Positions 1 through 64,000 of a stretch of 64,000 nucleotides of DNA are shown piece after piece. The stretch covers positions 89,501 through 153,500 of the forward strand of contig NZ_VOOS01000003.1 in assembly GCF_007993035.1 (NCBI RefSeq), written 5' to 3'. The position numbers and the translations under genes were made by a program. This DNA is from Vicingus serpentipes (GTDB lineage Bacteria; Bacteroidota; Bacteroidia; Flavobacteriales_E; Vicingaceae). The notes beneath the pieces are model-generated. The model did not search any database. It had not been told where the DNA came from and was given only the letters and a program-made list of their open reading frames with translations. Position 1 is the first letter of the stretch; each line of letters starts with the position of its first letter.

Positions 1-3000
1 GTCTGAATTGGAGAATCCGCCAACAAAAACAATCATGTTTACATCACTTAAATCTTCTTTACCTGCAATTAAATCTGTCATGTGAATGTCTTTCACATCA
101 AAACCAGCCAAGAATAATGAGTAAGCCATTTCTCTATCGCCATTTACTCCTTTTTCACGGATTATTGCAGCTTTAATTCCTGTTGTGTTTTTTCTTCCGT
201 GCTCTAATCCATAATCAGCTAATTTACCTTTAAATTCTTCAGTAAATTTAAAGTCAATTGCATTTTGACTAAATGTTTCAAAACGTTGTTTTGCCAATTC
301 TGGTTTAGTTTGTTTTTGGTCTAATAAATAAGATGTTTTAAACCAAAGGTTTCTCATCTTATCTATGTCAAAACTTAATTTTGCACCATGATGTTTAATG
401 TCTAATGTTCTGTTGGCTGTTGGTTTTCCTAAAATATGAGCATGAATACCTTTTTTTCCTAACTCAGACACTGCTGCATTTTCATTTTTAACTTGAAGTA
501 CAACTGAAGGGATTTCGCTAAACAATATTTTTACTAAATCTTGTTCATCAAAAGATGAGAAGTTAATATCTAACCCACCTTTTGTGTTTGCAAAATTCAT
601 TTCTAATAAAGTAGTAATTAATCCGCCTGCAGAAACATCATGACCAGCTAATACTAAATCCTTTTTTATTAATGTTTGAACGGCATCAAATGTATTCGCA
701 AAATATTTATTATCGCTAATATTTGGTGTGCTTTCACCTAATCTATTTACAACTTGTGCAAATGAAGAACCTCCCAATTCGAAAGCATCTTTAGAAAAAT
801 CTACTAAAATTAATGAGCTATTTTCATCATTTACTAACACAGGTTCAACAACTTTTGTGATGTCGCTAACTTCTCCAGATGCTGTAATAATTACTGTTCC
901 AGGTGCATAAACTTTATCGTCTTTGTATTTTTGAACCATCGATAAAGAATCTTTACCTGTTGGGATATTTATACCTAAATCGCACGCAAAATCACTTACA
1001 GCTTCAACAGCTTCATAAAGTCTCGCATCTTCACCTTCGTTTTTACATGGCCACATCCAGTTTGCCGAAAGAGAAATAGATTTTAATCCATCAGTAAAAG
1101 GTGCCCAAATGATGTTTAATAATGCTTCTGATATTGCAAGCTTACTACCATTAATAGGATTTATTAAAGCAGCAGCAGGAGCATGACCAAGTGCAGTTGC
1201 TATCCCGTGTTTTCCTTTAAAATCAAGCGCAACAACACCTAGATTGTTTAATGGCAATTGTAATTCTCCTGCATTTTGTTGCTTAGCTACTTTTCCAGTT
1301 ACCGATCGGTCAACTTTGTTTGTCAACCAATCTTTACAAGCAACAGCTTCTAATTGTAATACTTGCTCTATATAAGTAGTAATTTTGTTGGTATCATAAT
1401 TAACTGGCTGATATTTCATATCAACAGTTTTATCAGTAATTATTGTTTTAGGAGGTTTTCCAAACATATCCTCTATCTTTAAATCGATAGGAGGTTCATT
1501 GGTTAGCTTGTCTTCAAATGTAAATTGATGGTTTCCATTAACTTCACCTACAACATACATAGGAGAACGTTCTCTTTTGCATATCTCTTCTAATAATGGA
1601 ATGTCTTCAGACTTAATAACTAGTCCCATTCGTTCTTGAGATTCATTTCCAATAATTTCTTTTGCAGAAAGGGTAGGGTCACCAACCGGTAATTTTCTCA
1701 AATCAATTGTCCCTCCAGTTTCTTCAACTAGTTCTGATAAACAATTTAAATGTCCACCAGCACCATGATCATGAATAGAAACAATAGGGTTTTTGGTAGA
1801 TTCTACAAAAGCACGAATAGCATTTGAAGCTCTTTTCTGCATTTCAGGGTTAGAACGTTGAATGGCGTTTAACTCAATAGAATTGCTAAATTCTCCAGTT
1901 GCTACAGAAGATACAGCACTTCCTCCCATACCAATTCTGTAGTTGTCTCCACCTAAAATAACAATTTTATCGCCTATTTCAGGAGTATGTTTTAAAGCGT
2001 CTTGGTGTTTTCCATATCCAATACCACCGGCTTGCATAATTACTTTGTCAAAACCGTATTTTTTACCATCTTCAGTATGTTCAAATGTAAATACTGAACC
2101 ATTAATCAATGGTTGGCCGAATTTATTTCCAAAGTCAGAAGCTCCATTTGAAGCCTTAATTAAAATGTCAATTGGAGATTGATAAAGCCAATCACGCTCT
2201 TCCATATTGTTTTCCCAGCTTCTTTCATTTCCTAGTCTTGGGTAAGCAGTCATGTATACTGCTGTTCCTGCCATTGGTACAGAGCCTTGACCACCAGCCA
2301 TTCTATCTCTAATCTCTCCACCAGAACCAGTTGCAGCACCATTAAATGGTTCTACGGTTGTAGGGAAGTTATGTGTTTCTGCTTTTAATGAAAGAACGGT
2401 ATCTATATCTGTTGTTTCAAAAAAGTCTGCTTTATTTTGTGTTTTTGGAGCAAATTGCATTGCGCGTGGTCCTCTTACAAAACTTACATTGTCTTTGTAA
2501 GCTGAAACAATTGTATTTGGATTTTGATTAGAAGTTTTTCTAATTAAATTAAACAGAGAAGACGGTTTTTCTTTGCCATCGATAACAAATGTTCCATTAA
2601 AGATTTTGTGACGACAATGTTCTGAATTCACTTGAGAAAATCCAAAAACTTCACTATCTGTTAATTTTCTTCCAACTCTGGTTGAAACGTCTTGTAAGTA
2701 TTTTACTTCCTCATCATTTAAAGCTAATCCTTCTTGTTGGTTGTATGCAGCTATGTCATCAATATATTGAACAGCTTCTGGTTTTACATTTATTGTAAAC
2801 AATTCTTGGTTTAATTCAGTAAACATTGCTTCGAGCATAGGGTCGTAAGCTGCATTTTTTGAAAGTTCAATTTTATATTCTTCAATTCTAATGATGTTGT
2901 TGATGCTCATGTTTTGAGTAATTTCAACAGCATTTGTGCTCCACGGTGAAACCATTGCAGCTCTTGGACCTACATAAAATCCATTAATGCTTTCACTATC

Positions 3001-3114
3001 AATTTTTTCTCCATTCAACAACCAGTTTAATTTTGGTAAATCACTTTCGTTCATTACACCATTAAATTGAACAGCAATAATTTTGTTTGAATTGGTTTTA
3101 AAGAATACGATCAT
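1..3114 (-). CDS. purL: Phosphoribosylformylglycinamidine synthase (PurL), partial at left edge
   Basis: Large single-chain FGAM synthase, which converts FGAR, glutamine and ATP to FGAM in step 4 of de novo purine synthesis in the cytosol. The frame is open from an ATG at 3114 to base 1, giving about 1038 codons; full-length single-chain enzymes are around 1200-1300 residues, so only the end of the glutamine amidotransferase domain is missing. Visible motifs include SEHCRHK in the N-terminal half, the ATP-grasp-like stretch KAETHNFPTTVEPFNGAATG, HDHGAGGH, and FVGGFSNSD at the cut end, which is the start of the glutaminase nucleophile region in its Bacteroidota form. A -7 box lies 35 bp upstream of the start. 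No other pur genes are in the window. Identification is secure; the C-terminus cannot be judged. Confidence 0.96.
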   Translation of the reverse strand, partial: MIVFFKTNSNKIIAVQFNGVMNESDLPKLNWLLNGEKIDSESINGFYVGPRAAMVSPWSTNAVEITQNMSINNIIRIEEYKIELSKNAAYDPMLEAMFTELNQELFTINVKPEAVQYIDDIAAYNQQEGLALNDEEVKYLQDVSTRVGRKLTDSEVFGFSQVNSEHCRHKIFNGTFVIDGKEKPSSLFNLIRKTSNQNPNTIVSAYKDNVSFVRGPRAMQFAPKTQNKADFFETTDIDTVLSLKAETHNFPTTVEPFNGAATGSGGEIRDRMAGGQGSVPMAGTAVYMTAYPRLGNERSWENNMEERDWLYQSPIDILIKASNGASDFGNKFGQPLINGSVFTFEHTEDGKKYGFDKVIMQAGGIGYGKHQDALKHTPEIGDKIVILGGDNYRIGMGGSAVSSVATGEFSNSIELNAIQRSNPEMQKRASNAIRAFVESTKNPIVSIHDHGAGGHLNCLSELVEETGGTIDLRKLPVGDPTLSAKEIIGNESQERMGLVIKSEDIPLLEEICKRERSPMYVVGEVNGNHQFTFEDKLTNEPPIDLKIEDMFGKPPKTIITDKTVDMKYQPVNYDTNKITTYIEQVLQLEAVACKDWLTNKVDRSVTGKVAKQQNAGELQLPLNNLGVVALDFKGKHGIATALGHAPAAALINPINGSKLAISEALLNIIWAPFTDGLKSISLSANWMWPCKNEGEDARLYEAVEAVSDFACDLGINIPTGKDSLSMVQKYKDDKVYAPGTVIITASGEVSDITKVVEPVLVNDENSSLILVDFSKDAFELGGSSFAQVVNRLGESTPNISDNKYFANTFDAVQTLIKKDLVLAGHDVSAGGLITTLLEMNFANTKGGLDINFSSFDEQDLVKILFSEIPSVVLQVKNENAAVSELGKKGIHAHILGKPTANRTLDIKHHGAKLSFDIDKMRNLWFKTSYLLDQKQTKPELAKQRFETFSQNAIDFKFTEEFKGKLADYGLEHGRKNTTGIKAAIIREKGVNGDREMAYSLFLAGFDVKDIHMTDLIAGKEDLSDVNMIVFVGGFSNSD

Positions 3115-3148
3115 TTTTCGACTTTTAAGCTTAAAGTTTTAAGAAATG

Positions 3149-3156
3149 CAAAGTTA
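3149..3156 (-). promoter_or_regulatory. Putative -7 promoter box of purL
   Basis: Reading the minus strand gives TAACTTTGC, an exact match to the Bacteroidota -7 consensus TAnnTTTG. It predicts a leader of roughly 30 nt before the purL ATG. No convincing TTTG -33 element is seen at the usual distance. A 12-bp palindrome (3124-3135) falls inside the predicted leader. Confidence 0.5.
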
Positions 3157-3312
3157 GAAAGAACGCTATATTTCTTCGCCTAACTTTCTGATTTTTTTAA
3201 AAATATATTAACAGTTTTTTAGCTTTTGTGGAATAACTTAAATATAGAAACAACCTTTTTGATAATATATTCGTATTACTTTCGTAATATCCTGATAATC
3301 TGAATACAAACA

Positions 3313-3843
3313 TTGGAATTAGACGAAATAATAAAAGGTTGTAGAGAAGGCAGTAGAAAGCATCAAGAGGCTTTGTATAATATGTTTGCGTCTAAAATGT
3401 TTGGAGTTTGTTTAACATATACTCGAGATAGAGATTTAGCTCAAGATATTTTACATGATGGATTTTTTAAAGTGTTTAAAAAATTTCATCAATACAATGA
3501 AGATTGGAGCTTGTTTGCATGGGTAAGAAGAATTATTGTTAATACAGCTATTGATCATTTCAGAAAAACAAACCGAATTACTAATGTTGATTTTCAAGAA
3601 TCGGAATATTTAGGAGGTTCTTATGATGATGTGTCTGAAAGTTTTAAGACAGCTGATTTATCTCAAATTATAAATATGCTTCCTATTGGAGCTCGAACAG
3701 TTTTTAATCTATACGTGGTTGAAGGTTATAAACATCGAGAAATTGCTGACATCTTAAATATTAGTGCAGGAACTTCTAAATCACAACTTTCTAAAGCGAA
3801 AAGTGTTCTTAAAGAATTAGTAAATAAATATTACGATAGGTGA
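3313..3843 (+). CDS. ECF-type RNA polymerase sigma factor
   Basis: A 176-residue sigma-70 family protein with only regions 2 and 4, the layout of an extracytoplasmic-function sigma factor. Region 2 spans about residues 20-85 (DRDLAQDILHDGFFKVFKKF, then WVRRIIVNTAIDHFRK). Region 4 spans about residues 115-172, with helix-turn-helix YKHREIADILNISAGTSKSQ. The start is a TTG at 3313; the next in-frame ATG would remove part of region 2, so TTG is preferred. The stop overlaps the GTG start of the next gene (GTGA), which implies translational coupling. In this phylum such pairs usually encode a sigma factor with its membrane-bound partner. The target regulon cannot be read from the sequence. Confidence 0.9.
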   Translation: MELDEIIKGCREGSRKHQEALYNMFASKMFGVCLTYTRDRDLAQDILHDGFFKVFKKFHQYNEDWSLFAWVRRIIVNTAIDHFRKTNRITNVDFQESEYLGGSYDDVSESFKTADLSQIINMLPIGARTVFNLYVVEGYKHREIADILNISAGTSKSQLSKAKSVLKELVNKYYDR

Positions 3844-5279
3844 GTAAGGATGGAAACATAGAGGATTGGTATAAGGGTGAACTTTCAAATTTTGAAGCGA
3901 ATCCTGATGCTGATGGGTGGGAGTCAATTTCCAGCCAATTGGATAATGATGCGATATTGACTGATGAAAATGTTGGAGAATGGTATGTGCAAGAATTGGA
4001 AAAATTTCAGACTGCACCTGATAAAGAAGTTTGGAGTAAGTTGTCTACAAAATTAGATGTAACAAGTGTTTGGGATAAGTTGTTGGTTTCATTAAATCAA
4101 TATGACAGAATGATTTGGTGGAGAAATACGGCTTTTAAATCTGCTGCGCTTTTACTTTTATTTATAGGAGGTTATTATACTTATACAAATATAGGAGGTG
4201 AGGAAAGCAATAATAAATTTATTGTTTCTGAATCAATATTAGGAGAAAATGGTACAACTAAAAATAATACTATCGGATTTGAAAAAGCTAAAAATAATTT
4301 AAACGCAAAACAATCTTCTTCTGTTATTGATGAAAAGGTGTTTAGTAAAGCAAGCTTTTCAGTAGCGCCTAAATTAACAACTATTGTTACTAGAAAAGGA
4401 GAGCCAAAAGCAAAACGTTCAAACAACAATAATGAAATGCTAGTTGCATCTATGGCAACAAAAGTGGAAAAGATACAGTCTTTAAAAGTAGGAGAATTAG
4501 GGGGGGATTATTCTATACTTCCTTTAATTTATAACACTAAAGCTCCTGTTAATTTAGAAACGAAAAGAATAACCTCAAAAGAGTTTTTGGTAAAAAAAGA
4601 TCAAAACAAAATAATATTTAATTCGAAAAGATTCTCTTCTCATTTTGTTTTTGGAATGTATGCTCGTCGACTATATTTTGGAGTTAATGGAGGTGTGAAA
4701 TATCAAACATTGTTTGCTAGTAGTAAGCAAAATGAAGCATTCTCTAATTTTACTAAAAAGCAATTGATGGATTTTGGAGGAAGTTTTGGGGCAACTGTTG
4801 GGTTGATAGTTTCTGATAAATTTAATTTAGAAGCAAATGTAAATGTATTATCAACAAGTGGTAATAAGCATGAATATTCATCATCTAGTAATAGTTTAAT
4901 TCAAGAAGTTAACCTTCAATATTCTACTGTTAGCTTATTGGCTAAAAAAATGAATAATAAGTCTACATTTGATAATAAAAAATACTCTACAAATTATATT
5001 GGAGGCTTATATGCAGGGTTTTTAACAGCTGCAGAAAATAATATTGATGGAAATATAGTTGATATGAAGAGTCAATATTCTAATATAGATATAGGAATTG
5101 TATTAGGAATTGAGCAGGATAGATATATTACAAAAGAATTAGTTGTTACACCTGGAGTTAGATTTTATCAAGGTCTTTTAAATACTTCTAATCAATCAAA
5201 TGAGCTAATGAATTCATCTAGAAATTTTTCGGTTGAATTCAATATTGGGCTAAAGTATATTTTCTTAAAGAAAAATTAA
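3840..5279 (+). CDS. Membrane-anchored putative sigma-factor partner with C-terminal beta-barrel-like domain
   Basis: A 479-residue protein starting with a GTG that overlaps the sigma-factor stop. The cytoplasmic N-terminus carries two copies of one motif: residues 6-35 (NIEDWYKGELSNF...) and 44-73 (NVGEWYVQELEKF...), each NxxxWYxxELxxFxxxPDxxxWxxxSxxLD. A transmembrane segment follows at about 97-116 (SAALLLLFIGGYYTYT). Residues about 270-479 alternate glycine and aromatic residues (YFGVNGGVKYQ, GGLYAGF, VTPGVRFYQG) and end in IGLKYIFLKKN, like the PorT-type outer-membrane barrel domains common downstream of Bacteroidota ECF sigma genes. An anti-sigma role is inferred from position and the repeated cytoplasmic motif; no named anti-sigma domain is recognised. 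Confidence 0.7.
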   Translation: MSKDGNIEDWYKGELSNFEANPDADGWESISSQLDNDAILTDENVGEWYVQELEKFQTAPDKEVWSKLSTKLDVTSVWDKLLVSLNQYDRMIWWRNTAFKSAALLLLFIGGYYTYTNIGGEESNNKFIVSESILGENGTTKNNTIGFEKAKNNLNAKQSSSVIDEKVFSKASFSVAPKLTTIVTRKGEPKAKRSNNNNEMLVASMATKVEKIQSLKVGELGGDYSILPLIYNTKAPVNLETKRITSKEFLVKKDQNKIIFNSKRFSSHFVFGMYARRLYFGVNGGVKYQTLFASSKQNEAFSNFTKKQLMDFGGSFGATVGLIVSDKFNLEANVNVLSTSGNKHEYSSSSNSLIQEVNLQYSTVSLLAKKMNNKSTFDNKKYSTNYIGGLYAGFLTAAENNIDGNIVDMKSQYSNIDIGIVLGIEQDRYITKELVVTPGVRFYQGLLNTSNQSNELMNSSRNFSVEFNIGLKYIFLKKN

Positions 5280-5333
5280 TATCAAACCAACCATTTAGCA
5301 TAGTAAATCGTGTTACATTTGAAATCTGATAAC

Positions 5334-5786
5334 ATGAGTATCTTAAAAAACATATTAACCATTTCAGTAGTTGCAGGAATTTTTGTTTTGCATCCTAGTT
5401 TAAATAAAGGTGACAATCCAATTTCTTATTTACAATATTTAGTTTATGGCAATTCTTTAACGTTAGATGTGAATTCATCAATAAAGAAAGAAGCCATAAA
5501 AATATTGTGGGTTAATCAAGATGCAAAACAAGAGTTAGTTGTTTTTGAAAAAGGGCAGATTTTAAATGAAGTACCTTCAGAAATCGGAAATCAAAAATTA
5601 TTAGTTTACTATTTCGATAGTTATATTGGTGAGATTCAACAAGAAAAAACTAAAAAATTTCAAGCACATCAATATCACATTAAATTATCTTCAAAAAACA
5701 ATACAGTTTTTTTTAATGGTGAAATTGAAGGTCCTGCTAGTTATAAATCACCTTCAGTTACTATTCCTAACATGGCTTCCTTGTAA
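5334..5786 (+). CDS. Hypothetical exported protein
   Basis: An open frame also exists from a GTG at 5310, but the ATG at 5334 gives a sensible N-terminus (MSILKNILTISVVAGIFVLH), a signal peptide or membrane anchor, so it is preferred (150 residues). The rest is hydrophilic with predicted beta-strand character and no motif I recognise. It lies 54 bp after the sigma-partner gene in the same direction and ends at a hairpin terminator, so it is probably the last gene of the sigma-factor operon. Function unknown. Confidence 0.7.
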   Translation: MSILKNILTISVVAGIFVLHPSLNKGDNPISYLQYLVYGNSLTLDVNSSIKKEAIKILWVNQDAKQELVVFEKGQILNEVPSEIGNQKLLVYYFDSYIGEIQQEKTKKFQAHQYHIKLSSKNNTVFFNGEIEGPASYKSPSVTIPNMASL

Positions 5787-5787
5787 T

Positions 5788-5820
5788 AAAAAAGCCTTAC
5801 TAAATTAGCAAGGCTTTTTT
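5788..5820. terminator. Bidirectional hairpin terminator
   Basis: AAAGCCTT (5791-5798) pairs with AAGGCTTT (5810-5817), flanked by an A run on the left and a T run on the right. It separates the convergent exported-protein gene and nrdJ and can serve both strands. Confidence 0.85.
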
Positions 5821-5840
5821 TACTCAGTATATTTAGTTGA

Positions 5841-8462
5841 TTACCCACATTTAGAGTGACCACAACTTTTACAATTTAAACATCCTTCCTCATAAACTAA
5901 AGATGGTTCTTTACAGCTAGGGCATACATTTTCAGCTGGTTTAGTTCCGTCAGGAATAAATTTCTTTAAAGCTCTAACCACACCTTTTTTCCATGTGTTT
6001 AATGTTTCGTCATTTAAGTGTAAATCGTCAACCATATCTACCACAAAGTTTAATGGCATTCCGTGACGTAGAACTCCAGAAATTAATTTAGCATAATTCC
6101 AGTACTCTTCGTTAAACGTTCTAGATAAACCTTCGATTGTAGTTTTATAACCATGGCTATCTTCATATTGGAAATCGTAACGAGTTTTTCCGTCTTCAGA
6201 TTTACTCTTAATTACCCAGCCATTTTGTACTTGTGATAATATTGAAAATGATTCTTTGGCAGCACCAGTAAATACTTCATAAGGTCTTCCGTCTAATAAG
6301 CCAACAACAGCAATCCATTTTTCACTTTCGTTATTAAATTGGATAATTTCAGCTTCTAATTTATCAGGACGTTTTGGAGCATTTGTTTCTAAAAATTTAT
6401 TGATGATTTCATCTTCTTTCTTTTCTTCATTAGAAATTAAAACACCACTTCTTGAACCATCTCTATATACAGTAATTCCTTTACAACCTTCTTCCCATCC
6501 AGTAAGGTATATTTCACTTACTAATTCTTCAGGACATTCGTTAGGCACATTAACTGTTACACTAATTGAATGGTCAATCCATTTTTGAACAGCACCTTGT
6601 AATCTTACTTTTTCAACCCAATCCACATCGTTTGCAGTAGCTCCGTGATAAGGAGATTTAGCAATTACTTTTGCTAAATCTTCTTCGTTCATAGCTGCAA
6701 CTTCGGTTGTGTCATAGCCATTAACCTCTAACCAAGTGTTAAATTTGTGGTGGAACACATGATATTCTTCCCATGAATCACCAACTTCATCTACAAAATC
6801 AACTCTAGAGTTTTTATCGTTTGGATTTACTTTTTTTCTTCTTTTATAAGAAACCATAAAGACAGGTTCAATTCCTGAAGAAGTTTGTGTCATTAAACTA
6901 GTAGTTCCCGTTGGAGCAATAGTTAATAAAGCAATATTTCTTCTTCCGTATTTTACCATATCGTTGTAAAGAGCTGGATCAGCATCTTTAATACGGTTTA
7001 TCATTGGGTTTTTCTCTTCTCTAATTGCATCATAAATAGGAAAAGCTCCTCTGTCTCTAGCCATATCTACCGAAGAACGGTATGCAGCTAAAGCTAAGTT
7101 TTTGTGTATGTCTGTAGAGAAAGATGTTGCTTCTGGAGTTCCATATTTATAACCTAAAGCTGCTAACATATCACCTTCAGCAGTAATTCCAACTCCAGTT
7201 CTTCTTCCTTGTATAGCTTTAGTTTTTATTTTTTGCCAAAGATTTAATTCTGTTTGTTTAATTTCTAAACTTTCAGGATCAGATTCAATTTTTTCAATAA
7301 TTCTGTTAACTTTTTCCATTTCCAAGTCAACTATATCATCCATAATACGTTGAGCCATCCCAACATGTTTGTTGAATTTTTCGTAGTTAAAAGTAGCTCC
7401 TTCAGTAAAAGGATTTTCTACATAGCTATATAGGTTTACAGCTAATAAACGACAGCTATCATAAGGACATAATGGAATTTCACCACAAGGGTTAGTAGAA
7501 ACTGTTCTAAACCCTAAATCAGCGTAACAATCAGGAATAGATTCATCAATGATTGTGTCCCAGAATAAGATTCCTGGTTCAGCTGATTTCCATGCGTTAT
7601 GAATAATTTTATCCCAAAGTGTTTTAGCATTTACTGAGCTAGTATATTTTGGGTTGTCAGAATTAATAGGGTATTGTTGTTTGTACTCAGAATTTGATTT
7701 TACAGCACGCATAAAATCGTGATCAATTTTTACAGAAACATTAGCGCCAGTTACTTTAGTTCCGTCCATTTTTGCATCAATAAAATGCTCAGCATCTGGA
7801 TGTTTTACTGAAACAGAAAGCATTAATGCTCCTCTTCTTCCATCTTGAGCAACTTCTCTAGTTGAGTTTGAGTATCTTTCCATGAATGGAACAACTCCTG
7901 TAGAAGTTAGTGCGCTATTTTTTACTGGGCTTCCTTTTGGTCGGATGTGAGATAAATCGTGTCCAACTCCACCTCTTCTTTTCATCAATTGAACTTGTTC
8001 TTCATCAACCTTCATTACCCCTCCATAAGAGTCTGAATTTCCATCATTTCCAATAACAAAACAGTTTGATAAAGAACCTATTTGGTAATCATTACCAATT
8101 CCTGTCATAGGACCACCTTGAGGAACGATATATTTAAAATCTTTGATTACATCATAGATTTCTTCTTCTGTGTATGAGTTATCATATTTTAATTCTACTC
8201 GAGCAATTTCTTTTGCCAAACGTCTGTGCATTTGGTCAGGGTTACTTTCGTAAATATTTCCTTCAGAATCTTTTAAAGCATATTTATTAATCCAAACATT
8301 TGCAGCTAATTCGTCACCTTTAAAATATTTTGTGGCTTCGATTAAAGCTTCATCAAAAGAATATGTTTTTATCACTGTTTCATCATTTTTTGAGTTTTCT
8401 ACTGATAAAATCTCATTCGTTTTTTGAGCTGACTCACTTGTTTGATTTAATGTTTTCTCCAT
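5841..8462 (-). CDS. nrdJ: Adenosylcobalamin-dependent (class II) ribonucleotide reductase
   Basis: An 873-residue class II ribonucleotide reductase that reduces ribonucleotides to deoxyribonucleotides using B12 rather than an iron or manganese radical subunit, so it works with or without oxygen. NPCGEI at 324-329 holds the radical cysteine (Cys326) and its acid partner Glu328. Cys134 (LSNCFV) and Cys337 (YDSCRLL) sit at the spacing of the redox pair in the Thermotoga maritima enzyme. Other family motifs are KRRGGVGHDLS near 161 and TIAPTGTTS. The C-terminus is a four-plus-cysteine zinc-ribbon-like tail (CPSCKEP...CLNCKSCGHSKCG) that probably delivers reducing electrons. The ATG at 8462 is chosen. 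No cobalamin riboswitch was found upstream. Confidence 0.96.
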   Translation of the reverse strand: MEKTLNQTSESAQKTNEILSVENSKNDETVIKTYSFDEALIEATKYFKGDELAANVWINKYALKDSEGNIYESNPDQMHRRLAKEIARVELKYDNSYTEEEIYDVIKDFKYIVPQGGPMTGIGNDYQIGSLSNCFVIGNDGNSDSYGGVMKVDEEQVQLMKRRGGVGHDLSHIRPKGSPVKNSALTSTGVVPFMERYSNSTREVAQDGRRGALMLSVSVKHPDAEHFIDAKMDGTKVTGANVSVKIDHDFMRAVKSNSEYKQQYPINSDNPKYTSSVNAKTLWDKIIHNAWKSAEPGILFWDTIIDESIPDCYADLGFRTVSTNPCGEIPLCPYDSCRLLAVNLYSYVENPFTEGATFNYEKFNKHVGMAQRIMDDIVDLEMEKVNRIIEKIESDPESLEIKQTELNLWQKIKTKAIQGRRTGVGITAEGDMLAALGYKYGTPEATSFSTDIHKNLALAAYRSSVDMARDRGAFPIYDAIREEKNPMINRIKDADPALYNDMVKYGRRNIALLTIAPTGTTSLMTQTSSGIEPVFMVSYKRRKKVNPNDKNSRVDFVDEVGDSWEEYHVFHHKFNTWLEVNGYDTTEVAAMNEEDLAKVIAKSPYHGATANDVDWVEKVRLQGAVQKWIDHSISVTVNVPNECPEELVSEIYLTGWEEGCKGITVYRDGSRSGVLISNEEKKEDEIINKFLETNAPKRPDKLEAEIIQFNNESEKWIAVVGLLDGRPYEVFTGAAKESFSILSQVQNGWVIKSKSEDGKTRYDFQYEDSHGYKTTIEGLSRTFNEEYWNYAKLISGVLRHGMPLNFVVDMVDDLHLNDETLNTWKKGVVRALKKFIPDGTKPAENVCPSCKEPSLVYEEGCLNCKSCGHSKCG

Positions 8463-8986
8463 TTCTGAAAGGGGTTTTGATCGGTTAATAATAATGAGTA
8501 ATTCTTGTTAAAATCACTTGTACAAGTATAGTTTAGTTTCATCGAATTTTTAATACGATTCATCTACTATATTTTTCAACAACCAAGTTAGTTTATAACG
8601 ATAGGTGTTTGAGCTAAATTGCCTTGTTTTTATTAACAATGATTTCTTAATTACTAATTTTTAGTAGATAACGAAAAAGAAGCAATACTGCGTGCTTTTA
8701 ATAAGGGGTTAACGTTCTGTTTTAGTGTGATTAATGAAATAAGTATGAAATTTTTAACGAGATATAATTATAGGAAATTCAGGGTGGAATTTGTTTTTTA
8801 TATTAAAATAATTGAGATTGTTTTTTTTGAAAATCATTTTCTAAAATGATTAATATAATTTAATAGAAAAATGGTTGATGGTAGTGAAATTTTTGCAAAT
8901 TAAGTTTGATTATTTTATATATAAATAATTTATATATAATCTATAAATACTTTTTATAAAAGAATAAAAAGTATATTTTTGAATTA
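8463..8986. other. 524-bp AT-rich intergenic region between divergent genes
   Basis: Separates divergent nrdJ and the 8987 gene. It holds a perfect 12-bp palindrome ACTTGTACAAGT at 8516-8527, about 55 bp upstream of nrdJ, overlapping a near-consensus minus-strand -7 box (TATACTTG, 8523-8530). At the other end there is an exact plus-strand -7 box (8974-8981). The stretch 8880-8980 is almost pure A/T. No open frame, RNA gene or riboswitch was recognised. Confidence 0.5.
8974..8981 (+). promoter_or_regulatory. Putative -7 box of the small acidic protein gene
   Basis: TATTTTTG matches TAnnTTTG exactly and ends 5 bp before the ATG at 8987. If used with normal spacing, transcription would begin at or next to the start codon. 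Confidence 0.4.
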
Positions 8987-9316
8987 ATGAGAGCTGTTTT
9001 TTTACCAATATTATTATCTATATTATTACTTTCTCCAATTGTGATTGTAAGTTGCTGTAATATTTTGGGTTACATAGCTTCAATTGATCTTGTTGAATCT
9101 GAAGAGAAACAAGAACCATTAGGAGAAAAGTCCCCTAGTCAAGATGGTTCTGAAGAAGAAGGCGAGGAAGAAGAACATATTATTGTAGTGGATAATTTTC
9201 TGCTTTTTCATGTTTTTTTCGTTACACCATCGGATAAAACAATTTTTAATAAAAAACCACTTCTTGTATTTCTAGATGTTCAAATCCAGCCTCCTTTGGA
9301 TGTAGTTAGTGTTTAA
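8987..9316 (+). CDS. Small acidic exported protein, function unknown
   Basis: A 109-residue protein with a strongly hydrophobic N-terminus (residues 4-30) containing a Cys-Cys pair (VSCCN), which could be a signal peptide, a poor lipobox or a membrane anchor. A very acidic linker follows (about residues 38-63, EEEGEEEE), then a conserved-looking hydrophobic tail ending QPPLDVVSV. It lies 94 bp upstream of a SulP transporter with no terminator between, so co-transcription and an accessory role in anion or bicarbonate transport are possible but unproven. I do not recognise the family; small copper-operon proteins of Flavobacteriia were considered but their His-Tyr-Cys motif is absent. Confidence 0.6.
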   Translation: MRAVFLPILLSILLLSPIVIVSCCNILGYIASIDLVESEEKQEPLGEKSPSQDGSEEEGEEEEHIIVVDNFLLFHVFFVTPSDKTIFNKKPLLVFLDVQIQPPLDVVSV

Positions 9317-9410
9317 TTTGTCATATTGATAATTTATTTATCATCATTTAAAATTTGAGTTACAGCCTTAAATTATTATGCTGTAGCTTATCTCTAACTA
9401 AAAATATAAA

Positions 9411-10952
9411 ATGAAAAACGGATTTGATTTTAAAAAATTTAAATATGACTTACCTGCAGGTCTAGTCGTATTTTTAGTTGCCTTACCATTATGTTTGGGT
9501 ATTGCTTTAGCTTCGACTGGCGACCCATCTCTATTATTTAGTGGTGTTATTTCGGGTATAGTCGGAGGGATTATAGTTGGTTTTGTAAGTGGTTCCCCTT
9601 TAGGTGTAAGTGGTCCAGCTGCAGGACTTACAGCAATTGTTTTAACTTCTATAGAAACATTAGGAACTTTTGAAGCTTTTTTGATGGCGGTTGTGTTGTC
9701 AGGAATTATTCAAATTATTTTGGGTTTATTAAAAGCAGGTATTATTGGGTTTTATTTCCCTTCTAGTGTTATTAAAGGTATGTTGGCAGCCATTGGTTTA
9801 ATTCTTATTTTAAAACAAATACCTCATGCACTCGGATTCGATAAGGATGCAATGGGAGATTCTGCTTTTTTACAAGTTGATGGGCATAACACTTTTAGTG
9901 AGATTTTTTATGCTTTCCAGTTTCCGAGTACTGGAGCTATTATTATTAGTTTAATTTCTCTTTTACTACTAATTGTATTCGAGACAAAAGCTATTAAGAA
10001 AATTTCCCTTTTTAAATTTGTACCAGGAGCTTTAATTGTTGTTGTCCTAGGTATTATTTTAAATCAATTTTTTATGGGAATAAATGAGTCATGGGTATTA
10101 AATGGAGAGCATTTAGTTGCTTTACCTGTAGCTACAACATTATCAGAAATAGGTGGTCTATTTACTTTTCCTGATTTTAAGGCCTTAGGTGATTACAATA
10201 CTTATATTATTGCTTTAACTATCGCAATTGTAGCTTCTCTAGAGACTTTGCTTTGTGTAGAAGCAACCGATAAACTGGACCCTTTAAAACGAGTTACGCC
10301 GACTAATAGGGAATTGTTGGCTCAAGGAACTGGTAATATGATAAGTGGTTTTATAGGTGGTTTGCCATTAACGCAAGTTATTGTAAGAAGTTCTGCTAAC
10401 ATTAATTCAGGAGGAAAGACAAAAGTGTCAGCGATTTTTCATGGTTTACTTTTGTTGATTTGTGCCTTGCTATTACCTGAACTCTTAAATAAAATACCTT
10501 TATCAAGTTTAGCAGCTATATTATTATTCATAGGTTACAAACTTACTAAAGTGTCTCTTTATAAGCAGGTATATAAGTTAGGTTGGGAACAGTTTATGCC
10601 ATTTTTAACTACAATTTTGGCGATTTTATTTACGGACTTACTCAAAGGTATAGGCGTTGGGTTAGTAGTTGCTGTCTTTTATATTTTGAGGCGAAATTTT
10701 AGAACGCCATACTCAACTAAAGAGGGAGATAAAATACATATTTATTTATCGGAAGATGTAACTTTCTTAAACAAGGCTTCTATTTTAATGATGTTAGAAG
10801 GTTTGCCTAAAGATTCAAAAGTTATTTTAGATGGAGCAAAATCAGAATCAATTAATTATGATGTTGTAGAAATCATTAATGATTTTAAAAACTATACAGC
10901 CAAACAGAAGAGTATTACACTGGAGTTAATTAACATTCCAGAAATAAATTAA
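9411..10952 (+). CDS. SulP family anion transporter (probable bicarbonate permease)
   Basis: A 513-residue inner-membrane protein. It begins with the SulP signature region (DLPAGLVVFLVALPLCLGIA, then GIVGGIIVGFVSGSPLGVSG and GPAAGLTAIV) and has 10 or more hydrophobic segments to about residue 425. TNRELLAQGTGNMISGFIGG is another family motif. A short cytoplasmic STAS-like tail follows (about 435-513). SulP proteins move sulfate, bicarbonate or other anions, some coupled to sodium or protons. A beta-carbonic anhydrase gene lies 143 bp downstream in the same direction, the arrangement of BicA/SulP bicarbonate uptake pairs, so bicarbonate is the best guess for substrate. The ATG at 9411 places the family motif 17 residues in, as expected. 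Confidence 0.9.
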   Translation: MKNGFDFKKFKYDLPAGLVVFLVALPLCLGIALASTGDPSLLFSGVISGIVGGIIVGFVSGSPLGVSGPAAGLTAIVLTSIETLGTFEAFLMAVVLSGIIQIILGLLKAGIIGFYFPSSVIKGMLAAIGLILILKQIPHALGFDKDAMGDSAFLQVDGHNTFSEIFYAFQFPSTGAIIISLISLLLLIVFETKAIKKISLFKFVPGALIVVVLGIILNQFFMGINESWVLNGEHLVALPVATTLSEIGGLFTFPDFKALGDYNTYIIALTIAIVASLETLLCVEATDKLDPLKRVTPTNRELLAQGTGNMISGFIGGLPLTQVIVRSSANINSGGKTKVSAIFHGLLLLICALLLPELLNKIPLSSLAAILLFIGYKLTKVSLYKQVYKLGWEQFMPFLTTILAILFTDLLKGIGVGLVVAVFYILRRNFRTPYSTKEGDKIHIYLSEDVTFLNKASILMMLEGLPKDSKVILDGAKSESINYDVVEIINDFKNYTAKQKSITLELINIPEIN

Positions 10953-11095
10953 ATTTATTAATAGCTATCTAAACAAATATTATCTCCAATATTATCTAAT
11001 AGTGTTTTCGTCTTTAGATTTATTGGACTTACACAGAAAAGTAATAATATTAAATTAGTCAAGATAAATAGATCTTGAAATTAAAAACAAAAGTT

Positions 11096-11740
11096 ATGGA
11101 AAAATCGTTTTACAAGCAACTTATTGAAAATAATAGAAAATGGGTTGCAGAAAAATTAGCAGAGGATGAAAATTATTTTTTAGATTTAGCTGATGGGCAA
11201 CAGCCGCCAGTTTTATGGATTGGTTGTGCTGATAGTCGTGTGCCAGCAAATGAATTAATTGGAGCAAAACCTGGAGAGGTATTTGTTCATCGAAATATAG
11301 CAAACATGGTAGTGCATTCTGATATGAATATGTTAAGTGTGTTGGATTATGCAGTAAATGTTTTAAAGGTTAGGCATGTAATTGTTTGTGGACATTATGG
11401 TTGTGGAGGAATTCAAGCTGCTATGGGTAACCAAAATATTGGATTAATTGACAATTGGATTAGACATATAAAAGATGTTTATCGCTTTCATCATAAGGAA
11501 TTAAATAGTATAGAAGATGAATCTAAAAGGTTTGATCGTTTTGTTGAATTAAATGTTGTAGAACAAGTTTATGATTTAGCGAAAACATCGATAGTTCAAA
11601 AAGCATGGAAAAATAATCAGGTATTACATGTTCACGGATGGGTATATAATATTCGAGAAGGTAATGTAATTGATTTAGATGTGAACTTTAGTAATGAGGA
11701 TAGTCTTGATGACGTTTATAAATTGATTATTAAGAAGTAA
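11096..11740 (+). CDS. Beta-class carbonic anhydrase
   Basis: A 214-residue zinc enzyme interconverting CO2 and bicarbonate. Zinc ligands are Cys44 in WIGCADSRVP, His100 and Cys103 in VCGHYGCGG; the Asp46/Arg48 dyad is present. The ATG at 11096 is preferred over a TTG at 11075 because it gives the usual short N-terminus (MEKSFYKQLIENNRKW). The gene follows the SulP transporter and ends at a very strong hairpin terminator, so the pair probably forms an inorganic-carbon unit supplying bicarbonate for carboxylations or pH balance. Function is well supported; physiological direction is inferred. Confidence 0.94.
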   Translation: MEKSFYKQLIENNRKWVAEKLAEDENYFLDLADGQQPPVLWIGCADSRVPANELIGAKPGEVFVHRNIANMVVHSDMNMLSVLDYAVNVLKVRHVIVCGHYGCGGIQAAMGNQNIGLIDNWIRHIKDVYRFHHKELNSIEDESKRFDRFVELNVVEQVYDLAKTSIVQKAWKNNQVLHVHGWVYNIREGNVIDLDVNFSNEDSLDDVYKLIIKK

Positions 11741-11760
11741 TTAAAAAATATAGTTAAGGG

Positions 11761-11801
11761 ATACTAAAAAAGGACTTTCATTGAAAGTCCTTTTTTAGTA
11801 T
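11761..11801 (+). terminator. Long perfect hairpin terminator after carbonic anhydrase
   Basis: A 20-bp perfect inverted repeat (arm ATACTAAAAAAGGACTTTCA at 11761-11780, matching arm 11782-11801) around a single base. The T run sits inside the right arm. The A/T symmetry makes it able to act on either strand. Confidence 0.85.
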
Positions 11802-11879
11802 GATTATCTTTATTAGTGATGTCTTTACTTGTCGCCTTATTTTACTTGTTTTTAATCAGAAATAACAGTTATTTTTTAA

Positions 11880-11887
11880 TAAATTTG
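11880..11887 (+). promoter_or_regulatory. Putative -7 box of the hemAC-hemD operon
   Basis: TAAATTTG is an exact TAnnTTTG match, 19 bp before the hemAC ATG at 11907. It predicts a leader of about 12 nt. No TTTG was found at the normal -33 distance. Confidence 0.45.
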
Positions 11888-11906
11888 TGCTCGTTTTAAA
11901 AGAAGT

Positions 11907-14084
11907 ATGGATAAAATAGTAGGAGTAGAATTAAGCCATAGGTTTGCCCCAATTTCTGTTAGAGAAAGATTAGCTTTAAATAAGGATCAAACAAGAACTG
12001 CGATACAAGCTTTAAAAAAAAGCTACAAGGAGGTTTTTATTATTTCTACTTGTAATCGATTATCTATCTATGCTTATGGTACAAGTCATACTGAAATTTT
12101 AAAATATTTTGATCAATTTGGAAATTATAGACAATACTTATCCATTCTTCCAGATAGTGAAATTGCAATAAAGAATTTATTCTCTACAGCTTCTGGTTTA
12201 GAATCTCAGGCAGTAGGAGAACACCAAATAAGTGGACAGATAAAGGATGCGTTAGATTTAGGGAGAGAAGAGAAATCTATAGGTCCGGTTTTAGATGAGT
12301 TGATTCGACAAGCAGTTCATACCGGTAAAAGAGTAAGGCTAGAAACCAATATAGGTAAGTTTTCGGCTTCGTTAGCTACTGTTGGATTTGAATTGATAGC
12401 GCATCACGGTATTGACATTGCAAATGCAACATTTTTGGTTATTGGAACTGGAAATATGGCAAATTTAATGGCCACAGTTTTAGATCGAACAAATATTAAA
12501 AAGCTTTACGTTGCTAGCCATGATCAGGAGAGAGCTCAAGAAATGGCAAGCGAATGGAATGGAGAGCCAGTTGATATGCAAAATATGCATAAAGCATTGT
12601 CTGAAGCTAATGTAATTGTTGGAGGGACTCAAGGTGAGATAAATTTGCTCCATGAAGAAACAATGGCAGAAAGCAAATGTCCTAGAGCAAAGTTTGCTTT
12701 GGAGACAGGCGATAAAAAACTTTTTATAGATTTTGGAGTTCCTAGAAACTTTAATCCTGAATTAAAGAATCATGATAATATTGCCTTATTTGATTTAGAT
12801 GATATTAAGAAAATAACTTATGAAGGGTTATTGAAAAGATATGATGAAATTCCTGAAGCCAGAAAAATTGTAAATACAGAAGTAGATTGGTTTATAATTT
12901 GGTTAAAGAACAGAAAAGTAGCGCCAGTAATTGAAGCATATTGGAAAAACTTAGAGGATATTAGAGATGAGGAAATGAAATGGTTGCTTCCTAAATTAGG
13001 AGAAGTGGACGAGCATCAAAAAGAAGTATTGATGCGTTTTACACACCGATTGTTGCGTAAAATTTCAAATCCAACTATTGATGGGATTAAAAATATAGCT
13101 CAAAACCTACATGCACAAGATAATCCTATAAACACAGCAAAACAAATTTTAGACGTTGAGGATGTTGATGTTTTTGTTCCTAAAAAGAAAATTATAGTAG
13201 GAACGAGGGGTAGTAAATTGGCTTTGACTCAAACCAACTGGGTAGTTGAGCAATTAAAAGAATTACAGCCTGATTATGAATTTGAAACTAAAATAATACG
13301 TACAAGCGGCGATGATGGAGATATTAGTGTTGTGGGAGCTTTCACTTCTGCTTTGCAACGATCGATGTTGGCGGGGGAAATTGATATCGCCGTTCATAGT
13401 TATAAAGATATTCCTACCGAAGGAGTAAATGGATTGAGGGTTATTCCTGTAACAAAAAGAAAAGATGTTAGAGATGTTTTAATTTCTAAAAGTGGTCAAA
13501 AGTTTGTTGAATTGCCTGCTGGTTCAGTAATCGGTACAGGAAGTTTGAGAAGATCTGCTCAATTAAAACAGATTCGCCCAGATTTAGAATATAAATTTAT
13601 TCAAGGAAATGTAGATAGCCGAATTCATCAAATGGAAACTGGCGAATATGATGCTATTATATTAGCTGCAACTGGTTTGCAAAAAATGAATATGATAGAT
13701 ATTGCAACTGAAATTTTTGAAATATCGACAATGTTACCAGCGGTAGGGCAAGGTATTTTAGGTATAGAGTTAGTAGATAGAGAGGGATATGTTTATGAGT
13801 TAGTAAAAAAACTAAGACATGAACCAACAAAACAAGCTGCTGATGCTGAAAGAGCTTTTCTTATAGCGCTTGGAGGAGGTTGTAATTTACCTATAGCTGC
13901 TTATGCATCCATTGAAGAAGAAGAAATATCTATTCATGGTGTTTTTGCTTCTGAAGATGGTGTCTATTTTGCATCAAATACTATTAGTGGTAAAGTTGAG
14001 GATAGAAAAGAATTAGCAAGAACTTTGGCTTTTCAATTAAAAGAAGAGATAGATATTAAAAAGAACCAAAAGATTGAAGCTTAA
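11907..14084 (+). CDS. hemAC: HemA-HemC fusion: glutamyl-tRNA reductase / hydroxymethylbilane synthase
   Basis: One uninterrupted 725-residue frame joins two tetrapyrrole enzymes normally made separately. Residues 1-415 are glutamyl-tRNA reductase: catalytic Cys49 in IISTCNRLSIYA, GLESQAVGEHQISGQ at 97-111, NADPH-binding GTGNMA near 180-185, and the dimerisation helices to about 400. Residues about 427-725 are porphobilinogen deaminase: GTRGSKLALTQ at 432-442, DIAVHSYKDIPTEG, GTGSLRRSAQLKQIRPD, GNVDSRI, PAVGQGILGIE, and Cys659 in GGGCNLPIA, which attaches the dipyrromethane cofactor. The short junction (about 412-427) has no in-frame start codon, so HemC cannot be started separately in the usual way. 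Both halves keep their catalytic residues. hemD follows 34 bp downstream. Confidence 0.95.
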   Translation: MDKIVGVELSHRFAPISVRERLALNKDQTRTAIQALKKSYKEVFIISTCNRLSIYAYGTSHTEILKYFDQFGNYRQYLSILPDSEIAIKNLFSTASGLESQAVGEHQISGQIKDALDLGREEKSIGPVLDELIRQAVHTGKRVRLETNIGKFSASLATVGFELIAHHGIDIANATFLVIGTGNMANLMATVLDRTNIKKLYVASHDQERAQEMASEWNGEPVDMQNMHKALSEANVIVGGTQGEINLLHEETMAESKCPRAKFALETGDKKLFIDFGVPRNFNPELKNHDNIALFDLDDIKKITYEGLLKRYDEIPEARKIVNTEVDWFIIWLKNRKVAPVIEAYWKNLEDIRDEEMKWLLPKLGEVDEHQKEVLMRFTHRLLRKISNPTIDGIKNIAQNLHAQDNPINTAKQILDVEDVDVFVPKKKIIVGTRGSKLALTQTNWVVEQLKELQPDYEFETKIIRTSGDDGDISVVGAFTSALQRSMLAGEIDIAVHSYKDIPTEGVNGLRVIPVTKRKDVRDVLISKSGQKFVELPAGSVIGTGSLRRSAQLKQIRPDLEYKFIQGNVDSRIHQMETGEYDAIILAATGLQKMNMIDIATEIFEISTMLPAVGQGILGIELVDREGYVYELVKKLRHEPTKQAADAERAFLIALGGGCNLPIAAYASIEEEEISIHGVFASEDGVYFASNTISGKVEDRKELARTLAFQLKEEIDIKKNQKIEA

Positions 14085-14118
14085 AATACTTCATGTAAAT
14101 TAGATTTCCAAAATAGAT

Positions 14119-14853
14119 ATGTTGCCACTAAAAAGAGTAAAAGTGCTTGTGCCAAGACCAATTGGACAAGCCGATGATTTTTCTAATAAATTAATTGAAC
14201 TTGGTGCTGAGCCAATTTTGTTCCCGTTAATAAGTGTTGAGGCTATAAATAAGAAAGAAGTAAAATCAACCTATGAAGCTACAGCTTTTGATTGGATAAT
14301 TTTTACAAGTTCTATTGCTGTTCAATTCTTTTTTAATGTTGTAAAGCCAGAGGATGTTACTACTAAGATTGCGGTTGTTGGTACTTCAACAAAACAAGAG
14401 ATAGAAAAATTGGGATTAAAAGTTAGTTTTATCCCTTCAGCAGCAACAGCTAAAAAATTGGTAAAAGAAATTCCACTGAACAAAGGTGAAAAAGTATTTA
14501 TACCTCGGTCTAAAATTGCAGGAACTGCAATTGTTGAAACATTAAAAAAGAGAGGTGTCCTTGTTACTGAACTATCAACGTATAATAATGTGCCTGTTGA
14601 CTATACTCAAGAGCAAATTGAAGAAGTTTTAGCTCAAAACATTAATGTAATTACTTTTACAAGCGCTTCTACAGTTGAAAACTTTGTTCTGCTACTAAGA
14701 AAATATAAAATTAAACTTGGCGCTCAGCATATAGTTACAATTGGGCCGTCAACTACTGCTGCAGCTCAGAAAATGAGGTTAGAGGTAGATAAAACGGCAG
14801 AGACTCATAATGTAGATGGATTGATTGAGGCAATAGAGAGTATGTATAAATAA
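14119..14853 (+). CDS. hemD: Uroporphyrinogen-III synthase (HemD)
   Basis: A 244-residue HemD-family protein that closes and inverts ring D of hydroxymethylbilane to form uroporphyrinogen III. The family diverges strongly in sequence, but KVLVPRPIGQADDFSNKL at the start, FDWIIFTSSIAVQFFF near 55-70, ITFTSASTVENF near 178 and TIGPSTTAAAQKM near 212 fit the two-domain pattern. It follows the HemA-HemC fusion by 34 bp and ends at a terminator, so the two genes encode three consecutive steps from glutamyl-tRNA toward uroporphyrinogen III (HemB is not here). Confidence 0.9.
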   Translation: MLPLKRVKVLVPRPIGQADDFSNKLIELGAEPILFPLISVEAINKKEVKSTYEATAFDWIIFTSSIAVQFFFNVVKPEDVTTKIAVVGTSTKQEIEKLGLKVSFIPSAATAKKLVKEIPLNKGEKVFIPRSKIAGTAIVETLKKRGVLVTELSTYNNVPVDYTQEQIEEVLAQNINVITFTSASTVENFVLLLRKYKIKLGAQHIVTIGPSTTAAAQKMRLEVDKTAETHNVDGLIEAIESMYK

Positions 14854-14867
14854 TATTCAAATTTCAC

Positions 14868-14913
14868 ACAAAAAAAGAAGGCTAATACAAATGTATTAGC
14901 CTTCTTTTTTTGT
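14868..14913. terminator. Bidirectional hairpin terminator
   Basis: A 22-bp perfect inverted repeat with a 2-base loop, core GAAGGCTAATACA / TGTATTAGCCTTC flanked by A7 and T7. It lies between convergent hemD and the adenosine-kinase-like gene and suits both. Confidence 0.9.
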
Positions 14914-14925
14914 TCTGTCTTATTT

Positions 14926-15927
14926 TTATACTTGATGTAGCTTAGTTAAAATATCTTTAGCTTGATGCCATTCTAATCTAGGTCCAAATTGAGTTACAAC
15001 TTTAGATGATGCTAAGGAAGCAAGTTTTCCAGAGTCAGCAAAGCTTTTACCGTTTGTAATCCCATAAAGAAATGCTCCAGCAAACAAATCTCCAGCGCCA
15101 TTAGTATCAATAGCCTGAACATTATATGGTTCGATATCAATAAATGTATCGCCATCAAATATCATTGCACCATTTTTTCCTAGGGTAATTACAAATCTTT
15201 TTGCGGATTTCTTTAATTCCTCTCTAGCTTCTGGAAGATTATCTTTCCCGGTATAAAGCATAGCTTCTTCTTCATTACAGAATAATAAATCAACACTAGC
15301 TCCAATTACTGATTCCATTGGCTCTTTAAAATATTTAACCATCGAAGGGTCAGAGAAAGTAAGGGCAGTTTGAACTCCGTTTTGCTCAGCTAATTTCTTT
15401 GCATGCTTCATAGCTTCTTGTCCATTTTCAGAGGTAACTAAGTATCCTTCTATGTATAAATATTGAGAATCCTTTAGAGCAGCTTCGTTTATTTCACTTA
15501 TAGAGTAGTTAGATGTAATACCTAAAAATGTATTCATAGTTCTTGATGCGTCATTAGTAGTCATTACTAAGCATTTTCCAGTTATTCCAGCTTCTAATTC
15601 TTCAGCATGAATGTTAGAATCTACACCATTATCTTTCAAGTCTTTTTTATAAAAATTTCCTAATTCATCATTAGCCACTTTGCATGAGTAGTAGCTAGAT
15701 CCTCCGAATTGACTTACAGCGATGATTGTATTGGCAGCTGAACCACCACATTGTTTGTTGCTGTTGTTTAAATTTATCGCATTAGAAACTCTTGTTTGAT
15801 GTTCTTCATCTACTAAAGTCATTAGTCCTTTTTCTATATTATGATCTGTTAAGAATTGATCTTCAACTTCTGTAACAATATCAACTAGCGCATTACCAAT
15901 TCCATATACATTATACTTTTTACTCAT
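14926..15927 (-). CDS. PfkB family carbohydrate/adenosine kinase
   Basis: A 333-residue ribokinase-like kinase. It has the N-terminal VYGIGNALVDIVTEVEDQFL signature typical of Bacteroidota adenosine-kinase-like proteins, the GGSAANTI motif near 61-68, and the C-terminal anion hole and catalytic base motif DTNGAGDLFAGAFLYG. Members phosphorylate a sugar or nucleoside hydroxyl with ATP; adenosine is the usual annotation for this subgroup, but substrate cannot be proven from motifs. It is a single gene with its own -7 box and terminator. Confidence 0.87.
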   Translation of the reverse strand: MSKKYNVYGIGNALVDIVTEVEDQFLTDHNIEKGLMTLVDEEHQTRVSNAINLNNSNKQCGGSAANTIIAVSQFGGSSYYSCKVANDELGNFYKKDLKDNGVDSNIHAEELEAGITGKCLVMTTNDASRTMNTFLGITSNYSISEINEAALKDSQYLYIEGYLVTSENGQEAMKHAKKLAEQNGVQTALTFSDPSMVKYFKEPMESVIGASVDLLFCNEEEAMLYTGKDNLPEAREELKKSAKRFVITLGKNGAMIFDGDTFIDIEPYNVQAIDTNGAGDLFAGAFLYGITNGKSFADSGKLASLASSKVVTQFGPRLEWHQAKDILTKLHQV

Positions 15928-15964
15928 TCCGTCTTTAATTAATTATTTATTGAATTTTTTTTTA

Positions 15965-15972
15965 CAAATATA
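15965..15972 (-). promoter_or_regulatory. Putative -7 box of the PfkB kinase gene
   Basis: The minus strand reads TATATTTG, an exact -7 consensus, 37 bp upstream of the ATG at 15927. Confidence 0.45.
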
Positions 15973-16028
15973 GTTGTATAATATAAAACTTTCTATTAAT
16001 ATTGCAGCCGATTTGATATTTATATCAT

Positions 16029-16102
16029 TCCTCCTTAGCTCAGTTGGTTAGAGCATCTGACTGTTAATCAGAGGGTCCTTGGTTCGAGCCCAAGAGGGGG
16101 AG
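16029..16102 (+). tRNA. tRNA-Asn (anticodon GTT)
   Basis: A 74-nt cloverleaf. Acceptor TCCTCCT (16029-16035) pairs with AGGGGGA (16095-16101, one G-T pair). The D arm is GCTC/GAGC, the anticodon stem TCTGA/TCAGA encloses loop CTGTTAA (anticodon GTT), and the T stem CTTGG/CCAAG encloses TTCGAGC. The discriminator base is G at 16102. CCA is not encoded. A hairpin terminator follows at once. Confidence 0.97.
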
Positions 16103-16110
16103 CAAAAATA

Positions 16111-16141
16111 AAAAGCCTTACAGAAATGTAAGGCTTTTTTT
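16111..16141 (+). terminator. Hairpin terminator after tRNA-Asn
   Basis: AAAAGCCTTACA (16111-16122) pairs with TGTAAGGCTTTT (16127-16138) around a GAAA loop, followed by T residues. Confidence 0.9.
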
Positions 16142-16184
16142 GTTTCATGAAAAAAACTAAATTTACGTAATTAGTATATAGTGA

Positions 16185-18569
16185 ATGCATAAATTCTTAA
16201 TCGTTAGTTTTTTTATTTTTTTTTCAGCTTTAAATGGAGTATCTCAGTCTTCAAAACAAGCAGGAAAGTTTTTTAATAAAGGTCAATATCAAGAAGCTCT
16301 CGATCAATACCTCTTATTAGACTCTAATTTGTTGGAGGATAATGACAATTTTAGAATAGGGGCATGTTTTTATATAGCTAACCATAATCAAGTAAAAGGA
16401 ATTAAATATCTAGAAGATTATACCGTTGAATCTGATTCAGTAATTACAGTAGCATATTTTTATTTAGGTAGTCTGTATCATAAAAATTATCAGTTTGATA
16501 AATCTATTGAAACACTAAATGGGTTTCTATCTAAGTTAGAAACGGAATTAAGTAATAGAAATATAGATGAAGAAACTTATTTTAATTTTAAAACAGAAGC
16601 AGAGAATATAATTTCTTATTGTAATTATGGTAAATCAATGATGGTTTCTCCACGAAATGTTTTAGTTGAAAATTTAGGAGAGAATATTAATTCTAAATAT
16701 CAAGAATATGCTCCTGCAATATCATTAGATGAGAAGGAATTAATATTTACAACAAGAAGACCCGAAGGGAATATATCAGCAATATCAGACGATGGTGATT
16801 ATTATGAAAATATTTACTCTTCTGAATTACTTAAAGGTAGTTTAAGTGAAATTTCTAAAAATAAATCTGAAGCAGGGTTCTTTAATTTGAAAACAGAATT
16901 TGAATACTCAATACCAGAAAAATTGCCAGAAATAATTAATGGAGAAAATCATAATGCAAGTATTCAAATTTCAAATGATGGTAATAAGTTATATTTTTAT
17001 AGAGATTCTGATGTTTGGACTGCTCAGAAAACTGATTCAACATGGGATGAGCCAATTAAGTTAGCCGATTTTAGCACCGATTTTTTTGAGCCTTCTGTAT
17101 ATATAACTCTCGATGAAAAAACGATGTATATTACTAGTGAAAAAGAAGGTGGTTTTGGAAAGATGGATATTTATGTTTCTAAAATAGATAGCAATGGCAA
17201 TTGGTCTGAAATGAAAAATTTAGGGCCTAAAATAAATACTCAAGACGATGAAGATATTTCATATGTCAGTCCCGATAACAATATTATATATTTCTCATCT
17301 AAAGGTCATTCTAGTATGGGGGGGTATGATATTTTTAAGTCAATAAAGAAAAATGGGGAGTGGAGTGCACCAATAAATATGGGAAGTCCAGTAAATACTC
17401 CTTATAATGATGCATTTTTTATAATGACTCCAAAATACAATAGAGGTTATTATTCTTCAGAAAGGCCTGAAGGGTTAGGTGGAATGGATTTATATCGTTT
17501 AACTTTTGCTGATGAAAGAAATCCTTTAGCTGAATTAGCTGGATTGGTTTTACAGGGAGATTCATTGGTGCCAGCTAAATCTAAAATAGAGATGAAAGAG
17601 GTAGAAACTTCTATAAGTTCAGTTCAAAATTCTAAAGAACAAACTGGAGAATACCTGCTTTTGGTTGAACACGGAAAAACATATGAAATGTATGTTGAAA
17701 CAGAAGGTTTTGCGCCTTATAAAAAAACATTTGTTGTGCCAGAACAACTTGAATATTATCAGCTGTATCAAGAAATTCATCATGTATATTTAAGAGATTC
17801 TGAAGGTAATATTATTGGGCAAGAAATAATTACACACAATGCTTTTAATGATATTGATAATGCATTAAGTTCTAATGATACTTTAAAACAATTGTATTCA
17901 AAAGAAAATTATTCAAAATTTGTACGAGATTCATCGAATTCATCAGTTGAAAGATTTGTGGATGTTAAGTTTTATATAACTGAAGATTCTTTGGTTTCCC
18001 TTCTAAGTAAAGATGAAAAATTAAAATTTATTTTTCCAAAATATGCTGAAATCTCATTTCTTTATAAAAATGATGAGGAATTTAGATATGCTTTAAATTC
18101 ATATGTTCAAGGGAAAAAAATCGATATAGATTATTTAAGACACAAGTCAATTTTATTAAATGAAATAAATACACAAGAAGAGTTAAGTAGTTCTATAGGA
18201 GGGTTAGAGTTTTCTAACGAAAAACCGATAGTGATTTTGTTTGATTATAATCAATTTGCAGTTGATAGTTTATCAAAACGTGAATTAGATTTGGTTTATA
18301 ATATAATGGTCAAGTATCCCCAAATAAAATTTTTAATAAAAGGATATACAGATTCAAAAGGTTCGAAAAACTATAATGAGCTTCTTTCAACAAGAAGAGC
18401 AATGAAAGTATATAACTATATGTTGAAAAAAGGGGTTGATAGAAGTAGGCTTAAATATAAAGGTTTTGGGGCTAGTAATCCAATTGCTCCTAATGTTAAT
18501 ATTGATAATACGGATAATCCAGAAGGTAGAGCTCTAAATCGAAGGGTTGAGTTTGAAATGTTTGATTAG
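16185..18569 (+). CDS. OmpA family protein with TPR, PD40 propeller and CRD domains (PorE-like)
   Basis: A 794-residue exported protein with signal peptide MHKFLIVSFFIFFSALNGVSQ. In order: TPR-like region about 22-135 (AGKFFNKGQYQEALDQYLLL); WD40/PD40 propeller repeats about 165-440 (DEKELIFTTRRPEG, DNNIIYFSSKGHSSMGGYD); a carboxypeptidase-regulatory-like fold about 450-520; and a C-terminal OmpA peptidoglycan-binding domain about 680-794 (KGYTDSKGSKNYNELLSTRR, GRALNRRVEF). This domain order is that of PorE, the T9SS periplasmic protein thought to tie the machinery to peptidoglycan. Bacteroidota genomes hold several such proteins and no porP/sprF gene adjoins this one, so assignment to T9SS is tentative. 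Confidence 0.85.
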   Translation: MHKFLIVSFFIFFSALNGVSQSSKQAGKFFNKGQYQEALDQYLLLDSNLLEDNDNFRIGACFYIANHNQVKGIKYLEDYTVESDSVITVAYFYLGSLYHKNYQFDKSIETLNGFLSKLETELSNRNIDEETYFNFKTEAENIISYCNYGKSMMVSPRNVLVENLGENINSKYQEYAPAISLDEKELIFTTRRPEGNISAISDDGDYYENIYSSELLKGSLSEISKNKSEAGFFNLKTEFEYSIPEKLPEIINGENHNASIQISNDGNKLYFYRDSDVWTAQKTDSTWDEPIKLADFSTDFFEPSVYITLDEKTMYITSEKEGGFGKMDIYVSKIDSNGNWSEMKNLGPKINTQDDEDISYVSPDNNIIYFSSKGHSSMGGYDIFKSIKKNGEWSAPINMGSPVNTPYNDAFFIMTPKYNRGYYSSERPEGLGGMDLYRLTFADERNPLAELAGLVLQGDSLVPAKSKIEMKEVETSISSVQNSKEQTGEYLLLVEHGKTYEMYVETEGFAPYKKTFVVPEQLEYYQLYQEIHHVYLRDSEGNIIGQEIITHNAFNDIDNALSSNDTLKQLYSKENYSKFVRDSSNSSVERFVDVKFYITEDSLVSLLSKDEKLKFIFPKYAEISFLYKNDEEFRYALNSYVQGKKIDIDYLRHKSILLNEINTQEELSSSIGGLEFSNEKPIVILFDYNQFAVDSLSKRELDLVYNIMVKYPQIKFLIKGYTDSKGSKNYNELLSTRRAMKVYNYMLKKGVDRSRLKYKGFGASNPIAPNVNIDNTDNPEGRALNRRVEFEMFD

Positions 18570-18673
18570 TTTATAAATGTTGAGAAGTTATCATCTTTTT
18601 AACTTTTTTTTAGGTGATAAAGTTTTAAATTAGCCACTTCTTTTTTACATATAAATTTAAAACTAACTTAAAG

Positions 18674-19351
18674 ATGTTTGATAAAGACGAGTTCAGAAAA
18701 TATGCTACTAAACACAGAGGTATTAGTAGTACTGCTTACGATAAATATGCATCAATTCATGCTGATTATATTTCGCCAACTATTATAGAGGAACGTCAAA
18801 TGAATGTTGCTTCTATGGATGTGTTCTCTAGATTAATGATGGATAGAATCATTTTTTTAGGAACAGGAATTAATGATTATGTAGCTAACATAATACAAGC
18901 TCAATTGTTGTTTTTGGAGTCTGTTGATGCAAAAAAAGATATTCAAATTTACTTAAACTCACCGGGGGGTGGTGTTTATGCAGGTTTAGGAATTTACGAT
19001 ACAATGCAATATATAGCTCCAGATGTAGCTACTATTTGTACAGGTATGGCAGCTTCTATGGGTGCAGTTTTATTATGTGCTGGAGCAGAAGGTAAAAGAA
19101 CAGCTTTGCCTCACTCAAGAGTAATGATTCATCAGCCATTAGGAGGAGCTCAAGGGCAAGCATCAGATATCGAAATTACAGCTAGAGAAATTCAAAAGTT
19201 AAAGAAAGAATTGTATGATATTATCTCTAAACACTCAGGTAAAGATTATGACACGGTTTGGAAAGATAGTGACAGAGATTATTGGATGATTGCTCAAGAA
19301 GCTAAAGAATACGGAATGATTGATGAGGTTCTAGTTCGAGAAAAAAAATAA
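18674..19351 (+). CDS. clpP: ATP-dependent Clp protease proteolytic subunit
   Basis: A 225-residue serine peptidase that forms the tetradecameric degradation chamber used with ClpX or ClpC. The catalytic triad is Ser128 (GMAASMGA), His153 (MIHQPLGG) and probably Asp202 (SDRDYWM). The N-terminus begins MFDKDEFRKYATKHRGIS and is longer than in E. coli, as usual for Bacteroidota ClpP, implying processing. It stands alone; clpX and tig are not in the window. A GC-rich hairpin terminator follows. Confidence 0.96.
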   Translation: MFDKDEFRKYATKHRGISSTAYDKYASIHADYISPTIIEERQMNVASMDVFSRLMMDRIIFLGTGINDYVANIIQAQLLFLESVDAKKDIQIYLNSPGGGVYAGLGIYDTMQYIAPDVATICTGMAASMGAVLLCAGAEGKRTALPHSRVMIHQPLGGAQGQASDIEITAREIQKLKKELYDIISKHSGKDYDTVWKDSDRDYWMIAQEAKEYGMIDEVLVREKK

Positions 19352-19366
19352 AAATTCTAGGAATAT

Positions 19367-19398
19367 AAAGTCCGGTGCACATGTGCCGGACTTTTTTT
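19367..19398 (+). terminator. Hairpin terminator after clpP
   Basis: AAAGTCCGG pairs with CCGGACTTT (stem extended by wobble pairs inside), followed by T7. Confidence 0.9.
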
Positions 19399-19424
19399 AT
19401 AAACAATAATATCAATTGGCTTAA

Positions 19425-20732
<1,308 letters not shown>

Positions 20733-20752
20733 AAAATTAATCAAATAGTATA

Positions 20753-20784
20753 AAAAAATCCTCATCATTTGATGGGGATTTTTT
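20753..20784 (+). terminator. Hairpin terminator after eno
   Basis: AAAAAATCCTCATCA (20753-20767) pairs with TGATGGGGATTTTTT (20770-20784) with one G-T pair and a TT loop. Confidence 0.88.
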
Positions 20785-20830
20785 GTTTGTTTTTATCCAA
20801 AAAAGAACAATAAAAAATAATTTTAATTTA

Positions 20831-20858
20831 TTTGATATAATTAGAGTTAATTCGTTTG
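20831..20858 (+). promoter_or_regulatory. Putative promoter of gltA
   Basis: TTTG at 20831-20834, a 16-bp spacer, then TTCGTTTGC, which departs from TAnnTTTG at one base. It predicts a leader of about 60 nt to the ATG at 20925 and argues against the upstream TTG at 20856, which lies inside the box. Confidence 0.45.
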
Positions 20859-20924
20859 CAAATTAATTTTTCGTTGGGTAAATTCGCAAGACTCAGAGTG
20901 AGAAAATTAATAAAACCTATTTAT

Positions 20925-22208
20925 ATGTCAGAAGTTGCAAAATTAGAATTGAACGGGCAAACCTATGAGTTTCCTGTTATCGAAGGAACAGAAAATGAAA
21001 AAGCGATAGATATAACTAAGCTTAGAGGAGCAACAGGTTATATTACTATTGATCAAGGTTTCAAAAATACTGGTTCTTGTCAAAGTAGTATTACTTTTTT
21101 AGATGGTGAAAAAGGAATTTTAAGATATAGAGGATATTCAATTGAAGATTTAGCTGAAAAAGCTAGTTTTATTGAAGTTTCTTATGCTGTTATTTTTGGT
21201 GAATTACCAACTAAAACTCAGTTAGAGAAATTTGAAGATGACATCAGAAAACATACATTAGTAAATGAGGAAATGAAAGACATTATTGATGGCTTTCCTA
21301 AAAATGCTCACCCAATGGGTATTTTATCTTCATTAACAAGTGCTTTAACTGCTTTTAATCCTAAGCCGGTTGATGTAGATAGTCAAGAAGCAATATATAA
21401 TGCAGTTTGTAAAACAATAGCTAAGTTTTCTGTGCTTTCTACATGGGTGCACAGAAAAAGAGAAGGATTTCCAATGAATTACTATGATAATTCTAAAGGA
21501 TACGTAGAAAACTTTTTAACGATGATGTTTGCTATTCCTACTGAGGAATATAAAGTAAACCCAGTTGTTGTTGATGCATTAGATAAATTATTGATTTTAC
21601 ATGCTGACCATGAGCAAAACTGTTCAACTTCTACGGTTAGAGTTGTAGGTTCTTCTCATGCAGGTTTATTTGCTTCTATTTCTGCAGGTGTTTCTGCGTT
21701 GTGGGGGCCATTACATGGTGGAGCTAATCAAGCAGTAATTGAAATGCTAGAAGCTATTAAAGCTGATGGTGGTGATGTTGAGAAGTTTATTGCAAAAGCA
21801 AAAGATAAGGATGATCCATTTAGATTAATGGGCTTTGGACACAGAGTTTATAAAAACTTCGATCCAAGAGCTAAAATTATTAAGAAAGCTGCTGATGATG
21901 TTCTTGCTGCTTTAGGAGTTAATGATCCAGTATTAGATATTGCTAAAACATTAGAAAAAGCTGCTTTAGAAGATGAATATTTTAAAGCAAGAAATTTATA
22001 TCCAAATGTTGATTTCTATTCAGGGATTATTTATAGAGCATTAGGTATTCCAACTGAAATGTTTACAGTAATGTTTGCTGTAGGTCGTTTACCAGGTTGG
22101 ATTGCTCAATGGATTGAAATGAGATTAAATTCAGAGCCAATTGGAAGACCACGTCAGGTTTATACTGGAGAAAATTTAAGAGCATTTAAAGAGATTTCAA
22201 ACAGATAA
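20925..22208 (+). CDS. gltA: Citrate synthase
   Basis: A 427-residue type II citrate synthase condensing oxaloacetate and acetyl-CoA at entry to the TCA cycle. Key regions are FKNTGSCQSSITFLDGEKG near the start, HADHEQNCSTSTVR with a catalytic histidine, GPLHGGANQAVIEML with the second, and MGFGHRVYKNFDPRAK with the oxaloacetate-binding arginine. The frame also opens at a TTG at 20856, but the ATG at 20925 (MSEVAKLELNGQTYEF) matches the usual family start and follows a promoter-like box. Confidence 0.97.
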   Translation: MSEVAKLELNGQTYEFPVIEGTENEKAIDITKLRGATGYITIDQGFKNTGSCQSSITFLDGEKGILRYRGYSIEDLAEKASFIEVSYAVIFGELPTKTQLEKFEDDIRKHTLVNEEMKDIIDGFPKNAHPMGILSSLTSALTAFNPKPVDVDSQEAIYNAVCKTIAKFSVLSTWVHRKREGFPMNYYDNSKGYVENFLTMMFAIPTEEYKVNPVVVDALDKLLILHADHEQNCSTSTVRVVGSSHAGLFASISAGVSALWGPLHGGANQAVIEMLEAIKADGGDVEKFIAKAKDKDDPFRLMGFGHRVYKNFDPRAKIIKKAADDVLAALGVNDPVLDIAKTLEKAALEDEYFKARNLYPNVDFYSGIIYRALGIPTEMFTVMFAVGRLPGWIAQWIEMRLNSEPIGRPRQVYTGENLRAFKEISNR

Positions 22209-22225
22209 TATTATAAGTTATATTT

Positions 22226-22260
22226 AAAAAAGGTTGTTCATTAATTGAGCAACCTTTTTT
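22226..22260 (+). terminator. Hairpin terminator after gltA
   Basis: AAAAAAGGTTGTTCA pairs with TGAGCAACCTTTTTT (one G-T pair), with further T residues to 22263. Confidence 0.88.
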
Positions 22261-22304
22261 TTTGCCGCTTATGTAATTTGATTTTATATCTGTTTAGAAA
22301 CAAT

Positions 22305-22312
22305 TAAATTTG
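22305..22312 (+). promoter_or_regulatory. Putative -7 box of the ABC export operon
   Basis: TAAATTTG is an exact -7 match ending only 4 bp before the ATG at 22317; a TTTG lies 24 bp further upstream (22277-22280). A leaderless transcript is predicted. Confidence 0.45.
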
Positions 22313-22316
22313 TTAT

Positions 22317-23270
22317 ATGGATTTGTTACATGTAAAAAGAGTGTATAAAAGTTATGCAAGCCACAAAGCCTTGCATAATGTTTCTATACATATTCCCGAG
22401 CAAAGTATTTTTGGATTGTTAGGTCCAAATGGGGCTGGTAAAACATCGTTAATTCGAATAATCAATCAAATTACTGCTCCTGATAAAGGAGAAGTGTTTT
22501 TTGAAAAAGAAAAACTATCTCCAAAACATATTTCTCAAATTGGTTATTTGCCAGAGGAAAGAGGTTTGTATAAAAAAATGAAAGTGGGGGAGCAGGCTTT
22601 GTATTTAGCTCAGTTAAAAGGGATGGCTAAAAATGAAGCGAAAGTAAAGCTTCAGAATTGGTTTGAAAAATTTGATATTGCTCCTTGGTGGGATAAAAAA
22701 GTGGAAGAATTATCTAAAGGAATGGCTCAAAAGGTTCAGTTTATTACAACTGTTTTGCACGAACCTAAATTGTTAATTTTAGATGAACCATTTAGTGGCT
22801 TTGACCCAATAAATACAAACTTAATAAAGAAAGAGATTTTAGAATTAAGAGAAAATGGTAGTACGATTATTTTTTCTACGCACAATATGGAGTCGGTTGA
22901 AGAGATTTGTGATAGCATAGCATTGATAAATAAATCAAGAAAGATTTTGGATGGGAATGTTGATGAAATTAGACATCAATACAGATCAAATACATACGAA
23001 ATAGTTTTTGTAGGAAATATGATTGCATTTTCAACAGCACTTTGGACGGGGTTTGAGATTTTAAAATCTTCTACAGAAAATGGTAAAAGTAGAGTTGAGG
23101 TTAAGGGAACATCACCAAATGCTAGTGTAAATTCTTTAATTGGAGCATTGGTTAGTCAGGTAAAAATTATTTCTGTAAATGAGCATACGCCAAGTATGAA
23201 TGAAATTTTTATTCAAAAAGTTCAAGAAGTAATGCCCGAATCATTAGAAGAAGGAGGAGATGATGAATAA
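22317..23270 (+). CDS. ABC transporter ATP-binding protein (NatA-like)
   Basis: A 317-residue ABC ATPase. Walker A is GPNGAGKTS near 36-44, the signature is LSKGMAQKVQF near 136 (a divergent LSGGQ, usual in NatA/CcmA-like exporters), Walker B is LLILDEPFSGFDP, and the switch histidine is in FSTHNMES. About 90 residues follow the nucleotide-binding domain, typical of the DUF4162-type C-terminal extension. It overlaps the permease gene by 11 bp. Together they form a two-gene ABC-2 exporter; the substrate is unknown, and sodium or drug export is only a family analogy. Confidence 0.92.
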   Translation: MDLLHVKRVYKSYASHKALHNVSIHIPEQSIFGLLGPNGAGKTSLIRIINQITAPDKGEVFFEKEKLSPKHISQIGYLPEERGLYKKMKVGEQALYLAQLKGMAKNEAKVKLQNWFEKFDIAPWWDKKVEELSKGMAQKVQFITTVLHEPKLLILDEPFSGFDPINTNLIKKEILELRENGSTIIFSTHNMESVEEICDSIALINKSRKILDGNVDEIRHQYRSNTYEIVFVGNMIAFSTALWTGFEILKSSTENGKSRVEVKGTSPNASVNSLIGALVSQVKIISVNEHTPSMNEIFIQKVQEVMPESLEEGGDDE

Positions 23271-24573
23271 AATAGCATTAATTATAAAAAGAGAATACCT
23301 AACTAGAGTTAAGAAAACTTCCTTTTTGGTGATGACCCTAGTTGGACCATTGCTAATGGCAGCACTAATGATAGTCCCAGCGTGGTTGGCATTAAAAGAT
23401 AAAGATGTTCAAATTGTTGAGGTAATTGATGAAACAGGACAGTTTATTAATCAATTTGAAAGTACAGAGACTTTAAAGTTTGACCATCAATTTATAAGTA
23501 TTGAAAAAGCAAAAGAAGATTTTTACGAGACAAAATATACTTCAATTTTGTATATCAATTCACTTGATAAAAATGCTGAAGTTGAAATGTTTTATAAAAA
23601 ACAACCTGGTGTTTCAACAATAAAACAAATTGAAAACACAATAGAATCAGCAATTAATAGTATAGAGCTTAAAAATAAGTTCAACATAACTAAAGATCAG
23701 TTAGAAGAATCAAAATCTAGTATTACAGTAAAAACTATATATAGAGATATTACAGGTAGTGAAGAATCTAAAAGTTCAACTATAAGTAGTGTTTTGGGGT
23801 TAGCTGGAGCTGTAATGATTTACTTCTTTGTATTTATGTATGGTATACAGGTAATGCGAGGAGTAATCGAAGAGAAAACGAGCAGAATAGTAGAGATTAT
23901 TATTTCTTCAGTGAAGCCTTTTCAGTTAATGATGGGTAAAATTTTAGGAATTGCATTAGTTGGTTTAACCCAATTTATTTTATGGATGGTTTTAACAGGA
24001 ACAATTGTAACGGTTGCTCAGGTTGCTCTTAACCAATCTATCGATATGTCATCAACTCCTCCTGGAATTGAAGAAGCAATGCAAGGACAAAACATTCAAC
24101 TTGATAAGCAAAAAATGTTGACTCAGTTTGAATCAATAATCGATGAAATACCAATATTTCAAATGCTGTTTTCATTTTTGTTTTATTTCTTAGGAGGATA
24201 TCTTTTATACGCAGCATTATTAGCAGCTATTGGATCTGCTGTAGATAGTGAAGCCGATACTCAACAATTTATGATGCCAGTAACTATTCCATTAATTTTC
24301 TCGTTTGTAGTAGCACAGACTGTTATTGAAAACCCTGATGGAGCAATGGCTTTTTGGTTGTCAATATTTCCGTTAACTTCACCTATAATAATGATGGTGA
24401 GAATCCCTTTTGGTGTTGATGCATGGGAATTAATACTTTCTATGGTGTTACTTGTATTAGGGTTTGTGGGAACAACGTGGATGGCAGGTAAAATATATCG
24501 AACAGGGATATTAATGTATGGTAAAAAAGTAAATTATAAAGAGCTTTGGAAATGGCTTTTCTATAAAGGATAA
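23260..24573 (+). CDS. ABC-2 type permease (NatB-like)
   Basis: A 437-residue membrane protein: one N-terminal transmembrane helix (about 21-45), an extracytoplasmic domain about 46-165, then five or six helices in the C-terminal half (IYFFVFMYGIQVMRGVIEEK, LVGLTQFILWMVLTGTIV, FLFYFLGGYLLYAALLAAIG). EEKTSRIVEIIISSVKPFQL is the conserved cytoplasmic segment of NatB-type permeases. The start overlaps the ATPase stop, with AGGAGG immediately upstream of two consecutive ATG codons (23260 and 23263), one of the few clear Shine-Dalgarno sequences here. Confidence 0.92.
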   Translation: MMNKIALIIKREYLTRVKKTSFLVMTLVGPLLMAALMIVPAWLALKDKDVQIVEVIDETGQFINQFESTETLKFDHQFISIEKAKEDFYETKYTSILYINSLDKNAEVEMFYKKQPGVSTIKQIENTIESAINSIELKNKFNITKDQLEESKSSITVKTIYRDITGSEESKSSTISSVLGLAGAVMIYFFVFMYGIQVMRGVIEEKTSRIVEIIISSVKPFQLMMGKILGIALVGLTQFILWMVLTGTIVTVAQVALNQSIDMSSTPPGIEEAMQGQNIQLDKQKMLTQFESIIDEIPIFQMLFSFLFYFLGGYLLYAALLAAIGSAVDSEADTQQFMMPVTIPLIFSFVVAQTVIENPDGAMAFWLSIFPLTSPIIMMVRIPFGVDAWELILSMVLLVLGFVGTTWMAGKIYRTGILMYGKKVNYKELWKWLFYKG

Positions 24574-24585
24574 AATTAAAATATT

Positions 24586-25758
24586 ATGGCTAGCATATTA
24601 ATAATAGATGATGAAAGACCAATTAGAAATACATTAAAAGAAATTTTAGAGTACGAAAAATTTAAGGTTGATGAGGCAGAAGATGGTCCGAGTGGATTGG
24701 AGAAAATTAAATCAGGAAAATATGATTTAATAATGTGCGATATTAAAATGCCAATAATGGATGGATTAGAGGTCTTGGAAAAGGCTGTTGATTTAGGTAT
24801 TGATACTCCTATCGTTATGATTTCTGGTCATGGTACGATAGAGACCGCGGTTGAAGCTTTGAAAAAAGGAGCTTATGATTTTATTGCTAAACCTTTAGAT
24901 TTAAATCGTTTATTAGTAACGGTTCGTAATGCTATAGATAGAAAAGAGTTGGTTCAGGAAACCAAAAAATTACGAAGAAAAGTAAGTGGAGGGAAAGGTC
25001 AAACCCAAATAATTGGAGATTCTGAAGGGGTAAAACATGTAAAAGAAATGATTGCTAAAGTTGCACCAAGTGATGCAAGAGTTTTAATTACAGGAGGGAA
25101 TGGAACAGGGAAAGAATTGGTGGCTAGAAGCTTACATGAACAATCAGAAAGAAGTAAAGCCCCTTTTGTTGAGGTAAACTGTGCAGCAATTCCTTCAGAA
25201 CTTATAGAGAGTGAATTATTTGGGCACGAAAAAGGTGCTTTTACTTCAGCTATTAAACAGCGTAAAGGTTGTTTTGAACAAGCCGAAGGAGGGACTCTTT
25301 TTCTGGATGAAATAGGCGATATGAGTCTTTCTGCGCAAGCAAAAGTTTTACGTGCTTTACAAGAAAGTAGAATTACTAGAGTTGGTGGAGAAAAAGAAAT
25401 TTCTGTTAATGTTCGTGTGTTAGCTGCAACGAATAAAGACTTAGTAAAAGAAATCGCTGAAAATAATTTTAGAGAAGATTTATATCATCGTTTGGGGGTT
25501 ATTTTGATTCATGTACCTTCATTAAACGAGAGAAAAGATGATGTTCCAATTTTAGCAAATTACTTTTTAGAGCAATTATGCCAAGACCACGGTACAGCGA
25601 TTAAGGAGTTTGATAAGGCTGCCTTAGAAGAATTGAAAAAAGTAGATTGGACTGGTAATATTAGAGAGTTAAGAAACATTGTAGAGCGTTTAATCATTCT
25701 TTGTGATAAAGTAATTACAGCTGCAGATATAAAAATGTATGCAAATCCGAAAGGGTAG
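24586..25758 (+). CDS. Sigma-54-dependent response regulator lacking the DNA-binding domain
   Basis: A 390-residue NtrC-family protein. The receiver domain is residues 1-120 with phospho-acceptor Asp52 (MCDIKMP) and Lys102. The sigma-54 AAA+ domain is about 140-375: Walker A GGNGTGKE at 170-177 (Asn in place of the usual Glu-Ser), GAFTSA at 217-222 in place of GAFTGA, Walker B TLFLDE, and the arginine finger region FREDLYHRLGV. The protein ends 15 residues after the NIRELRNIVERLI segment, so the Fis-type helix-turn-helix usual at the C-terminus is absent. It follows the ABC exporter by 12 bp, so they are probably co-transcribed. No partner histidine kinase is adjacent. Confidence 0.92.
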   Translation: MASILIIDDERPIRNTLKEILEYEKFKVDEAEDGPSGLEKIKSGKYDLIMCDIKMPIMDGLEVLEKAVDLGIDTPIVMISGHGTIETAVEALKKGAYDFIAKPLDLNRLLVTVRNAIDRKELVQETKKLRRKVSGGKGQTQIIGDSEGVKHVKEMIAKVAPSDARVLITGGNGTGKELVARSLHEQSERSKAPFVEVNCAAIPSELIESELFGHEKGAFTSAIKQRKGCFEQAEGGTLFLDEIGDMSLSAQAKVLRALQESRITRVGGEKEISVNVRVLAATNKDLVKEIAENNFREDLYHRLGVILIHVPSLNERKDDVPILANYFLEQLCQDHGTAIKEFDKAALEELKKVDWTGNIRELRNIVERLIILCDKVITAADIKMYANPKG

Positions 25759-25856
25759 TGTTCAGATTTTAACTAATCCCTAATTAAATTAGAAGTACCT
25801 TTGCATTTCATTTCGAAATGACATTAACAAATAATCTCATTTCATAAAAAGATTAT

Positions 25857-27101
25857 ATGTCATTTGACTCATTAGGGTTATCAGCTCCTTTATTAAAAGC
25901 TGTAAGCAAAAAAGGTTATACTAAGCCTTCAACAATACAACAAAAAGCAATACCATTAGTTTTAGAAGGAAGAGACGTTTTGGCTTCGGCTCAAACAGGA
26001 ACAGGAAAAACAGCAGGGTTTACCTTGCCTATTTTACAAATTTTATCACAAACTAAACAATTACACCGAAGACCAATAAGAGCATTGGTGCTAACACCAA
26101 CAAGAGAATTGGCTGCTCAGATTTATGAAAATGTAAGAGAATACAGTGAGTTTATCGATTTTCGTTCGGCAGTAATATTTGGTGGGGTAAATCAAAACCC
26201 GCAAATACGAGCTATAAAAGGAGGGTTAGATTTATTGGTAGCCACACCAGGTCGTTTATTAGATTTACACAATCAAGGAGAAATTTCTTTAGCTAATATT
26301 GAGATTTTAGTGTTAGATGAAGCTGATCGTATGTTGGATATGGGATTTTTACATGACATTAAAAAAATAATGGCATTGTTACCCAACAAAAGACAAAACT
26401 TATTGTTTTCAGCTACTTTTTCAAAAGACATAAAAAAACTGGCAAATACTATATTGCATAATCCAGTTTTAGTTGAGGCTGAACCAGAAAATACGACTGC
26501 TGAAAAAGTAAATCAGCGTGGGTATAAAGTGGATAGAGGTAGAAAAACAGAGTTAGTAATAAAACTAATTTCTGAAGGAAACTGGAAGCAAGTGTTAATT
26601 TTTACCAGAACCAAACATGGAGCGAACAAGCTAAGTGAAAAATTGGTGAAAGCAGGTATTTCATCTGCTGCCATTCATGGTAATAAAACGCAAAATGCAA
26701 GAACAAAAGCGTTGGCCGATTTTAAAAGTGGAAAAGCAAGTGTTTTAGTTGCTACCGATATTGCTGCTCGTGGTTTAGATATACCATTATTGCCTCATGT
26801 AATTAACTATGAATTACCAAATATACCAGAAGATTATGTTCATCGTATCGGGCGAACAGGAAGAGCTGGAGCAAGTGGAGAAGCTATTTCGTTAATAGAT
26901 TTTGAAGAGTATGAATATGTTAGAGATATCGAAAAACTATTAGGACATAAGCTGCAAAGTGAAACTGTTCCTGGTTTCGATTTAGAAAATATACCATCGC
27001 CTCCAAAACAAGAAAGAGGACCAAGAAGACCAAGAAATGATAAGCCAAAAGCAAGCAACCAAAAACGAAATTCAAATAATTTTAAGGGGAATAGGAGGTA
27101 G
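25857..27101 (+). CDS. rhlE: DEAD-box RNA helicase (RhlE type)
   Basis: A 414-residue ATP-dependent RNA helicase. Motifs in order: Q motif ([15 protein letters not shown]), [11 protein letters not shown], Ia PTRELAAQI, Ib [52 protein letters not shown]. The tail from about 370 is basic and Pro/Arg/Asn-rich ([18 protein letters not shown]) and probably binds RNA. This matches RhlE-like helicases in ribosome assembly or RNA decay. The stop codon abuts the left end of the 27102-28550 inserted element by one base, so the normal downstream sequence has been displaced or replaced. Confidence 0.93.
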
Positions 27102-27298
27102 TTTCGTTTAACGACCCGGCTATGCGTAGTGCGGGATTTGAAAAGCGGAGTTTTCAAATCTGCACGTAGCCAAGAGTTTATATTTTGTTTTTAATTTATT
27201 CACTTTAAATACCAAAATAAAGTATTGGCGGACTTCATTAATAGCACTGACCTTTCGTTTAGCAGAAAACCCGCATTACGTATAGCCCTTGTTGTGCG
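27102..27298. repeat. Structured left end of an inserted cassette (inverted-repeat array)
   Basis: About 197 bp of unusual, locally GC-richer sequence. Elements seen: outer repeat TTTCGTTTAACGAC (27102-27115), matched in inverted form at 28537-28550 (12 of 14); an 18-bp arm GGCTATGCGTAGTGCGGG (27118-27135) paired with CCCGCATTACGTATAGCC (27270-27287), the only differences being two G-T pairs; an inner perfect 10-bp hairpin GATTTGAAAA / TTTTCAAATC (27135-27160); a second partial CGTAGCC (27165-27171); and GTTGTGCG (27291-27298), inverted at 28493-28500. The whole can fold into one long branched hairpin. No open frame is credible here. Confidence 0.8.
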
Positions 27299-27305
27299 TT
27301 CGTTT

Positions 27306-28382
27306 TTAATATATTCGGTCAAATGCTTTTCCATTAAATTTATAAACGGCAGCTGGAGATTCGCCTGCAAAAAGCAGTTCATTCTTTTTCGTTTTGTAAA
27401 TAGTCCAAATATTATCACTCTTCACACCGTCTTCTTTTGTGTAATTCTTAAACTCATTCGTGTTTGGGTTGTACTTCCATATGCCTGAATAAACTGTACC
27501 GAACCACATATTACCCAAAGAATCTTCTGCTATTGAAAAGGCTCTATGAAGTGTGTTTTCATCATTATCTCCCTCATCTAAATTATGTCTCTTTGTAAAA
27601 TTTATAGTCTCATTTCCATCATATACAAATATGCCGGCTCCATTGTCAGCAATCCATAGTTTTCCTTCACTATCAACAAAAATCCCCCGAATTCCTATTT
27701 GGCGTTCATCATTTTGTCTTCCCATCTCCTCACGACCAATTGTAATAAAAGAGTTGTTTTTTAGTCCAAAAACCTTCTCCATGGTTCCGACCCAAATAGT
27801 ACTATCCTTTCCAATATAGGCTTTAGTAGTTGGATAGTATAGGTATTTATTGTTATCATCTTTTTTTAATGGGAATGGAATAAACTGAGTGTTATTACTA
27901 TTCAAATTATAAATCCCTGGCTCTACATATAAAGAACCGGTTGGGCTTAAACCTCGTTGAAACCAAATACCATTTTGATTCCCATTTGAGACTAAGTTGT
28001 TGTCAAATTTCTCTTCTATAAATCGTTTGCCATTGTATCGGAAAATTTTGAAGCCATCTTCTATCCAAATTGTTCCATTTATGTCTTTATGAAGATTGCC
28101 AACAATATTTAATCCATCATTTTCGGAAAAATAATACAATGCTTTTCCATCAAACTTTGCTACATAGTTTGGACTTGAAAACCAAAGGTTTCCTTTGCTG
28201 TCTTCTAAAATGTCACGAATACCACGAGTTTCTTTTAACCAAAGACTTGTGTCTATTGCAACTTCAAGACTATTTGCATTAGGTTTAGAAATTTGAGATT
28301 TTACTTGTCCATTACAAGCCAATAGAAGCGTAGTAAATGAAATTATTATAGACAAATTCATAAAGGTTAAAAATTTATTCAT
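27306..28382 (-). CDS. Two-component-regulator-type propeller lipoprotein in an inserted cassette
   Basis: A 358-residue lipoprotein. The ATG at 28382 is chosen over a TTG at 28409 because it begins a proper lipoprotein signal (MNKFLTFMNLSIIISFTTLL, then lipobox LLAC with Cys23). The mature part is a beta-propeller of Reg_prop-like repeats: DSKGNLWFSSPN, DSEGKLWIADNGAGIFVYDG, DSLGNMWFGTVYSGIWKYNP. Such propellers normally form the sensor half of hybrid two-component systems; here there is no Y_Y_Y domain, kinase or regulator, so it is a free-standing, probably surface or periplasmic, lipoprotein of unknown ligand. It is opposite in direction to its neighbours and bracketed exactly by inverted repeats, suggesting horizontal acquisition. 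Confidence 0.85.
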   Translation of the reverse strand: MNKFLTFMNLSIIISFTTLLLACNGQVKSQISKPNANSLEVAIDTSLWLKETRGIRDILEDSKGNLWFSSPNYVAKFDGKALYYFSENDGLNIVGNLHKDINGTIWIEDGFKIFRYNGKRFIEEKFDNNLVSNGNQNGIWFQRGLSPTGSLYVEPGIYNLNSNNTQFIPFPLKKDDNNKYLYYPTTKAYIGKDSTIWVGTMEKVFGLKNNSFITIGREEMGRQNDERQIGIRGIFVDSEGKLWIADNGAGIFVYDGNETINFTKRHNLDEGDNDENTLHRAFSIAEDSLGNMWFGTVYSGIWKYNPNTNEFKNYTKEDGVKSDNIWTIYKTKKNELLFAGESPAAVYKFNGKAFDRIY

Positions 28383-28492
28383 TTTATTTTTTTCTAAACT
28401 TATAACCAACTATTTCATTTAGATACTTTCAATTGTAAAATTATGTCAATAAAGTGTAAATTTTCAATTTAGTTTCTTGGTTGGTCTAATGA

Positions 28493-28550
28493 CGCACAAC
28501 GCTGTTCTTGGAAACGTTTAAATGTTTCTTAAAACTGTTGTTAAACGAAG
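28493..28550. repeat. Right end of the inserted cassette
   Basis: CGCACAAC (28493-28500) is the inverted copy of GTTGTGCG at 27291-27298. GTTGTTAAACGAAG (28537-28550) is the inverted copy of the outer left repeat. Between them CGTTTAA and TTAAACG form another inverted pair. It lies upstream of the lipoprotein gene and just upstream of the marR regulatory region. Confidence 0.7.
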
Positions 28551-28612
28551 TTCGAGTATTTTTTTGATAAAGTCAAGTCTTTTTAACTAAGGAGAAAAAA
28601 TATTTTCTACCT

Positions 28613-28632
28613 ATATTATGCAAGCATAATAT
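28613..28632. promoter_or_regulatory. MarR operator site 1 (palindrome)
   Basis: ATATTATGC-AA-GCATAATAT, a perfect 9-bp inverted repeat with a 2-bp spacer, 34 bp upstream of marR. It covers the region where the -33 element would lie. Its centre is 32 bp from the centre of site 2, three helical turns. Confidence 0.65.
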
Positions 28633-28639
28633 ATTTTGT

Positions 28640-28647
28640 TATATTTG
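28640..28647 (+). promoter_or_regulatory. Putative -7 box of the marR-fad operon
   Basis: TATATTTG is an exact -7 match located between the two palindromic operator sites and touching the second. Binding of a dimer at either site should block polymerase. Confidence 0.55.
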
Positions 28648-28663
28648 TTGTGCAAGCATAGTA
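28646..28663. promoter_or_regulatory. MarR operator site 2 (imperfect palindrome)
   Basis: TGTTGTGC-AA-GCATAGTA shares the core TGCAAGCATA with site 1. It ends 2 bp before the marR ATG and covers the predicted transcription start. Confidence 0.6.
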
Positions 28664-28665
28664 TA

Positions 28666-29121
28666 ATGAATAAAAACACCATAGATTACGAAATAAAATC
28701 GGCCTGGCATTCCATTTTTAAAATGTATAATCAGGTTGCGCAAAAGCACGAAACTTCTCAAGCTACGGGTTTTTTATTGTTAAGTATTGCAAAAGAAGGT
28801 ACACCATCTACAAGCATTGCTCCAGCAATGGGTATGGAAGCAACAAGTTTGAGTAGAATATTAAAATCGCTCGAAGAAAAAAACTTGATTTACCGAAAAA
28901 AAGACGATAAAGATGGGCGTATGGTACGTATCTTTTTAACTCCCGAAGGAGTTGAAAAAAGAAAAATAGCAAAAAAAGTAGTTTCTGGATTTAATGATTT
29001 AATCCATCAAGAAATTCCTCAAACAAAATTAAGCGTGTTTTATGATGTTATGAACGACATTAATAAAGTAGTTGAACAATATAAAGAACTAAACGAACTA
29101 AATAATGAACAGAAAAATTAA
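28666..29121 (+). CDS. MarR family transcriptional regulator of the fatty-acid operon
   Basis: A 151-residue winged-helix repressor-type protein. The ATG at 28666 is chosen over an upstream in-frame start at 28636, which lies inside the operator/promoter. The winged helix spans about 30-105 (TSQATGFLLLSIAKEGTPST, MGMEATSLSRILKSLEEKNL, then wing KKDDKDGRMVRIFLTPEG). Terminal helices form the dimer interface. It overlaps the next gene by 17 bp and heads a beta-oxidation operon, so it most likely senses acyl-CoA or fatty acids and represses its own operon through the two palindromes upstream. The ligand is inferred from context. Confidence 0.92.
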   Translation: MNKNTIDYEIKSAWHSIFKMYNQVAQKHETSQATGFLLLSIAKEGTPSTSIAPAMGMEATSLSRILKSLEEKNLIYRKKDDKDGRMVRIFLTPEGVEKRKIAKKVVSGFNDLIHQEIPQTKLSVFYDVMNDINKVVEQYKELNELNNEQKN

Positions 29122-31483
29122 TAAAGTAGCCGTTTTAGGTTCCGGCGTTATGGGCTCAAGAATTGCCTGTCATTTTGCAAATGTTGGAGTAGAAGTGCTT
29201 CTGTTGGACATTGTTCCTAAAGAAGCTACAGAATCAAATAATCCTGCTGAGCGAAACAAAATTGTAAACGATGCTTTGCAATTTGCTTTAAAATCTAATC
29301 CTTCTCCAATTTATAGTAAAAGCTATATAAGTAGAATTACAACTGGAAATTTTGATGATGATTTACCAAAAATTGCTGATTGTGATTGGGTTATTGAAGT
29401 GGTAATTGAGCGTTTAGATATTAAACAACAAGTTTTTACAAATGTTGAAAAATATAGAAAGCCAGGAACATTAATTACTTCAAATACATCTGGTATTCCT
29501 ATTCATTTAATGACAGAAGGAAGAAGTGAAGATTTCCAAAAGCATTTCTGCGGAACACACTTTTTTAACCCTCCACGTTATTTAAAATTATTAGAGTTAA
29601 TTCCAACGCCTAAAACTGATTCAGCGGTAATCGAATTTTTAGAAGATTACGGGCAACGCTTTTTAGGTAAAACTACTGTGGTTTGTAAAGATACTCCTGC
29701 ATTTATTGCCAACAGAATTGGAGTGTATTCTATTATGTCATTGTTTCATACAGTTTCCGAAATGGGTTTAACTGTTGAGGAAGTTGATAAAATGACAGGA
29801 CCAGTTATTGGTCGTCCTAAATCTGCAACATTCCGTACTTGTGATGTGGTTGGTTTAGATACCTTAGTTCATGTAGCAAACGGAGTAAAAGATAATTGTC
29901 CTAATGATGAAGCAAATTCAACATTTACAATTCCATCTTACATTACTAAAATGGTAGAGAACAATTGGTTAGGTTCTAAGTCTAAACAAGGGTTCTTTAA
30001 AAAAGTAAAAGGAGATGATGGTTCAAGCGAAATTTTGACGCTAGACCTAAATACATTAGAATATAGAAAAAAATCAAAAGTGAAATTTGCCACATTAGAG
30101 ATGGCAAAAACGATTGATGATTTAAAAACAAGAACCGCAGCATTAGTAAAAGGGCAAGATAAAGCCGGAGAGTTTTATCGTAAATCTTTTTATGGATTGT
30201 TCAATTATGTTTCAAACCGTATTCCAGAAATTACAGATGCTTTATATAAAATAGATGATGCGTTAAGTGCAGGTTTCGGATGGCAATTAGGTCCATTTAC
30301 CACATGGGATGCTTTAGGAGTGGAAAAAACCATTGCTAAAATGGAAGAAGCAGGATTACAACCAAACGCTTGGGTTAAAGAAATGATTGCTGCAGGATGT
30401 CCTTCTTTTTATAAAGTAGAAAATGGAATAAAGTATTTTTATGATATTCCAAGTAAAAGTTATCAAGTTATTCCAGGTTCAGAAAACTTATTATCGTTAG
30501 AAGTAATAAGAGCTGAAAAAACGCTTTGGAAAAATTCAGGTACTACTATTGTAGATTTAGGAGATGGAATTATCAATCTAGAATTCCATACTAAGATGAA
30601 CACAATTGGAGGTGAAGTTCTAGAAGGAATTAATAAAGCCATAGATATGGCTGAAAAAGAGTACAAAGGATTAGTGATTTCTAATGATGGAGATAACTTC
30701 TCTGCAGGAGCTAATGTAGGAATGATATTTATGATGGCTGTAGAGCAAGAATATGATGAATTAGATTTCGCGATTCGTGCGTTCCAAAATACGATGATGA
30801 GAGTTCGTTATTCTTCAATCCCTGTAGTTGTTGCTCCGCATAATTTAGCTTTAGGTGGTGGTTGCGAAATGTGTTTACATGCTGATAAAGTTATTGCGCA
30901 TGCAGAAACTTATATGGGCTTAGTTGAATTTGGAGTTGGAGTTATACCTGGAGGTGGTGGAACAAAAGAATTTGCTTTAAGAGCTTCTGATGAATATGGA
31001 GATGGAATAAGATTAAATGTGTTGAGAAATCGTTTCTTAACAGTTGGTCAGGCACAAGTAGCAACTTCAGGAAAAGAAGCTTTTGAATTAGGTTACTTAA
31101 GAGAAGGAATTGATGAAGTAATAGTAAGTAGAGCTCATCAATTAAGTTATGCAAAACAAGCTGCATTAAATCTTTCAAACAAAGGTTATACAATGCCAGT
31201 TAAAAGAAAAGACATTAAGGTGCTTGGTAAAGAAGGTTTAGGGATTGTTTATGTTGGAGCACATTCTATGAAATCAGGAAATTATATCTCTGAGCATGAT
31301 CAGTTGATATCTGAAAAATTAGGTTATGTATTGTGTGGAGGAGATTTGTCTGCACCAACAGAAGTAACTGAACAATATTTATTAGATATGGAAAGAAAAG
31401 CATTTCTAGAATTATGTACAGAAAAATTAACGCTTGAAAGGTTACAAAGCATAATTACAACAGGTAAAGTTTTAAGAAACTAA
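29105..31483 (+). CDS. 3-hydroxyacyl-CoA dehydrogenase / enoyl-CoA hydratase (FadB-type, dehydrogenase first)
   Basis: A 792-residue bifunctional beta-oxidation enzyme. The NAD-binding 3-hydroxyacyl-CoA dehydrogenase comes first (VAVLGSGVMGSRIACHFANV at 9-28, GTHFFNPPRYLKLLELIPT near 150, then the C-terminal dehydrogenase domains to about 440). The enoyl-CoA hydratase (crotonase) half is about 465-700: SAGANVGMIFMM and ALGGGCEMCLHADKVIA, with VEFGVGVIPGGGGTKE containing a catalytic glutamate. This order is the reverse of E. coli FadB/FadJ, as is normal in Bacteroidota. It hydrates trans-2-enoyl-CoA and oxidises the product. The start overlaps marR; thiolase and acyl-CoA dehydrogenase genes follow. 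Confidence 0.95.
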   Translation: MNRKINKVAVLGSGVMGSRIACHFANVGVEVLLLDIVPKEATESNNPAERNKIVNDALQFALKSNPSPIYSKSYISRITTGNFDDDLPKIADCDWVIEVVIERLDIKQQVFTNVEKYRKPGTLITSNTSGIPIHLMTEGRSEDFQKHFCGTHFFNPPRYLKLLELIPTPKTDSAVIEFLEDYGQRFLGKTTVVCKDTPAFIANRIGVYSIMSLFHTVSEMGLTVEEVDKMTGPVIGRPKSATFRTCDVVGLDTLVHVANGVKDNCPNDEANSTFTIPSYITKMVENNWLGSKSKQGFFKKVKGDDGSSEILTLDLNTLEYRKKSKVKFATLEMAKTIDDLKTRTAALVKGQDKAGEFYRKSFYGLFNYVSNRIPEITDALYKIDDALSAGFGWQLGPFTTWDALGVEKTIAKMEEAGLQPNAWVKEMIAAGCPSFYKVENGIKYFYDIPSKSYQVIPGSENLLSLEVIRAEKTLWKNSGTTIVDLGDGIINLEFHTKMNTIGGEVLEGINKAIDMAEKEYKGLVISNDGDNFSAGANVGMIFMMAVEQEYDELDFAIRAFQNTMMRVRYSSIPVVVAPHNLALGGGCEMCLHADKVIAHAETYMGLVEFGVGVIPGGGGTKEFALRASDEYGDGIRLNVLRNRFLTVGQAQVATSGKEAFELGYLREGIDEVIVSRAHQLSYAKQAALNLSNKGYTMPVKRKDIKVLGKEGLGIVYVGAHSMKSGNYISEHDQLISEKLGYVLCGGDLSAPTEVTEQYLLDMERKAFLELCTEKLTLERLQSIITTGKVLRN

Positions 31484-31506
31484 TAACACTTTAAAAAATT
31501 ACAATA

Positions 31507-32685
31507 ATGGACGCATATATAGTAGCAGGTTTCAGGTCGGCAGTTGGTAAAGCACCAAGAGGTTTATTCCGTTTTATGAGACCAGATGATTTAGGAGCTA
31601 AAGTAATTAAACATCTTGTAGATAGTATTCCAAATTTAGATAAGGAAACAATTGATGATGTGATTGTAGGTAATGCAACACCAGAAGCTGAGCAAGGTTT
31701 GAATATTGGTAGAATGATTTCTTTGATGGGTTTAAATACCGATCAAGTTCCAGGAATGACAGTTAATAGATATTGTTCTTCAGGGTTAGAAACAATAGCA
31801 ATTGCAGCAGCAAAAATTAATGCAGGAATGGCAGATTGTATTATTGCGGGAGGTGTTGAAACAATGAGTCCGATACCATTTGGTGGTTGGAGGATTGTTC
31901 CAAATGCAGATGTGGCAAAAAATAATCCAGATTGGTATTGGGGAATGGGTTTGACAGCCGAAGCAGTCGCAAATCAATTTGGTGTAACCAGAGATTTACA
32001 AGATGAATTTGCCTTGAAATCGCAATTAAAAGCATTAGATGCAATTGAGAATGGACGATTTAAAGAAGATATAGTTCCAATAGAAGTTGAAGAGATATTT
32101 ATTGGTAAAGATGGTAAAAAAGCTACTAAATCTTATGTAGTTGATACGGACGAAGGACCAAGAAAAGGAACAAATTTAGAAGGTTTACAAAAACTAAGAC
32201 CAGTATTTGCTCAAGGTGGAAGTGTAACAGCGGGTAATTCATCTCAAACTTCTGATGGAGCTGCTTTTGTTATGGTAATGAGTGAAAAAAGAGTGAAAGA
32301 ATTAGGGTTGGAACCAATTGCGAGACTAGTTAGTTATGCCGCTGTTGGTGTTGAACCAAGAATAATGGGAATAGGACCTGTAAAAGCAATTCCAGCTGTA
32401 TTAAAACAAGCGGGAATGTCTATAAATGATATTCAACAAATTGAATTAAATGAAGCATTTGCATCTCAATCTGTTGCGGTATTAAAAGAATTAAACTTAA
32501 ATCCAGATATCGTAAATGTTAATGGTGGAGCCATTGCACTTGGTCATCCATTAGGATGTACAGGAGCAAAACTTTCGGTTCAATTATTTAATGAAATGAG
32601 AAGAAGAGACCAAAAATATGGTATGGTTACCATGTGTGTTGGAGCTGGACAGGGTGCTGCTGGAATATTTGAGTTATTAAAATAA
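31507..32685 (+). CDS. Acetyl-CoA C-acyltransferase (thiolase)
   Basis: A 392-residue thiolase that cleaves 3-ketoacyl-CoA with CoA in the last beta-oxidation step. The acyl-accepting cysteine is Cys90 in NRYCSSGLETIA. The conserved histidine is in NGGAIALGHPLGCTGAK, and the second catalytic cysteine in TMCVGAGQGAAG (the usual CxGxG has Ala here). NEAFASQS is also present. It lies 23 bp after the FadB-type gene and 35 bp before the acyl-CoA dehydrogenase, so it is the FadA partner of this operon. Confidence 0.95.
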   Translation: MDAYIVAGFRSAVGKAPRGLFRFMRPDDLGAKVIKHLVDSIPNLDKETIDDVIVGNATPEAEQGLNIGRMISLMGLNTDQVPGMTVNRYCSSGLETIAIAAAKINAGMADCIIAGGVETMSPIPFGGWRIVPNADVAKNNPDWYWGMGLTAEAVANQFGVTRDLQDEFALKSQLKALDAIENGRFKEDIVPIEVEEIFIGKDGKKATKSYVVDTDEGPRKGTNLEGLQKLRPVFAQGGSVTAGNSSQTSDGAAFVMVMSEKRVKELGLEPIARLVSYAAVGVEPRIMGIGPVKAIPAVLKQAGMSINDIQQIELNEAFASQSVAVLKELNLNPDIVNVNGGAIALGHPLGCTGAKLSVQLFNEMRRRDQKYGMVTMCVGAGQGAAGIFELLK

Positions 32686-32720
32686 GATTACAAATAAATA
32701 AGAAGAATAAAAATATAGCT

Positions 32721-34508
32721 ATGGAACAAAATAAAAAAGCAATAAAAGGTGGAGAGTTTTTAATAAAAGAAACCGACCCAAGAGATGTATTTATTCCTGA
32801 AGATTTTGATGAAGAACAAAGAATGATTGCAGATACATGCTCTGACTTTATAAAACAAGAAATTGAACCAAATTTAGAGCGAATTGAAAAACAAGAGGAA
32901 GGCTTATCTTCTTCATTAATGGAGAAAGCCGGTGAACTAGGTATTTTAGGAGTTTCAGTTCCTGAAGAGTATATGGGGTTTGGTAAAAACTTTGTAACCA
33001 GTATGCTTACTTCAGAGGTTATAGGTGGAGCTCATTCTTTCGCTGTATCTATTTCTGCGCATACAGGTATAGGAACCTTGCCTATTTTATATTATGGAAA
33101 TGCAGAGCAACGCGAAAAGTATGTACCTAAATTAGCTACTGGTGAATGGAAAGCTGCTTATTGTTTAACAGAGCCTAGTTCTGGTTCTGATGCGAATTCT
33201 GCAAAGACAAAAGCAAAACTTTCTGATGATGGTAAGCATTACATCATTAATGGACAAAAAATGTGGATTACAAATGCTGGTTTTGCAGATGTTTTTACTG
33301 TATTTGCTAAAATTGATGATGATGAAAATTTAACTGCTTTTATTATTGAAAAAGAGTTTGGAGGTATAACACTTAATCCTGAAGAAAAGAAATTAGGAAT
33401 TAAAGGTTCATCTACTCGCCAGGTTTTCTTTAATGACTGTAAAGTACCAGTTGAAAATCTATTAGGAGAAAGACAAGGCGGATTTAAAATCGCTTTAAAT
33501 ATCTTAAATATTGGGCGTATTAAATTAGCTGGTTCTGCTATTGGAGGTTGTAAAAAAATAATTACTTCAGCAGTAAATTATGCAAACGAAAGAAATCAAT
33601 TTGGAAGACCAATATCTAAATATGGAGCTATTAAACATAAACTTGGTGAGCAAGCGATAAAAGTTTTTGCATCAGAGTCTGCAATTTATCGTTGTAGTCA
33701 AAATATTGATGATGCAATACAGGCATATGTTGATGCAGGAGTAGATAAGCAAAAAGCAACTTTAGATGGAATTAGTCAGTTTGCAGCAGAGGCAGCAATA
33801 TTAAAAGTTCATGGTTCTGAAGTGTTAGATTTTGTTGTTGATGAAGGAGTTCAAATTTATGGTGGTATGGGGTATTCGGCAGAAGCTCCTATGGAAGCTG
33901 CATATAGAGATGCACGTATCAATAGAATATTTGAAGGAACAAACGAAATTAACAGAATGTTAACTGTTGATATGTTGCTAAAGAAAGCAATGAAAGGTGA
34001 GTTGGATTTAATGGGACCAGCTCAGGAAGTGGCGAAAGAATTAATGAGTATTCCTGATTTTGGAGCTGGAAGTGATGATATTTTTGAACAAGCACACGAA
34101 ACGGTAAAAAAATTCAAGAAAGCAATTTTAATGGTTGCTGGTAGCGCAGCACAAAAATTGATGATGCAATTATCGAAAGAGCAGGAAATATTAATGAATA
34201 TAGCAGATATGGCAATAGAAACTTACGTTGCTGAATCTATTTTGTTAAGAGTTGAAAAACTTTCTTTATCTAACGACAAGGCAGCAATACAAAACGAGAT
34301 AGATATGATGAATGTTTACATTTATGATGCTGCAGATAAGATTAACAAAGCAGGTAAAGATGCCATTAATTCATTTGTAGAAGGCGACGAGCTAAGAATT
34401 ATGCAAATGGGATTAAAACGTTTTACAAAACAACAAGCATTTAATGTAAAAGATGCAAGAAGAAATATTGCAGATAAATTAATAGCTGAAAATAAATATT
34501 GTTATTAA
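32721..34508 (+). CDS. Acyl-CoA dehydrogenase
   Basis: A 595-residue flavoprotein introducing the first double bond in beta-oxidation and passing electrons to ETF. Residues about 30-430 are the acyl-CoA dehydrogenase core: CLTEPSSGSDANSAKTKA, MWITNAGFADVF, GGMGYSAEAPMEAAYRDARI and FEGTNEINRM. A C-terminal extension of about 160 helical residues makes it resemble very-long-chain (VLCAD-like) enzymes rather than the 380-residue short-chain type, suggesting long-chain substrates. It is the last gene of the marR operon and is followed by a hairpin terminator. Confidence 0.94.
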   Translation: MEQNKKAIKGGEFLIKETDPRDVFIPEDFDEEQRMIADTCSDFIKQEIEPNLERIEKQEEGLSSSLMEKAGELGILGVSVPEEYMGFGKNFVTSMLTSEVIGGAHSFAVSISAHTGIGTLPILYYGNAEQREKYVPKLATGEWKAAYCLTEPSSGSDANSAKTKAKLSDDGKHYIINGQKMWITNAGFADVFTVFAKIDDDENLTAFIIEKEFGGITLNPEEKKLGIKGSSTRQVFFNDCKVPVENLLGERQGGFKIALNILNIGRIKLAGSAIGGCKKIITSAVNYANERNQFGRPISKYGAIKHKLGEQAIKVFASESAIYRCSQNIDDAIQAYVDAGVDKQKATLDGISQFAAEAAILKVHGSEVLDFVVDEGVQIYGGMGYSAEAPMEAAYRDARINRIFEGTNEINRMLTVDMLLKKAMKGELDLMGPAQEVAKELMSIPDFGAGSDDIFEQAHETVKKFKKAILMVAGSAAQKLMMQLSKEQEILMNIADMAIETYVAESILLRVEKLSLSNDKAAIQNEIDMMNVYIYDAADKINKAGKDAINSFVEGDELRIMQMGLKRFTKQQAFNVKDARRNIADKLIAENKYCY

Positions 34509-34527
34509 GAATATAGTTTTAACGATT

Positions 34528-34559
34528 AAGCCCAAAAGTTAAGCTTTTGGGCTTTTTTT
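34528..34559 (+). terminator. Hairpin terminator ending the beta-oxidation operon
   Basis: AAGCCCAAAAG (34528-34538) pairs perfectly with CTTTTGGGCTT (34544-34554) around TTAAG, followed by T residues. Confidence 0.92.
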
Positions 34560-34580
34560 ATTCAATCAATAAATTTTTTA

Positions 34581-34588
34581 TACATTTG
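34581..34588 (+). promoter_or_regulatory. Putative -7 box of the 34614 barrel gene
   Basis: TACATTTG is an exact -7 match 25 bp before the ATG at 34614, supporting that ATG, rather than the in-frame TTG at 34639, as the real start. Confidence 0.45.
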
Positions 34589-34613
34589 ATTTAAAATTTA
34601 TAACTCATTAATT

Positions 34614-35262
34614 ATGAAAAAAAATAGCTCAACTAGTATTGGTTGTAATATTGTTATCTGGAACTGCTTTTGGTCAAGCTTTTCAAAAAGGTAATGTAAA
34701 TTTTGATTTAGGTATTGGGTTTGGTGCTTACAGTACAAGATCTGAATTTACTACTCCCGCAATTAATATATTATTTATTACAATTCCACCAACAACAGTC
34801 GTTAAAAATGATGGAGCTGCAAGTACTATGGTGCCAATTAGTTTTGAATATGGAGTTTCTAACAAAGTTGGTTTAGGTGTACAATTAGGATTTTCGAATT
34901 ATTTTATTGACAATGAAGATAGTACAGAGACTGTAGAAAGTGTTAAAAGTGTAGATTTTGCTTTTAAAGTTAATTATCATTTATCTAATTCTGATAAAAA
35001 TGATTTGTTTGTAGGTTTAGCTTTGGGAGGTTCTTCTGTTAATTGGAAGGATTTGGATGGGACAGTGTTAAAAGGCGGAGGAAGTTATGTTAGTTTATAT
35101 TTGTCAGATAGATTGTTTTTTAGTGAGCATTTTGGAGTACTTTTTAATTTAGGTTATACAGTTTATAATTATACTGAAATTACTTCGAATGATAATCCTT
35201 CATCACTTAAATGGACACTAAGAGGTTTGAATTTAGGTACAGGTTTAGCACTTAAGTTTTAA
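34614..35262 (+). CDS. Outer-membrane beta-barrel protein with +1 frameshift in a poly-A tract at the start
   Basis: The obvious start, ATG at 34614, is followed by eight A residues and reads into a stop after 26 codons. With seven A residues it would read MKKIAQLVLVVILLSGTAFG then QAFQKG, a textbook signal peptide continuous with the downstream frame. The 649-bp span confirms one extra base. The downstream frame (about 207 residues from a TTG at 34639) is a small barrel: FDLGIGFGAYS, GLGVQLGFSNY, FVGLALGGSS, GLNLGTGLALKF ending in an aromatic residue. Either a base-calling error, a real inactivation, or slippage-based on/off switching explains it. Function of the barrel is unknown. Confidence 0.75.
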
Positions 35263-36545
35263 TTACTTCCGGCTACAACTTCTGTTAAAGAATCAACTTT
35301 TAAATATTCATTAGCAATTTTTATAAGCTCTTCTGAAGTGATTGTTTTTATGGTTTCAATATAATTGTTGTAGAAACTATAATCTAGTCCATAGAAGTGA
35401 ACGTTCTCGAATAATGAGGCCATTTTAAAGGGGCCATCACACGATTTAAGAAGATTTCCTAATAAGTAGTTTTTAACTAAATCTAATTCCTCTTTTGAGA
35501 CTTCTTCAGTTTGAAGTAATTTAATTTCTTTATAGATTTCTTGAAGTGCATTATTTGTAACTTCAGCACCAACTTCGGTAGAGATAAAAAAGTAACCTGC
35601 ATTTTTTAAGCTAAGTAAGCCACATCCAATACCATAAGTATAACCTTTATCTTCTCTAATGTTTTTCATTAACCGAGAGCCAAAATAGCCACCAAGAATC
35701 GTACTTAATATTTGTAATTTAAAATAATCAGGATGAAGTTTATTTGGCATTAACTTACCAATTCTAATTGCTGATTGAAGAGCACCTTTTTTTTCAATGT
35801 GAACTTTTTTGTTTTGCTCCTTATTAATTATTGTTTGTGTTTTAATATTGATTGCTTCAGTTTTAATTTTTTGAGAGCCAAAACAACTATTTAGTGAATC
35901 AAAAGTTTTACTATTAACATTACCCGAAGCAACAATTTCACAATTGCTTAAATCATAAAAATTATAATAGAACTCTTTTATTTCGGTTAAAGATAAATTC
36001 TTAAAGTCTTCAATTTTAGCGATTTTCCCATAAGGAAAATCATAGCCAAATAGCTGTTTCATGAATTCATTTCGTGCTAAAAAGGATACTTTTTCTTGGT
36101 TAATTTTAAATCTTTCTATTGAATTTTCTCTGTAGGTTGAAAACTCATGCTCATCAAATTTTGGATAAAGTAAAATTTCTTTGATGTAAGCTAAAACATT
36201 ATCTAAATACTTTGCTAAAGTATAAATTGTAAGAGATGCGTTGTCGTAATCTACTTCGTGTTGAAAATAAGCTCCATATTGATCAATACCATCTGCGATA
36301 TCATGAGCATTATATTTTTTTGTTCCTTCTTTAAGTAAGCTATTTGTTGCTTTAGCTATTAATGGATTGTTTTGATGCCATATTCCTGCGTTAAAAATAA
36401 AATCAATTTTTAAAATATCTTGGCTTCCTCCAGCAATAGAATGAAAAATTATTCCATTATCTAATTTCTGAGTTTTAGGTTGAAGAAAATGAATAGTAGA
36501 AACTTGTTTGAATTTTGGAGCTAATTTTCTGTCTAATAGTGTCAT
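35259..36545 (-). CDS. M16 family peptidase-like protein, non-catalytic subunit
   Basis: A 428-residue insulinase/pitrilysin fold protein (KLDNGIIFHSIAGGSQDILKIDFIFNAGIW... LLKEGTKKY). The zinc motif HXXEH expected near residue 65-70 is absent (NPLIAKATNSLLKEGT), so it is not itself a peptidase. The C-terminal half keeps GYFGSRLMKNIREDKGYTYG, the family substrate-binding Arg/Tyr region. It lies 4 bp downstream of a catalytic M16 gene, the layout of heterodimeric M16B pairs in which one chain supplies zinc and the other the R/Y pair. Its stop shares TTAA with the convergent barrel gene. Confidence 0.9.
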   Translation of the reverse strand: MTLLDRKLAPKFKQVSTIHFLQPKTQKLDNGIIFHSIAGGSQDILKIDFIFNAGIWHQNNPLIAKATNSLLKEGTKKYNAHDIADGIDQYGAYFQHEVDYDNASLTIYTLAKYLDNVLAYIKEILLYPKFDEHEFSTYRENSIERFKINQEKVSFLARNEFMKQLFGYDFPYGKIAKIEDFKNLSLTEIKEFYYNFYDLSNCEIVASGNVNSKTFDSLNSCFGSQKIKTEAINIKTQTIINKEQNKKVHIEKKGALQSAIRIGKLMPNKLHPDYFKLQILSTILGGYFGSRLMKNIREDKGYTYGIGCGLLSLKNAGYFFISTEVGAEVTNNALQEIYKEIKLLQTEEVSKEELDLVKNYLLGNLLKSCDGPFKMASLFENVHFYGLDYSFYNNYIETIKTITSEELIKIANEYLKVDSLTEVVAGSN

Positions 36546-36549
36546 TGAT

Positions 36550-37785
36550 TTATTTTTTAGCGTAAATTAAAGTTGAGCAATTTGTTGAAATTAAAATCTC
36601 GTTCGCAATTCTTTCAATATCTTTTACAGTTACTTGGTTGTAATTATCTGCTTCAGTATTAATTAAGTTTGCATCACCATTTAGTTCAGCAAAAGCGAGG
36701 TTCATCGCTTTAGTTAGTACGCTTGTTTCAGAAAATTCTCTTGAAGATTCTTGTTTGTTTTTTACTTTTTGCAATTCTGTTTCAGATAAACTGTTCGCTT
36801 TTATATTTTCAAGTTCTTTTATAATTCCTGCCTCAGCCACCTCAAAACTTACTCCCTCAGAAAGATTTCCGCTAATTACAAATAAGCCGTCATCTGAGCT
36901 TCCCATAACATATGCGTTTAAATCACTAAATAATTTTTGTTCTTTTATTAAATTTTTATAAAGTCTAGAACTATCTCCTAGCGATAATATGTCGCTTAAC
37001 AAATCTGTAGCAAAATAATCAGAATGCGTTCGACTACACATTTTATAAGCTTTATAAATAGCATTTGAAGGAACTTCTCTTTCTACTTTTAATCTTCTTT
37101 CTTCAGTTTGTTTAGGTTCTTTGGGCAAATCTCGTTTAGGCACGTTGCCTGGTTTAATATCTCCAAACCATTTATTACTTAGCTCCTTTATTGTCTCAGT
37201 TTTAATATCTCCAGCAACAACCAAAATAGCATTATTTGGTAAATAATGTTTGTAAAAAAAATCTTTCACATTTTGCATAGTAGCATTTTCGATATGGCTA
37301 ATTTCTTTCCCAATTGTAGCCCACTTATAAGGGTGCTTGCTGTATGCAAGAGGACGAAGAAGTAGCCAAACATCACCGTAAGGTTGGTTAAGGTAATTTT
37401 GTTTAAATTCTTCAATTACAACTTGTCGTTGAACTTCCAAACTTTTTTCAGTAAAAGCTAAACTTAACATCCTGTCAGAATCAAGCCAAAAAGCAGTTTC
37501 TAAATTTTCTTTTGGAACAGTAATATAGTAGTTGGTAATATCATTAGAGGTAAAAGCGTTATTATCCCCCCCCACATTTTGAAGTGGCTCATCAAAATTT
37601 GGAATATTTACTGAGCCACCAAACATTAAATGCTCAAATAAATGAGCAAATCCAGTTTGGTTTTCATCTTCATCTCTAGCTCCAACATCGTATAATAAAT
37701 TGAAAGCGACTATTGGTGTAGCTTTATCTTGATGTACAATTACTCTTAAACCGTTTTCTAATTCAAATTTTTCAAATGTTATCAT
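36550..37785 (-). CDS. M16 family zinc peptidase, catalytic subunit
   Basis: A 411-residue M16B peptidase. The inverted zinc motif is HLFEH at 48-52, with the third ligand Glu in VVIEEFKQNYLNQPYG about 73 residues later, the correct family spacing. Start region ELENGLRVIVHQDKATPIVA is typical. No signal peptide is seen, so it probably acts in the cytoplasm or is exported by another route. Its start directly abuts the stop of the flavoprotein gene upstream (0 bp), and the non-catalytic partner follows 4 bp downstream, so the three genes form one operon. Confidence 0.94.
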   Translation of the reverse strand: MITFEKFELENGLRVIVHQDKATPIVAFNLLYDVGARDEDENQTGFAHLFEHLMFGGSVNIPNFDEPLQNVGGDNNAFTSNDITNYYITVPKENLETAFWLDSDRMLSLAFTEKSLEVQRQVVIEEFKQNYLNQPYGDVWLLLRPLAYSKHPYKWATIGKEISHIENATMQNVKDFFYKHYLPNNAILVVAGDIKTETIKELSNKWFGDIKPGNVPKRDLPKEPKQTEERRLKVEREVPSNAIYKAYKMCSRTHSDYFATDLLSDILSLGDSSRLYKNLIKEQKLFSDLNAYVMGSSDDGLFVISGNLSEGVSFEVAEAGIIKELENIKANSLSETELQKVKNKQESSREFSETSVLTKAMNLAFAELNGDANLINTEADNYNQVTVKDIERIANEILISTNCSTLIYAKK

Positions 37786-38739
37786 CTAAAATTTATATTT
37801 ATCTGCTTTTAATTCCTCTAATGCTTCTCTGTATTCTTTGATTATGTCGTTGATGATTTTTTCAACAGGTTCTATACTGTCAATTAAACCAGCAATTTGT
37901 CCAATTTCTAATTCTCCTTCAATTAAATCGCCTTCAAACATCCCTTTTTTTGCACGCCCCCTTCCTAAAATTTCTTTTTGTTCTTCAGGTGAAGCACCTT
38001 TGGATATAGCATCATTAATTTTTTCGAAAAACTTATTTTTTAATAGGCGAACAGGAGTAACATCTTTAAGTGTTAATAAAGTGTCTCCTTCTTTTGCTTT
38101 TACAATTTCATTTTTAAAGTTTTCATGAGATGAAGCCTCAATTGAAGCAGCAAACCTACTTCCAATTTGAACGCCATCAGCGCCTAAAGTCATTGCGGCT
38201 AGCATTCCTTTACCCGTAGCAATACCTCCTGCAGCTATAATAGGAATTGAAAGTTCTTTTTTTACCATTGGCACCAAACATAAAGTGGTTGTTTCATCTC
38301 TTCCATTATGACCGCCAGCTTCAAAACCTTCAACAACAATAGCGTCAACACCTGCATCTTGAGCTTTTAAAGCAAATTTTAATCCTGGTACAACATGCAC
38401 AACAGTAATTCCTTTTTCTTGAAAAAACTGAGTATATTTTTTTGGGTTTCCAGCAGAAGTGAAAACAATTTTGATATCTTCTTCAAGAATAATATTGATA
38501 AGCTCATCAATTTGAGGGTAGAGCATGGGAAGGTTTACTCCAAAAGGTTTGTCTGTAGCTTTTTTACATTTTACAATATGCTCTCGAAACACTTCTGGAT
38601 ACATTGAACCAGCACCTATTAAACCTAATCCGCCAGAATTGCTAACTGCTGAGGCTAATTTCCATCCGCTATTCCATATCATACCTCCTTGAATTATAGG
38701 GTATTTAATTTTAAATAAATCTGAAATAATATTTTTCAT
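37786..38739 (-). CDS. Nitronate monooxygenase / FabK-like flavoprotein
   Basis: A 317-residue FMN-dependent TIM-barrel protein of the 2-nitropropane dioxygenase family. Motifs are YPIIQGGMIWNSGWKLASAV at the start, GGLGLIGAG, GFEAGGHNG with the active-site histidine, IIAAGGIATGKGM and GADGVQIGSRF for phosphate and flavin binding. The family includes nitronate monooxygenase and the enoyl-ACP reductase FabK; motifs alone do not separate them, and no fatty-acid synthesis genes adjoin. First gene of a three-gene operon with two M16 peptidases. Confidence 0.88.
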   Translation of the reverse strand: MKNIISDLFKIKYPIIQGGMIWNSGWKLASAVSNSGGLGLIGAGSMYPEVFREHIVKCKKATDKPFGVNLPMLYPQIDELINIILEEDIKIVFTSAGNPKKYTQFFQEKGITVVHVVPGLKFALKAQDAGVDAIVVEGFEAGGHNGRDETTTLCLVPMVKKELSIPIIAAGGIATGKGMLAAMTLGADGVQIGSRFAASIEASSHENFKNEIVKAKEGDTLLTLKDVTPVRLLKNKFFEKINDAISKGASPEEQKEILGRGRAKKGMFEGDLIEGELEIGQIAGLIDSIEPVEKIINDIIKEYREALEELKADKYKF

Positions 38740-38756
38740 TTTAAATGTTTATTATT

Positions 38757-38764
38757 TAGCTTTG
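38757..38764 (+). promoter_or_regulatory. Secondary putative -7 box upstream of the DUF6089-like gene
   Basis: TAGCTTTG is an exact -7 match about 95 bp before the ATG at 38859; a longer transcript could start here. Confidence 0.35.
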
Positions 38765-38845
38765 TTACAGTTAACGAAAATACTAATTGTAGAAAATAAT
38801 ATTGAATAAAAAGAAATTAAAGTTTCTCTATTTGTATAAGTTTAA

Positions 38846-38853
38846 TATATTTG
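38846..38853 (+). promoter_or_regulatory. Putative -7 box of the DUF6089-like gene
   Basis: TATATTTGC is an exact match ending 5 bp before the ATG at 38859, predicting a leaderless or nearly leaderless mRNA and fixing the start codon. Confidence 0.5.
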
Positions 38854-38858
38854 CCGTA

Positions 38859-39770
38859 ATGCAAAAACGAGTATACATATTGGCAATATTTCTATTTGCT
38901 TCGTTATCAGGGTTTAGTCAATATAATGTTGATTATGGTTTTTCTCTTGGTGTAGCTAATTACTTAGGTGATATTGGTGGAGGTATAGAAACTGCTAAAA
39001 GTGGGCCATCTGATATGAAATTGGATCATACTAGGTTTGCCATAGGTGGTTTTTACAGAACTAGGTTTTCACAAAAATTTGCTTTTAAAGGTTCGTTAAA
39101 CTACATAAGGCTTTCAGGAGATGATTCTAATACAGCAAACCCTGCTAGAAGGAGTCGTAACTTGAACTTTAGAAATGATATGTATGAATTAGAAGGGCAT
39201 CTTGAATTGTATCTTTTTCGTGTTAATGATGTAGGAAGAACAGGTCGGTATTCAACAGATTTTAATTTATACCTTTTTGGTGGAGTAGGTGCTTTTTATA
39301 GTAATCCTAAAGGACAAAATGCGAATGGTGATTGGGTAGAGCTTCAGCCATTGCAAACTGAAGGTGTCTCTTATAGTAAAATAAATTTTTCTATTCCTGC
39401 TGGGTTAGGATTTTATTATACAATTGATAGGAAATATAGGCTTGGTTTAGAAATGGGCTGGAGAACTACATTTACTGATTATATTGATGATGTGAGTAAT
39501 ACCTACGCTAATGATTATGATGGTATATCTAATAAAACTACACAAGCTCTTTTAGATAAAGTAAATGCTGAAAATGATGTTAATAACCTTCTTACTAATT
39601 TTGATGCAGGAAGTAGAAGAGGTAATCCAGATGATAATGATAGTTACCTAACAGCTACAGTTAATTTTAGCTGGGCTATAAGAGGTAGGTCTAATTTTTA
39701 TAAATCTAAACATAATTGGGTGTTAGGTAAAAACAAACGTAAAAGAAGAAAATCAAGAGCTAAGTTCTAG
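38859..39770 (+). CDS. DUF6089-like outer-membrane beta-barrel protein
   Basis: The ATG at 38859 gives a signal peptide, MQKRVYILAIFLFASLSGFS, cut before Q; an in-frame TTG at 38802 would bury it behind 19 residues and lies upstream of the -7 box, so it is rejected. The 303-residue product is a predicted barrel: YGFSLGVANYLGDIGGG (the family's opening strand), FAIGGFYRTRFSQKFAFKGS, LYLFGGVGAFYSNPKG, GLGFYYTIDRKYRLGLEMGW. The C-terminus is strikingly basic (KNKRKRRKSRAKF), unusual for a barrel end. DUF6089 proteins are widespread in Bacteroidota with unknown role. Confidence 0.85.
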   Translation: MQKRVYILAIFLFASLSGFSQYNVDYGFSLGVANYLGDIGGGIETAKSGPSDMKLDHTRFAIGGFYRTRFSQKFAFKGSLNYIRLSGDDSNTANPARRSRNLNFRNDMYELEGHLELYLFRVNDVGRTGRYSTDFNLYLFGGVGAFYSNPKGQNANGDWVELQPLQTEGVSYSKINFSIPAGLGFYYTIDRKYRLGLEMGWRTTFTDYIDDVSNTYANDYDGISNKTTQALLDKVNAENDVNNLLTNFDAGSRRGNPDDNDSYLTATVNFSWAIRGRSNFYKSKHNWVLGKNKRKRRKSRAKF

Positions 39771-39793
39771 TTTTCTTTAAAAAAATAATAATT

Positions 39794-39828
39794 AAAAGAG
39801 CGTGTAAAACTACACGCTCTTTTTTTTT
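39794..39828 (+). terminator. Hairpin terminator
   Basis: AAAAGAGCGTGTA (39794-39806) pairs perfectly with TACACGCTCTTTT (39811-39823) around AAAC, then more T residues. Confidence 0.92.
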
Positions 39829-39875
39829 AGGTACAACTTTTAATAATTACATTTGATTTTTATTAAAAATGAATT

Positions 39876-40781
39876 ATGAAATCTTATAATTTAACTCATT
39901 TACAAGAATTAGAATCTGAAGCTATATATGTTTTGAGGGAGGTTGCTGCTCAATTTGAAAATCCAGCGCTTCTTTTTTCTGGAGGAAAAGATTCAATTAT
40001 TGTAGCTCATATGGCAAGAAAAGCATTTTGGCCAGCGAAAATACCTTTTCCATTAGTTCATGTTGATACGGGACATAATTTCCCAGAGACTATAAAATTT
40101 AGGGATGAATATGTAGAAAAAATTGGAGCTAATCTAATAGTGGGGTCAGTTCAAAAATCTATTGATGAAGGTAAGGTTGTTGAAGAAAAAGGGTTTAGTG
40201 CAAGTAGAAATGCATTACAAACGGTAACTCTTTTAGATACAATTGAAGAGCATAAATTCGATTGTGCTATGGGAGGAGCAAGAAGAGATGAGGAGAAAGC
40301 AAGAGCAAAAGAACGTTTTTTCTCTCACAGAGATGATTTTGGGCAATGGGATCCAAAAAATCAAAGACCAGAATTGTGGAATATATTTAATGGAAGAAAA
40401 CAAATGGGGGAACACTTTAGGGTTTTTCCTATTAGTAATTGGACTGAAATGGATGTATGGCAATATATTCTTCAAGAAAAAATTGATATTCCTTCAATTT
40501 ACTTAGCTCACGAAAGAGATGTGTTTGTTCGTGATGGGGTTATAATGTCAACTACTCATTTTATTGAGCAAAGAGAATCTGAGCCTACTAAAAAAATGAA
40601 GGTTAGATTTAGAACAATAGGGGATGCAACATGTACAGGAGCAGTTGAGTCTGATGCTGACTCTATTGAAAAAATAATTGAAGAAGTTGCTGCTGCTAGA
40701 ACAACAGAAAGAGGTACAAGATCTGATGATAAGCGTTCTGAAGCAGCAATGGAAGATAGAAAAAAACAAGGATATTTTTAA
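39876..40781 (+). CDS. cysD: Sulfate adenylyltransferase subunit 2
   Basis: A 301-residue ATP-pyrophosphatase-fold protein, the catalytic half of ATP sulfurylase, forming adenosine 5'-phosphosulfate from sulfate and ATP. The PP-loop is LLFSGGKDSIIVAH near 33-46; further family motifs are PFPLVHVDTGHNFPETI, GGARRDEEKARAKER and FPISNWTEMDVWQYI. It precedes cysN by 3 bp, the usual operon. No cysC, cysH or sulfite reductase gene is in the window, so whether APS feeds assimilation or sulfation cannot be told. Confidence 0.96.
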   Translation: MKSYNLTHLQELESEAIYVLREVAAQFENPALLFSGGKDSIIVAHMARKAFWPAKIPFPLVHVDTGHNFPETIKFRDEYVEKIGANLIVGSVQKSIDEGKVVEEKGFSASRNALQTVTLLDTIEEHKFDCAMGGARRDEEKARAKERFFSHRDDFGQWDPKNQRPELWNIFNGRKQMGEHFRVFPISNWTEMDVWQYILQEKIDIPSIYLAHERDVFVRDGVIMSTTHFIEQRESEPTKKMKVRFRTIGDATCTGAVESDADSIEKIIEEVAAARTTERGTRSDDKRSEAAMEDRKKQGYF

Positions 40782-40784
40782 GTT

Positions 40785-42053
40785 ATGGATACTAACTCAT
40801 ATTTAAATATGGAACTTTTACGTTTTTCAACTGCAGGAAGTGTTGATGACGGTAAAAGTACTTTGATTGGAAGATTATTATATGATTCGAAATCAATTTT
40901 TGCTGATCAATATGAAGCAATAGAAGAATCGAGTAGAAGAAAAGGGGATGAAAATGTAAATCTTGCACTTTTAACTGATGGGTTAAGAGCAGAAAGAGAG
41001 CAAGGTATAACTATAGATGTGGCATACAGGTACTTTGCGACGCCTAAACGAAAGTTTATTATTGCTGATACTCCAGGTCATATTCAGTATACACGTAATA
41101 TGGTTACAGGATCTTCAACATCTAATCTTTCTATTATATTAGTAGATGCTAGACATGGTGTGGTTGAACAAACCTCTAGACATACATTTATCTCTTCACT
41201 TTTAGGGATACCACATGTTGTTTTTTGTATAAACAAAATGGATTTGGTAGATTACTCTGAAGAAGTTTTTGAAAATATCAAAAGAGATTTAGAAGCTTTT
41301 TCTTCAAAATTAAATGTAAAAGATATTCATTTTGTTCCTTTGAGTGCATTAAAGGGAGATAATGTAGTAAATAAGTCAGAGAACATGGACTGGTATAAAG
41401 GTTCAACCTTGATGTACCTTTTAGAAAATATTCATATAGGAAGTGATTATAATCATATAGATTGTCGTTTTCCAGTTCAAAATGTAATAAGACCTCAATC
41501 AACAGAATATCATGATTATAGAGGATATGCTGGAAGGATAGCTGGAGGAATTTTTAAGCCTGGAGATGATGTGATGGTTTTACCATCGGGGTTTACTTCC
41601 AAAATAAAATCTATAGATACTATGGATGGGAGTATTGAAGAAGCTTTTGCTCCTATGTCTGTTGCTATAACTTTAGAAGATGATATAGATATTAGTAGAG
41701 GTGATATGATTGTTCGTGAAAATAATAAATCTGAAGTAAGTCAAGATATAGACTTGATGGTATGTTGGTTGAACGAAAAACCGATTGTGTCTAACGGCAA
41801 ATATGCTGTAAAACATACTTCTAATGATGTTCGTTGTGTTGTTAAAGAGGTTAAGTATAAAGTAAATATTAATACTCTTCATAGAATAGAAGATGATAAA
41901 GAGGTTAAAATGAATGAAATTGCAAGAATTTCAATTCGAACTACTAAACCTTTAATGTTTGATCAATACACAAGAAATAGAACAACAGGTAGTTTAATTT
42001 TAATAGATGAGGCTACCAACGAAACTGTTGGAGCAGGAATGATAATTGACTAA
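40785..42053 (+). CDS. cysN: Sulfate adenylyltransferase subunit 1 (GTPase)
   Basis: A 422-residue translation-factor-type GTPase that couples GTP hydrolysis to APS formation by CysD. G1 is GSVDDGKST at 18-26, G3 DTPGH, G4 NKMD, with EREQGITIDVAYRYF covering switch I. Domains II and III follow. It ends without the APS-kinase (CysC) domain fused in some CysN proteins. A hairpin terminator closes the two-gene operon. Confidence 0.95.
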   Translation: MDTNSYLNMELLRFSTAGSVDDGKSTLIGRLLYDSKSIFADQYEAIEESSRRKGDENVNLALLTDGLRAEREQGITIDVAYRYFATPKRKFIIADTPGHIQYTRNMVTGSSTSNLSIILVDARHGVVEQTSRHTFISSLLGIPHVVFCINKMDLVDYSEEVFENIKRDLEAFSSKLNVKDIHFVPLSALKGDNVVNKSENMDWYKGSTLMYLLENIHIGSDYNHIDCRFPVQNVIRPQSTEYHDYRGYAGRIAGGIFKPGDDVMVLPSGFTSKIKSIDTMDGSIEEAFAPMSVAITLEDDIDISRGDMIVRENNKSEVSQDIDLMVCWLNEKPIVSNGKYAVKHTSNDVRCVVKEVKYKVNINTLHRIEDDKEVKMNEIARISIRTTKPLMFDQYTRNRTTGSLILIDEATNETVGAGMIID

Positions 42054-42057
42054 ATTT

Positions 42058-42089
42058 AAAGCCCTCAAATTTATTTGAGGGCTTTTTTT
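42058..42089 (+). terminator. Hairpin terminator after cysN
   Basis: AAAGCCCTCAAA pairs with TTTGAGGGCTTT around a short A/T loop, followed by T residues. Confidence 0.9.
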
Positions 42090-42152
42090 ACAATACATTT
42101 TCACAATTTGCGTTAACTCTAAGAATTTCTCGGAATACTTCCTACAAAAGAT

Positions 42153-42160
42153 TAATTTTG
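42153..42160 (+). promoter_or_regulatory. Putative -7 box of the 42165 barrel gene
   Basis: TAATTTTG is an exact -7 match ending 4 bp before the ATG at 42165; a leaderless transcript is predicted. Confidence 0.45.
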
Positions 42161-42164
42161 TCTA

Positions 42165-42920
42165 ATGAAAATACGCTTAAATCTTTTAATATTCTTTTGT
42201 TTGGTTTTCATAATGAATTCTTCATTATTGAGTCAAGAGCGTGTAACAACATTTGGGATTCAAATTAAACCAATAATACCAAGCTCTCTTTTTAATACTG
42301 GGGAGCAGCTGTTAGATCAAAATAATGTGTTTTTTTCCGTTAAGCCTAAGTTAGGATATAGTTTTGGAATGGTAATACGAAAAGGCCTTACTAAAACATT
42401 GTCTTTAGAAACTGGAATTAATTACTTGAAAAGAGGATACGATTTATCTATTGATGATGAAGATTTAAATTTTAATGAAAACTCAAACTTTAATTTAATT
42501 AACTACGAAATTCCTGTTTCACTTTTAGTTTATGTGAAGTTGAGTAGAGAAATGTATATGAACGTTTCTGGTGGTGTATCCATGGATATTTATCCTTCAG
42601 ATTTATATACATTTAGCCCTAGTTTTCAAAATGATGTTATAGTAAGTGACTGGATACAAACTAGTTTGATTGCTAATGTTGGATGGGAATATAGAACAGA
42701 AGAGAGTGGTTATTTTTATTTAGGTGGCTCATATCATCGTCCATTTTCGCCAATTGCTAAAGAGATTGTATGGTATAATGGAAACGGAAGAGATGAAAGA
42801 CCAATATTTGAGCTAATAGGTAATTATGTAACAATTGATTTTCGATATTTTTTCCATGAAGATCCAGAAAAGAAGAAACGAAAAGTAAAAAAATCAATCA
42901 AAACTGGTAAAACTAAATAG
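42165..42920 (+). CDS. Outer-membrane beta-barrel protein, function unknown
   Basis: A 251-residue protein with signal peptide MKIRLNLLIFFCLVFIMNSS. The mature part looks like a PorT-type barrel: FGIQIKPIIPSSLFN, YSFGMVIRKGLTKTLSLETG, MYMNVSGGVSMDIYP, FYLGGSYHRPFSPIA, VTIDFRYFFHEDPEK. The very C-terminus is lysine-rich (KKKRKVKKSIKTGKTK) beyond the last strand, like the basic tail of the 38859 protein. It stands alone between cysN and pheT with its own promoter box. Confidence 0.75.
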   Translation: MKIRLNLLIFFCLVFIMNSSLLSQERVTTFGIQIKPIIPSSLFNTGEQLLDQNNVFFSVKPKLGYSFGMVIRKGLTKTLSLETGINYLKRGYDLSIDDEDLNFNENSNFNLINYEIPVSLLVYVKLSREMYMNVSGGVSMDIYPSDLYTFSPSFQNDVIVSDWIQTSLIANVGWEYRTEESGYFYLGGSYHRPFSPIAKEIVWYNGNGRDERPIFELIGNYVTIDFRYFFHEDPEKKKRKVKKSIKTGKTK

Positions 42921-42953
42921 CTTTTGCCTTGAGTGTTTTGCAAGTAAAATAAT

Positions 42954-42961
42954 TACTTTTG
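42954..42961 (+). promoter_or_regulatory. Putative -7 box of pheT
   Basis: TACTTTTGC is an exact -7 match 21 bp before the pheT ATG at 42983. Confidence 0.45.
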
Positions 42962-42982
42962 CTTCCTTAAATTATAGTTTAA

Positions 42983-45403
42983 ATGAAGATTTCTTACAAC
43001 TGGCTAAAAAATTATATTGACGTAACTGTTAATCCTGAAAAAATTTCTCAAATTTTAACTGATTCTGGATTAGAAGTTGAAGGTTTTGAAAAGCAACAAA
43101 CAATAAAAGGTGGTTTAGAAGGACTTGTGATTGGAGAGGTAATCACAAAAACACAACATCCAAATGCCGATAAATTGAGTCTTACAGCAGTTGATGTTGG
43201 TGAAGAGAATTATTTGTCTATTGTATGTGGTGCACCAAATGTTGCTGCCGGTCAAAAGGTTGTTGTAGCAACTATAGGAACTACTTTGTATTCTGGAGAA
43301 GATAGCTTTAAAATAAAAAAATCTAAGATTAGAGGAGAGCTTTCAGAAGGAATGATATGTGCTGAAGATGAAATCGGTTTAGGAAAATCTCATGATGGAA
43401 TAATGGTTTTAGATGTAAATGCTAAAATAGGAACTCCAGCTAAGGAATATTTTAAAATAGAAGATGACTATATTTACGAAATAGGTTTAACTCCTAATCG
43501 TGCAGATGCAACCGGACATATTGGTGTTGCAAGAGATATAGTTGCTGTATTAAACACAAATGATGCGTCTACTTCTAAGCTTTTAAAGCCGTCAGTTGAT
43601 AATTTTAAAATTGATAACGCAAACAATGTTATAGAAGTCGAAGTTCAAAATGAAGATTTATGTCCTAGATATACAGGGGTTACCTTAAGTGGAATTGAGG
43701 TTAAGGATTCTCCAGACTGGTTAAAAAACAGGTTGTTGTCAATAGGATTAACACCTATAAATAATATTGTTGATGTAACAAATTTTGTTTTACATGAAAC
43801 AGGACAGCCTCTACATGCTTTTGATGCAGATAAAATTGAAGGAAAGAAGGTAAGGGTAGGAACTTTGCCTGATAAAACAAAATTTACAACTTTAGATGAT
43901 AAAGATCGTGAATTATCAGTAGATGATTTGATGATTTGCAATGATAAGGAAGGCATGTGTATAGCAGGTGTTTTTGGTGGGGCAAAGTCAGGAGTATCAA
44001 AAAGTACGACAAGTATATTTTTAGAAAGTGCTTATTTTAACCCTGTAGCTATTCGAAAAACTGCAAAACGCCAAGGTTTAAATACTGATGCATCATTTCG
44101 ATATGAAAGAGGGTGTGATCCAAATATAACTGTATATGCTTTAAAAAGAGCAATATCTTTAATGAAAGAAGTTGCTGGAGGGCAGGTTAGCTCTGATATT
44201 ATTGATGTTTATCCAACTCCAATTAAAAACTTTGAAGTAGAATTTAGTTTTGCTAATTGCGAAAAGATTATTGGAGAATTTATATCTCCAGTTGTTATTA
44301 AAAACATATTAAGTTCTTTAGAGATTGAAATTTTAAATGAGGATGAAAATGGGCTAAAATTGTCTGTACCTCCTTTTAAAGTAGATGTTCAAAGAGAAAT
44401 AGATGTAATAGAAGAAGTTTTACGTGTTTATGGTTATAACACGATTAAATTACCATCCACAATGAATTCAGCTGTTGTTTATAGAGCTAAAATAGATAAA
44501 GAAGAGATTACTAACAGTATTTCTGATATGCTTATTGCTAATGGGTTTCATGAAATTATGTCAAATTCATTAACAAAATCTTCATATTACAAAGAGCAAG
44601 ATACTTTAGTTGAAGTTTCAAATCCCTTAAGTAGTGAGTTGGATGTTTTGAGGCAGTCAATGCTTTATAATGGGCTTGAAGTAGTTCAATATAATCAAAA
44701 TAGAAAAACACCGAATTTAAAACTTTTTGAATTTGGAAAAACTTATTATAAAAAAGAAGAGAAGTTTAAAGAAACAAATTTTTTAAGTCTTATTGTTTCT
44801 GGTAATCATCATGATGAAAATTGGATTAACAATGGTGGTCAAGCTAATTTTTATCATCTAAAAGGATTTGTTGATAGTCTAATAACTAAATTCGGATTAA
44901 ACAATTTGAAATTTGTAAGTAAAGATTCAGAATTAAACAATTTAGCTTACGGGCTTTGTTATGAAGTAAACAATAAAGAACTTTTAAATTTTGGGAAAAT
45001 TGATGTTTCAGTTCAAAAACAATTTGATATTAATCAAGAGGTGTTTTATGCTCAAATAAATTATGATGTTTTAATAGAATTGCTTTCTTATACCAAAAAC
45101 CTTCAGTATAAAGAGGTTTCCAAGTATCCATCAGTTCGTAGAGACTTAGCTCTGCTATTGGATTCAGCTATTAATTATTCTCAAATAGAAGCTATAGCCT
45201 TAAAACAAGAAAAGAAACTTTTGAAAAATATTAATTTATTTGATGTTTATGAAGGAAAGAATCTTGAGTTAGGAAAAAAATCTTACGCTGTAAGTTTTGT
45301 CTTTCAAGATGAAAACAAGACATTAACAGATAATCAGATAGACGCAACAATGAATAAGTTAGTTTCTTCTTTTGAAAAAGAACTTGGAGCAAAACTGAGA
45401 TAG
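42983..45403 (+). CDS. pheT: Phenylalanine-tRNA ligase beta subunit
   Basis: An 806-residue beta chain of the alpha2-beta2 phenylalanyl-tRNA synthetase. In order: N-terminal MKISYNWLKNYIDV, a tRNA-binding EMAP-II-like domain about 40-150 (TKTQHPNADKLSLTAVDVG), B3/B4 editing domain about 210-400, B5 domain about 405-480, a synthetase-like core, and a C-terminal anticodon-binding ferredoxin-like domain about 712-806 (KYPSVRRDLALLLD). Length is normal. pheS is not adjacent. Its stop is 2 bp from the stop of a convergent lipoprotein gene. Confidence 0.96.
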   Translation: MKISYNWLKNYIDVTVNPEKISQILTDSGLEVEGFEKQQTIKGGLEGLVIGEVITKTQHPNADKLSLTAVDVGEENYLSIVCGAPNVAAGQKVVVATIGTTLYSGEDSFKIKKSKIRGELSEGMICAEDEIGLGKSHDGIMVLDVNAKIGTPAKEYFKIEDDYIYEIGLTPNRADATGHIGVARDIVAVLNTNDASTSKLLKPSVDNFKIDNANNVIEVEVQNEDLCPRYTGVTLSGIEVKDSPDWLKNRLLSIGLTPINNIVDVTNFVLHETGQPLHAFDADKIEGKKVRVGTLPDKTKFTTLDDKDRELSVDDLMICNDKEGMCIAGVFGGAKSGVSKSTTSIFLESAYFNPVAIRKTAKRQGLNTDASFRYERGCDPNITVYALKRAISLMKEVAGGQVSSDIIDVYPTPIKNFEVEFSFANCEKIIGEFISPVVIKNILSSLEIEILNEDENGLKLSVPPFKVDVQREIDVIEEVLRVYGYNTIKLPSTMNSAVVYRAKIDKEEITNSISDMLIANGFHEIMSNSLTKSSYYKEQDTLVEVSNPLSSELDVLRQSMLYNGLEVVQYNQNRKTPNLKLFEFGKTYYKKEEKFKETNFLSLIVSGNHHDENWINNGGQANFYHLKGFVDSLITKFGLNNLKFVSKDSELNNLAYGLCYEVNNKELLNFGKIDVSVQKQFDINQEVFYAQINYDVLIELLSYTKNLQYKEVSKYPSVRRDLALLLDSAINYSQIEAIALKQEKKLLKNINLFDVYEGKNLELGKKSYAVSFVFQDENKTLTDNQIDATMNKLVSSFEKELGAKLR

Positions 45404-45405
45404 TT

Positions 45406-45816
45406 TTAATTTGTTTTAGTAAAAACTGCAGTAACATTATCAATACCGGATCCATCTTCAGCAGTATAGCTTAGGTTAATTTTAGAGTTGTTAACTATTG
45501 TTCCCGAGCCATTAACATCAAAGCCATTAATGTTTTGAGAAAATAGGGTAAGATTATTTCCACTTACATCTATTTGAGCATTACTAATTTGGACTCCAAG
45601 ATTGTAAAAATTGTCCATAACTACTCTATTAGTTATGCTACTATGTGGACTAATGTTAACGGAGTAAATACTATTTCCTAATAGTTGAGAGCTTTCTTCG
45701 CATACCCATGTTCCATTTATGCTAATAGCAGAACCTGAACTATTGTTATTTTCTTCATCTTTTTGACAAGAAAAAAGAGAGATTAAAAGTAAGAATGGAA
45801 AAATAAGTTTTTTCAT
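45406..45816 (-). CDS. Small lipoprotein, lipocalin-like fold suspected
   Basis: A 136-residue protein with a clear lipoprotein signal (MKKLIFPFLLLISLFSC, Cys17) followed by an Asn/Ser-rich tether. The body has INGTWVCEES near the start and paired strands (GNNLTLFSQNING, SKINLSYTAEDGSG), reminiscent of the small lipocalin-like lipoproteins common in Bacteroidota. No binding motif is recognised. Converges on pheT with 2 bp between stops and no terminator. Confidence 0.7.
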   Translation of the reverse strand: MKKLIFPFLLLISLFSCQKDEENNNSSGSAISINGTWVCEESSQLLGNSIYSVNISPHSSITNRVVMDNFYNLGVQISNAQIDVSGNNLTLFSQNINGFDVNGSGTIVNNSKINLSYTAEDGSGIDNVTAVFTKTN

Positions 45817-46203
45817 AATTAATTTTTTAGACTAAATTAATAAAAACAAATACTGTACCAATAATATAGATTAATAGAACCTTAATCCTTGAATATTAAC
45901 CTTTAATTGATTTGTGTAAACAATCTAACTTATATGTTCGTATTCATATTGGTATACCTTTTATTAATTAAATTATTCATGATATGAAAATAATATTGCA
46001 AAGCTTGTCTCCCTAGCTATTGGGTGAATAATAAAAAGAAATTGAGTAAAGAATGAAATTAGCACTAATTTACCGATAAAATTTATTCTTAACCGTTAAT
46101 TAAATGTTGATTATTTTTAAATTACTCTTGTTTGTTGAATAAAATATAATTAGTATTTTTGGCTCACTAACTAAAATTTAATTATTAACTAAACTAATAA
46201 AAA
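45817..46203. other. 387-bp AT-rich intergenic region
   Basis: Lies between the divergently transcribed lipoprotein gene and the first PA-domain protein gene. Apart from the strong promoter at 46131-46161 I see no open frame, repeat or structured RNA. The predicted leader of the PA-domain gene is about 35 nt of A/T-rich sequence. Confidence 0.5.
46131..46161 (+). promoter_or_regulatory. Full-consensus Bacteroidota promoter of the PA-domain T9SS protein
   Basis: TTTG (46131-46134), a 19-bp spacer and TATTTTTG (46154-46161) match the -33/-7 consensus exactly. This is the best promoter in the window and fits a highly expressed secreted protein. Confidence 0.75.
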
Positions 46204-48036
46204 ATGAAAAAAATTACTTTATTATTAGGAATGGCAATCGCAACAACTATGGGATTTTCTCAAGTTATTGTTGATGTTGTTTCTGCTCCTACGTGTACTT
46301 CGTTAGAGCGAACTTACACTTACAGATTTGCTGGTGAGTTAGATGGATCTGCTACAGATTGGGCTATGCCTAACATGTTTGTTGGTGCTAACTCAATTCA
46401 AGCTGATGTTGTTTTAGCTGATGATGGTACTGATGGTACTATTGATGCTGGTGGTAATACGCCTCACAACAAAAACAACGATGCTTGTGATTCTTTAACT
46501 TGGACTCAAGATTTAACAGGTAAAATTGCTATTTTTTATAGAGGTGCTTGTGAATTTGGGTTAAAAGGATTTAACGCACAAAAAAGAGGTGCTATTGGTG
46601 CTATTATAGTTAACCATACTGGAGATGCAGTAGGTATGGCTGGTGGTACTTATGGTGTTAACGTTAACATTCCTTACGTAATGGTAAGTGAAGATGACGG
46701 AAATGCATTAATTGCTTGTTTAGAAAATGGAGGGTCTTTAGAGGTTTTCATAGGTTCTAAAGTAGGTTTATATCCAAACGATATGGGAACAAGTCCTGCT
46801 GACATAGTAATGGCAGAAAGTACTGGTAATCCATTATCATTATCTCAAGATAGTTCTGAGTTAAACTTAGATTTAGGTATTTGGGCTTACAATGTAGGTC
46901 AAAATCCTATGACTGGTGTAACTTTTACTGTTGATATTGATTACATGGGGTCTACAATTCATACTATGACTTCAGCTCCTTTAGATTTTAATGCTCCTGA
47001 TACATCTTTCGTAGATACTCAGTATGTTGATTTAGGAAACTATGGTAGAAATCCAGCTTGGTTAACAGGTAATTATACTGTTACTTATACTATTAATACT
47101 CCTGTTACTGATGATGCTCCAGCAGATAACTCTATGATGTCTTCATTTAAAGTTACAGCAGATAATGTTTACGCAAAAGCTAGATTAGATGGTTCTAATG
47201 AGCCAATTCATACTACAGCATTCTCTTTAAATGAATCAACAACAACTTACGATTGGTTTGAGACATGTATTCAGTTTAAAAATCCTAACGCAAGTAGATT
47301 AAAAGCAATGGGTATTACTTATTCTTGTGAGCCAGTAGGTGGAACAATGGGTGGTGAACTTGTTGAAGTTAGAGCTTATACTTGGGATGATGTATTTACT
47401 GATGCTAATGATCCTGCTTTCCCTGCTGCTGCTAGCCCATGGGCTCGTACTCAAATTGGTAGTGGAATTGACTTCTATTTAGATGAGTCAGAAGATGGTG
47501 TTAACAAATATATGGCATTTGATGAAGCTCCTATTAATTTAGTTGATAACCAACGTTATTTATTTTGTTTATACAATGCAAGTGATTCATTAAGAGTAGG
47601 TTTTGATGCTCAAATTGATTACACATCTACTATCAATAACTATTTAGAATTTTCTTCTCCAGTAGGTGATTTACCTGCAGGTGGTACTGAAGAGTGGTAT
47701 GCTGCTGGTTTTGGATATGATGTTTCTACAGGTATTTCTGTAAACTTCGATTTATCTCCAACAAGTGTTGCTGAAGAAGCTAACGATGCTGCTGTTATTC
47801 CTTTCCCTAACCCAGTTGCTAATTTATTAAGCATCCCAGTTAGAAAGAATGTAACAGGAAATGTAACTGTTGAAGTATTTGATGTTGCTGGTAAATTAGT
47901 TTTAACTGAAAATTCAGTTGTAGGTAATGGACCTGTAAGAATTAATGTAGCTTCTATAGCTAATGGTTCTTATGTTTTCAAAACTACTTTTGCAAACGGT
48001 TCTACAGATTCTTATAAAATTTCTGTAAACAGATAA
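46204..48036 (+). CDS. PA-domain protein with T9SS type A sorting domain (copy 1)
   Basis: A 610-residue secreted protein with signal peptide MKKITLLLGMAIATTMGFSQ. A protease-associated (PA) domain covers about 25-190 (DLTGKIAIFYRGACEFGLKG, QKRGAIGAIIVNHTGDAVGM, NIPYVMVSEDDGNALIAC). A beta-rich middle region of unknown fold follows, about 195-530. The C-terminal 75 residues are a T9SS type A domain (PFPNPVANLLSIPVRK, VEVFDVAGKLVLTEN, NGSYVFKTTF, SYKISVNR). No peptidase catalytic motif is seen, so the PA domain is not attached to a recognisable enzyme. Codons favour AAC and TAC more than its tandem paralogue, suggesting high expression. Confidence 0.9.
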   Translation: MKKITLLLGMAIATTMGFSQVIVDVVSAPTCTSLERTYTYRFAGELDGSATDWAMPNMFVGANSIQADVVLADDGTDGTIDAGGNTPHNKNNDACDSLTWTQDLTGKIAIFYRGACEFGLKGFNAQKRGAIGAIIVNHTGDAVGMAGGTYGVNVNIPYVMVSEDDGNALIACLENGGSLEVFIGSKVGLYPNDMGTSPADIVMAESTGNPLSLSQDSSELNLDLGIWAYNVGQNPMTGVTFTVDIDYMGSTIHTMTSAPLDFNAPDTSFVDTQYVDLGNYGRNPAWLTGNYTVTYTINTPVTDDAPADNSMMSSFKVTADNVYAKARLDGSNEPIHTTAFSLNESTTTYDWFETCIQFKNPNASRLKAMGITYSCEPVGGTMGGELVEVRAYTWDDVFTDANDPAFPAAASPWARTQIGSGIDFYLDESEDGVNKYMAFDEAPINLVDNQRYLFCLYNASDSLRVGFDAQIDYTSTINNYLEFSSPVGDLPAGGTEEWYAAGFGYDVSTGISVNFDLSPTSVAEEANDAAVIPFPNPVANLLSIPVRKNVTGNVTVEVFDVAGKLVLTENSVVGNGPVRINVASIANGSYVFKTTFANGSTDSYKISVNR

Positions 48037-48055
48037 GATTTCAATCTTTAAATAT

Positions 48056-48090
48056 AAAAAGCCCTAACATATTTATGTTAGGGCTTTTTT
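48056..48090 (+). terminator. Hairpin terminator between the two PA-domain genes
   Basis: AAAAAGCCCTAACATA pairs with TATGTTAGGGCTTTTT around TT, followed by a T run, so copy 2 probably needs its own promoter. Confidence 0.9.
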
Positions 48091-48122
48091 ATTTATTTTA
48101 GTATTCTTTAAAATCTAAATTT

Positions 48123-49934
48123 ATGGAAAAGTTATTTACACTGCTTATCTCTTTTTTAATATTAAACTCAATTAATAGCCAGGTAATTTTTCAGGTAACT
48201 GAAAGTCCAAATGATGCTTCACTTCTTGGAGTATATGATTCTAGATGGGCAGATCCTATTTCTTCAGGTTATTCTGCAACTCCTGATATGACAAATTCAG
48301 GTAATGCTATTGAAGCAGAGTTAGTATTTGCTGAAGATGCCACAACTTTTGGAGTACTTGATCCCAATGCAAATAATAACCCATCATGGCAAGACGCATG
48401 TGAGCCAGTAATCAACGATTTAACAGGGAAAATAGCTGTGGTTTATAGAAGTTTTTGTTGGCATGATATTAAAGCTTATTATGCTCAACAAGCTGGAGCA
48501 ATAGGAGTTATAATAATTAATAGAGAACCTGGTACATTTGGGATGGGAGGTACAACTTACGCTTCAAGTATTACTATTCCTGTTGTGGCAATTGGAAGTG
48601 AAGAAGGAGATTTGCTTAAAGCTCAAATTGCAGCAGGAGGAGTTGTTGCATTTATAGGTACTAAAATAGGCTTACATCCTAATGATATGGGAACGAGTAA
48701 ATCAGATATTGTTATGGCTGAAAGTTTCTCTAATCCTATTTCATTATCACAGGATAGTTCTGAGTTAAACCTTGATTTAGGACTATGGACATATAATCAA
48801 GGATCAAATCCTCAAAATGGAGTAACTGCTTCAGTTAATATAGATTTTGAAGGAAATACTATTCATAGTTTTACATCAAATCCTGTAAATTTTACCGCCC
48901 CTTTAGGTATAGTTGTTGATACGCAGTACATAGATTTAGGTAATTTTGGAAGAACTTCTTGGCAATCTGGAGTATACACGATAACCTATTCAATATATCC
49001 TAATATTGCAGATGACGATTCAGCCGATAATGTTGTTGTTAGTCAGTTTAAGGTTACAAATGATAATACATATTCTAAATCAAGGGTTGATGTATTAAAT
49101 CAGCCAATTGCAACTAGTGGTAAATATTTATGGGAAGGGGTTACTTCTTATGATGATTTTGAAGTTTGTATTCAATATAAAAACCCTAATGCAAGTAGAC
49201 TTAATGCAACAGGATTAACTTATTCTTGTACTCCAGTTGGTTCTTCGATGTCAGGTGAATTGTTAGAGGTTAGACTTTACGAATGGAATGATGTTTTTTC
49301 GGATGCTAATGATCCTTCTTTTCCTGCTCCGGCTAGTTTATGGTCTTTAAATCAAATAGGTTCTGCAACTGATTTTTATATTGATGAAAGTGAAAGCGGG
49401 GTGAATAAGTATTTAGAATTTACTGAATCTCCAATTTCATTAAATGATAACCAACGCTATTTGTTTTGTGTTTATACATCTAGTGATTCTCTGCAAGTTG
49501 GATTTGACTCTAAAATAGATTATTATGCAACAGTTAATAATTATTTAGAATATTCAGGACCAGTTAAAACATTAGCAACAGGAGGTTCTAGCCAATGGTA
49601 TGCAGCTGGTTTTGGATTTGAAACTACACCAGCTATTGTAGCTCATTTTGATTTCCCAACAAATATAACTAATTATGAAAGTGATAAAGTTTTAATTCCT
49701 TATCCAAACCCAACAGCTAATTTGTTGACTATTCCTTTAAGAAAGAAGGTGGCTGGGAAGGTTACTGTGGAAATGTTTGATTTATCAGGAAAACTCGTTT
49801 TAACTGAGAATTCATTATTAAATGGGGCTCCATTAAAAATAAATGTATCAGCTATAACTAATGGATCTTATTTAATTAGAACTATATTTTCTGATGGTAC
49901 TCAAGATTCTTATAAAATTGCTGTGAATAGGTAG
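48123..49934 (+). CDS. PA-domain protein with T9SS type A sorting domain (copy 2, tandem paralogue)
   Basis: A 603-residue paralogue of the preceding protein along its whole length: signal peptide MEKLFTLLISFLILNSINS, PA domain about 25-190 (DLTGKIAVVYRSFCWHDIKA, QQAGAIGVIIINREPG), shared middle blocks (GLHPNDMGTSKSDIVMAES, SLSQDSSELNLDLGLW, YKNPNASRLNATGLTYSC) and T9SS domain (PYPNPTANLLTIPLRKK, SYKIAVNR). A terminator separates it from copy 1 and its own upstream region lacks a consensus promoter. Codon choice leans to AAT and TAT. It ends 1 bp from a convergent gene. Confidence 0.9.
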   Translation: MEKLFTLLISFLILNSINSQVIFQVTESPNDASLLGVYDSRWADPISSGYSATPDMTNSGNAIEAELVFAEDATTFGVLDPNANNNPSWQDACEPVINDLTGKIAVVYRSFCWHDIKAYYAQQAGAIGVIIINREPGTFGMGGTTYASSITIPVVAIGSEEGDLLKAQIAAGGVVAFIGTKIGLHPNDMGTSKSDIVMAESFSNPISLSQDSSELNLDLGLWTYNQGSNPQNGVTASVNIDFEGNTIHSFTSNPVNFTAPLGIVVDTQYIDLGNFGRTSWQSGVYTITYSIYPNIADDDSADNVVVSQFKVTNDNTYSKSRVDVLNQPIATSGKYLWEGVTSYDDFEVCIQYKNPNASRLNATGLTYSCTPVGSSMSGELLEVRLYEWNDVFSDANDPSFPAPASLWSLNQIGSATDFYIDESESGVNKYLEFTESPISLNDNQRYLFCVYTSSDSLQVGFDSKIDYYATVNNYLEYSGPVKTLATGGSSQWYAAGFGFETTPAIVAHFDFPTNITNYESDKVLIPYPNPTANLLTIPLRKKVAGKVTVEMFDLSGKLVLTENSLLNGAPLKINVSAITNGSYLIRTIFSDGTQDSYKIAVNR

Positions 49935-49935
49935 T

Positions 49936-51606
49936 TTAGAAATTAGGTTTTACACTAAATTTCATTTCTTTATTTGTTGTTGGGTGATTAAATGTGATTG
50001 ATTCAGCGTGTAAATAAAGTCTATCCTTTTTAAGTCCATATAAGTCATCTCCTTTTATTGGAGTATTTAATCCATCATTATGTGCACAGTGTACTCTTAG
50101 TTGGTGTGTTCTGCCAGTTACAGGATATAAATATAATCTTGTATATTTTTCATTGGTTTCTATAACTTCCCAATAGGTTACAGCATTTCTTCCATATTCA
50201 AAGCATACAAGTTGTTTTGGTCTATCGTTTACATCAACTCTTAAAGGGAGTTTAATAACTCCTTTTTTTTCTGTGATATTACCATCTAAAACAGCAACAT
50301 ATCTTTTTTTAATTGTTCTATTAATAAATTGTTGTTGAATTAGCTTGTAAGATTCTTTGTTTTTAGCAACAATCATTATACCTGATGTAGACATATCTAG
50401 CCGATGAACAATTACAGGGCCAGTTAAAGTAGGATGACTTTTAAGTATTCTAGAATAAACAGAGTCAGTAATTTTTTTGCCTGGAACAGAAAGTAACTCA
50501 TTAGGTTTGTTTATGATTATAATATCTTCATCTTCATAAACGTATTTTATTTTTTTATCTAAACCTTGATTTATAATAAGTAAATCATCATCAACCTCTA
50601 ACCCTTTTAGCATATGAGAGAGAATGGGTTTACATTTACCTATGCAAGAAGGGTAAAATTGTTTATGCTTTTTAATTTCGGATTTTGGTGAGGCTCCCCA
50701 CCAAAATTCAGCCATTGCAATAGGCTTTAAATTATGTATAAAAGCATATTGTAAAAGTTTAGGTAAAGCACATTCTCCAGCACCTGCAGGAGGGATAATA
50801 TCTTTAAAGATATCTAGTAAACTTGACTCTTCTTTTTTTGCATTTAAAAACTTATATTCTAAAAATATTTCATATTGAGTTTTTGCAGACTTCTCTTTTC
50901 TATAATTTTTTAAAAAATCTAATTTAGATTGAAGTGGATTGATTCGTTGCTCTACAAGTTTGATTTTATTTTCCCAATGAGCCGCTAACTCATTAATATA
51001 AAACTTAGTATTTATTCCTTCTTGATTTATTTTTAGCTGAAAATCTGCTAATTCATCAACTGAAAGTGTACTTTTTAATTTTTTGATTTCAGCTCTTCTT
51101 TTATTTCTTCTTTCTCTTATTCTATTTTTTTCTACTTCAATATCATTTTTTGCTTTTGCTTTCAGAACTAAAAGTTCTTGAAACAGATTTTTGTAGTTAG
51201 AATTGTTTTCTATTTCATCAATTTCGTTACTTATGGTTGTTATCTCTTTTTCAGCAGTTCTGTATAAACCATCCTCTTCAAGTATATCATATACTGGAGG
51301 AACAAATTTTTTATGATGATTACTCTCTGAGAGTTTTCCTGAAAAAGCTGATAAATAGCCGATTTCATTTTTTTGATTTTGAACAACCAAAACACCAAAC
51401 ATCTTTCCAATTATTAAGCCTTTTTGATGTTCGTTTAATCCAAAATTATGTTCTAAATCAGTTTGATTAATTAGATATTCTTGGAGTTCTTTAGAAGCTA
51501 AAATACATATCGGATGTGGCTCATAATAAAAAGGAAAAGTAAATTTATCGGGTAAAGAAAAATTTGAAATAGAATTTTTAAAAGGAGTAAAACAGTGATC
51601 TAACAA
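49936..51606 (-). CDS. RluA family pseudouridine synthase with long N-terminal extension
   Basis: A 556-residue protein. The C-terminal catalytic RluA domain is about 335-556 (IIINKPNELLSVPG, catalytic Asp in HRLDMSTSGIMIVAKN, TGRTHQLRVHCAH). The first 330 residues are extra: an opening FTFPFYYEPHPICILASKEL block, a coiled-coil-prone Lys/Glu-rich stretch about 110-250, and a GAGECALPKLLQYAF block with nearby cysteines. Such long RluA-like proteins occur in Bacteroidota and some gammaproteobacteria; the RNA target is unknown. The start is a TTG at 51606; no in-frame ATG lies before residue 69, and FTPF at the start matches the family N-terminus as I remember it. Confidence 0.87.
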   Translation of the reverse strand: MLDHCFTPFKNSISNFSLPDKFTFPFYYEPHPICILASKELQEYLINQTDLEHNFGLNEHQKGLIIGKMFGVLVVQNQKNEIGYLSAFSGKLSESNHHKKFVPPVYDILEEDGLYRTAEKEITTISNEIDEIENNSNYKNLFQELLVLKAKAKNDIEVEKNRIRERRNKRRAEIKKLKSTLSVDELADFQLKINQEGINTKFYINELAAHWENKIKLVEQRINPLQSKLDFLKNYRKEKSAKTQYEIFLEYKFLNAKKEESSLLDIFKDIIPPAGAGECALPKLLQYAFIHNLKPIAMAEFWWGASPKSEIKKHKQFYPSCIGKCKPILSHMLKGLEVDDDLLIINQGLDKKIKYVYEDEDIIIINKPNELLSVPGKKITDSVYSRILKSHPTLTGPVIVHRLDMSTSGIMIVAKNKESYKLIQQQFINRTIKKRYVAVLDGNITEKKGVIKLPLRVDVNDRPKQLVCFEYGRNAVTYWEVIETNEKYTRLYLYPVTGRTHQLRVHCAHNDGLNTPIKGDDLYGLKKDRLYLHAESITFNHPTTNKEMKFSVKPNF

Positions 51607-51620
51607 TAGATGAAGAATAT

Positions 51621-51652
51621 AAAAAGAGTCCCATTTTTATAGGACTCTTTTT
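51621..51652 (-). terminator. Hairpin terminator after hutU
   Basis: AAAAAGAGTCC (51621-51631) pairs perfectly with GGACTCTTTTT (51642-51652) around a 10-base loop. It lies 3 bp past the hutU stop and ends 15 bp before the next minus-strand start. Confidence 0.88.
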
Positions 51653-51654
51653 GA

Positions 51655-53646
51655 TTATAGATTATTTAAAATGTTGTCGTCAACAATGTTAGGTAATGTA
51701 ACTTTTAAATCAGGATTTCTTTCCATCTCACGTTTTATTGCAAACATAGCCTCTTCATTTCTTGCCCAGCTTCTTCTGGCAATACCATTGTTTACATCCC
51801 AAAACAACATGGATTTTAATCTTCTATCTGCATCAGGCGTTCCATCTAAAGTCATTCCAAAACCACCATTAATAACTTCTCCCCAACCTACACCTCCACC
51901 GTTATGTATACTTACCCAAGTTGCACCTCTAAAAGCATCTCCAATAACATTTTGTATAGCCATATCAGCTGTAAACTGAGAACCATCGTAAATGTTACTT
52001 GTTTCTCTATAAGGAGAATCTGTACCAGAAACATCATGGTGGTCTCTCCCTAAATTTATAGGAGCAGATAAGGTACCATCAGCAACAGCATTATTAAAAG
52101 CTTCAGCAATTTTCATTCTCCCTTCAGCATCAGCATAGAGTATTCTTGCCTGAGAACCTACAACTAGTTTGTTTTCTTGAGCCCCTTTAATCCATGTAAT
52201 ATTGTCTTGCATTTGTTGTTGAATCTCTTTAGGAGATTCTTTCATTATTTCTTCTAAAACATTGCAAGCAATATTATCTGTTTTCAATAAATCTTCTGGG
52301 TCACCAGATGTACAAACCCAACGAAATGGCCCAAAACCGTAATCAAAACACATAGGTCCCATAATGTCTTGAACATATGATGGGTATTTAAAATCAATTC
52401 CATTTTCAGCCATTACATCTGCACCAGCTCTACTTGCTTCTAGCAAAAATGCATTTCCATAATCAAAAAAGTAGGTGCCTTTTGCTGTATGGTTATTAAT
52501 AGCTTTAGCATGTCTTCTTAAAGTTTCCTGTATTTTTTCTTTAAATAATTCAGGATTATTTGCCATCATTTCGTTTGATTCTTCAAAACTCATATCAACT
52601 GGGTAATAACCTCCAGCCCATGGATTATGTAAAGATGTTTGGTCAGAACCTAAATCTACATAAATATTTTCTTTATCAAATTTTTCCCATACATCTACAA
52701 TATTTCCATCGTAAGCTATCGATACCACTTCTTTATTATCTTTCGCTTCTTGAACTCTTTTACATAATTCATCTAAATCACTAATCACTTCATCAACCCA
52801 ACCTTGTTCATGTCTTTTATATGTAGCTTCAGGATTAACTTCAGCAGTTACTGATACAACTCCGGCAATATTACCAGCTTTTGGTTGAGCGCCACTCATA
52901 CCTCCAAGGCCTGCAGTTACAAAAAGTTTACCACCAGTTCCTTTATCGTCAATCTTTCTACAGCCATTTAATACGGTTATAGTTGTTCCATGAACAATTC
53001 CTTGAGGACCAATGTACATATACGAACCAGCAGTCATTTGACCATATTGAGTTACACCTAAAGCATTGAATTTTTCCCAATCATCTGGTTTTGAGTAATT
53101 AGGTATCATCATTCCATTAGTAACAACTACTCTTGGAGCCTCTTTATGGGAAGGGAATAATCCCATAGGATGTCCAGAATACATTACTAGTGTTTGTTCA
53201 TCTGTCATTTCTGACAAATATTGCATTGTTAATAAATATTGAGCCCAATTAGAAAAAACACCTCCATTACCACCATAAGTTATTAACTCATGAGGGTGTT
53301 GTGCAATAGCGTAATCCAAATTGTTTTGAATCATCAACATAATAGATTTTGCTTGAACTGATTTTCCTGGATACTCATTAATAGGACGAGCATATATTCT
53401 GTAATCAGGGCGAAAACGATACATGTATATTCTTCCGTACTTTTCTAACTCTTCTTTAAATTCTATAATAAGTTCAGCATGATGTTTTTTATCAAAATAT
53501 CTTAAGGCATTTTTAAGCGCTAATTTTTTTTCTTCTGTAGATAAAATATCTTTTCGCTTTGGAGCATGAGAAACGGTTGTGTCGTATTCTTTTTTTTGAG
53601 GTAATGTATCAGGAATACCTTGTTGTACTTGTTCTTTAAATGTCAT
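51655..53646 (-). CDS. hutU: Urocanate hydratase
   Basis: A 663-residue long-form urocanase that hydrates urocanate to imidazolone propionate in histidine breakdown, using tightly bound NAD. Landmarks are GGNGGVFSNWAQYLLTMQYL, YSGHPMGLFPSHKEAPRVVV, YGQMTAGSYMYIGPQGIVHG, GLGGMSGAQPKAGNIAGVVS, DMAIQNVIGDAFRGATWVSI and HNGGGVGWGEVINGGFG. The rest of the hut pathway (hutH, hutI, hutG) is not here, so the histidine genes are scattered in this genome. Confidence 0.96.
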   Translation of the reverse strand: MTFKEQVQQGIPDTLPQKKEYDTTVSHAPKRKDILSTEEKKLALKNALRYFDKKHHAELIIEFKEELEKYGRIYMYRFRPDYRIYARPINEYPGKSVQAKSIMLMIQNNLDYAIAQHPHELITYGGNGGVFSNWAQYLLTMQYLSEMTDEQTLVMYSGHPMGLFPSHKEAPRVVVTNGMMIPNYSKPDDWEKFNALGVTQYGQMTAGSYMYIGPQGIVHGTTITVLNGCRKIDDKGTGGKLFVTAGLGGMSGAQPKAGNIAGVVSVTAEVNPEATYKRHEQGWVDEVISDLDELCKRVQEAKDNKEVVSIAYDGNIVDVWEKFDKENIYVDLGSDQTSLHNPWAGGYYPVDMSFEESNEMMANNPELFKEKIQETLRRHAKAINNHTAKGTYFFDYGNAFLLEASRAGADVMAENGIDFKYPSYVQDIMGPMCFDYGFGPFRWVCTSGDPEDLLKTDNIACNVLEEIMKESPKEIQQQMQDNITWIKGAQENKLVVGSQARILYADAEGRMKIAEAFNNAVADGTLSAPINLGRDHHDVSGTDSPYRETSNIYDGSQFTADMAIQNVIGDAFRGATWVSIHNGGGVGWGEVINGGFGMTLDGTPDADRRLKSMLFWDVNNGIARRSWARNEEAMFAIKREMERNPDLKVTLPNIVDDNILNNL

Positions 53647-53767
53647 TTTGTTTGATTGTTTAGTGTTGATTAATTATTGATTGAGAAAATCAACAACTAA
53701 GGGTATCTACAGTTAGATCTAAAACTAATTTTTTCTATGCAATTTTTATATGTTAAGGTCGATATCA

Positions 53768-53944
53768 TTATTTTTTTATAATTCTTCCTTTGCTTTTATC
53801 AAAACCATAAGGACAGTGGCGACAACCATTTTGACAACAATATCCTCGTTTTAATAAATATTTCTCAGTAAAAACTTTATATCCTTCAGTAGTGAAATAA
53901 AAGTCACCCTCATCTAGTTTGTTTATTTTTGAATAATCGTTCAT
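53768..53944 (-). CDS. DUF5522 domain small protein
   Basis: A 58-residue frame from an ATG at 53944: DEGDFYFTTEGYKVFTEKYL is followed by the cysteine-rich signature RGYCCQNGCRHCPYGF. The Cys-Cys and CRHC spacing suggests a metal or Fe-S site. This matches DUF5522, a small family of unknown function in Bacteroidota. It is divergent from the PLP enzyme gene at 53984 and lies 121 bp upstream of hutU on the same strand. Confidence 0.8.
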   Translation of the reverse strand: MNDYSKINKLDEGDFYFTTEGYKVFTEKYLLKRGYCCQNGCRHCPYGFDKSKGRIIKK

Positions 53945-53983
53945 TTTAATGAATGTAAAGTTACAAAGATAAATGAGATTGGA

Positions 53984-54910
53984 TTGATTGAAATCAACGA
54001 AAATAACATCCCTTTAATAGAAATTTTTGATTCCGTTTTGGAAAGTAAAAATAGTCGTTTATTTATCTTAAGAGAAGATTTAATCCATTCTGAAATTTCT
54101 GGAAATAAGTGGAGGAAGTTAAAATATAATATACAAGAAGCTAAAAATAAAAAGTCCAATACTATTTTAACTTTTGGAGGAGCTTATTCAAATCATATTG
54201 CTGCTACGGCAGCTGCAGGCAAAAAGCATGGGTTAAATACAATAGGAGTTATTAGAGGTGAAGAAATTTCACCTTTAAATCCAACCTTGCAATTGGCAAG
54301 TGATAATGGTATGATTTTTAAATATGTTTCTCGAGAAGAATACAGAAATAAAAATACTTCAGATTTTATAAAATTACTTAGACAAGAATATGGTAATTTT
54401 TATATGGTACCAGAGGGTGGGTCTAATACTTTTGCTGTAAAAGGGTGTACTGAGATAGTCAATAATATTAGTATCAATTTTGATGTGATTTGTTGCGCAT
54501 GTGGAACTGGAGGAACAATTGCCGGTATAATTGCTTCCACAGAAAAACAGGTGTATGGTTTTCCAGCATTAAAAGGTGGAGTTTTTTTAAAAGAAGAAAT
54601 AAACACTTTGATTTCTGATTATACTGAAAAATACAAGAATGTTGTTGAAAATAGAAATTGGGATCTAATTACTGATTATCATTTAGGAGGTTATGCTAAA
54701 GTAAATTCTGATTTAGTGAGTTTTGTTCAAGAGTTTAATAAAAAGCATAATATTCCTTTAGATTTAATATACACAGGTAAAATGCTTTATGGCATTTTTG
54801 ATTTATTAAACAATTCAGAAGAATTAAATAATAAAACAATCATAGCTATTCATACAGGTGGAATCCAGGGAAATAAGGGGTTTGAAGAACGATTAGGAAT
54901 TGTTTTGTAA
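53984..54910 (+). CDS. PLP-dependent D-cysteine desulfhydrase / ACC deaminase-like enzyme
   Basis: A 308-residue fold-type II PLP enzyme. FILREDLIHSEISGNKWRKL contains the cofactor lysine (SGNK), followed by ILTFGGAYSNHIAATAAAGK, the phosphate- or carboxylate-binding Asn/Ser motif, and CCACGTGGTIAGI, the PLP phosphate loop. Short relative to ACC deaminase (about 338). The start is a TTG at 53984; upstream ATG codons at 53953 and 53973 are out of frame. The substrate is uncertain; D-cysteine is at least as likely as ACC. Confidence 0.88.
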   Translation: MIEINENNIPLIEIFDSVLESKNSRLFILREDLIHSEISGNKWRKLKYNIQEAKNKKSNTILTFGGAYSNHIAATAAAGKKHGLNTIGVIRGEEISPLNPTLQLASDNGMIFKYVSREEYRNKNTSDFIKLLRQEYGNFYMVPEGGSNTFAVKGCTEIVNNISINFDVICCACGTGGTIAGIIASTEKQVYGFPALKGGVFLKEEINTLISDYTEKYKNVVENRNWDLITDYHLGGYAKVNSDLVSFVQEFNKKHNIPLDLIYTGKMLYGIFDLLNNSEELNNKTIIAIHTGGIQGNKGFEERLGIVL

Positions 54911-54969
54911 TCAATAATTAACTGTTAATATCTTGACTAGGCATGGCTCTTGTGTTAAATTAACAATCT

Positions 54970-54977
54970 TAATTTTG
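54970..54977 (+). promoter_or_regulatory. Putative -7 box of the glucosaminidase gene
   Basis: TAATTTTG is an exact -7 match ending 10 bp before the TTG start at 54988. Confidence 0.4.
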
Positions 54978-54987
54978 TAGTTAACAT

Positions 54988-55911
54988 TTGAAAAAGCTTA
55001 TTTCTATATCATTTTTAATTATTAATACAATTGTATTGATAGCTCAGCCTGCTGAAAGAAGACAGACTAGAGAGGAGTATATTCAAAAATTTAAAGATAT
55101 TGCAGTCAAAGAAATGCATCATTCGGGTGTTCCAGCAAGTATTACACTTGCACAAGGAATATTAGAATCAGGAGATGGCAATAGCCCTTTAGCCGTTTAT
55201 GGTAAAAATCATTTTGGGATTAAATGTCATTCTGGATGGACTGGTAAAACAATGTATTTAGATGACGATGAAAAAAATGAATGTTTTAGAAAGTATAATG
55301 ACGTTTATGACTCATATAAAGATCATTCTGAATTTTTAAAAACTCGGAATAGATATGCTTTTTTATTTGAATTAAAAATTACTGATTACAAAGGTTGGGC
55401 AAAAGGATTGAAAAAAGCAGGTTATGCAACTAATCCAAAATATCCTGATTTATTGATTGGCTTAATTGAAAAGCATAAATTATATGAATACGATAACTAT
55501 GCAAAGGTTCCTCCTCGAAAAGCAAATAAAACAAAAACATCGGATGTATTAATTGCTAAATCAACTTCAAGAATTGTAAAACTGCATAACAATATTAAAT
55601 ATGTCTTAGTAAGTGAAGGAGATAATATTCAGGACATTGCTAAAGATTTTAATATGAACACATGGCAAATATTAAAATATAACGACCTTAATAAATCGGA
55701 TAAAGTCACTTCAGGTGAGATTATTTATTTACAACCTAAAAAGAATAAAGCAAAATCAGATACTCATATAGTTAAAGAAGGAGAAACAATGAGATCTATA
55801 TCTCAATTATATGGATTAAAACTAAAACAGTTGTATAAAAAGAATAACATAGTTTTAGGTTCACAGCCTTCTGTAGGAACAAAACTTTCGCTAAGGAAAA
55901 AGGTCAAATAA
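54988..55911 (+). CDS. Exported glucosaminidase (peptidoglycan hydrolase) with two LysM domains
   Basis: A 307-residue protein. The start is a TTG at 54988, which opens a signal peptide (MKKLISISFLIINTIVLIAQ); no ATG lies nearby. The glucosaminidase domain is about 28-165: GVPASITLAQGILESGDGNS holds the catalytic glutamate, and HFGIKCHSGWTGKTMYLDDD and ECFRKYNDVYDSYKDHSEFL follow. Two LysM repeats sit at about 205-250 and 257-303 (HIVKEGETMRSISQLYGLKL). It trims glycan strands in the periplasm. The acyltransferase gene follows 12 bp later, so the two are probably one transcript. Confidence 0.92.
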   Translation: MKKLISISFLIINTIVLIAQPAERRQTREEYIQKFKDIAVKEMHHSGVPASITLAQGILESGDGNSPLAVYGKNHFGIKCHSGWTGKTMYLDDDEKNECFRKYNDVYDSYKDHSEFLKTRNRYAFLFELKITDYKGWAKGLKKAGYATNPKYPDLLIGLIEKHKLYEYDNYAKVPPRKANKTKTSDVLIAKSTSRIVKLHNNIKYVLVSEGDNIQDIAKDFNMNTWQILKYNDLNKSDKVTSGEIIYLQPKKNKAKSDTHIVKEGETMRSISQLYGLKLKQLYKKNNIVLGSQPSVGTKLSLRKKVK

Positions 55912-55923
55912 ACACTATTTAAA

Positions 55924-56661
55924 GTGCTAGAAAAAAACGTTTTCGGACAATACATCTTTTTAAAGAAGGCCATTATGAGAATGGCTTCTCCATTCACATA
56001 TATGAGGTTTGGTGTTATTAATAAAAATGAAATAACAGGAGCTGAACTTTATAATGAACTACCTAGTAAAAATGTATTATTTGTTTCGAATCACCAAACT
56101 TATTTTGCTGATGTTGCCTATATGATTCATGCAATGGGTAATGCAAAAACAGGGAAACCAAATCAAATTACTTTTTGGGACTTTTTTTTGAGACCATACA
56201 CAAATTTTTACTACGTAGCCGCTGCAGAAACTATGGATTCGGGTATTATTCCAAAACTATTTAAATTAACAGGTTCCATTAGTATTAAGAGAACTTGGAG
56301 AGAAGCAGGCGAAAATATTCAGCGTGAAGTAGATAAAAATGATACTGAAAGTATAGAGAAAGCGTTGAAATCTGGTTGGGTTATTACATTTCCACAAGGG
56401 ACAACAAAACCGTATGTGCCAGGGAGAAAAGGTACTGCACATATTATAAAAAACTACAAACCTATTGTAGTACCTGTTGTGGTTGATGGGTTCCGGAGGG
56501 CATTTGATAAGAAAGGGCTACTGATAAAAAAGAAAGGATCAACTTTGAAATTGACTATCAAAAAACCACTTGATATTAATTATGATGATAGTGTAGAAGA
56601 TATTCTTGAACAAGTAATGGATGCTATTGAGCAAAGTCCAAAATTTCAAGGAACAGTTTAA
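55924..56661 (+). CDS. PlsC-like 1-acyl-glycerol-3-phosphate acyltransferase
   Basis: A 245-residue acyltransferase starting at a GTG. The catalytic block is NHQTYFADVAYM: His57 and Asp63 are separated by five residues, not the four of the usual HX4D motif. Motif III is FPQGTTKPYVPGRKGTAHII in place of FPEGTR. PIVVPVVVDGFRRAF is the fourth motif. It should acylate a lysophospholipid or a related lipid at the inner membrane; the altered motifs make the acceptor uncertain. It shares a TTAA stop overlap with the convergent bestrophin gene. Confidence 0.85.
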   Translation: MLEKNVFGQYIFLKKAIMRMASPFTYMRFGVINKNEITGAELYNELPSKNVLFVSNHQTYFADVAYMIHAMGNAKTGKPNQITFWDFFLRPYTNFYYVAAAETMDSGIIPKLFKLTGSISIKRTWREAGENIQREVDKNDTESIEKALKSGWVITFPQGTTKPYVPGRKGTAHIIKNYKPIVVPVVVDGFRRAFDKKGLLIKKKGSTLKLTIKKPLDINYDDSVEDILEQVMDAIEQSPKFQGTV

Positions 56662-57530
56662 GCTTCAATTTCCTTAATATTTGTTTTAATTTTATCGCTT
56701 AGCTCATCAAGTGGTAAATCATTGTCGTCTAATCCAAAAGGGTCTTCTATTTCTTCTGCTATAATCTCTATAGAAACAAATACATAGAATACGAAAGTTG
56801 CAATTGGAATAGACCAATAACCAAAGTCTGGAATAAAGCCAAATGGAATTGTAAGAACGTAAATGAAAATAAACTTTTTGATAAATAGAGTGTGAGAAAA
56901 TGGTATAGGAGTGTTTTTTATTCGTTCACATGCTCCTAGAATATCAATAAAATTCTTAATTTCTTTGTCAAAAAGAAGTAAATCTATATCAGAAATAGTT
57001 TTGTTTTTCTTCCATGTATTAAGTTTTTGATACATTAAACTAATTAAACCATTAGGAATGTGGTTGTAATTTTTAAGGTTTACTTTAAACTCAGAAGAGA
57101 TTTCTAAATCCTCATAAGTGTGAATGTCTCGTAAATGATTTTTTAGAGAATATGGAAAAGCTGCTATTAATTCAATAAAATCTTTAGTTTCATTATTTCT
57201 AGGTAATAATGATTGTGCTTTTATTGCGGCATATCTTGTATTGTTTACTAGAGCTCCCCAATGTTTTCTTCCTTCCCACCATCTATCGTAGGCTGTATTT
57301 GTTCTAAAAACCAAGAGTAATCCCATTACAAAACCAAGCAATGTGTGAATACTAAAAGCATTTTTAAATACTTTTAGGTTAAACTCAGGGAAAAACTTTG
57401 TTAAAATAAAATTGATTGCCCATGTGTAAATTGAAATTAAAATAATTTCAGGCAATAATATTTTTAGGGTGTCACTTTTGTAGAGCTTAAAAATATGAGA
57501 AAACCAAAGTTTTGGATTGTATTTAATCAT
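56658..57530 (-). CDS. Bestrophin family (UPF0187) ion channel protein
   Basis: A 290-residue membrane protein. The family signature is GLLLVFRTNTAYDRWWEGRK followed by HWGALVNNTRYAAIKAQ. Hydrophobic segments sit at about 24-42, 60-78 and 215-255, the last including the FGYWSIPIATFVFYVFVSIE stretch; the acidic EEIEDPFG region near 265 matches the bestrophin calcium-clasp area. Bacterial homologues conduct ions (a Klebsiella member is a sodium-selective channel); selectivity here is unknown. Its ATG overlaps the M23 peptidase stop by one base, suggesting coupling. Confidence 0.9.
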   Translation of the reverse strand: MIKYNPKLWFSHIFKLYKSDTLKILLPEIILISIYTWAINFILTKFFPEFNLKVFKNAFSIHTLLGFVMGLLLVFRTNTAYDRWWEGRKHWGALVNNTRYAAIKAQSLLPRNNETKDFIELIAAFPYSLKNHLRDIHTYEDLEISSEFKVNLKNYNHIPNGLISLMYQKLNTWKKNKTISDIDLLLFDKEIKNFIDILGACERIKNTPIPFSHTLFIKKFIFIYVLTIPFGFIPDFGYWSIPIATFVFYVFVSIEIIAEEIEDPFGLDDNDLPLDELSDKIKTNIKEIEA

Positions 57531-58501
57531 TAATCTAAAGATTGAAGAGGTGTGTTAGATAGTTCTAACATCTTGTCGTACTCCTCAGCAGTTAAATCAT
57601 TAAAGTAAAAGTTAACTGGATTTACAGGTTCGTCATTTTTTCTAACTTCATAATGGCAATGAGGTCCTGCAGAAAGACCTGTATTTCCAACATAACCAAT
57701 AATATCACCTCTATTAACTTTATCGCCCTCTTCTACTGCAATTTTACTCATATGAGCATAAAGTGTAATGTAGCCATAACCATGTTCAATTCTTACATGA
57801 TTTCCATATCCACTTGCTCTATTATCAGCCTGAATAACCGTTCCCTTTCCTGTAGCAAAAATAGGCGTACCTCTTGGAGCTGTAAAATCCATACCTGCAT
57901 GGAATTTACGATACTTTAAAATAGGATGCATTCTATAGCCATAACCACTTGCCATTCTAGTTAAATCTTCGTTTTGTACAGGCTGAATAGCTGGTATTGC
58001 AGCCAACATATTTTCTTTCTTTTTAGCCATTTTAAATACATCATCAAATGATTTTGACTGTATGTAAAGTTGTTTAGATAATTGGTCTAGTTTCTTTGTG
58101 GTTTCTATAATTAATTCTGAATTAGAAAAACCTTCTAGCTCTTTATATCGGTTTACGCCACCAAACCCTGCAGTTCTTATTTCTGAAGGAATAGGTTCGG
58201 CTTCAAAAATTACACGGTAAATATTATCATCTCTATGCTGTACATCTTCTAAAACACTAGTGATTTGATCTAATTTTTTGTTTAACAAAGAGTATTGTGC
58301 TTCCATTTGAGCATTCTCTTGTTTCAGTTGCTTTTCTTTAGGAGAATCGATATAGGTGTAAGTAATTCCATAGATAATAACACCAATAACAAGTCCAGCC
58401 CCTAAAAAGCTTAAACTTTTTAGAATGCGGTCTTTTAAGGTTACTTCAATTTTGTCGTAACTTAATGATGTTGAATTATATCTATACTTAACTTTAGACA
58501 T
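57530..58501 (-). CDS. M23 family metallopeptidase (membrane-anchored)
   Basis: A 323-residue envelope protein: cytoplasmic N-terminus, one transmembrane helix about 29-50 (SLSFLGAGLVIGVIIYGITY), a coiled coil about 54-95 (KQLKQENAQMEAQYSLLNKK), and a C-terminal LytM domain about 190-300. Zinc ligands are His and Asp in KFHAGMDF and His in GPHCHYEVR. It cuts peptide cross-links in peptidoglycan or activates other hydrolases. The layout matches the MepM-like M23 proteins of Bacteroidota that adjoin alaS; alaS is indeed divergent 99 bp away. Confidence 0.94.
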   Translation of the reverse strand: MSKVKYRYNSTSLSYDKIEVTLKDRILKSLSFLGAGLVIGVIIYGITYTYIDSPKEKQLKQENAQMEAQYSLLNKKLDQITSVLEDVQHRDDNIYRVIFEAEPIPSEIRTAGFGGVNRYKELEGFSNSELIIETTKKLDQLSKQLYIQSKSFDDVFKMAKKKENMLAAIPAIQPVQNEDLTRMASGYGYRMHPILKYRKFHAGMDFTAPRGTPIFATGKGTVIQADNRASGYGNHVRIEHGYGYITLYAHMSKIAVEEGDKVNRGDIIGYVGNTGLSAGPHCHYEVRKNDEPVNPVNFYFNDLTAEEYDKMLELSNTPLQSLD

Positions 58502-58526
58502 GTTAAGATTTATGTTAATTTTGACG

Positions 58527-58534
58527 CAAATTTA
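58527..58534 (-). promoter_or_regulatory. Putative -7 box of the M23 peptidase gene
   Basis: The minus strand reads TAAATTTGC, an exact match 25 bp upstream of the ATG at 58501. Confidence 0.5.
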
Positions 58535-58600
58535 ATCATTTTAAAGAAATAACCGAACGATAATGCTATGTTAACGGTTATTTAACAATATTTAACGGAC

Positions 58601-61387
58601 ATGAAATCAGCTCAAATAAGACAAACATTTTTAGATTTTTTTAAAGAAAAACAACACGAGGTTGTCTCTTCGGCGCCAATGGTAATCAAAAATGATCCAA
58701 CCTTGATGTTTACTAATGCTGGTATGAATCAGTTTAAAGATTTGTTTTTGGGAAATTCTGAAATTAAATATGCAAGAATTGCTGATTCACAAAAATGTTT
58801 AAGAGTATCTGGAAAGCATAATGATTTAGAAGAAGTTGGAGTGGATACTTATCACCATACAATGTTTGAGATGTTGGGGAACTGGAGTTTTGGAAATTAC
58901 TTTAAAAAAGAGGCTATAGAATGGGCTTGGGAGTTGTTGGTAGATGTTTATAAAATTGATAAAGATAGATTGTATTTTACTGTTTTTGAAGGCGACGAGC
59001 AAGATGGAACTGAAATGGACGAGGACGCTTATAATTTATGGAAAGCAATTTTAGAGAAAAACAATCTTCCGCTTTATAAAATATTAAAAGCTAACAAAAA
59101 GGATAATTTTTGGGAAATGGGAGATACAGGACCATGTGGTCCATGTTCTGAAATTCATGTTGATTTAAGAAATGATGATGAAATTGCAAAAATTCCAGGA
59201 AGAGAATTAGTAAATGCTGATCATCCTCAAGTGGTTGAAATTTGGAATTTGGTTTTTATGGAGTTCAATAGAATGGCTAATGGTGAGTTAAAATCTTTAC
59301 CTGCTAAACATGTTGATACTGGTATGGGGTTTGAACGTTTGGCAATGGTTTTACAAGGCAAGCAATCGAATTATGATACGGATGTATTTATGCCAACAAT
59401 TGATAAGATTAGTCAGTTAACTGGGGTTAAATATCAAAACACATTAGATGTTTCTGTTAAAACAGATGTCGCTATTCGTGTAATTGCAGATCATGTTAGA
59501 GCAGTTACATTTTCTATTGCAGATGGACAATTGCCATCAAATACCGGAGCGGGTTATGTAATTCGTAGAATTTTAAGACGTGCAATTCGTTATGGATATA
59601 GTTTTTTAGACCAAAAAGAACCGTTTATTAATGAGTTGGTAAGCGTTTTAGCAAAACAAATGGGAGAGGCATTTCCTGAGTTATTAGCTCAACAAGAATT
59701 GATTACAAAAGTAATTAGAGAGGAAGAAGATAGCTTTTTAAGAACCTTAGAAAAAGGGATTCATCGATTTGAGAATTATTTAGCTACGGCTAATGATAAA
59801 ACCGTTGATGGAGAGTTTGCTTTTGAGTTGTACGATACTTTTGGTTTTCCAATAGATTTAACCGAGTTAATGGCTACAGAAAATAATTTTGATGTTGATA
59901 TGCCAGGTTTTATTGTTGCATTAGATAAACAAAAAGAGCGTTCTCGTGCAGCCGGAAAAATTGAGGCTGATGATTGGGTTGTTTTACGTGAAGATGATGT
60001 TGAAGAGTTTATTGGGTATGATTATACTGAAGCTGATACCTATTTAACTAAATACAGACGAATAGTAGCTAAAGGAGAAGAGTTTTATCAGTTGGTATTT
60101 CGTTTAACTCCTTTCTATCCAGAAGGAGGAGGCCAAGTTGGAGATACTGGTTATATTGATAATGGATTTGAAAAAGTAGAGATACTAGATACGAAAAAAG
60201 AGAATAATTTAATTATTCATTTTGTTAAAGAATTGCCTAAAGATTATTATACAAAATTTAAAATTGTAGTTAGTAATGATAGAAACTTAACTGCGTGTAA
60301 TCACTCAGCAACACATTTAATGCACCAAGCTTTACGTGAAATTTTAGGAACTCACGTTGAGCAAAAAGGTTCATTGGTTAACGCAGAGTATTTACGCTTC
60401 GATTTTTCTCATTTTGAGAAATTAAATGATGAACAATTACAGCAAATTGAAGATTTTGTAAATGAAAAAATACAAGCAAACATTCCATTAAACGAGCATA
60501 GAGAAATACCAATTACAAAAGCAGAAGAAGCGGGAGCGATGATGTTGTTTGGAGAAAAATATGGGGATGTGGTACGTATGATAGAATTTGGAGATTCAAA
60601 AGAATTGTGTGGAGGAATACACGTGGATAATACTTCTGAAATTAAATTATTTAAAATAAAATCGGAAGGTTCGGTTGCTGCTGGAATTAGAAGAATTGAA
60701 GCGTTAACTAATATAGGAGCAGGGAATTGGTTAAAGGAAAAAGTAGATATAATTGCTGAAAATAATTTAACAGGCTTGATTCCTCTTGAAATAAAAAATC
60801 AAGTAGAAGAATTTAAAAACAATTTGATGGACGAGTGTTTAAAAGTTTCTAATGACTGTAAAGATATTGATTTGAAAAGTCCAGGAGTTAGTCAACTAGA
60901 TGCTATAACTAATGCTATCAATGAGTTTACAAAAATTAAACTTCCCCAAAATATAATTGAAGGCTTAAACACTAAGAAAAAAGAAATATTAAAAGCAGCT
61001 GAAGAAGGAAATAAAGAAAAAGCAAGCCAAATAAAAGATGAGTTATTGGGAAAAGTAGAAGTTGTTAATGGGGTAAATGTTATTGCTCAAAAAATTGACT
61101 TGGATGATAGTGCTGCTATTAAAGATTTAGCATTTCAATTAAAAGGTCAGATTGACAATTTATTTATGGTTCTAGGTGCTGAAGTAAATGGTAAGCCAAA
61201 CTTAACTATTGTTGTTTCTGAAGAACTGTCTAAAACTAAAAACTTACACGCAGGTAATATAATTAGAGAAGCTGCAAAAGAGATGAGAGGTGGCGGAGGT
61301 GGTCAACCATTTTACGCAACAGCAGGTGGAAGTAATGTAGAAGGAATTCAAGCAGCTATAGCAAAAGCACTTTCTTTTATAGCTTAA
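58601..61387 (+). CDS. alaS: Alanine-tRNA ligase
   Basis: A 928-residue class II synthetase, somewhat longer than the usual 870-880. The catalytic domain opens with IRQTFLDFFKEKQHEVVSSA and includes GDTGPCGPCSEIH and HVDTGMGFERLAM. The editing domain holds zinc-site residues His568 and His572 (CNHSATHLMHQ), Cys670 and His674 (CGGIH). The C-Ala domain includes GGGGGQPFYATAGG. The extra length lies between about 740 and 830, a Lys/Glu/Asn-rich helical stretch. It removes mischarged serine and glycine as well as charging tRNA-Ala. Confidence 0.97.
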   Translation: MKSAQIRQTFLDFFKEKQHEVVSSAPMVIKNDPTLMFTNAGMNQFKDLFLGNSEIKYARIADSQKCLRVSGKHNDLEEVGVDTYHHTMFEMLGNWSFGNYFKKEAIEWAWELLVDVYKIDKDRLYFTVFEGDEQDGTEMDEDAYNLWKAILEKNNLPLYKILKANKKDNFWEMGDTGPCGPCSEIHVDLRNDDEIAKIPGRELVNADHPQVVEIWNLVFMEFNRMANGELKSLPAKHVDTGMGFERLAMVLQGKQSNYDTDVFMPTIDKISQLTGVKYQNTLDVSVKTDVAIRVIADHVRAVTFSIADGQLPSNTGAGYVIRRILRRAIRYGYSFLDQKEPFINELVSVLAKQMGEAFPELLAQQELITKVIREEEDSFLRTLEKGIHRFENYLATANDKTVDGEFAFELYDTFGFPIDLTELMATENNFDVDMPGFIVALDKQKERSRAAGKIEADDWVVLREDDVEEFIGYDYTEADTYLTKYRRIVAKGEEFYQLVFRLTPFYPEGGGQVGDTGYIDNGFEKVEILDTKKENNLIIHFVKELPKDYYTKFKIVVSNDRNLTACNHSATHLMHQALREILGTHVEQKGSLVNAEYLRFDFSHFEKLNDEQLQQIEDFVNEKIQANIPLNEHREIPITKAEEAGAMMLFGEKYGDVVRMIEFGDSKELCGGIHVDNTSEIKLFKIKSEGSVAAGIRRIEALTNIGAGNWLKEKVDIIAENNLTGLIPLEIKNQVEEFKNNLMDECLKVSNDCKDIDLKSPGVSQLDAITNAINEFTKIKLPQNIIEGLNTKKKEILKAAEEGNKEKASQIKDELLGKVEVVNGVNVIAQKIDLDDSAAIKDLAFQLKGQIDNLFMVLGAEVNGKPNLTIVVSEELSKTKNLHAGNIIREAAKEMRGGGGGQPFYATAGGSNVEGIQAAIAKALSFIA

Positions 61388-61442
61388 ATTAGCTGTTAGC
61401 TTAATCATAATTAGTATCTTAGCAGTTCTAAAGCACTATCTA

Positions 61443-61943
61443 ATGATTCGGAAATTTTTACTTATCGTATTTCTAGCGGTTGGTTTTGCGTTTGCTCCTC
61501 ATGAGTATTTTGTATCTGTAACAGAAGCTGAATACAATGAAGAAGCGCAAACTTTTCAAATGACCATTAAATTTATTGGACATGATTTAGAAAAAGCTTT
61601 AACTGAAGCTGGAGTTCCTGAATTAAATTTAGGTACTGATAACGAACTCAACTTAGCCGATAAGTATATTTTAGATTATATTAATAAAACCTTTCAAATT
61701 AATGTAAATGATAAGGTTTTAATGCTGAAAATGGTTGGAAAAGAGGTTGGTAATGACGATTTTATATATTGCTATATTGAAACAGATAAGATTAGAAAAC
61801 CAAAAAATATTTCTTTTGAAAACTCAATGCTTACTGAGGTTTTTTTAGCCCAGGAAAACATTGTTTATTTAACAATTAATAGTAAAAAAGAAAGTTTTTC
61901 ATTTAATAAAGAAAAACAAAGCGAAACACTAAACATAGAATAA
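61443..61943 (+). CDS. DUF6702 family exported protein
   Basis: A 166-residue protein with a short hydrophobic N-terminus (MIRKFLLIVFLAVGFAFA) followed by the family opening PHEYFVSVTEAEYNEEAQTF. The rest is beta-rich (TFQMTIKFIGHDLEKALTEA, NDFIYCYIETDKI). DUF6702 proteins are of unknown function and are typically found next to M1-family aminopeptidases in Bacteroidota, as here: the M1 gene starts 9 bp downstream, so they share a transcript. Confidence 0.85.
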   Translation: MIRKFLLIVFLAVGFAFAPHEYFVSVTEAEYNEEAQTFQMTIKFIGHDLEKALTEAGVPELNLGTDNELNLADKYILDYINKTFQINVNDKVLMLKMVGKEVGNDDFIYCYIETDKIRKPKNISFENSMLTEVFLAQENIVYLTINSKKESFSFNKEKQSETLNIE

Positions 61944-61952
61944 AAAAGGAAC

Positions 61953-64000
61953 ATGAAAAAAGGGATATTGTTTTCAATGGGATCATTGATACTTGGGACT
62001 ATTTTTGCTCAAAATAATGTTAATGCCAATAAGTTTAAACAACTTAAAGAAGAATTAGCAACACCAAATGTTTATCGAACAGCTTCTGGAGCACCTGGTC
62101 ATGAATACTATCAGCAAAAAGCAGATTATGTTATTAATGTTGAGTTAGATGATGCTAAACAAATTGTAAAAGGTGATGAATCGATAACTTATAAAAATAA
62201 TTCTCCAGACAAACTTGATTATTTATGGATTCAATTAGACCAAAACATGAGGGCTAAAGATTCTGACACAAAAAAAGTTGATACTAAGAACATTGATAAA
62301 AAAATGAGCTTTGCTGAGTTGGCAGAAATGCACAATCAATTTGATGGAGGTTTTAAATTAGACTATGTAAAAGATGGAAGTGGTAAGGATTTAAAATATA
62401 CGATTAATAAAACGATGATGCGTATAGATTTACCAAAACCTTTATTGCCTGGTTCTACTGCCACATTAAAACTAAAATGGTGGTACAATGTAAATAATAG
62501 AGACGAAATTGGAGGGAGATCTGGATATGAATATTTTGAGGAGGAAGACAATTATTTATACACTATTGCTCAGTTCTATCCTAGAATGGCTGTTTACAAT
62601 GAAGTTGAAGGATGGCAAAATAAGCAGTTTTTAGGTAGCGGAGAATTTACATTAACTTTTGGAGACTATAAGGTAAATATTACTGTGCCTTCTGATCATA
62701 TTGTTGGAGCAACTGGAACTTTAACAAATGCATCTTCTGTTTTAACAAGTGAACAACGTTCAAGATTTTCTAAAGCTCAAAACGAATATGTTAATCCAGT
62801 AATGATTGTAACTCAAGAAGAAGCTGAAGAAATTGAAAAAAAGAAAGCTGATGGAACTAAAACATGGTCGTTTAGTGCAACTAATGTTCGTGATTTTGCT
62901 TTTGCTTCGTCACGTAAGTTTATATGGGACGCAATGGCAGTAGAGTATAATGGTAAGAAAACGTTGGCAATGAGTTATTATCCTAAAGAAGGAAATCCTT
63001 TATGGGAACAATATAGTACAAAAGTTGTTGCTCATACTATTGAATCGTATTCTAGGCATACCTGCGATTATCCTTATCCTGCAGCAATTTCTGTTCATTC
63101 AAAAAGTATTGGAATGGAGTACCCTATGATTTGTTTCAATGGAGGAAGACCAAATAAAGATGGGACTTATTCAGAACGAACTAAATATGCTATGATTGGT
63201 GTTATAATTCATGAGGTTGGTCACAATTTCTTCCCCATGATTATTAACTCTGATGAAAGGCAGTGGACATGGATGGATGAAGGTTTGAATACCTTTACTC
63301 AATATATGTGTGAGCAAGAATGGGAGAGGGGATATCCTTCAAGAAGAGGTCCAGCTTATAAAATTGTTGATTATATGAAAGGTGATAAAAAAGGTATATC
63401 TCCAATTATGACAAACTCGGAATCGATTTTGCAATTTGGGAACAATGCTTATGGAAAACCAGCAACAGCGCTTAATATTTTAAGGGAAACTGTGATGGGG
63501 AGAGAGTTGTTTGATTTTGCTTTTAAAACTTATGCAGAAAGATGGAAGTTTAAACATCCTACACCAGCTGATTTTTTTAGGACTATGGAGGATGCTTCGG
63601 GAGTTGATTTGGACTGGTTTTGGAGAGGTTGGTTTTATACAACTGATCACGTTGATATTGCTATAAATAATGTGGAATGGTTTAAAATTGATACTAAAGA
63701 CCCTCAGGTTGAGAAAGCCTTTGAGAAAGAAATGGAGGCAAGAATCAAATTTAAAGGTGATGAAAATAACAAAGAATTTATAAAAGAAACTTATAATGAA
63801 AAAGACCCATCAATAAATGATTTTTATAATTCATATGATCCTTTTGAGGTATTATTAATTGATGAAGTTGACTATAAAAAATATTTAAAAAAGCTTGATG
63901 AAAAAGATTTAGAGATATTAAATGGTGATTATAATTATTATAATATTTCATTCGAAAATAAAGGTGGTTTGGTAATGCCTCTTATTTTAAACTTTACTTT
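61953..64000 (+). CDS. M1 family zinc aminopeptidase, partial at right edge
   Basis: The frame is open from the ATG at 61953 to the end of the window (682 codons). Signal peptide MKKGILFSMGSLILGTIFAQ. The N-terminal domain has TYKNNSPDKLDYLWIQLDQN. The zinc site is HEVGH at 420-424 with the third ligand Glu443 (WMDEGLN), the 18-residue gap typical of gluzincins. The exopeptidase GXMEN motif appears as SIGMEYPMICFNG, with Tyr replacing Asn. It is an exported aminopeptidase-like enzyme, probably periplasmic. AAGGA upstream is a plausible ribosome-binding site. The C-terminus is outside the window. Confidence 0.93.
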   Translation, partial: MKKGILFSMGSLILGTIFAQNNVNANKFKQLKEELATPNVYRTASGAPGHEYYQQKADYVINVELDDAKQIVKGDESITYKNNSPDKLDYLWIQLDQNMRAKDSDTKKVDTKNIDKKMSFAELAEMHNQFDGGFKLDYVKDGSGKDLKYTINKTMMRIDLPKPLLPGSTATLKLKWWYNVNNRDEIGGRSGYEYFEEEDNYLYTIAQFYPRMAVYNEVEGWQNKQFLGSGEFTLTFGDYKVNITVPSDHIVGATGTLTNASSVLTSEQRSRFSKAQNEYVNPVMIVTQEEAEEIEKKKADGTKTWSFSATNVRDFAFASSRKFIWDAMAVEYNGKKTLAMSYYPKEGNPLWEQYSTKVVAHTIESYSRHTCDYPYPAAISVHSKSIGMEYPMICFNGGRPNKDGTYSERTKYAMIGVIIHEVGHNFFPMIINSDERQWTWMDEGLNTFTQYMCEQEWERGYPSRRGPAYKIVDYMKGDKKGISPIMTNSESILQFGNNAYGKPATALNILRETVMGRELFDFAFKTYAERWKFKHPTPADFFRTMEDASGVDLDWFWRGWFYTTDHVDIAINNVEWFKIDTKDPQVEKAFEKEMEARIKFKGDENNKEFIKETYNEKDPSINDFYNSYDPFEVLLIDEVDYKKYLKKLDEKDLEILNGDYNYYNISFENKGGLVMPLILNFT

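Follow-up and report, generated by a model that had tools for sequence, protein, structure and literature searches.

Results

A lipoprotein gene cassette between rhlE and marR

Within the window, by which we mean the entire 64,000-nt stretch of Vicingus serpentipes DNA analysed here, a lone lipoprotein gene lies between an rhlE-type helicase gene and a marR-type regulator gene and runs antiparallel to both, as an earlier note made from the letters alone had observed (Table 1). That note had also described two pairs of inverted repeats around the gene and a foldable array on its 3′ side, all of which we recovered. On the plus strand, the inner pair reads GTTGTGCG at the left and, inversely, CGCACAAC at the right, and these two places are the only matches to GTTGTGCG in the window (0.33 expected). 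The outer pair (27103–27115 and 28537–28549; 13 nt, 92% complementary) starts directly after the rhlE stop (27101). None of 200 shuffles folded as stably as the 3′ array, whose outer stem (GGCTAT-A-CGTA-A-TGCGGG / CCCGCA-C-TACG-C-ATAGCC) has 18 positions, two of them mismatched, and in which a perfect 10-bp hairpin (GATTTGAAAA/TTTTCAAATC) is nested. An Rfam search of the sequence gave no match.

The two repeat pairs had been taken for one frame, a view that we could not maintain. The inner pair belongs to the cassette itself, whereas the outer pair is a resident target site, hereafter called a socket, that the cassette has split. The cassette spans 1388 bp, begins G|TTGTGCG on the minus strand and ends with CGCACAAC and a 184-nt attC-like hairpin site, its final base being G. 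The complete minus-strand order is TTCGTTTAAC-39-nt hairpin-G | TTGTGCG...gene...CGCACAAC-AAG-outer stem...GGGTC-G | TTAAACGAA, in which the socket layout is TTCGTTTAAC-hairpin-G|TTAAACGAA with the cassette inserted at G|. Joined without the cassette, the flanks form AACAGTTTTAAGAAACATTTAAACGTTTCCAAGAACAGC-GTTAAACGAA; deletion of 27112–28499 would leave AACAGTTTTAAGAAACATTTAAACGTTTCCAAGAACAGCGTTAAACGAA, which is nearly identical to empty sockets of the same genome (G000:C2:162156-162217 and C6:164552-164613). The rhlE–marR junction, where the earlier note had proposed to look for an empty site in sister genomes, is rearranged in the three congeners compared, and no orthologous empty site was seen there.

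Table 1 Features of the cassette locus in window coordinates.
Feature	Position	Strand	Remarks
Mobile cassette	27112..28499	-	First bases TTGTGCG, last G; deletion leaves an intact socket
Cargo gene	27306..28382	-	358-aa secreted lipoprotein-like protein; two-component-regulator-propeller repeats (PF07494, E 9e-17)
attC-like site, long type	27110..27293	-	AAC...GTT, 184 nt; fold z -3.97
Outer stem, 5′ arm	27271..27287	-	GGCTAT-A-CGTA-A-TGCGG; A at 27281 and 27276 opposite C; from descriptor and family covariation
Outer stem, 3′ arm	27118..27134	-	CCGCA-C-TACG-C-ATAGCC; C at 27129 and 27124; from descriptor and family covariation
R″-like box CGCACAAC, end of cassette body	27291..27298	-	Exact complement of 28493-28500
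R′-like box GTTGTGCG, cassette start	28493..28500	-	G at 28500 is the socket's
Inner hairpin of resident socket	28501..28539	-	Repeat family, ~12 own-genome copies
Socket R″-like arm TTCGTTTAAC	28540..28549	-	
Socket R′-like arm GTTAAACGAA	27103..27112	-	Parted from its partner by the cassette; (T)TAAACGAA after every occupied socket examined
Conserved socket leader TTGACTTTATC...CGAAC	28550..28576	-	Promoter-like, directed into the cassette; presumed promoter activity
rhlE-type helicase	25857..27101	+	Left neighbour, host gene
marR-type regulator	28666..29121	+	Right neighbour, host gene

A family of attC-like hairpin sites

Matches to the window's 3′ array occur in 35 of 100 relatives and at two further places in its own genome. 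The earlier note would have abandoned its proposal had the genome held no second copy of the repeat; second copies are present, and both halves of the proposal, an attC-like cassette or a repeat-mobilised family of Bacteroidota, hold in that there is a site family, with arrays adjoining a recombinase and with empty sockets.

Site lengths fall into two main classes, 121–127 and 184–192 nt. A typical outer stem consists of 6 bp, an A·C mismatch, 4 bp, another A·C mismatch and ~6 bp, and has no bulged bases, the two mismatches standing in their place. These mismatches of the top strand are G·T pairs on the bottom strand, and by folding energies the bottom strand is the stabler one in 67 of 68 outer stems. 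Of the 14 stem pairs, 12 vary on both sides when 37 short sites are compared, with 129 two-sided changes against a single one-sided change. Pairing in the same sites reaches 98.3% and drops to 19–42% after sliding the partners; this percentage is biased because the sites were preselected by a pairing descriptor, which did not demand the variety of pair types. Descriptor matches numbered 20 in ~77 kb of real sequence and 3 in 155 kb of dinucleotide shuffles.

The R box takes the form GTT-R-N5-MAT with a cassette-specific 6-mer, and only AAC/GTT is retained from the classical consensus: 5 of 68 sites fit RYYYAAC and 9 of 68 fit GTTRRRY. The agreement of GTTTAAC/GTTAAAC in the outer repeats with these patterns, on which the integron idea had partly been built, is therefore a coincidence. 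Since the 6-mers are cassette-specific, the 11-mer core pattern TAACGCACAAC (one mismatch allowed) showed no enrichment over a reversed control (16/8 vs 16/12).

Arrays of cassettes with complementary ends

Within an array, the hexamer that follows a site's GTT is complementary to the hexamer that precedes the AAC of the following site; both hexamers belong to the same cassette. This complementarity was complete (6/6) in 53 of 76 neighbouring pairs of sites defined by our covariance model (CM), compared with a permutation mean of 1.5 and maximum of 8, and involved 39 distinct 6-mers. Several imperfect pairs span ~2 kb or longer and probably contain a missed site. The main ORF follows the array direction in 44 of 51 cassettes (opposite in one, none in six). 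Array lengths are lower bounds, as many of the genomes are fragmented assemblies and repeats break contigs.

Two arrays deserve separate mention. One cargo gene (89% identical) occurs in arrays of Algibacter onchidii (L154:14552-15346) and of another family (L287:4408-5202), where the homology ends at the start and stop codons and not at the cassette ends. On a plasmid of Chryseobacterium sp. SNU WT5 (L304), a platform with three CM sites 3′ of the recombinase has an IS110 transposase and a group II intron within its array.

Empty and filled sockets in the V. serpentipes genome

Searches for the marR-side flank repeat recovered ~12 recognisable socket copies in the genome, three of them empty (L240, L241, L242), seven holding one cassette each and two unclear. 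Besides the window locus and L002, the filled sockets have the end pairs GTAGCC/GGCTAC (L233), GGCAAC/GTTGCC (L234), ACCTAC/GTAGGT (L235), AGGCAT/ATGCCT (L236) and ACCTGT/ACAGGT (L239); the R box is perfect in six of the seven and 8/9 in L002. Cassettes are held in one constant orientation, away from the leader, and the far side restarts with (T)TAAACGAA every time. L237 (G000:C1:381.9 kb) and L238 (C2:384.8 kb) hold a gene with TAAACGAA at the end and no recognisable attC-like site; they could be decayed cassettes or products of another capture route. Their contents are a PAS histidine kinase and a secreted protein.

The leader TTGACTTTATC...(T/G)ANCTTCG is similar to the Bacteroidota promoter, with a clean −7 motif match in some copies only; read as TTGACTTT...TANCTTCG, a possible counterpart of the integron Pc promoter, the leaders are promoter-like, of the Bacteroidota type, in part of the copies. 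Cassettes may be expressed from the socket leader. An identical GCCTCGCAATGCGAGGC terminator lies upstream of the leader in two sockets (L089 and L090; G000:C6:164.5 kb and C3:496.4 kb). Sockets may spread by some route as ~130-bp modules of terminator, promoter and site.

A search with the exact socket pattern found intact sockets in the V. serpentipes genome only, so the sockets of other lineages differ. The complete 2.6-Mb genome G170 has a short array at 738-750 kb of C1 and single sites dispersed over its chromosome. One of these single sites has a CTTCGCTAAC-hairpin ahead of the cassette and GTTAGCGAAAC behind it, an analogous socket of other sequence (the CTTCGCTAAC...GTTAGCGAA case).

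A recombinase family and its attI-like hairpin

The first tyrosine recombinases noticed near sites pointed to a family (P0001-P0007). The absence of an integrase gene, which the earlier note had pointed out, holds for the window; elsewhere in the genome there is a candidate recombinase, at 541.2 kb (G000:C1:541189-542337), and members in G037, G007, G019 and G021 are 56–82% identical to it. The ~380-aa protein combines an Xer/IntI-like core with an extra N-terminal domain of ~90 aa, and these members have the conserved residues R-K-H-R-H-Y. In many genomes, that of V. serpentipes included, an attI-like hairpin follows directly 3′ of the recombinase stop and ends TT-G|TT, after which the first cassette begins. 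The V. serpentipes platform contains a single cassette, a CAAX-protease-like gene bounded by GTT-AGGCGC...GCGCCT-AAC, whose site ends GTA and not GTT.

The insertion of IntI has no counterpart in this family: in the alignment, residues 182–238 of IntI4 (2a3v; 57 residues) stand against ~14, and the spacing from KGxKDR to HxLRH is 65–66 aa. A relative with 107-aa spacing that looked IntI-like (L205) was left out as a control. As for an intI-type recombinase, none of 100 relatives exceeded the TIGR02249 cut-off of 265 bits, and the recombinase itself scored 193–224 bits. Below the cut-off, TIGR02249 proved uninformative as an integrase finder, because Xer proteins match it in 14 of 14 control genomes.

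Across the catalytic and core-binding region, the closest solved sequences are archaeal XerA (4a8e, 5hxy), followed by IntI4, and the protein matches the NF040815 family. A fold search with an AF2 model (pTM 0.55) returned XerA, IntI4 and XerH, a result that is compatible with this assignment and not decisive. Deep branches of the recombinase tree are poorly resolved and do not settle a sister relation to IntI. No phage record contained a closely similar recombinase. Beside the recombinase of every close platform, a cysteine-rich, zinc-ribbon-like protein of ~122 aa is encoded divergently (L117:1236-1604; G007, G019, G021, G037); it matches nothing in Pfam or NCBIfam and is possibly an accessory factor.

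Range of the sites and linkage to the recombinase

The CM, built from 37 sites and applied at E ≤ 0.001 per genome, matched 170 of 247 Bacteroidia genomes and none of 33 non-Bacteroidota genomes. It matched all six Bacteroidota positives, five of which are named isolates, with 5–57 sites each. The N-terminal domain of the recombinase was present in 115 of the 247 genomes. Both features co-occurred in 106 genomes, with 64 having sites only, nine the recombinase only and 68 neither (OR 12.5, p = 1.6e-14). The 64 genomes with sites only may be CALIN-like or reflect a strict N-terminal-domain profile. Among the matches listed, all 28 CM sites that have a recombinase within 20 kb lie downstream of it on the same strand (18 platforms; read by hand from the site and recombinase listings). 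Recombinases with downstream sites occur in Winogradskyella ursingii, Seonamhaeicola aphaedonensis, Aequorivita sinensis, Algibacter onchidii and Algoriphagus ornithinivorans.

tet(X) and catB as cassettes

When plasmids were searched with the recombinase, most of the records returned were from Acinetobacter and carried it in truncated form; in the records examined, this copy directly precedes tet(X3) or tet(X5). The upstream gene is named xerD or tpnF in published work, which found no tet(X) context common to Flavobacteriaceae and Acinetobacter (PMC7494873, PMC7722449). It is the 3′ remnant of the Bacteroidota recombinase described here, 53% identical to it over residues 148–381. Between remnant and tet(X) the sequence runs GTGGATATATACGCC...GGCGTATAGCCACTT-G|TTATGTGCC-ATTTTTGA-ATG, an attI-like form that G021 also has, and tet(X3) starts behind the hairpin with GTT-ATGTGC-CAT. 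On Acinetobacter and uncultured plasmids (L302, L303, L312, L313), the attI-like hairpin of the remnant is intact and tet(X) is the first cassette. The xerD-tet(X3)-res-orf1-ISVsa3 unit of Acinetobacter, now mobilised by ISVsa3/ISCR2 (PMC7722449), has the remnant and the hairpin in common with a platform and differs in its truncated recombinase.

On plasmids of Empedobacter brevis, E. falsenii and Riemerella anatipestifer, tet(X2) forms a complete cassette, with start GTTATGTGCC, end GGCACATAAC (10/10), a 125-nt attC-like site and GTT. Compared with the tet(X3) contexts of Acinetobacter and E. brevis, tet(X) homology stops upstream at exactly GTT, 18 nt before the ATG, and downstream at ...CCAAACGTT. 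The R box of a tet(X3)-type cassette (L310) is less perfect (7/10). A catB cassette of 1028 bp precedes tet(X2) in E. brevis (L306:2977-4004). R. anatipestifer has two copies of it (99.4 and 98.8% identity; L311:1113-2140 and 4327-5363), one further upstream and one right behind tet(X2), and every boundary has GTT. The boundaries of these natural cassettes are exact, and natural mobility can be seen in them: as cassettes with precise ends, tet(X2) and catB pass between plasmids of Empedobacter and Riemerella. The catB chloramphenicol acetyltransferase gene itself is antiparallel to the array direction. Behind tet(X4) of E. coli (L308:3994-5180), GGAATAAAACGGCACATAAT is followed by divergence, so that the R″ box is visible and the site cut off; tet(X4) probably represents another truncated cassette.

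Discussion

The element in the window very probably belongs, as a gene cassette, to a site-specific recombination system of Bacteroidota that resembles integrons. This system, widespread and with a non-IntI recombinase and different hairpin sites, is apparently undescribed; we found no description of it in the open-access full texts searched. A platform consists of the ~380-aa tyrosine recombinase, the attI-like hairpin (TT-G|TT) after its stop and a same-direction cassette array. Each cassette has the form TT-N6...one gene...N6′-AAC-hairpin-G, with N6 and N6′ complementary to each other and differing between cassettes, so that an excised circle would carry a site with a perfect R box of 8–10 bp. 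The platform recombinase presumably performs the reaction, most likely cutting the folded bottom strand at G|TT, with the crossover base placed within GTT. In this putative single-strand mechanism, the two conserved A·C mismatches of the top strand (G·T on the bottom strand) would set the strand choice. In V. serpentipes, cassettes are also captured singly into the ~12 dispersed sockets, each a promoter-like leader with R″-hairpin-R′, and the window shows one such socket between rhlE and marR with a lipoprotein cassette in it.

We weighed four other explanations. The cassettes could be real but be worked by XerCD or some other recombinase of the host, with the linked one no more than a platform marker. 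This would agree with the 64 of 170 site-bearing genomes in which no N-terminal-domain recombinase was detected, and with a core close in sequence to XerA/Xer. XerA itself resolves dif sites and has neither cassettes nor the ~90-aa N-terminal domain. The exclusively downstream sites (28/28 among the matches listed), the hairpin right after the stop and the co-occurrence (p = 1.6e-14) make a host recombinase very improbable as the active enzyme.

Much of the architecture would also be accounted for if this were an ordinary integron cassette or CALIN on which a canonical IntI, present or former, acts. Like integrons and CALINs, the system has single-gene cassettes in tandem and in one direction beside a tyrosine recombinase, an attI-like site by the recombinase gene with the first cassette at G|TT, and AAC...GTT hairpin sites. 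It further shares with them G|TT boundaries with R″/R′ complementarity of the cassette's own in the circle (53/76 pairs; tet(X2) and catB boundaries), dispersed cassette insertion, a predicted bottom-strand preference and resistance genes as cassettes. 'Inverted' integrons of the Treponema type have an integrase gene that reads towards the cassettes, as the recombinase does here; theirs is an IntI, whereas ours fails the IntI tests. Integrons have also been reported from Bacteroidota (PMC8618304), and IntegronFinder 2.0 recorded one complete integron in the phylum, in Salinibacter (PMC9024848). The I2 domain is reported to accommodate extrahelical bases and not to have been identified outside IntIs (PMC4792948). 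This insertion near patch III is absent from the linked recombinase (57 IntI4 residues against 14), which has an extra N-terminal domain. We found no IntI with the insertion linked to arrays in the genomes surveyed, and no TIGR02249 match above the cut-off in the 100 relatives. The sites differ as well: GTT-R-N5-MAT with its cassette-specific 6-mer replaces GTTRRRY (5/68 and 9/68), two 1×1 A·C mismatches replace the extrahelical bases that give strand polarity, and the CM finds nothing in the genomes of other phyla searched (0/33). The attI-like site, moreover, is a hairpin unlike the classical attI and lies just 3′ of a recombinase gene that reads towards the array, and many dispersed sockets have their own leader. 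A canonical IntI is on these grounds very unlikely. Because the IntI insertion is absent, the IntI cut-off and the R-box consensus are not reached and the extrahelical bases are replaced, we do not file the system as a strict integron; judged by its sequences, it is integron-like in its working and not an integron sensu stricto.

The hairpin repeats might be ends of a non-autonomous transposon that carries genes by chance, either a MITE or an IS200/IS605 or REP-type element that a single-strand transposase mobilises in trans. Many dispersed copies, imperfect palindromes and the repetition of the sockets themselves recall such elements. IS200/IS605 or REP/RAYT elements have hairpins at both ends and a Y1 HUH transposase acting in trans; each cassette here has a single hairpin site at one end, the 3′ side. 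Fixed terminal inverted repeats with a target-site duplication, as in MITEs, are replaced by 39 terminal 6-mers and insertion at one point in a pre-existing palindrome. Neither head-to-tail arrays with cassette-specific complementary ends, nor the strict placement 3′ of a tyrosine recombinase, nor insertion at a single point would be expected of either kind, which leaves this explanation only a slight probability. Intergenic hairpins are common, but that a normal gene is simply flanked by terminators, attenuators or other regulatory or chance hairpins is a negligible prospect given the family covariation, the empty and filled sockets and the exact boundaries between plasmids.

Beyond the cassette system itself, we incline slightly towards a wider interpretation. 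According to this, Bacteroidota would have a second, phylum-wide kind of integron with non-IntI folded-hairpin recombination, possibly of IntI-independent origin, with A·C/G·T strand choice and distributed promoter-bearing sockets for single cassettes, and it would have been the original route by which tet(X) was mobilised out of the phylum. Integrons are reported to be near-absent in Bacteroidota, yet about two-thirds of the sampled Bacteroidia carry the sites of this integron-like system, which existing integron searches were not designed to detect. The system is thereby a candidate route of gene exchange for a major phylum of gut, soil and sea, and a natural comparison for hairpin recombination that would work without the IntI insertion. 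It also offers a testable answer to the mobility of tet(X), a last-line tigecycline resistance gene: that tet(X) is a cassette, and the adjoining 'xerD' the relic of the cassette recombinase.
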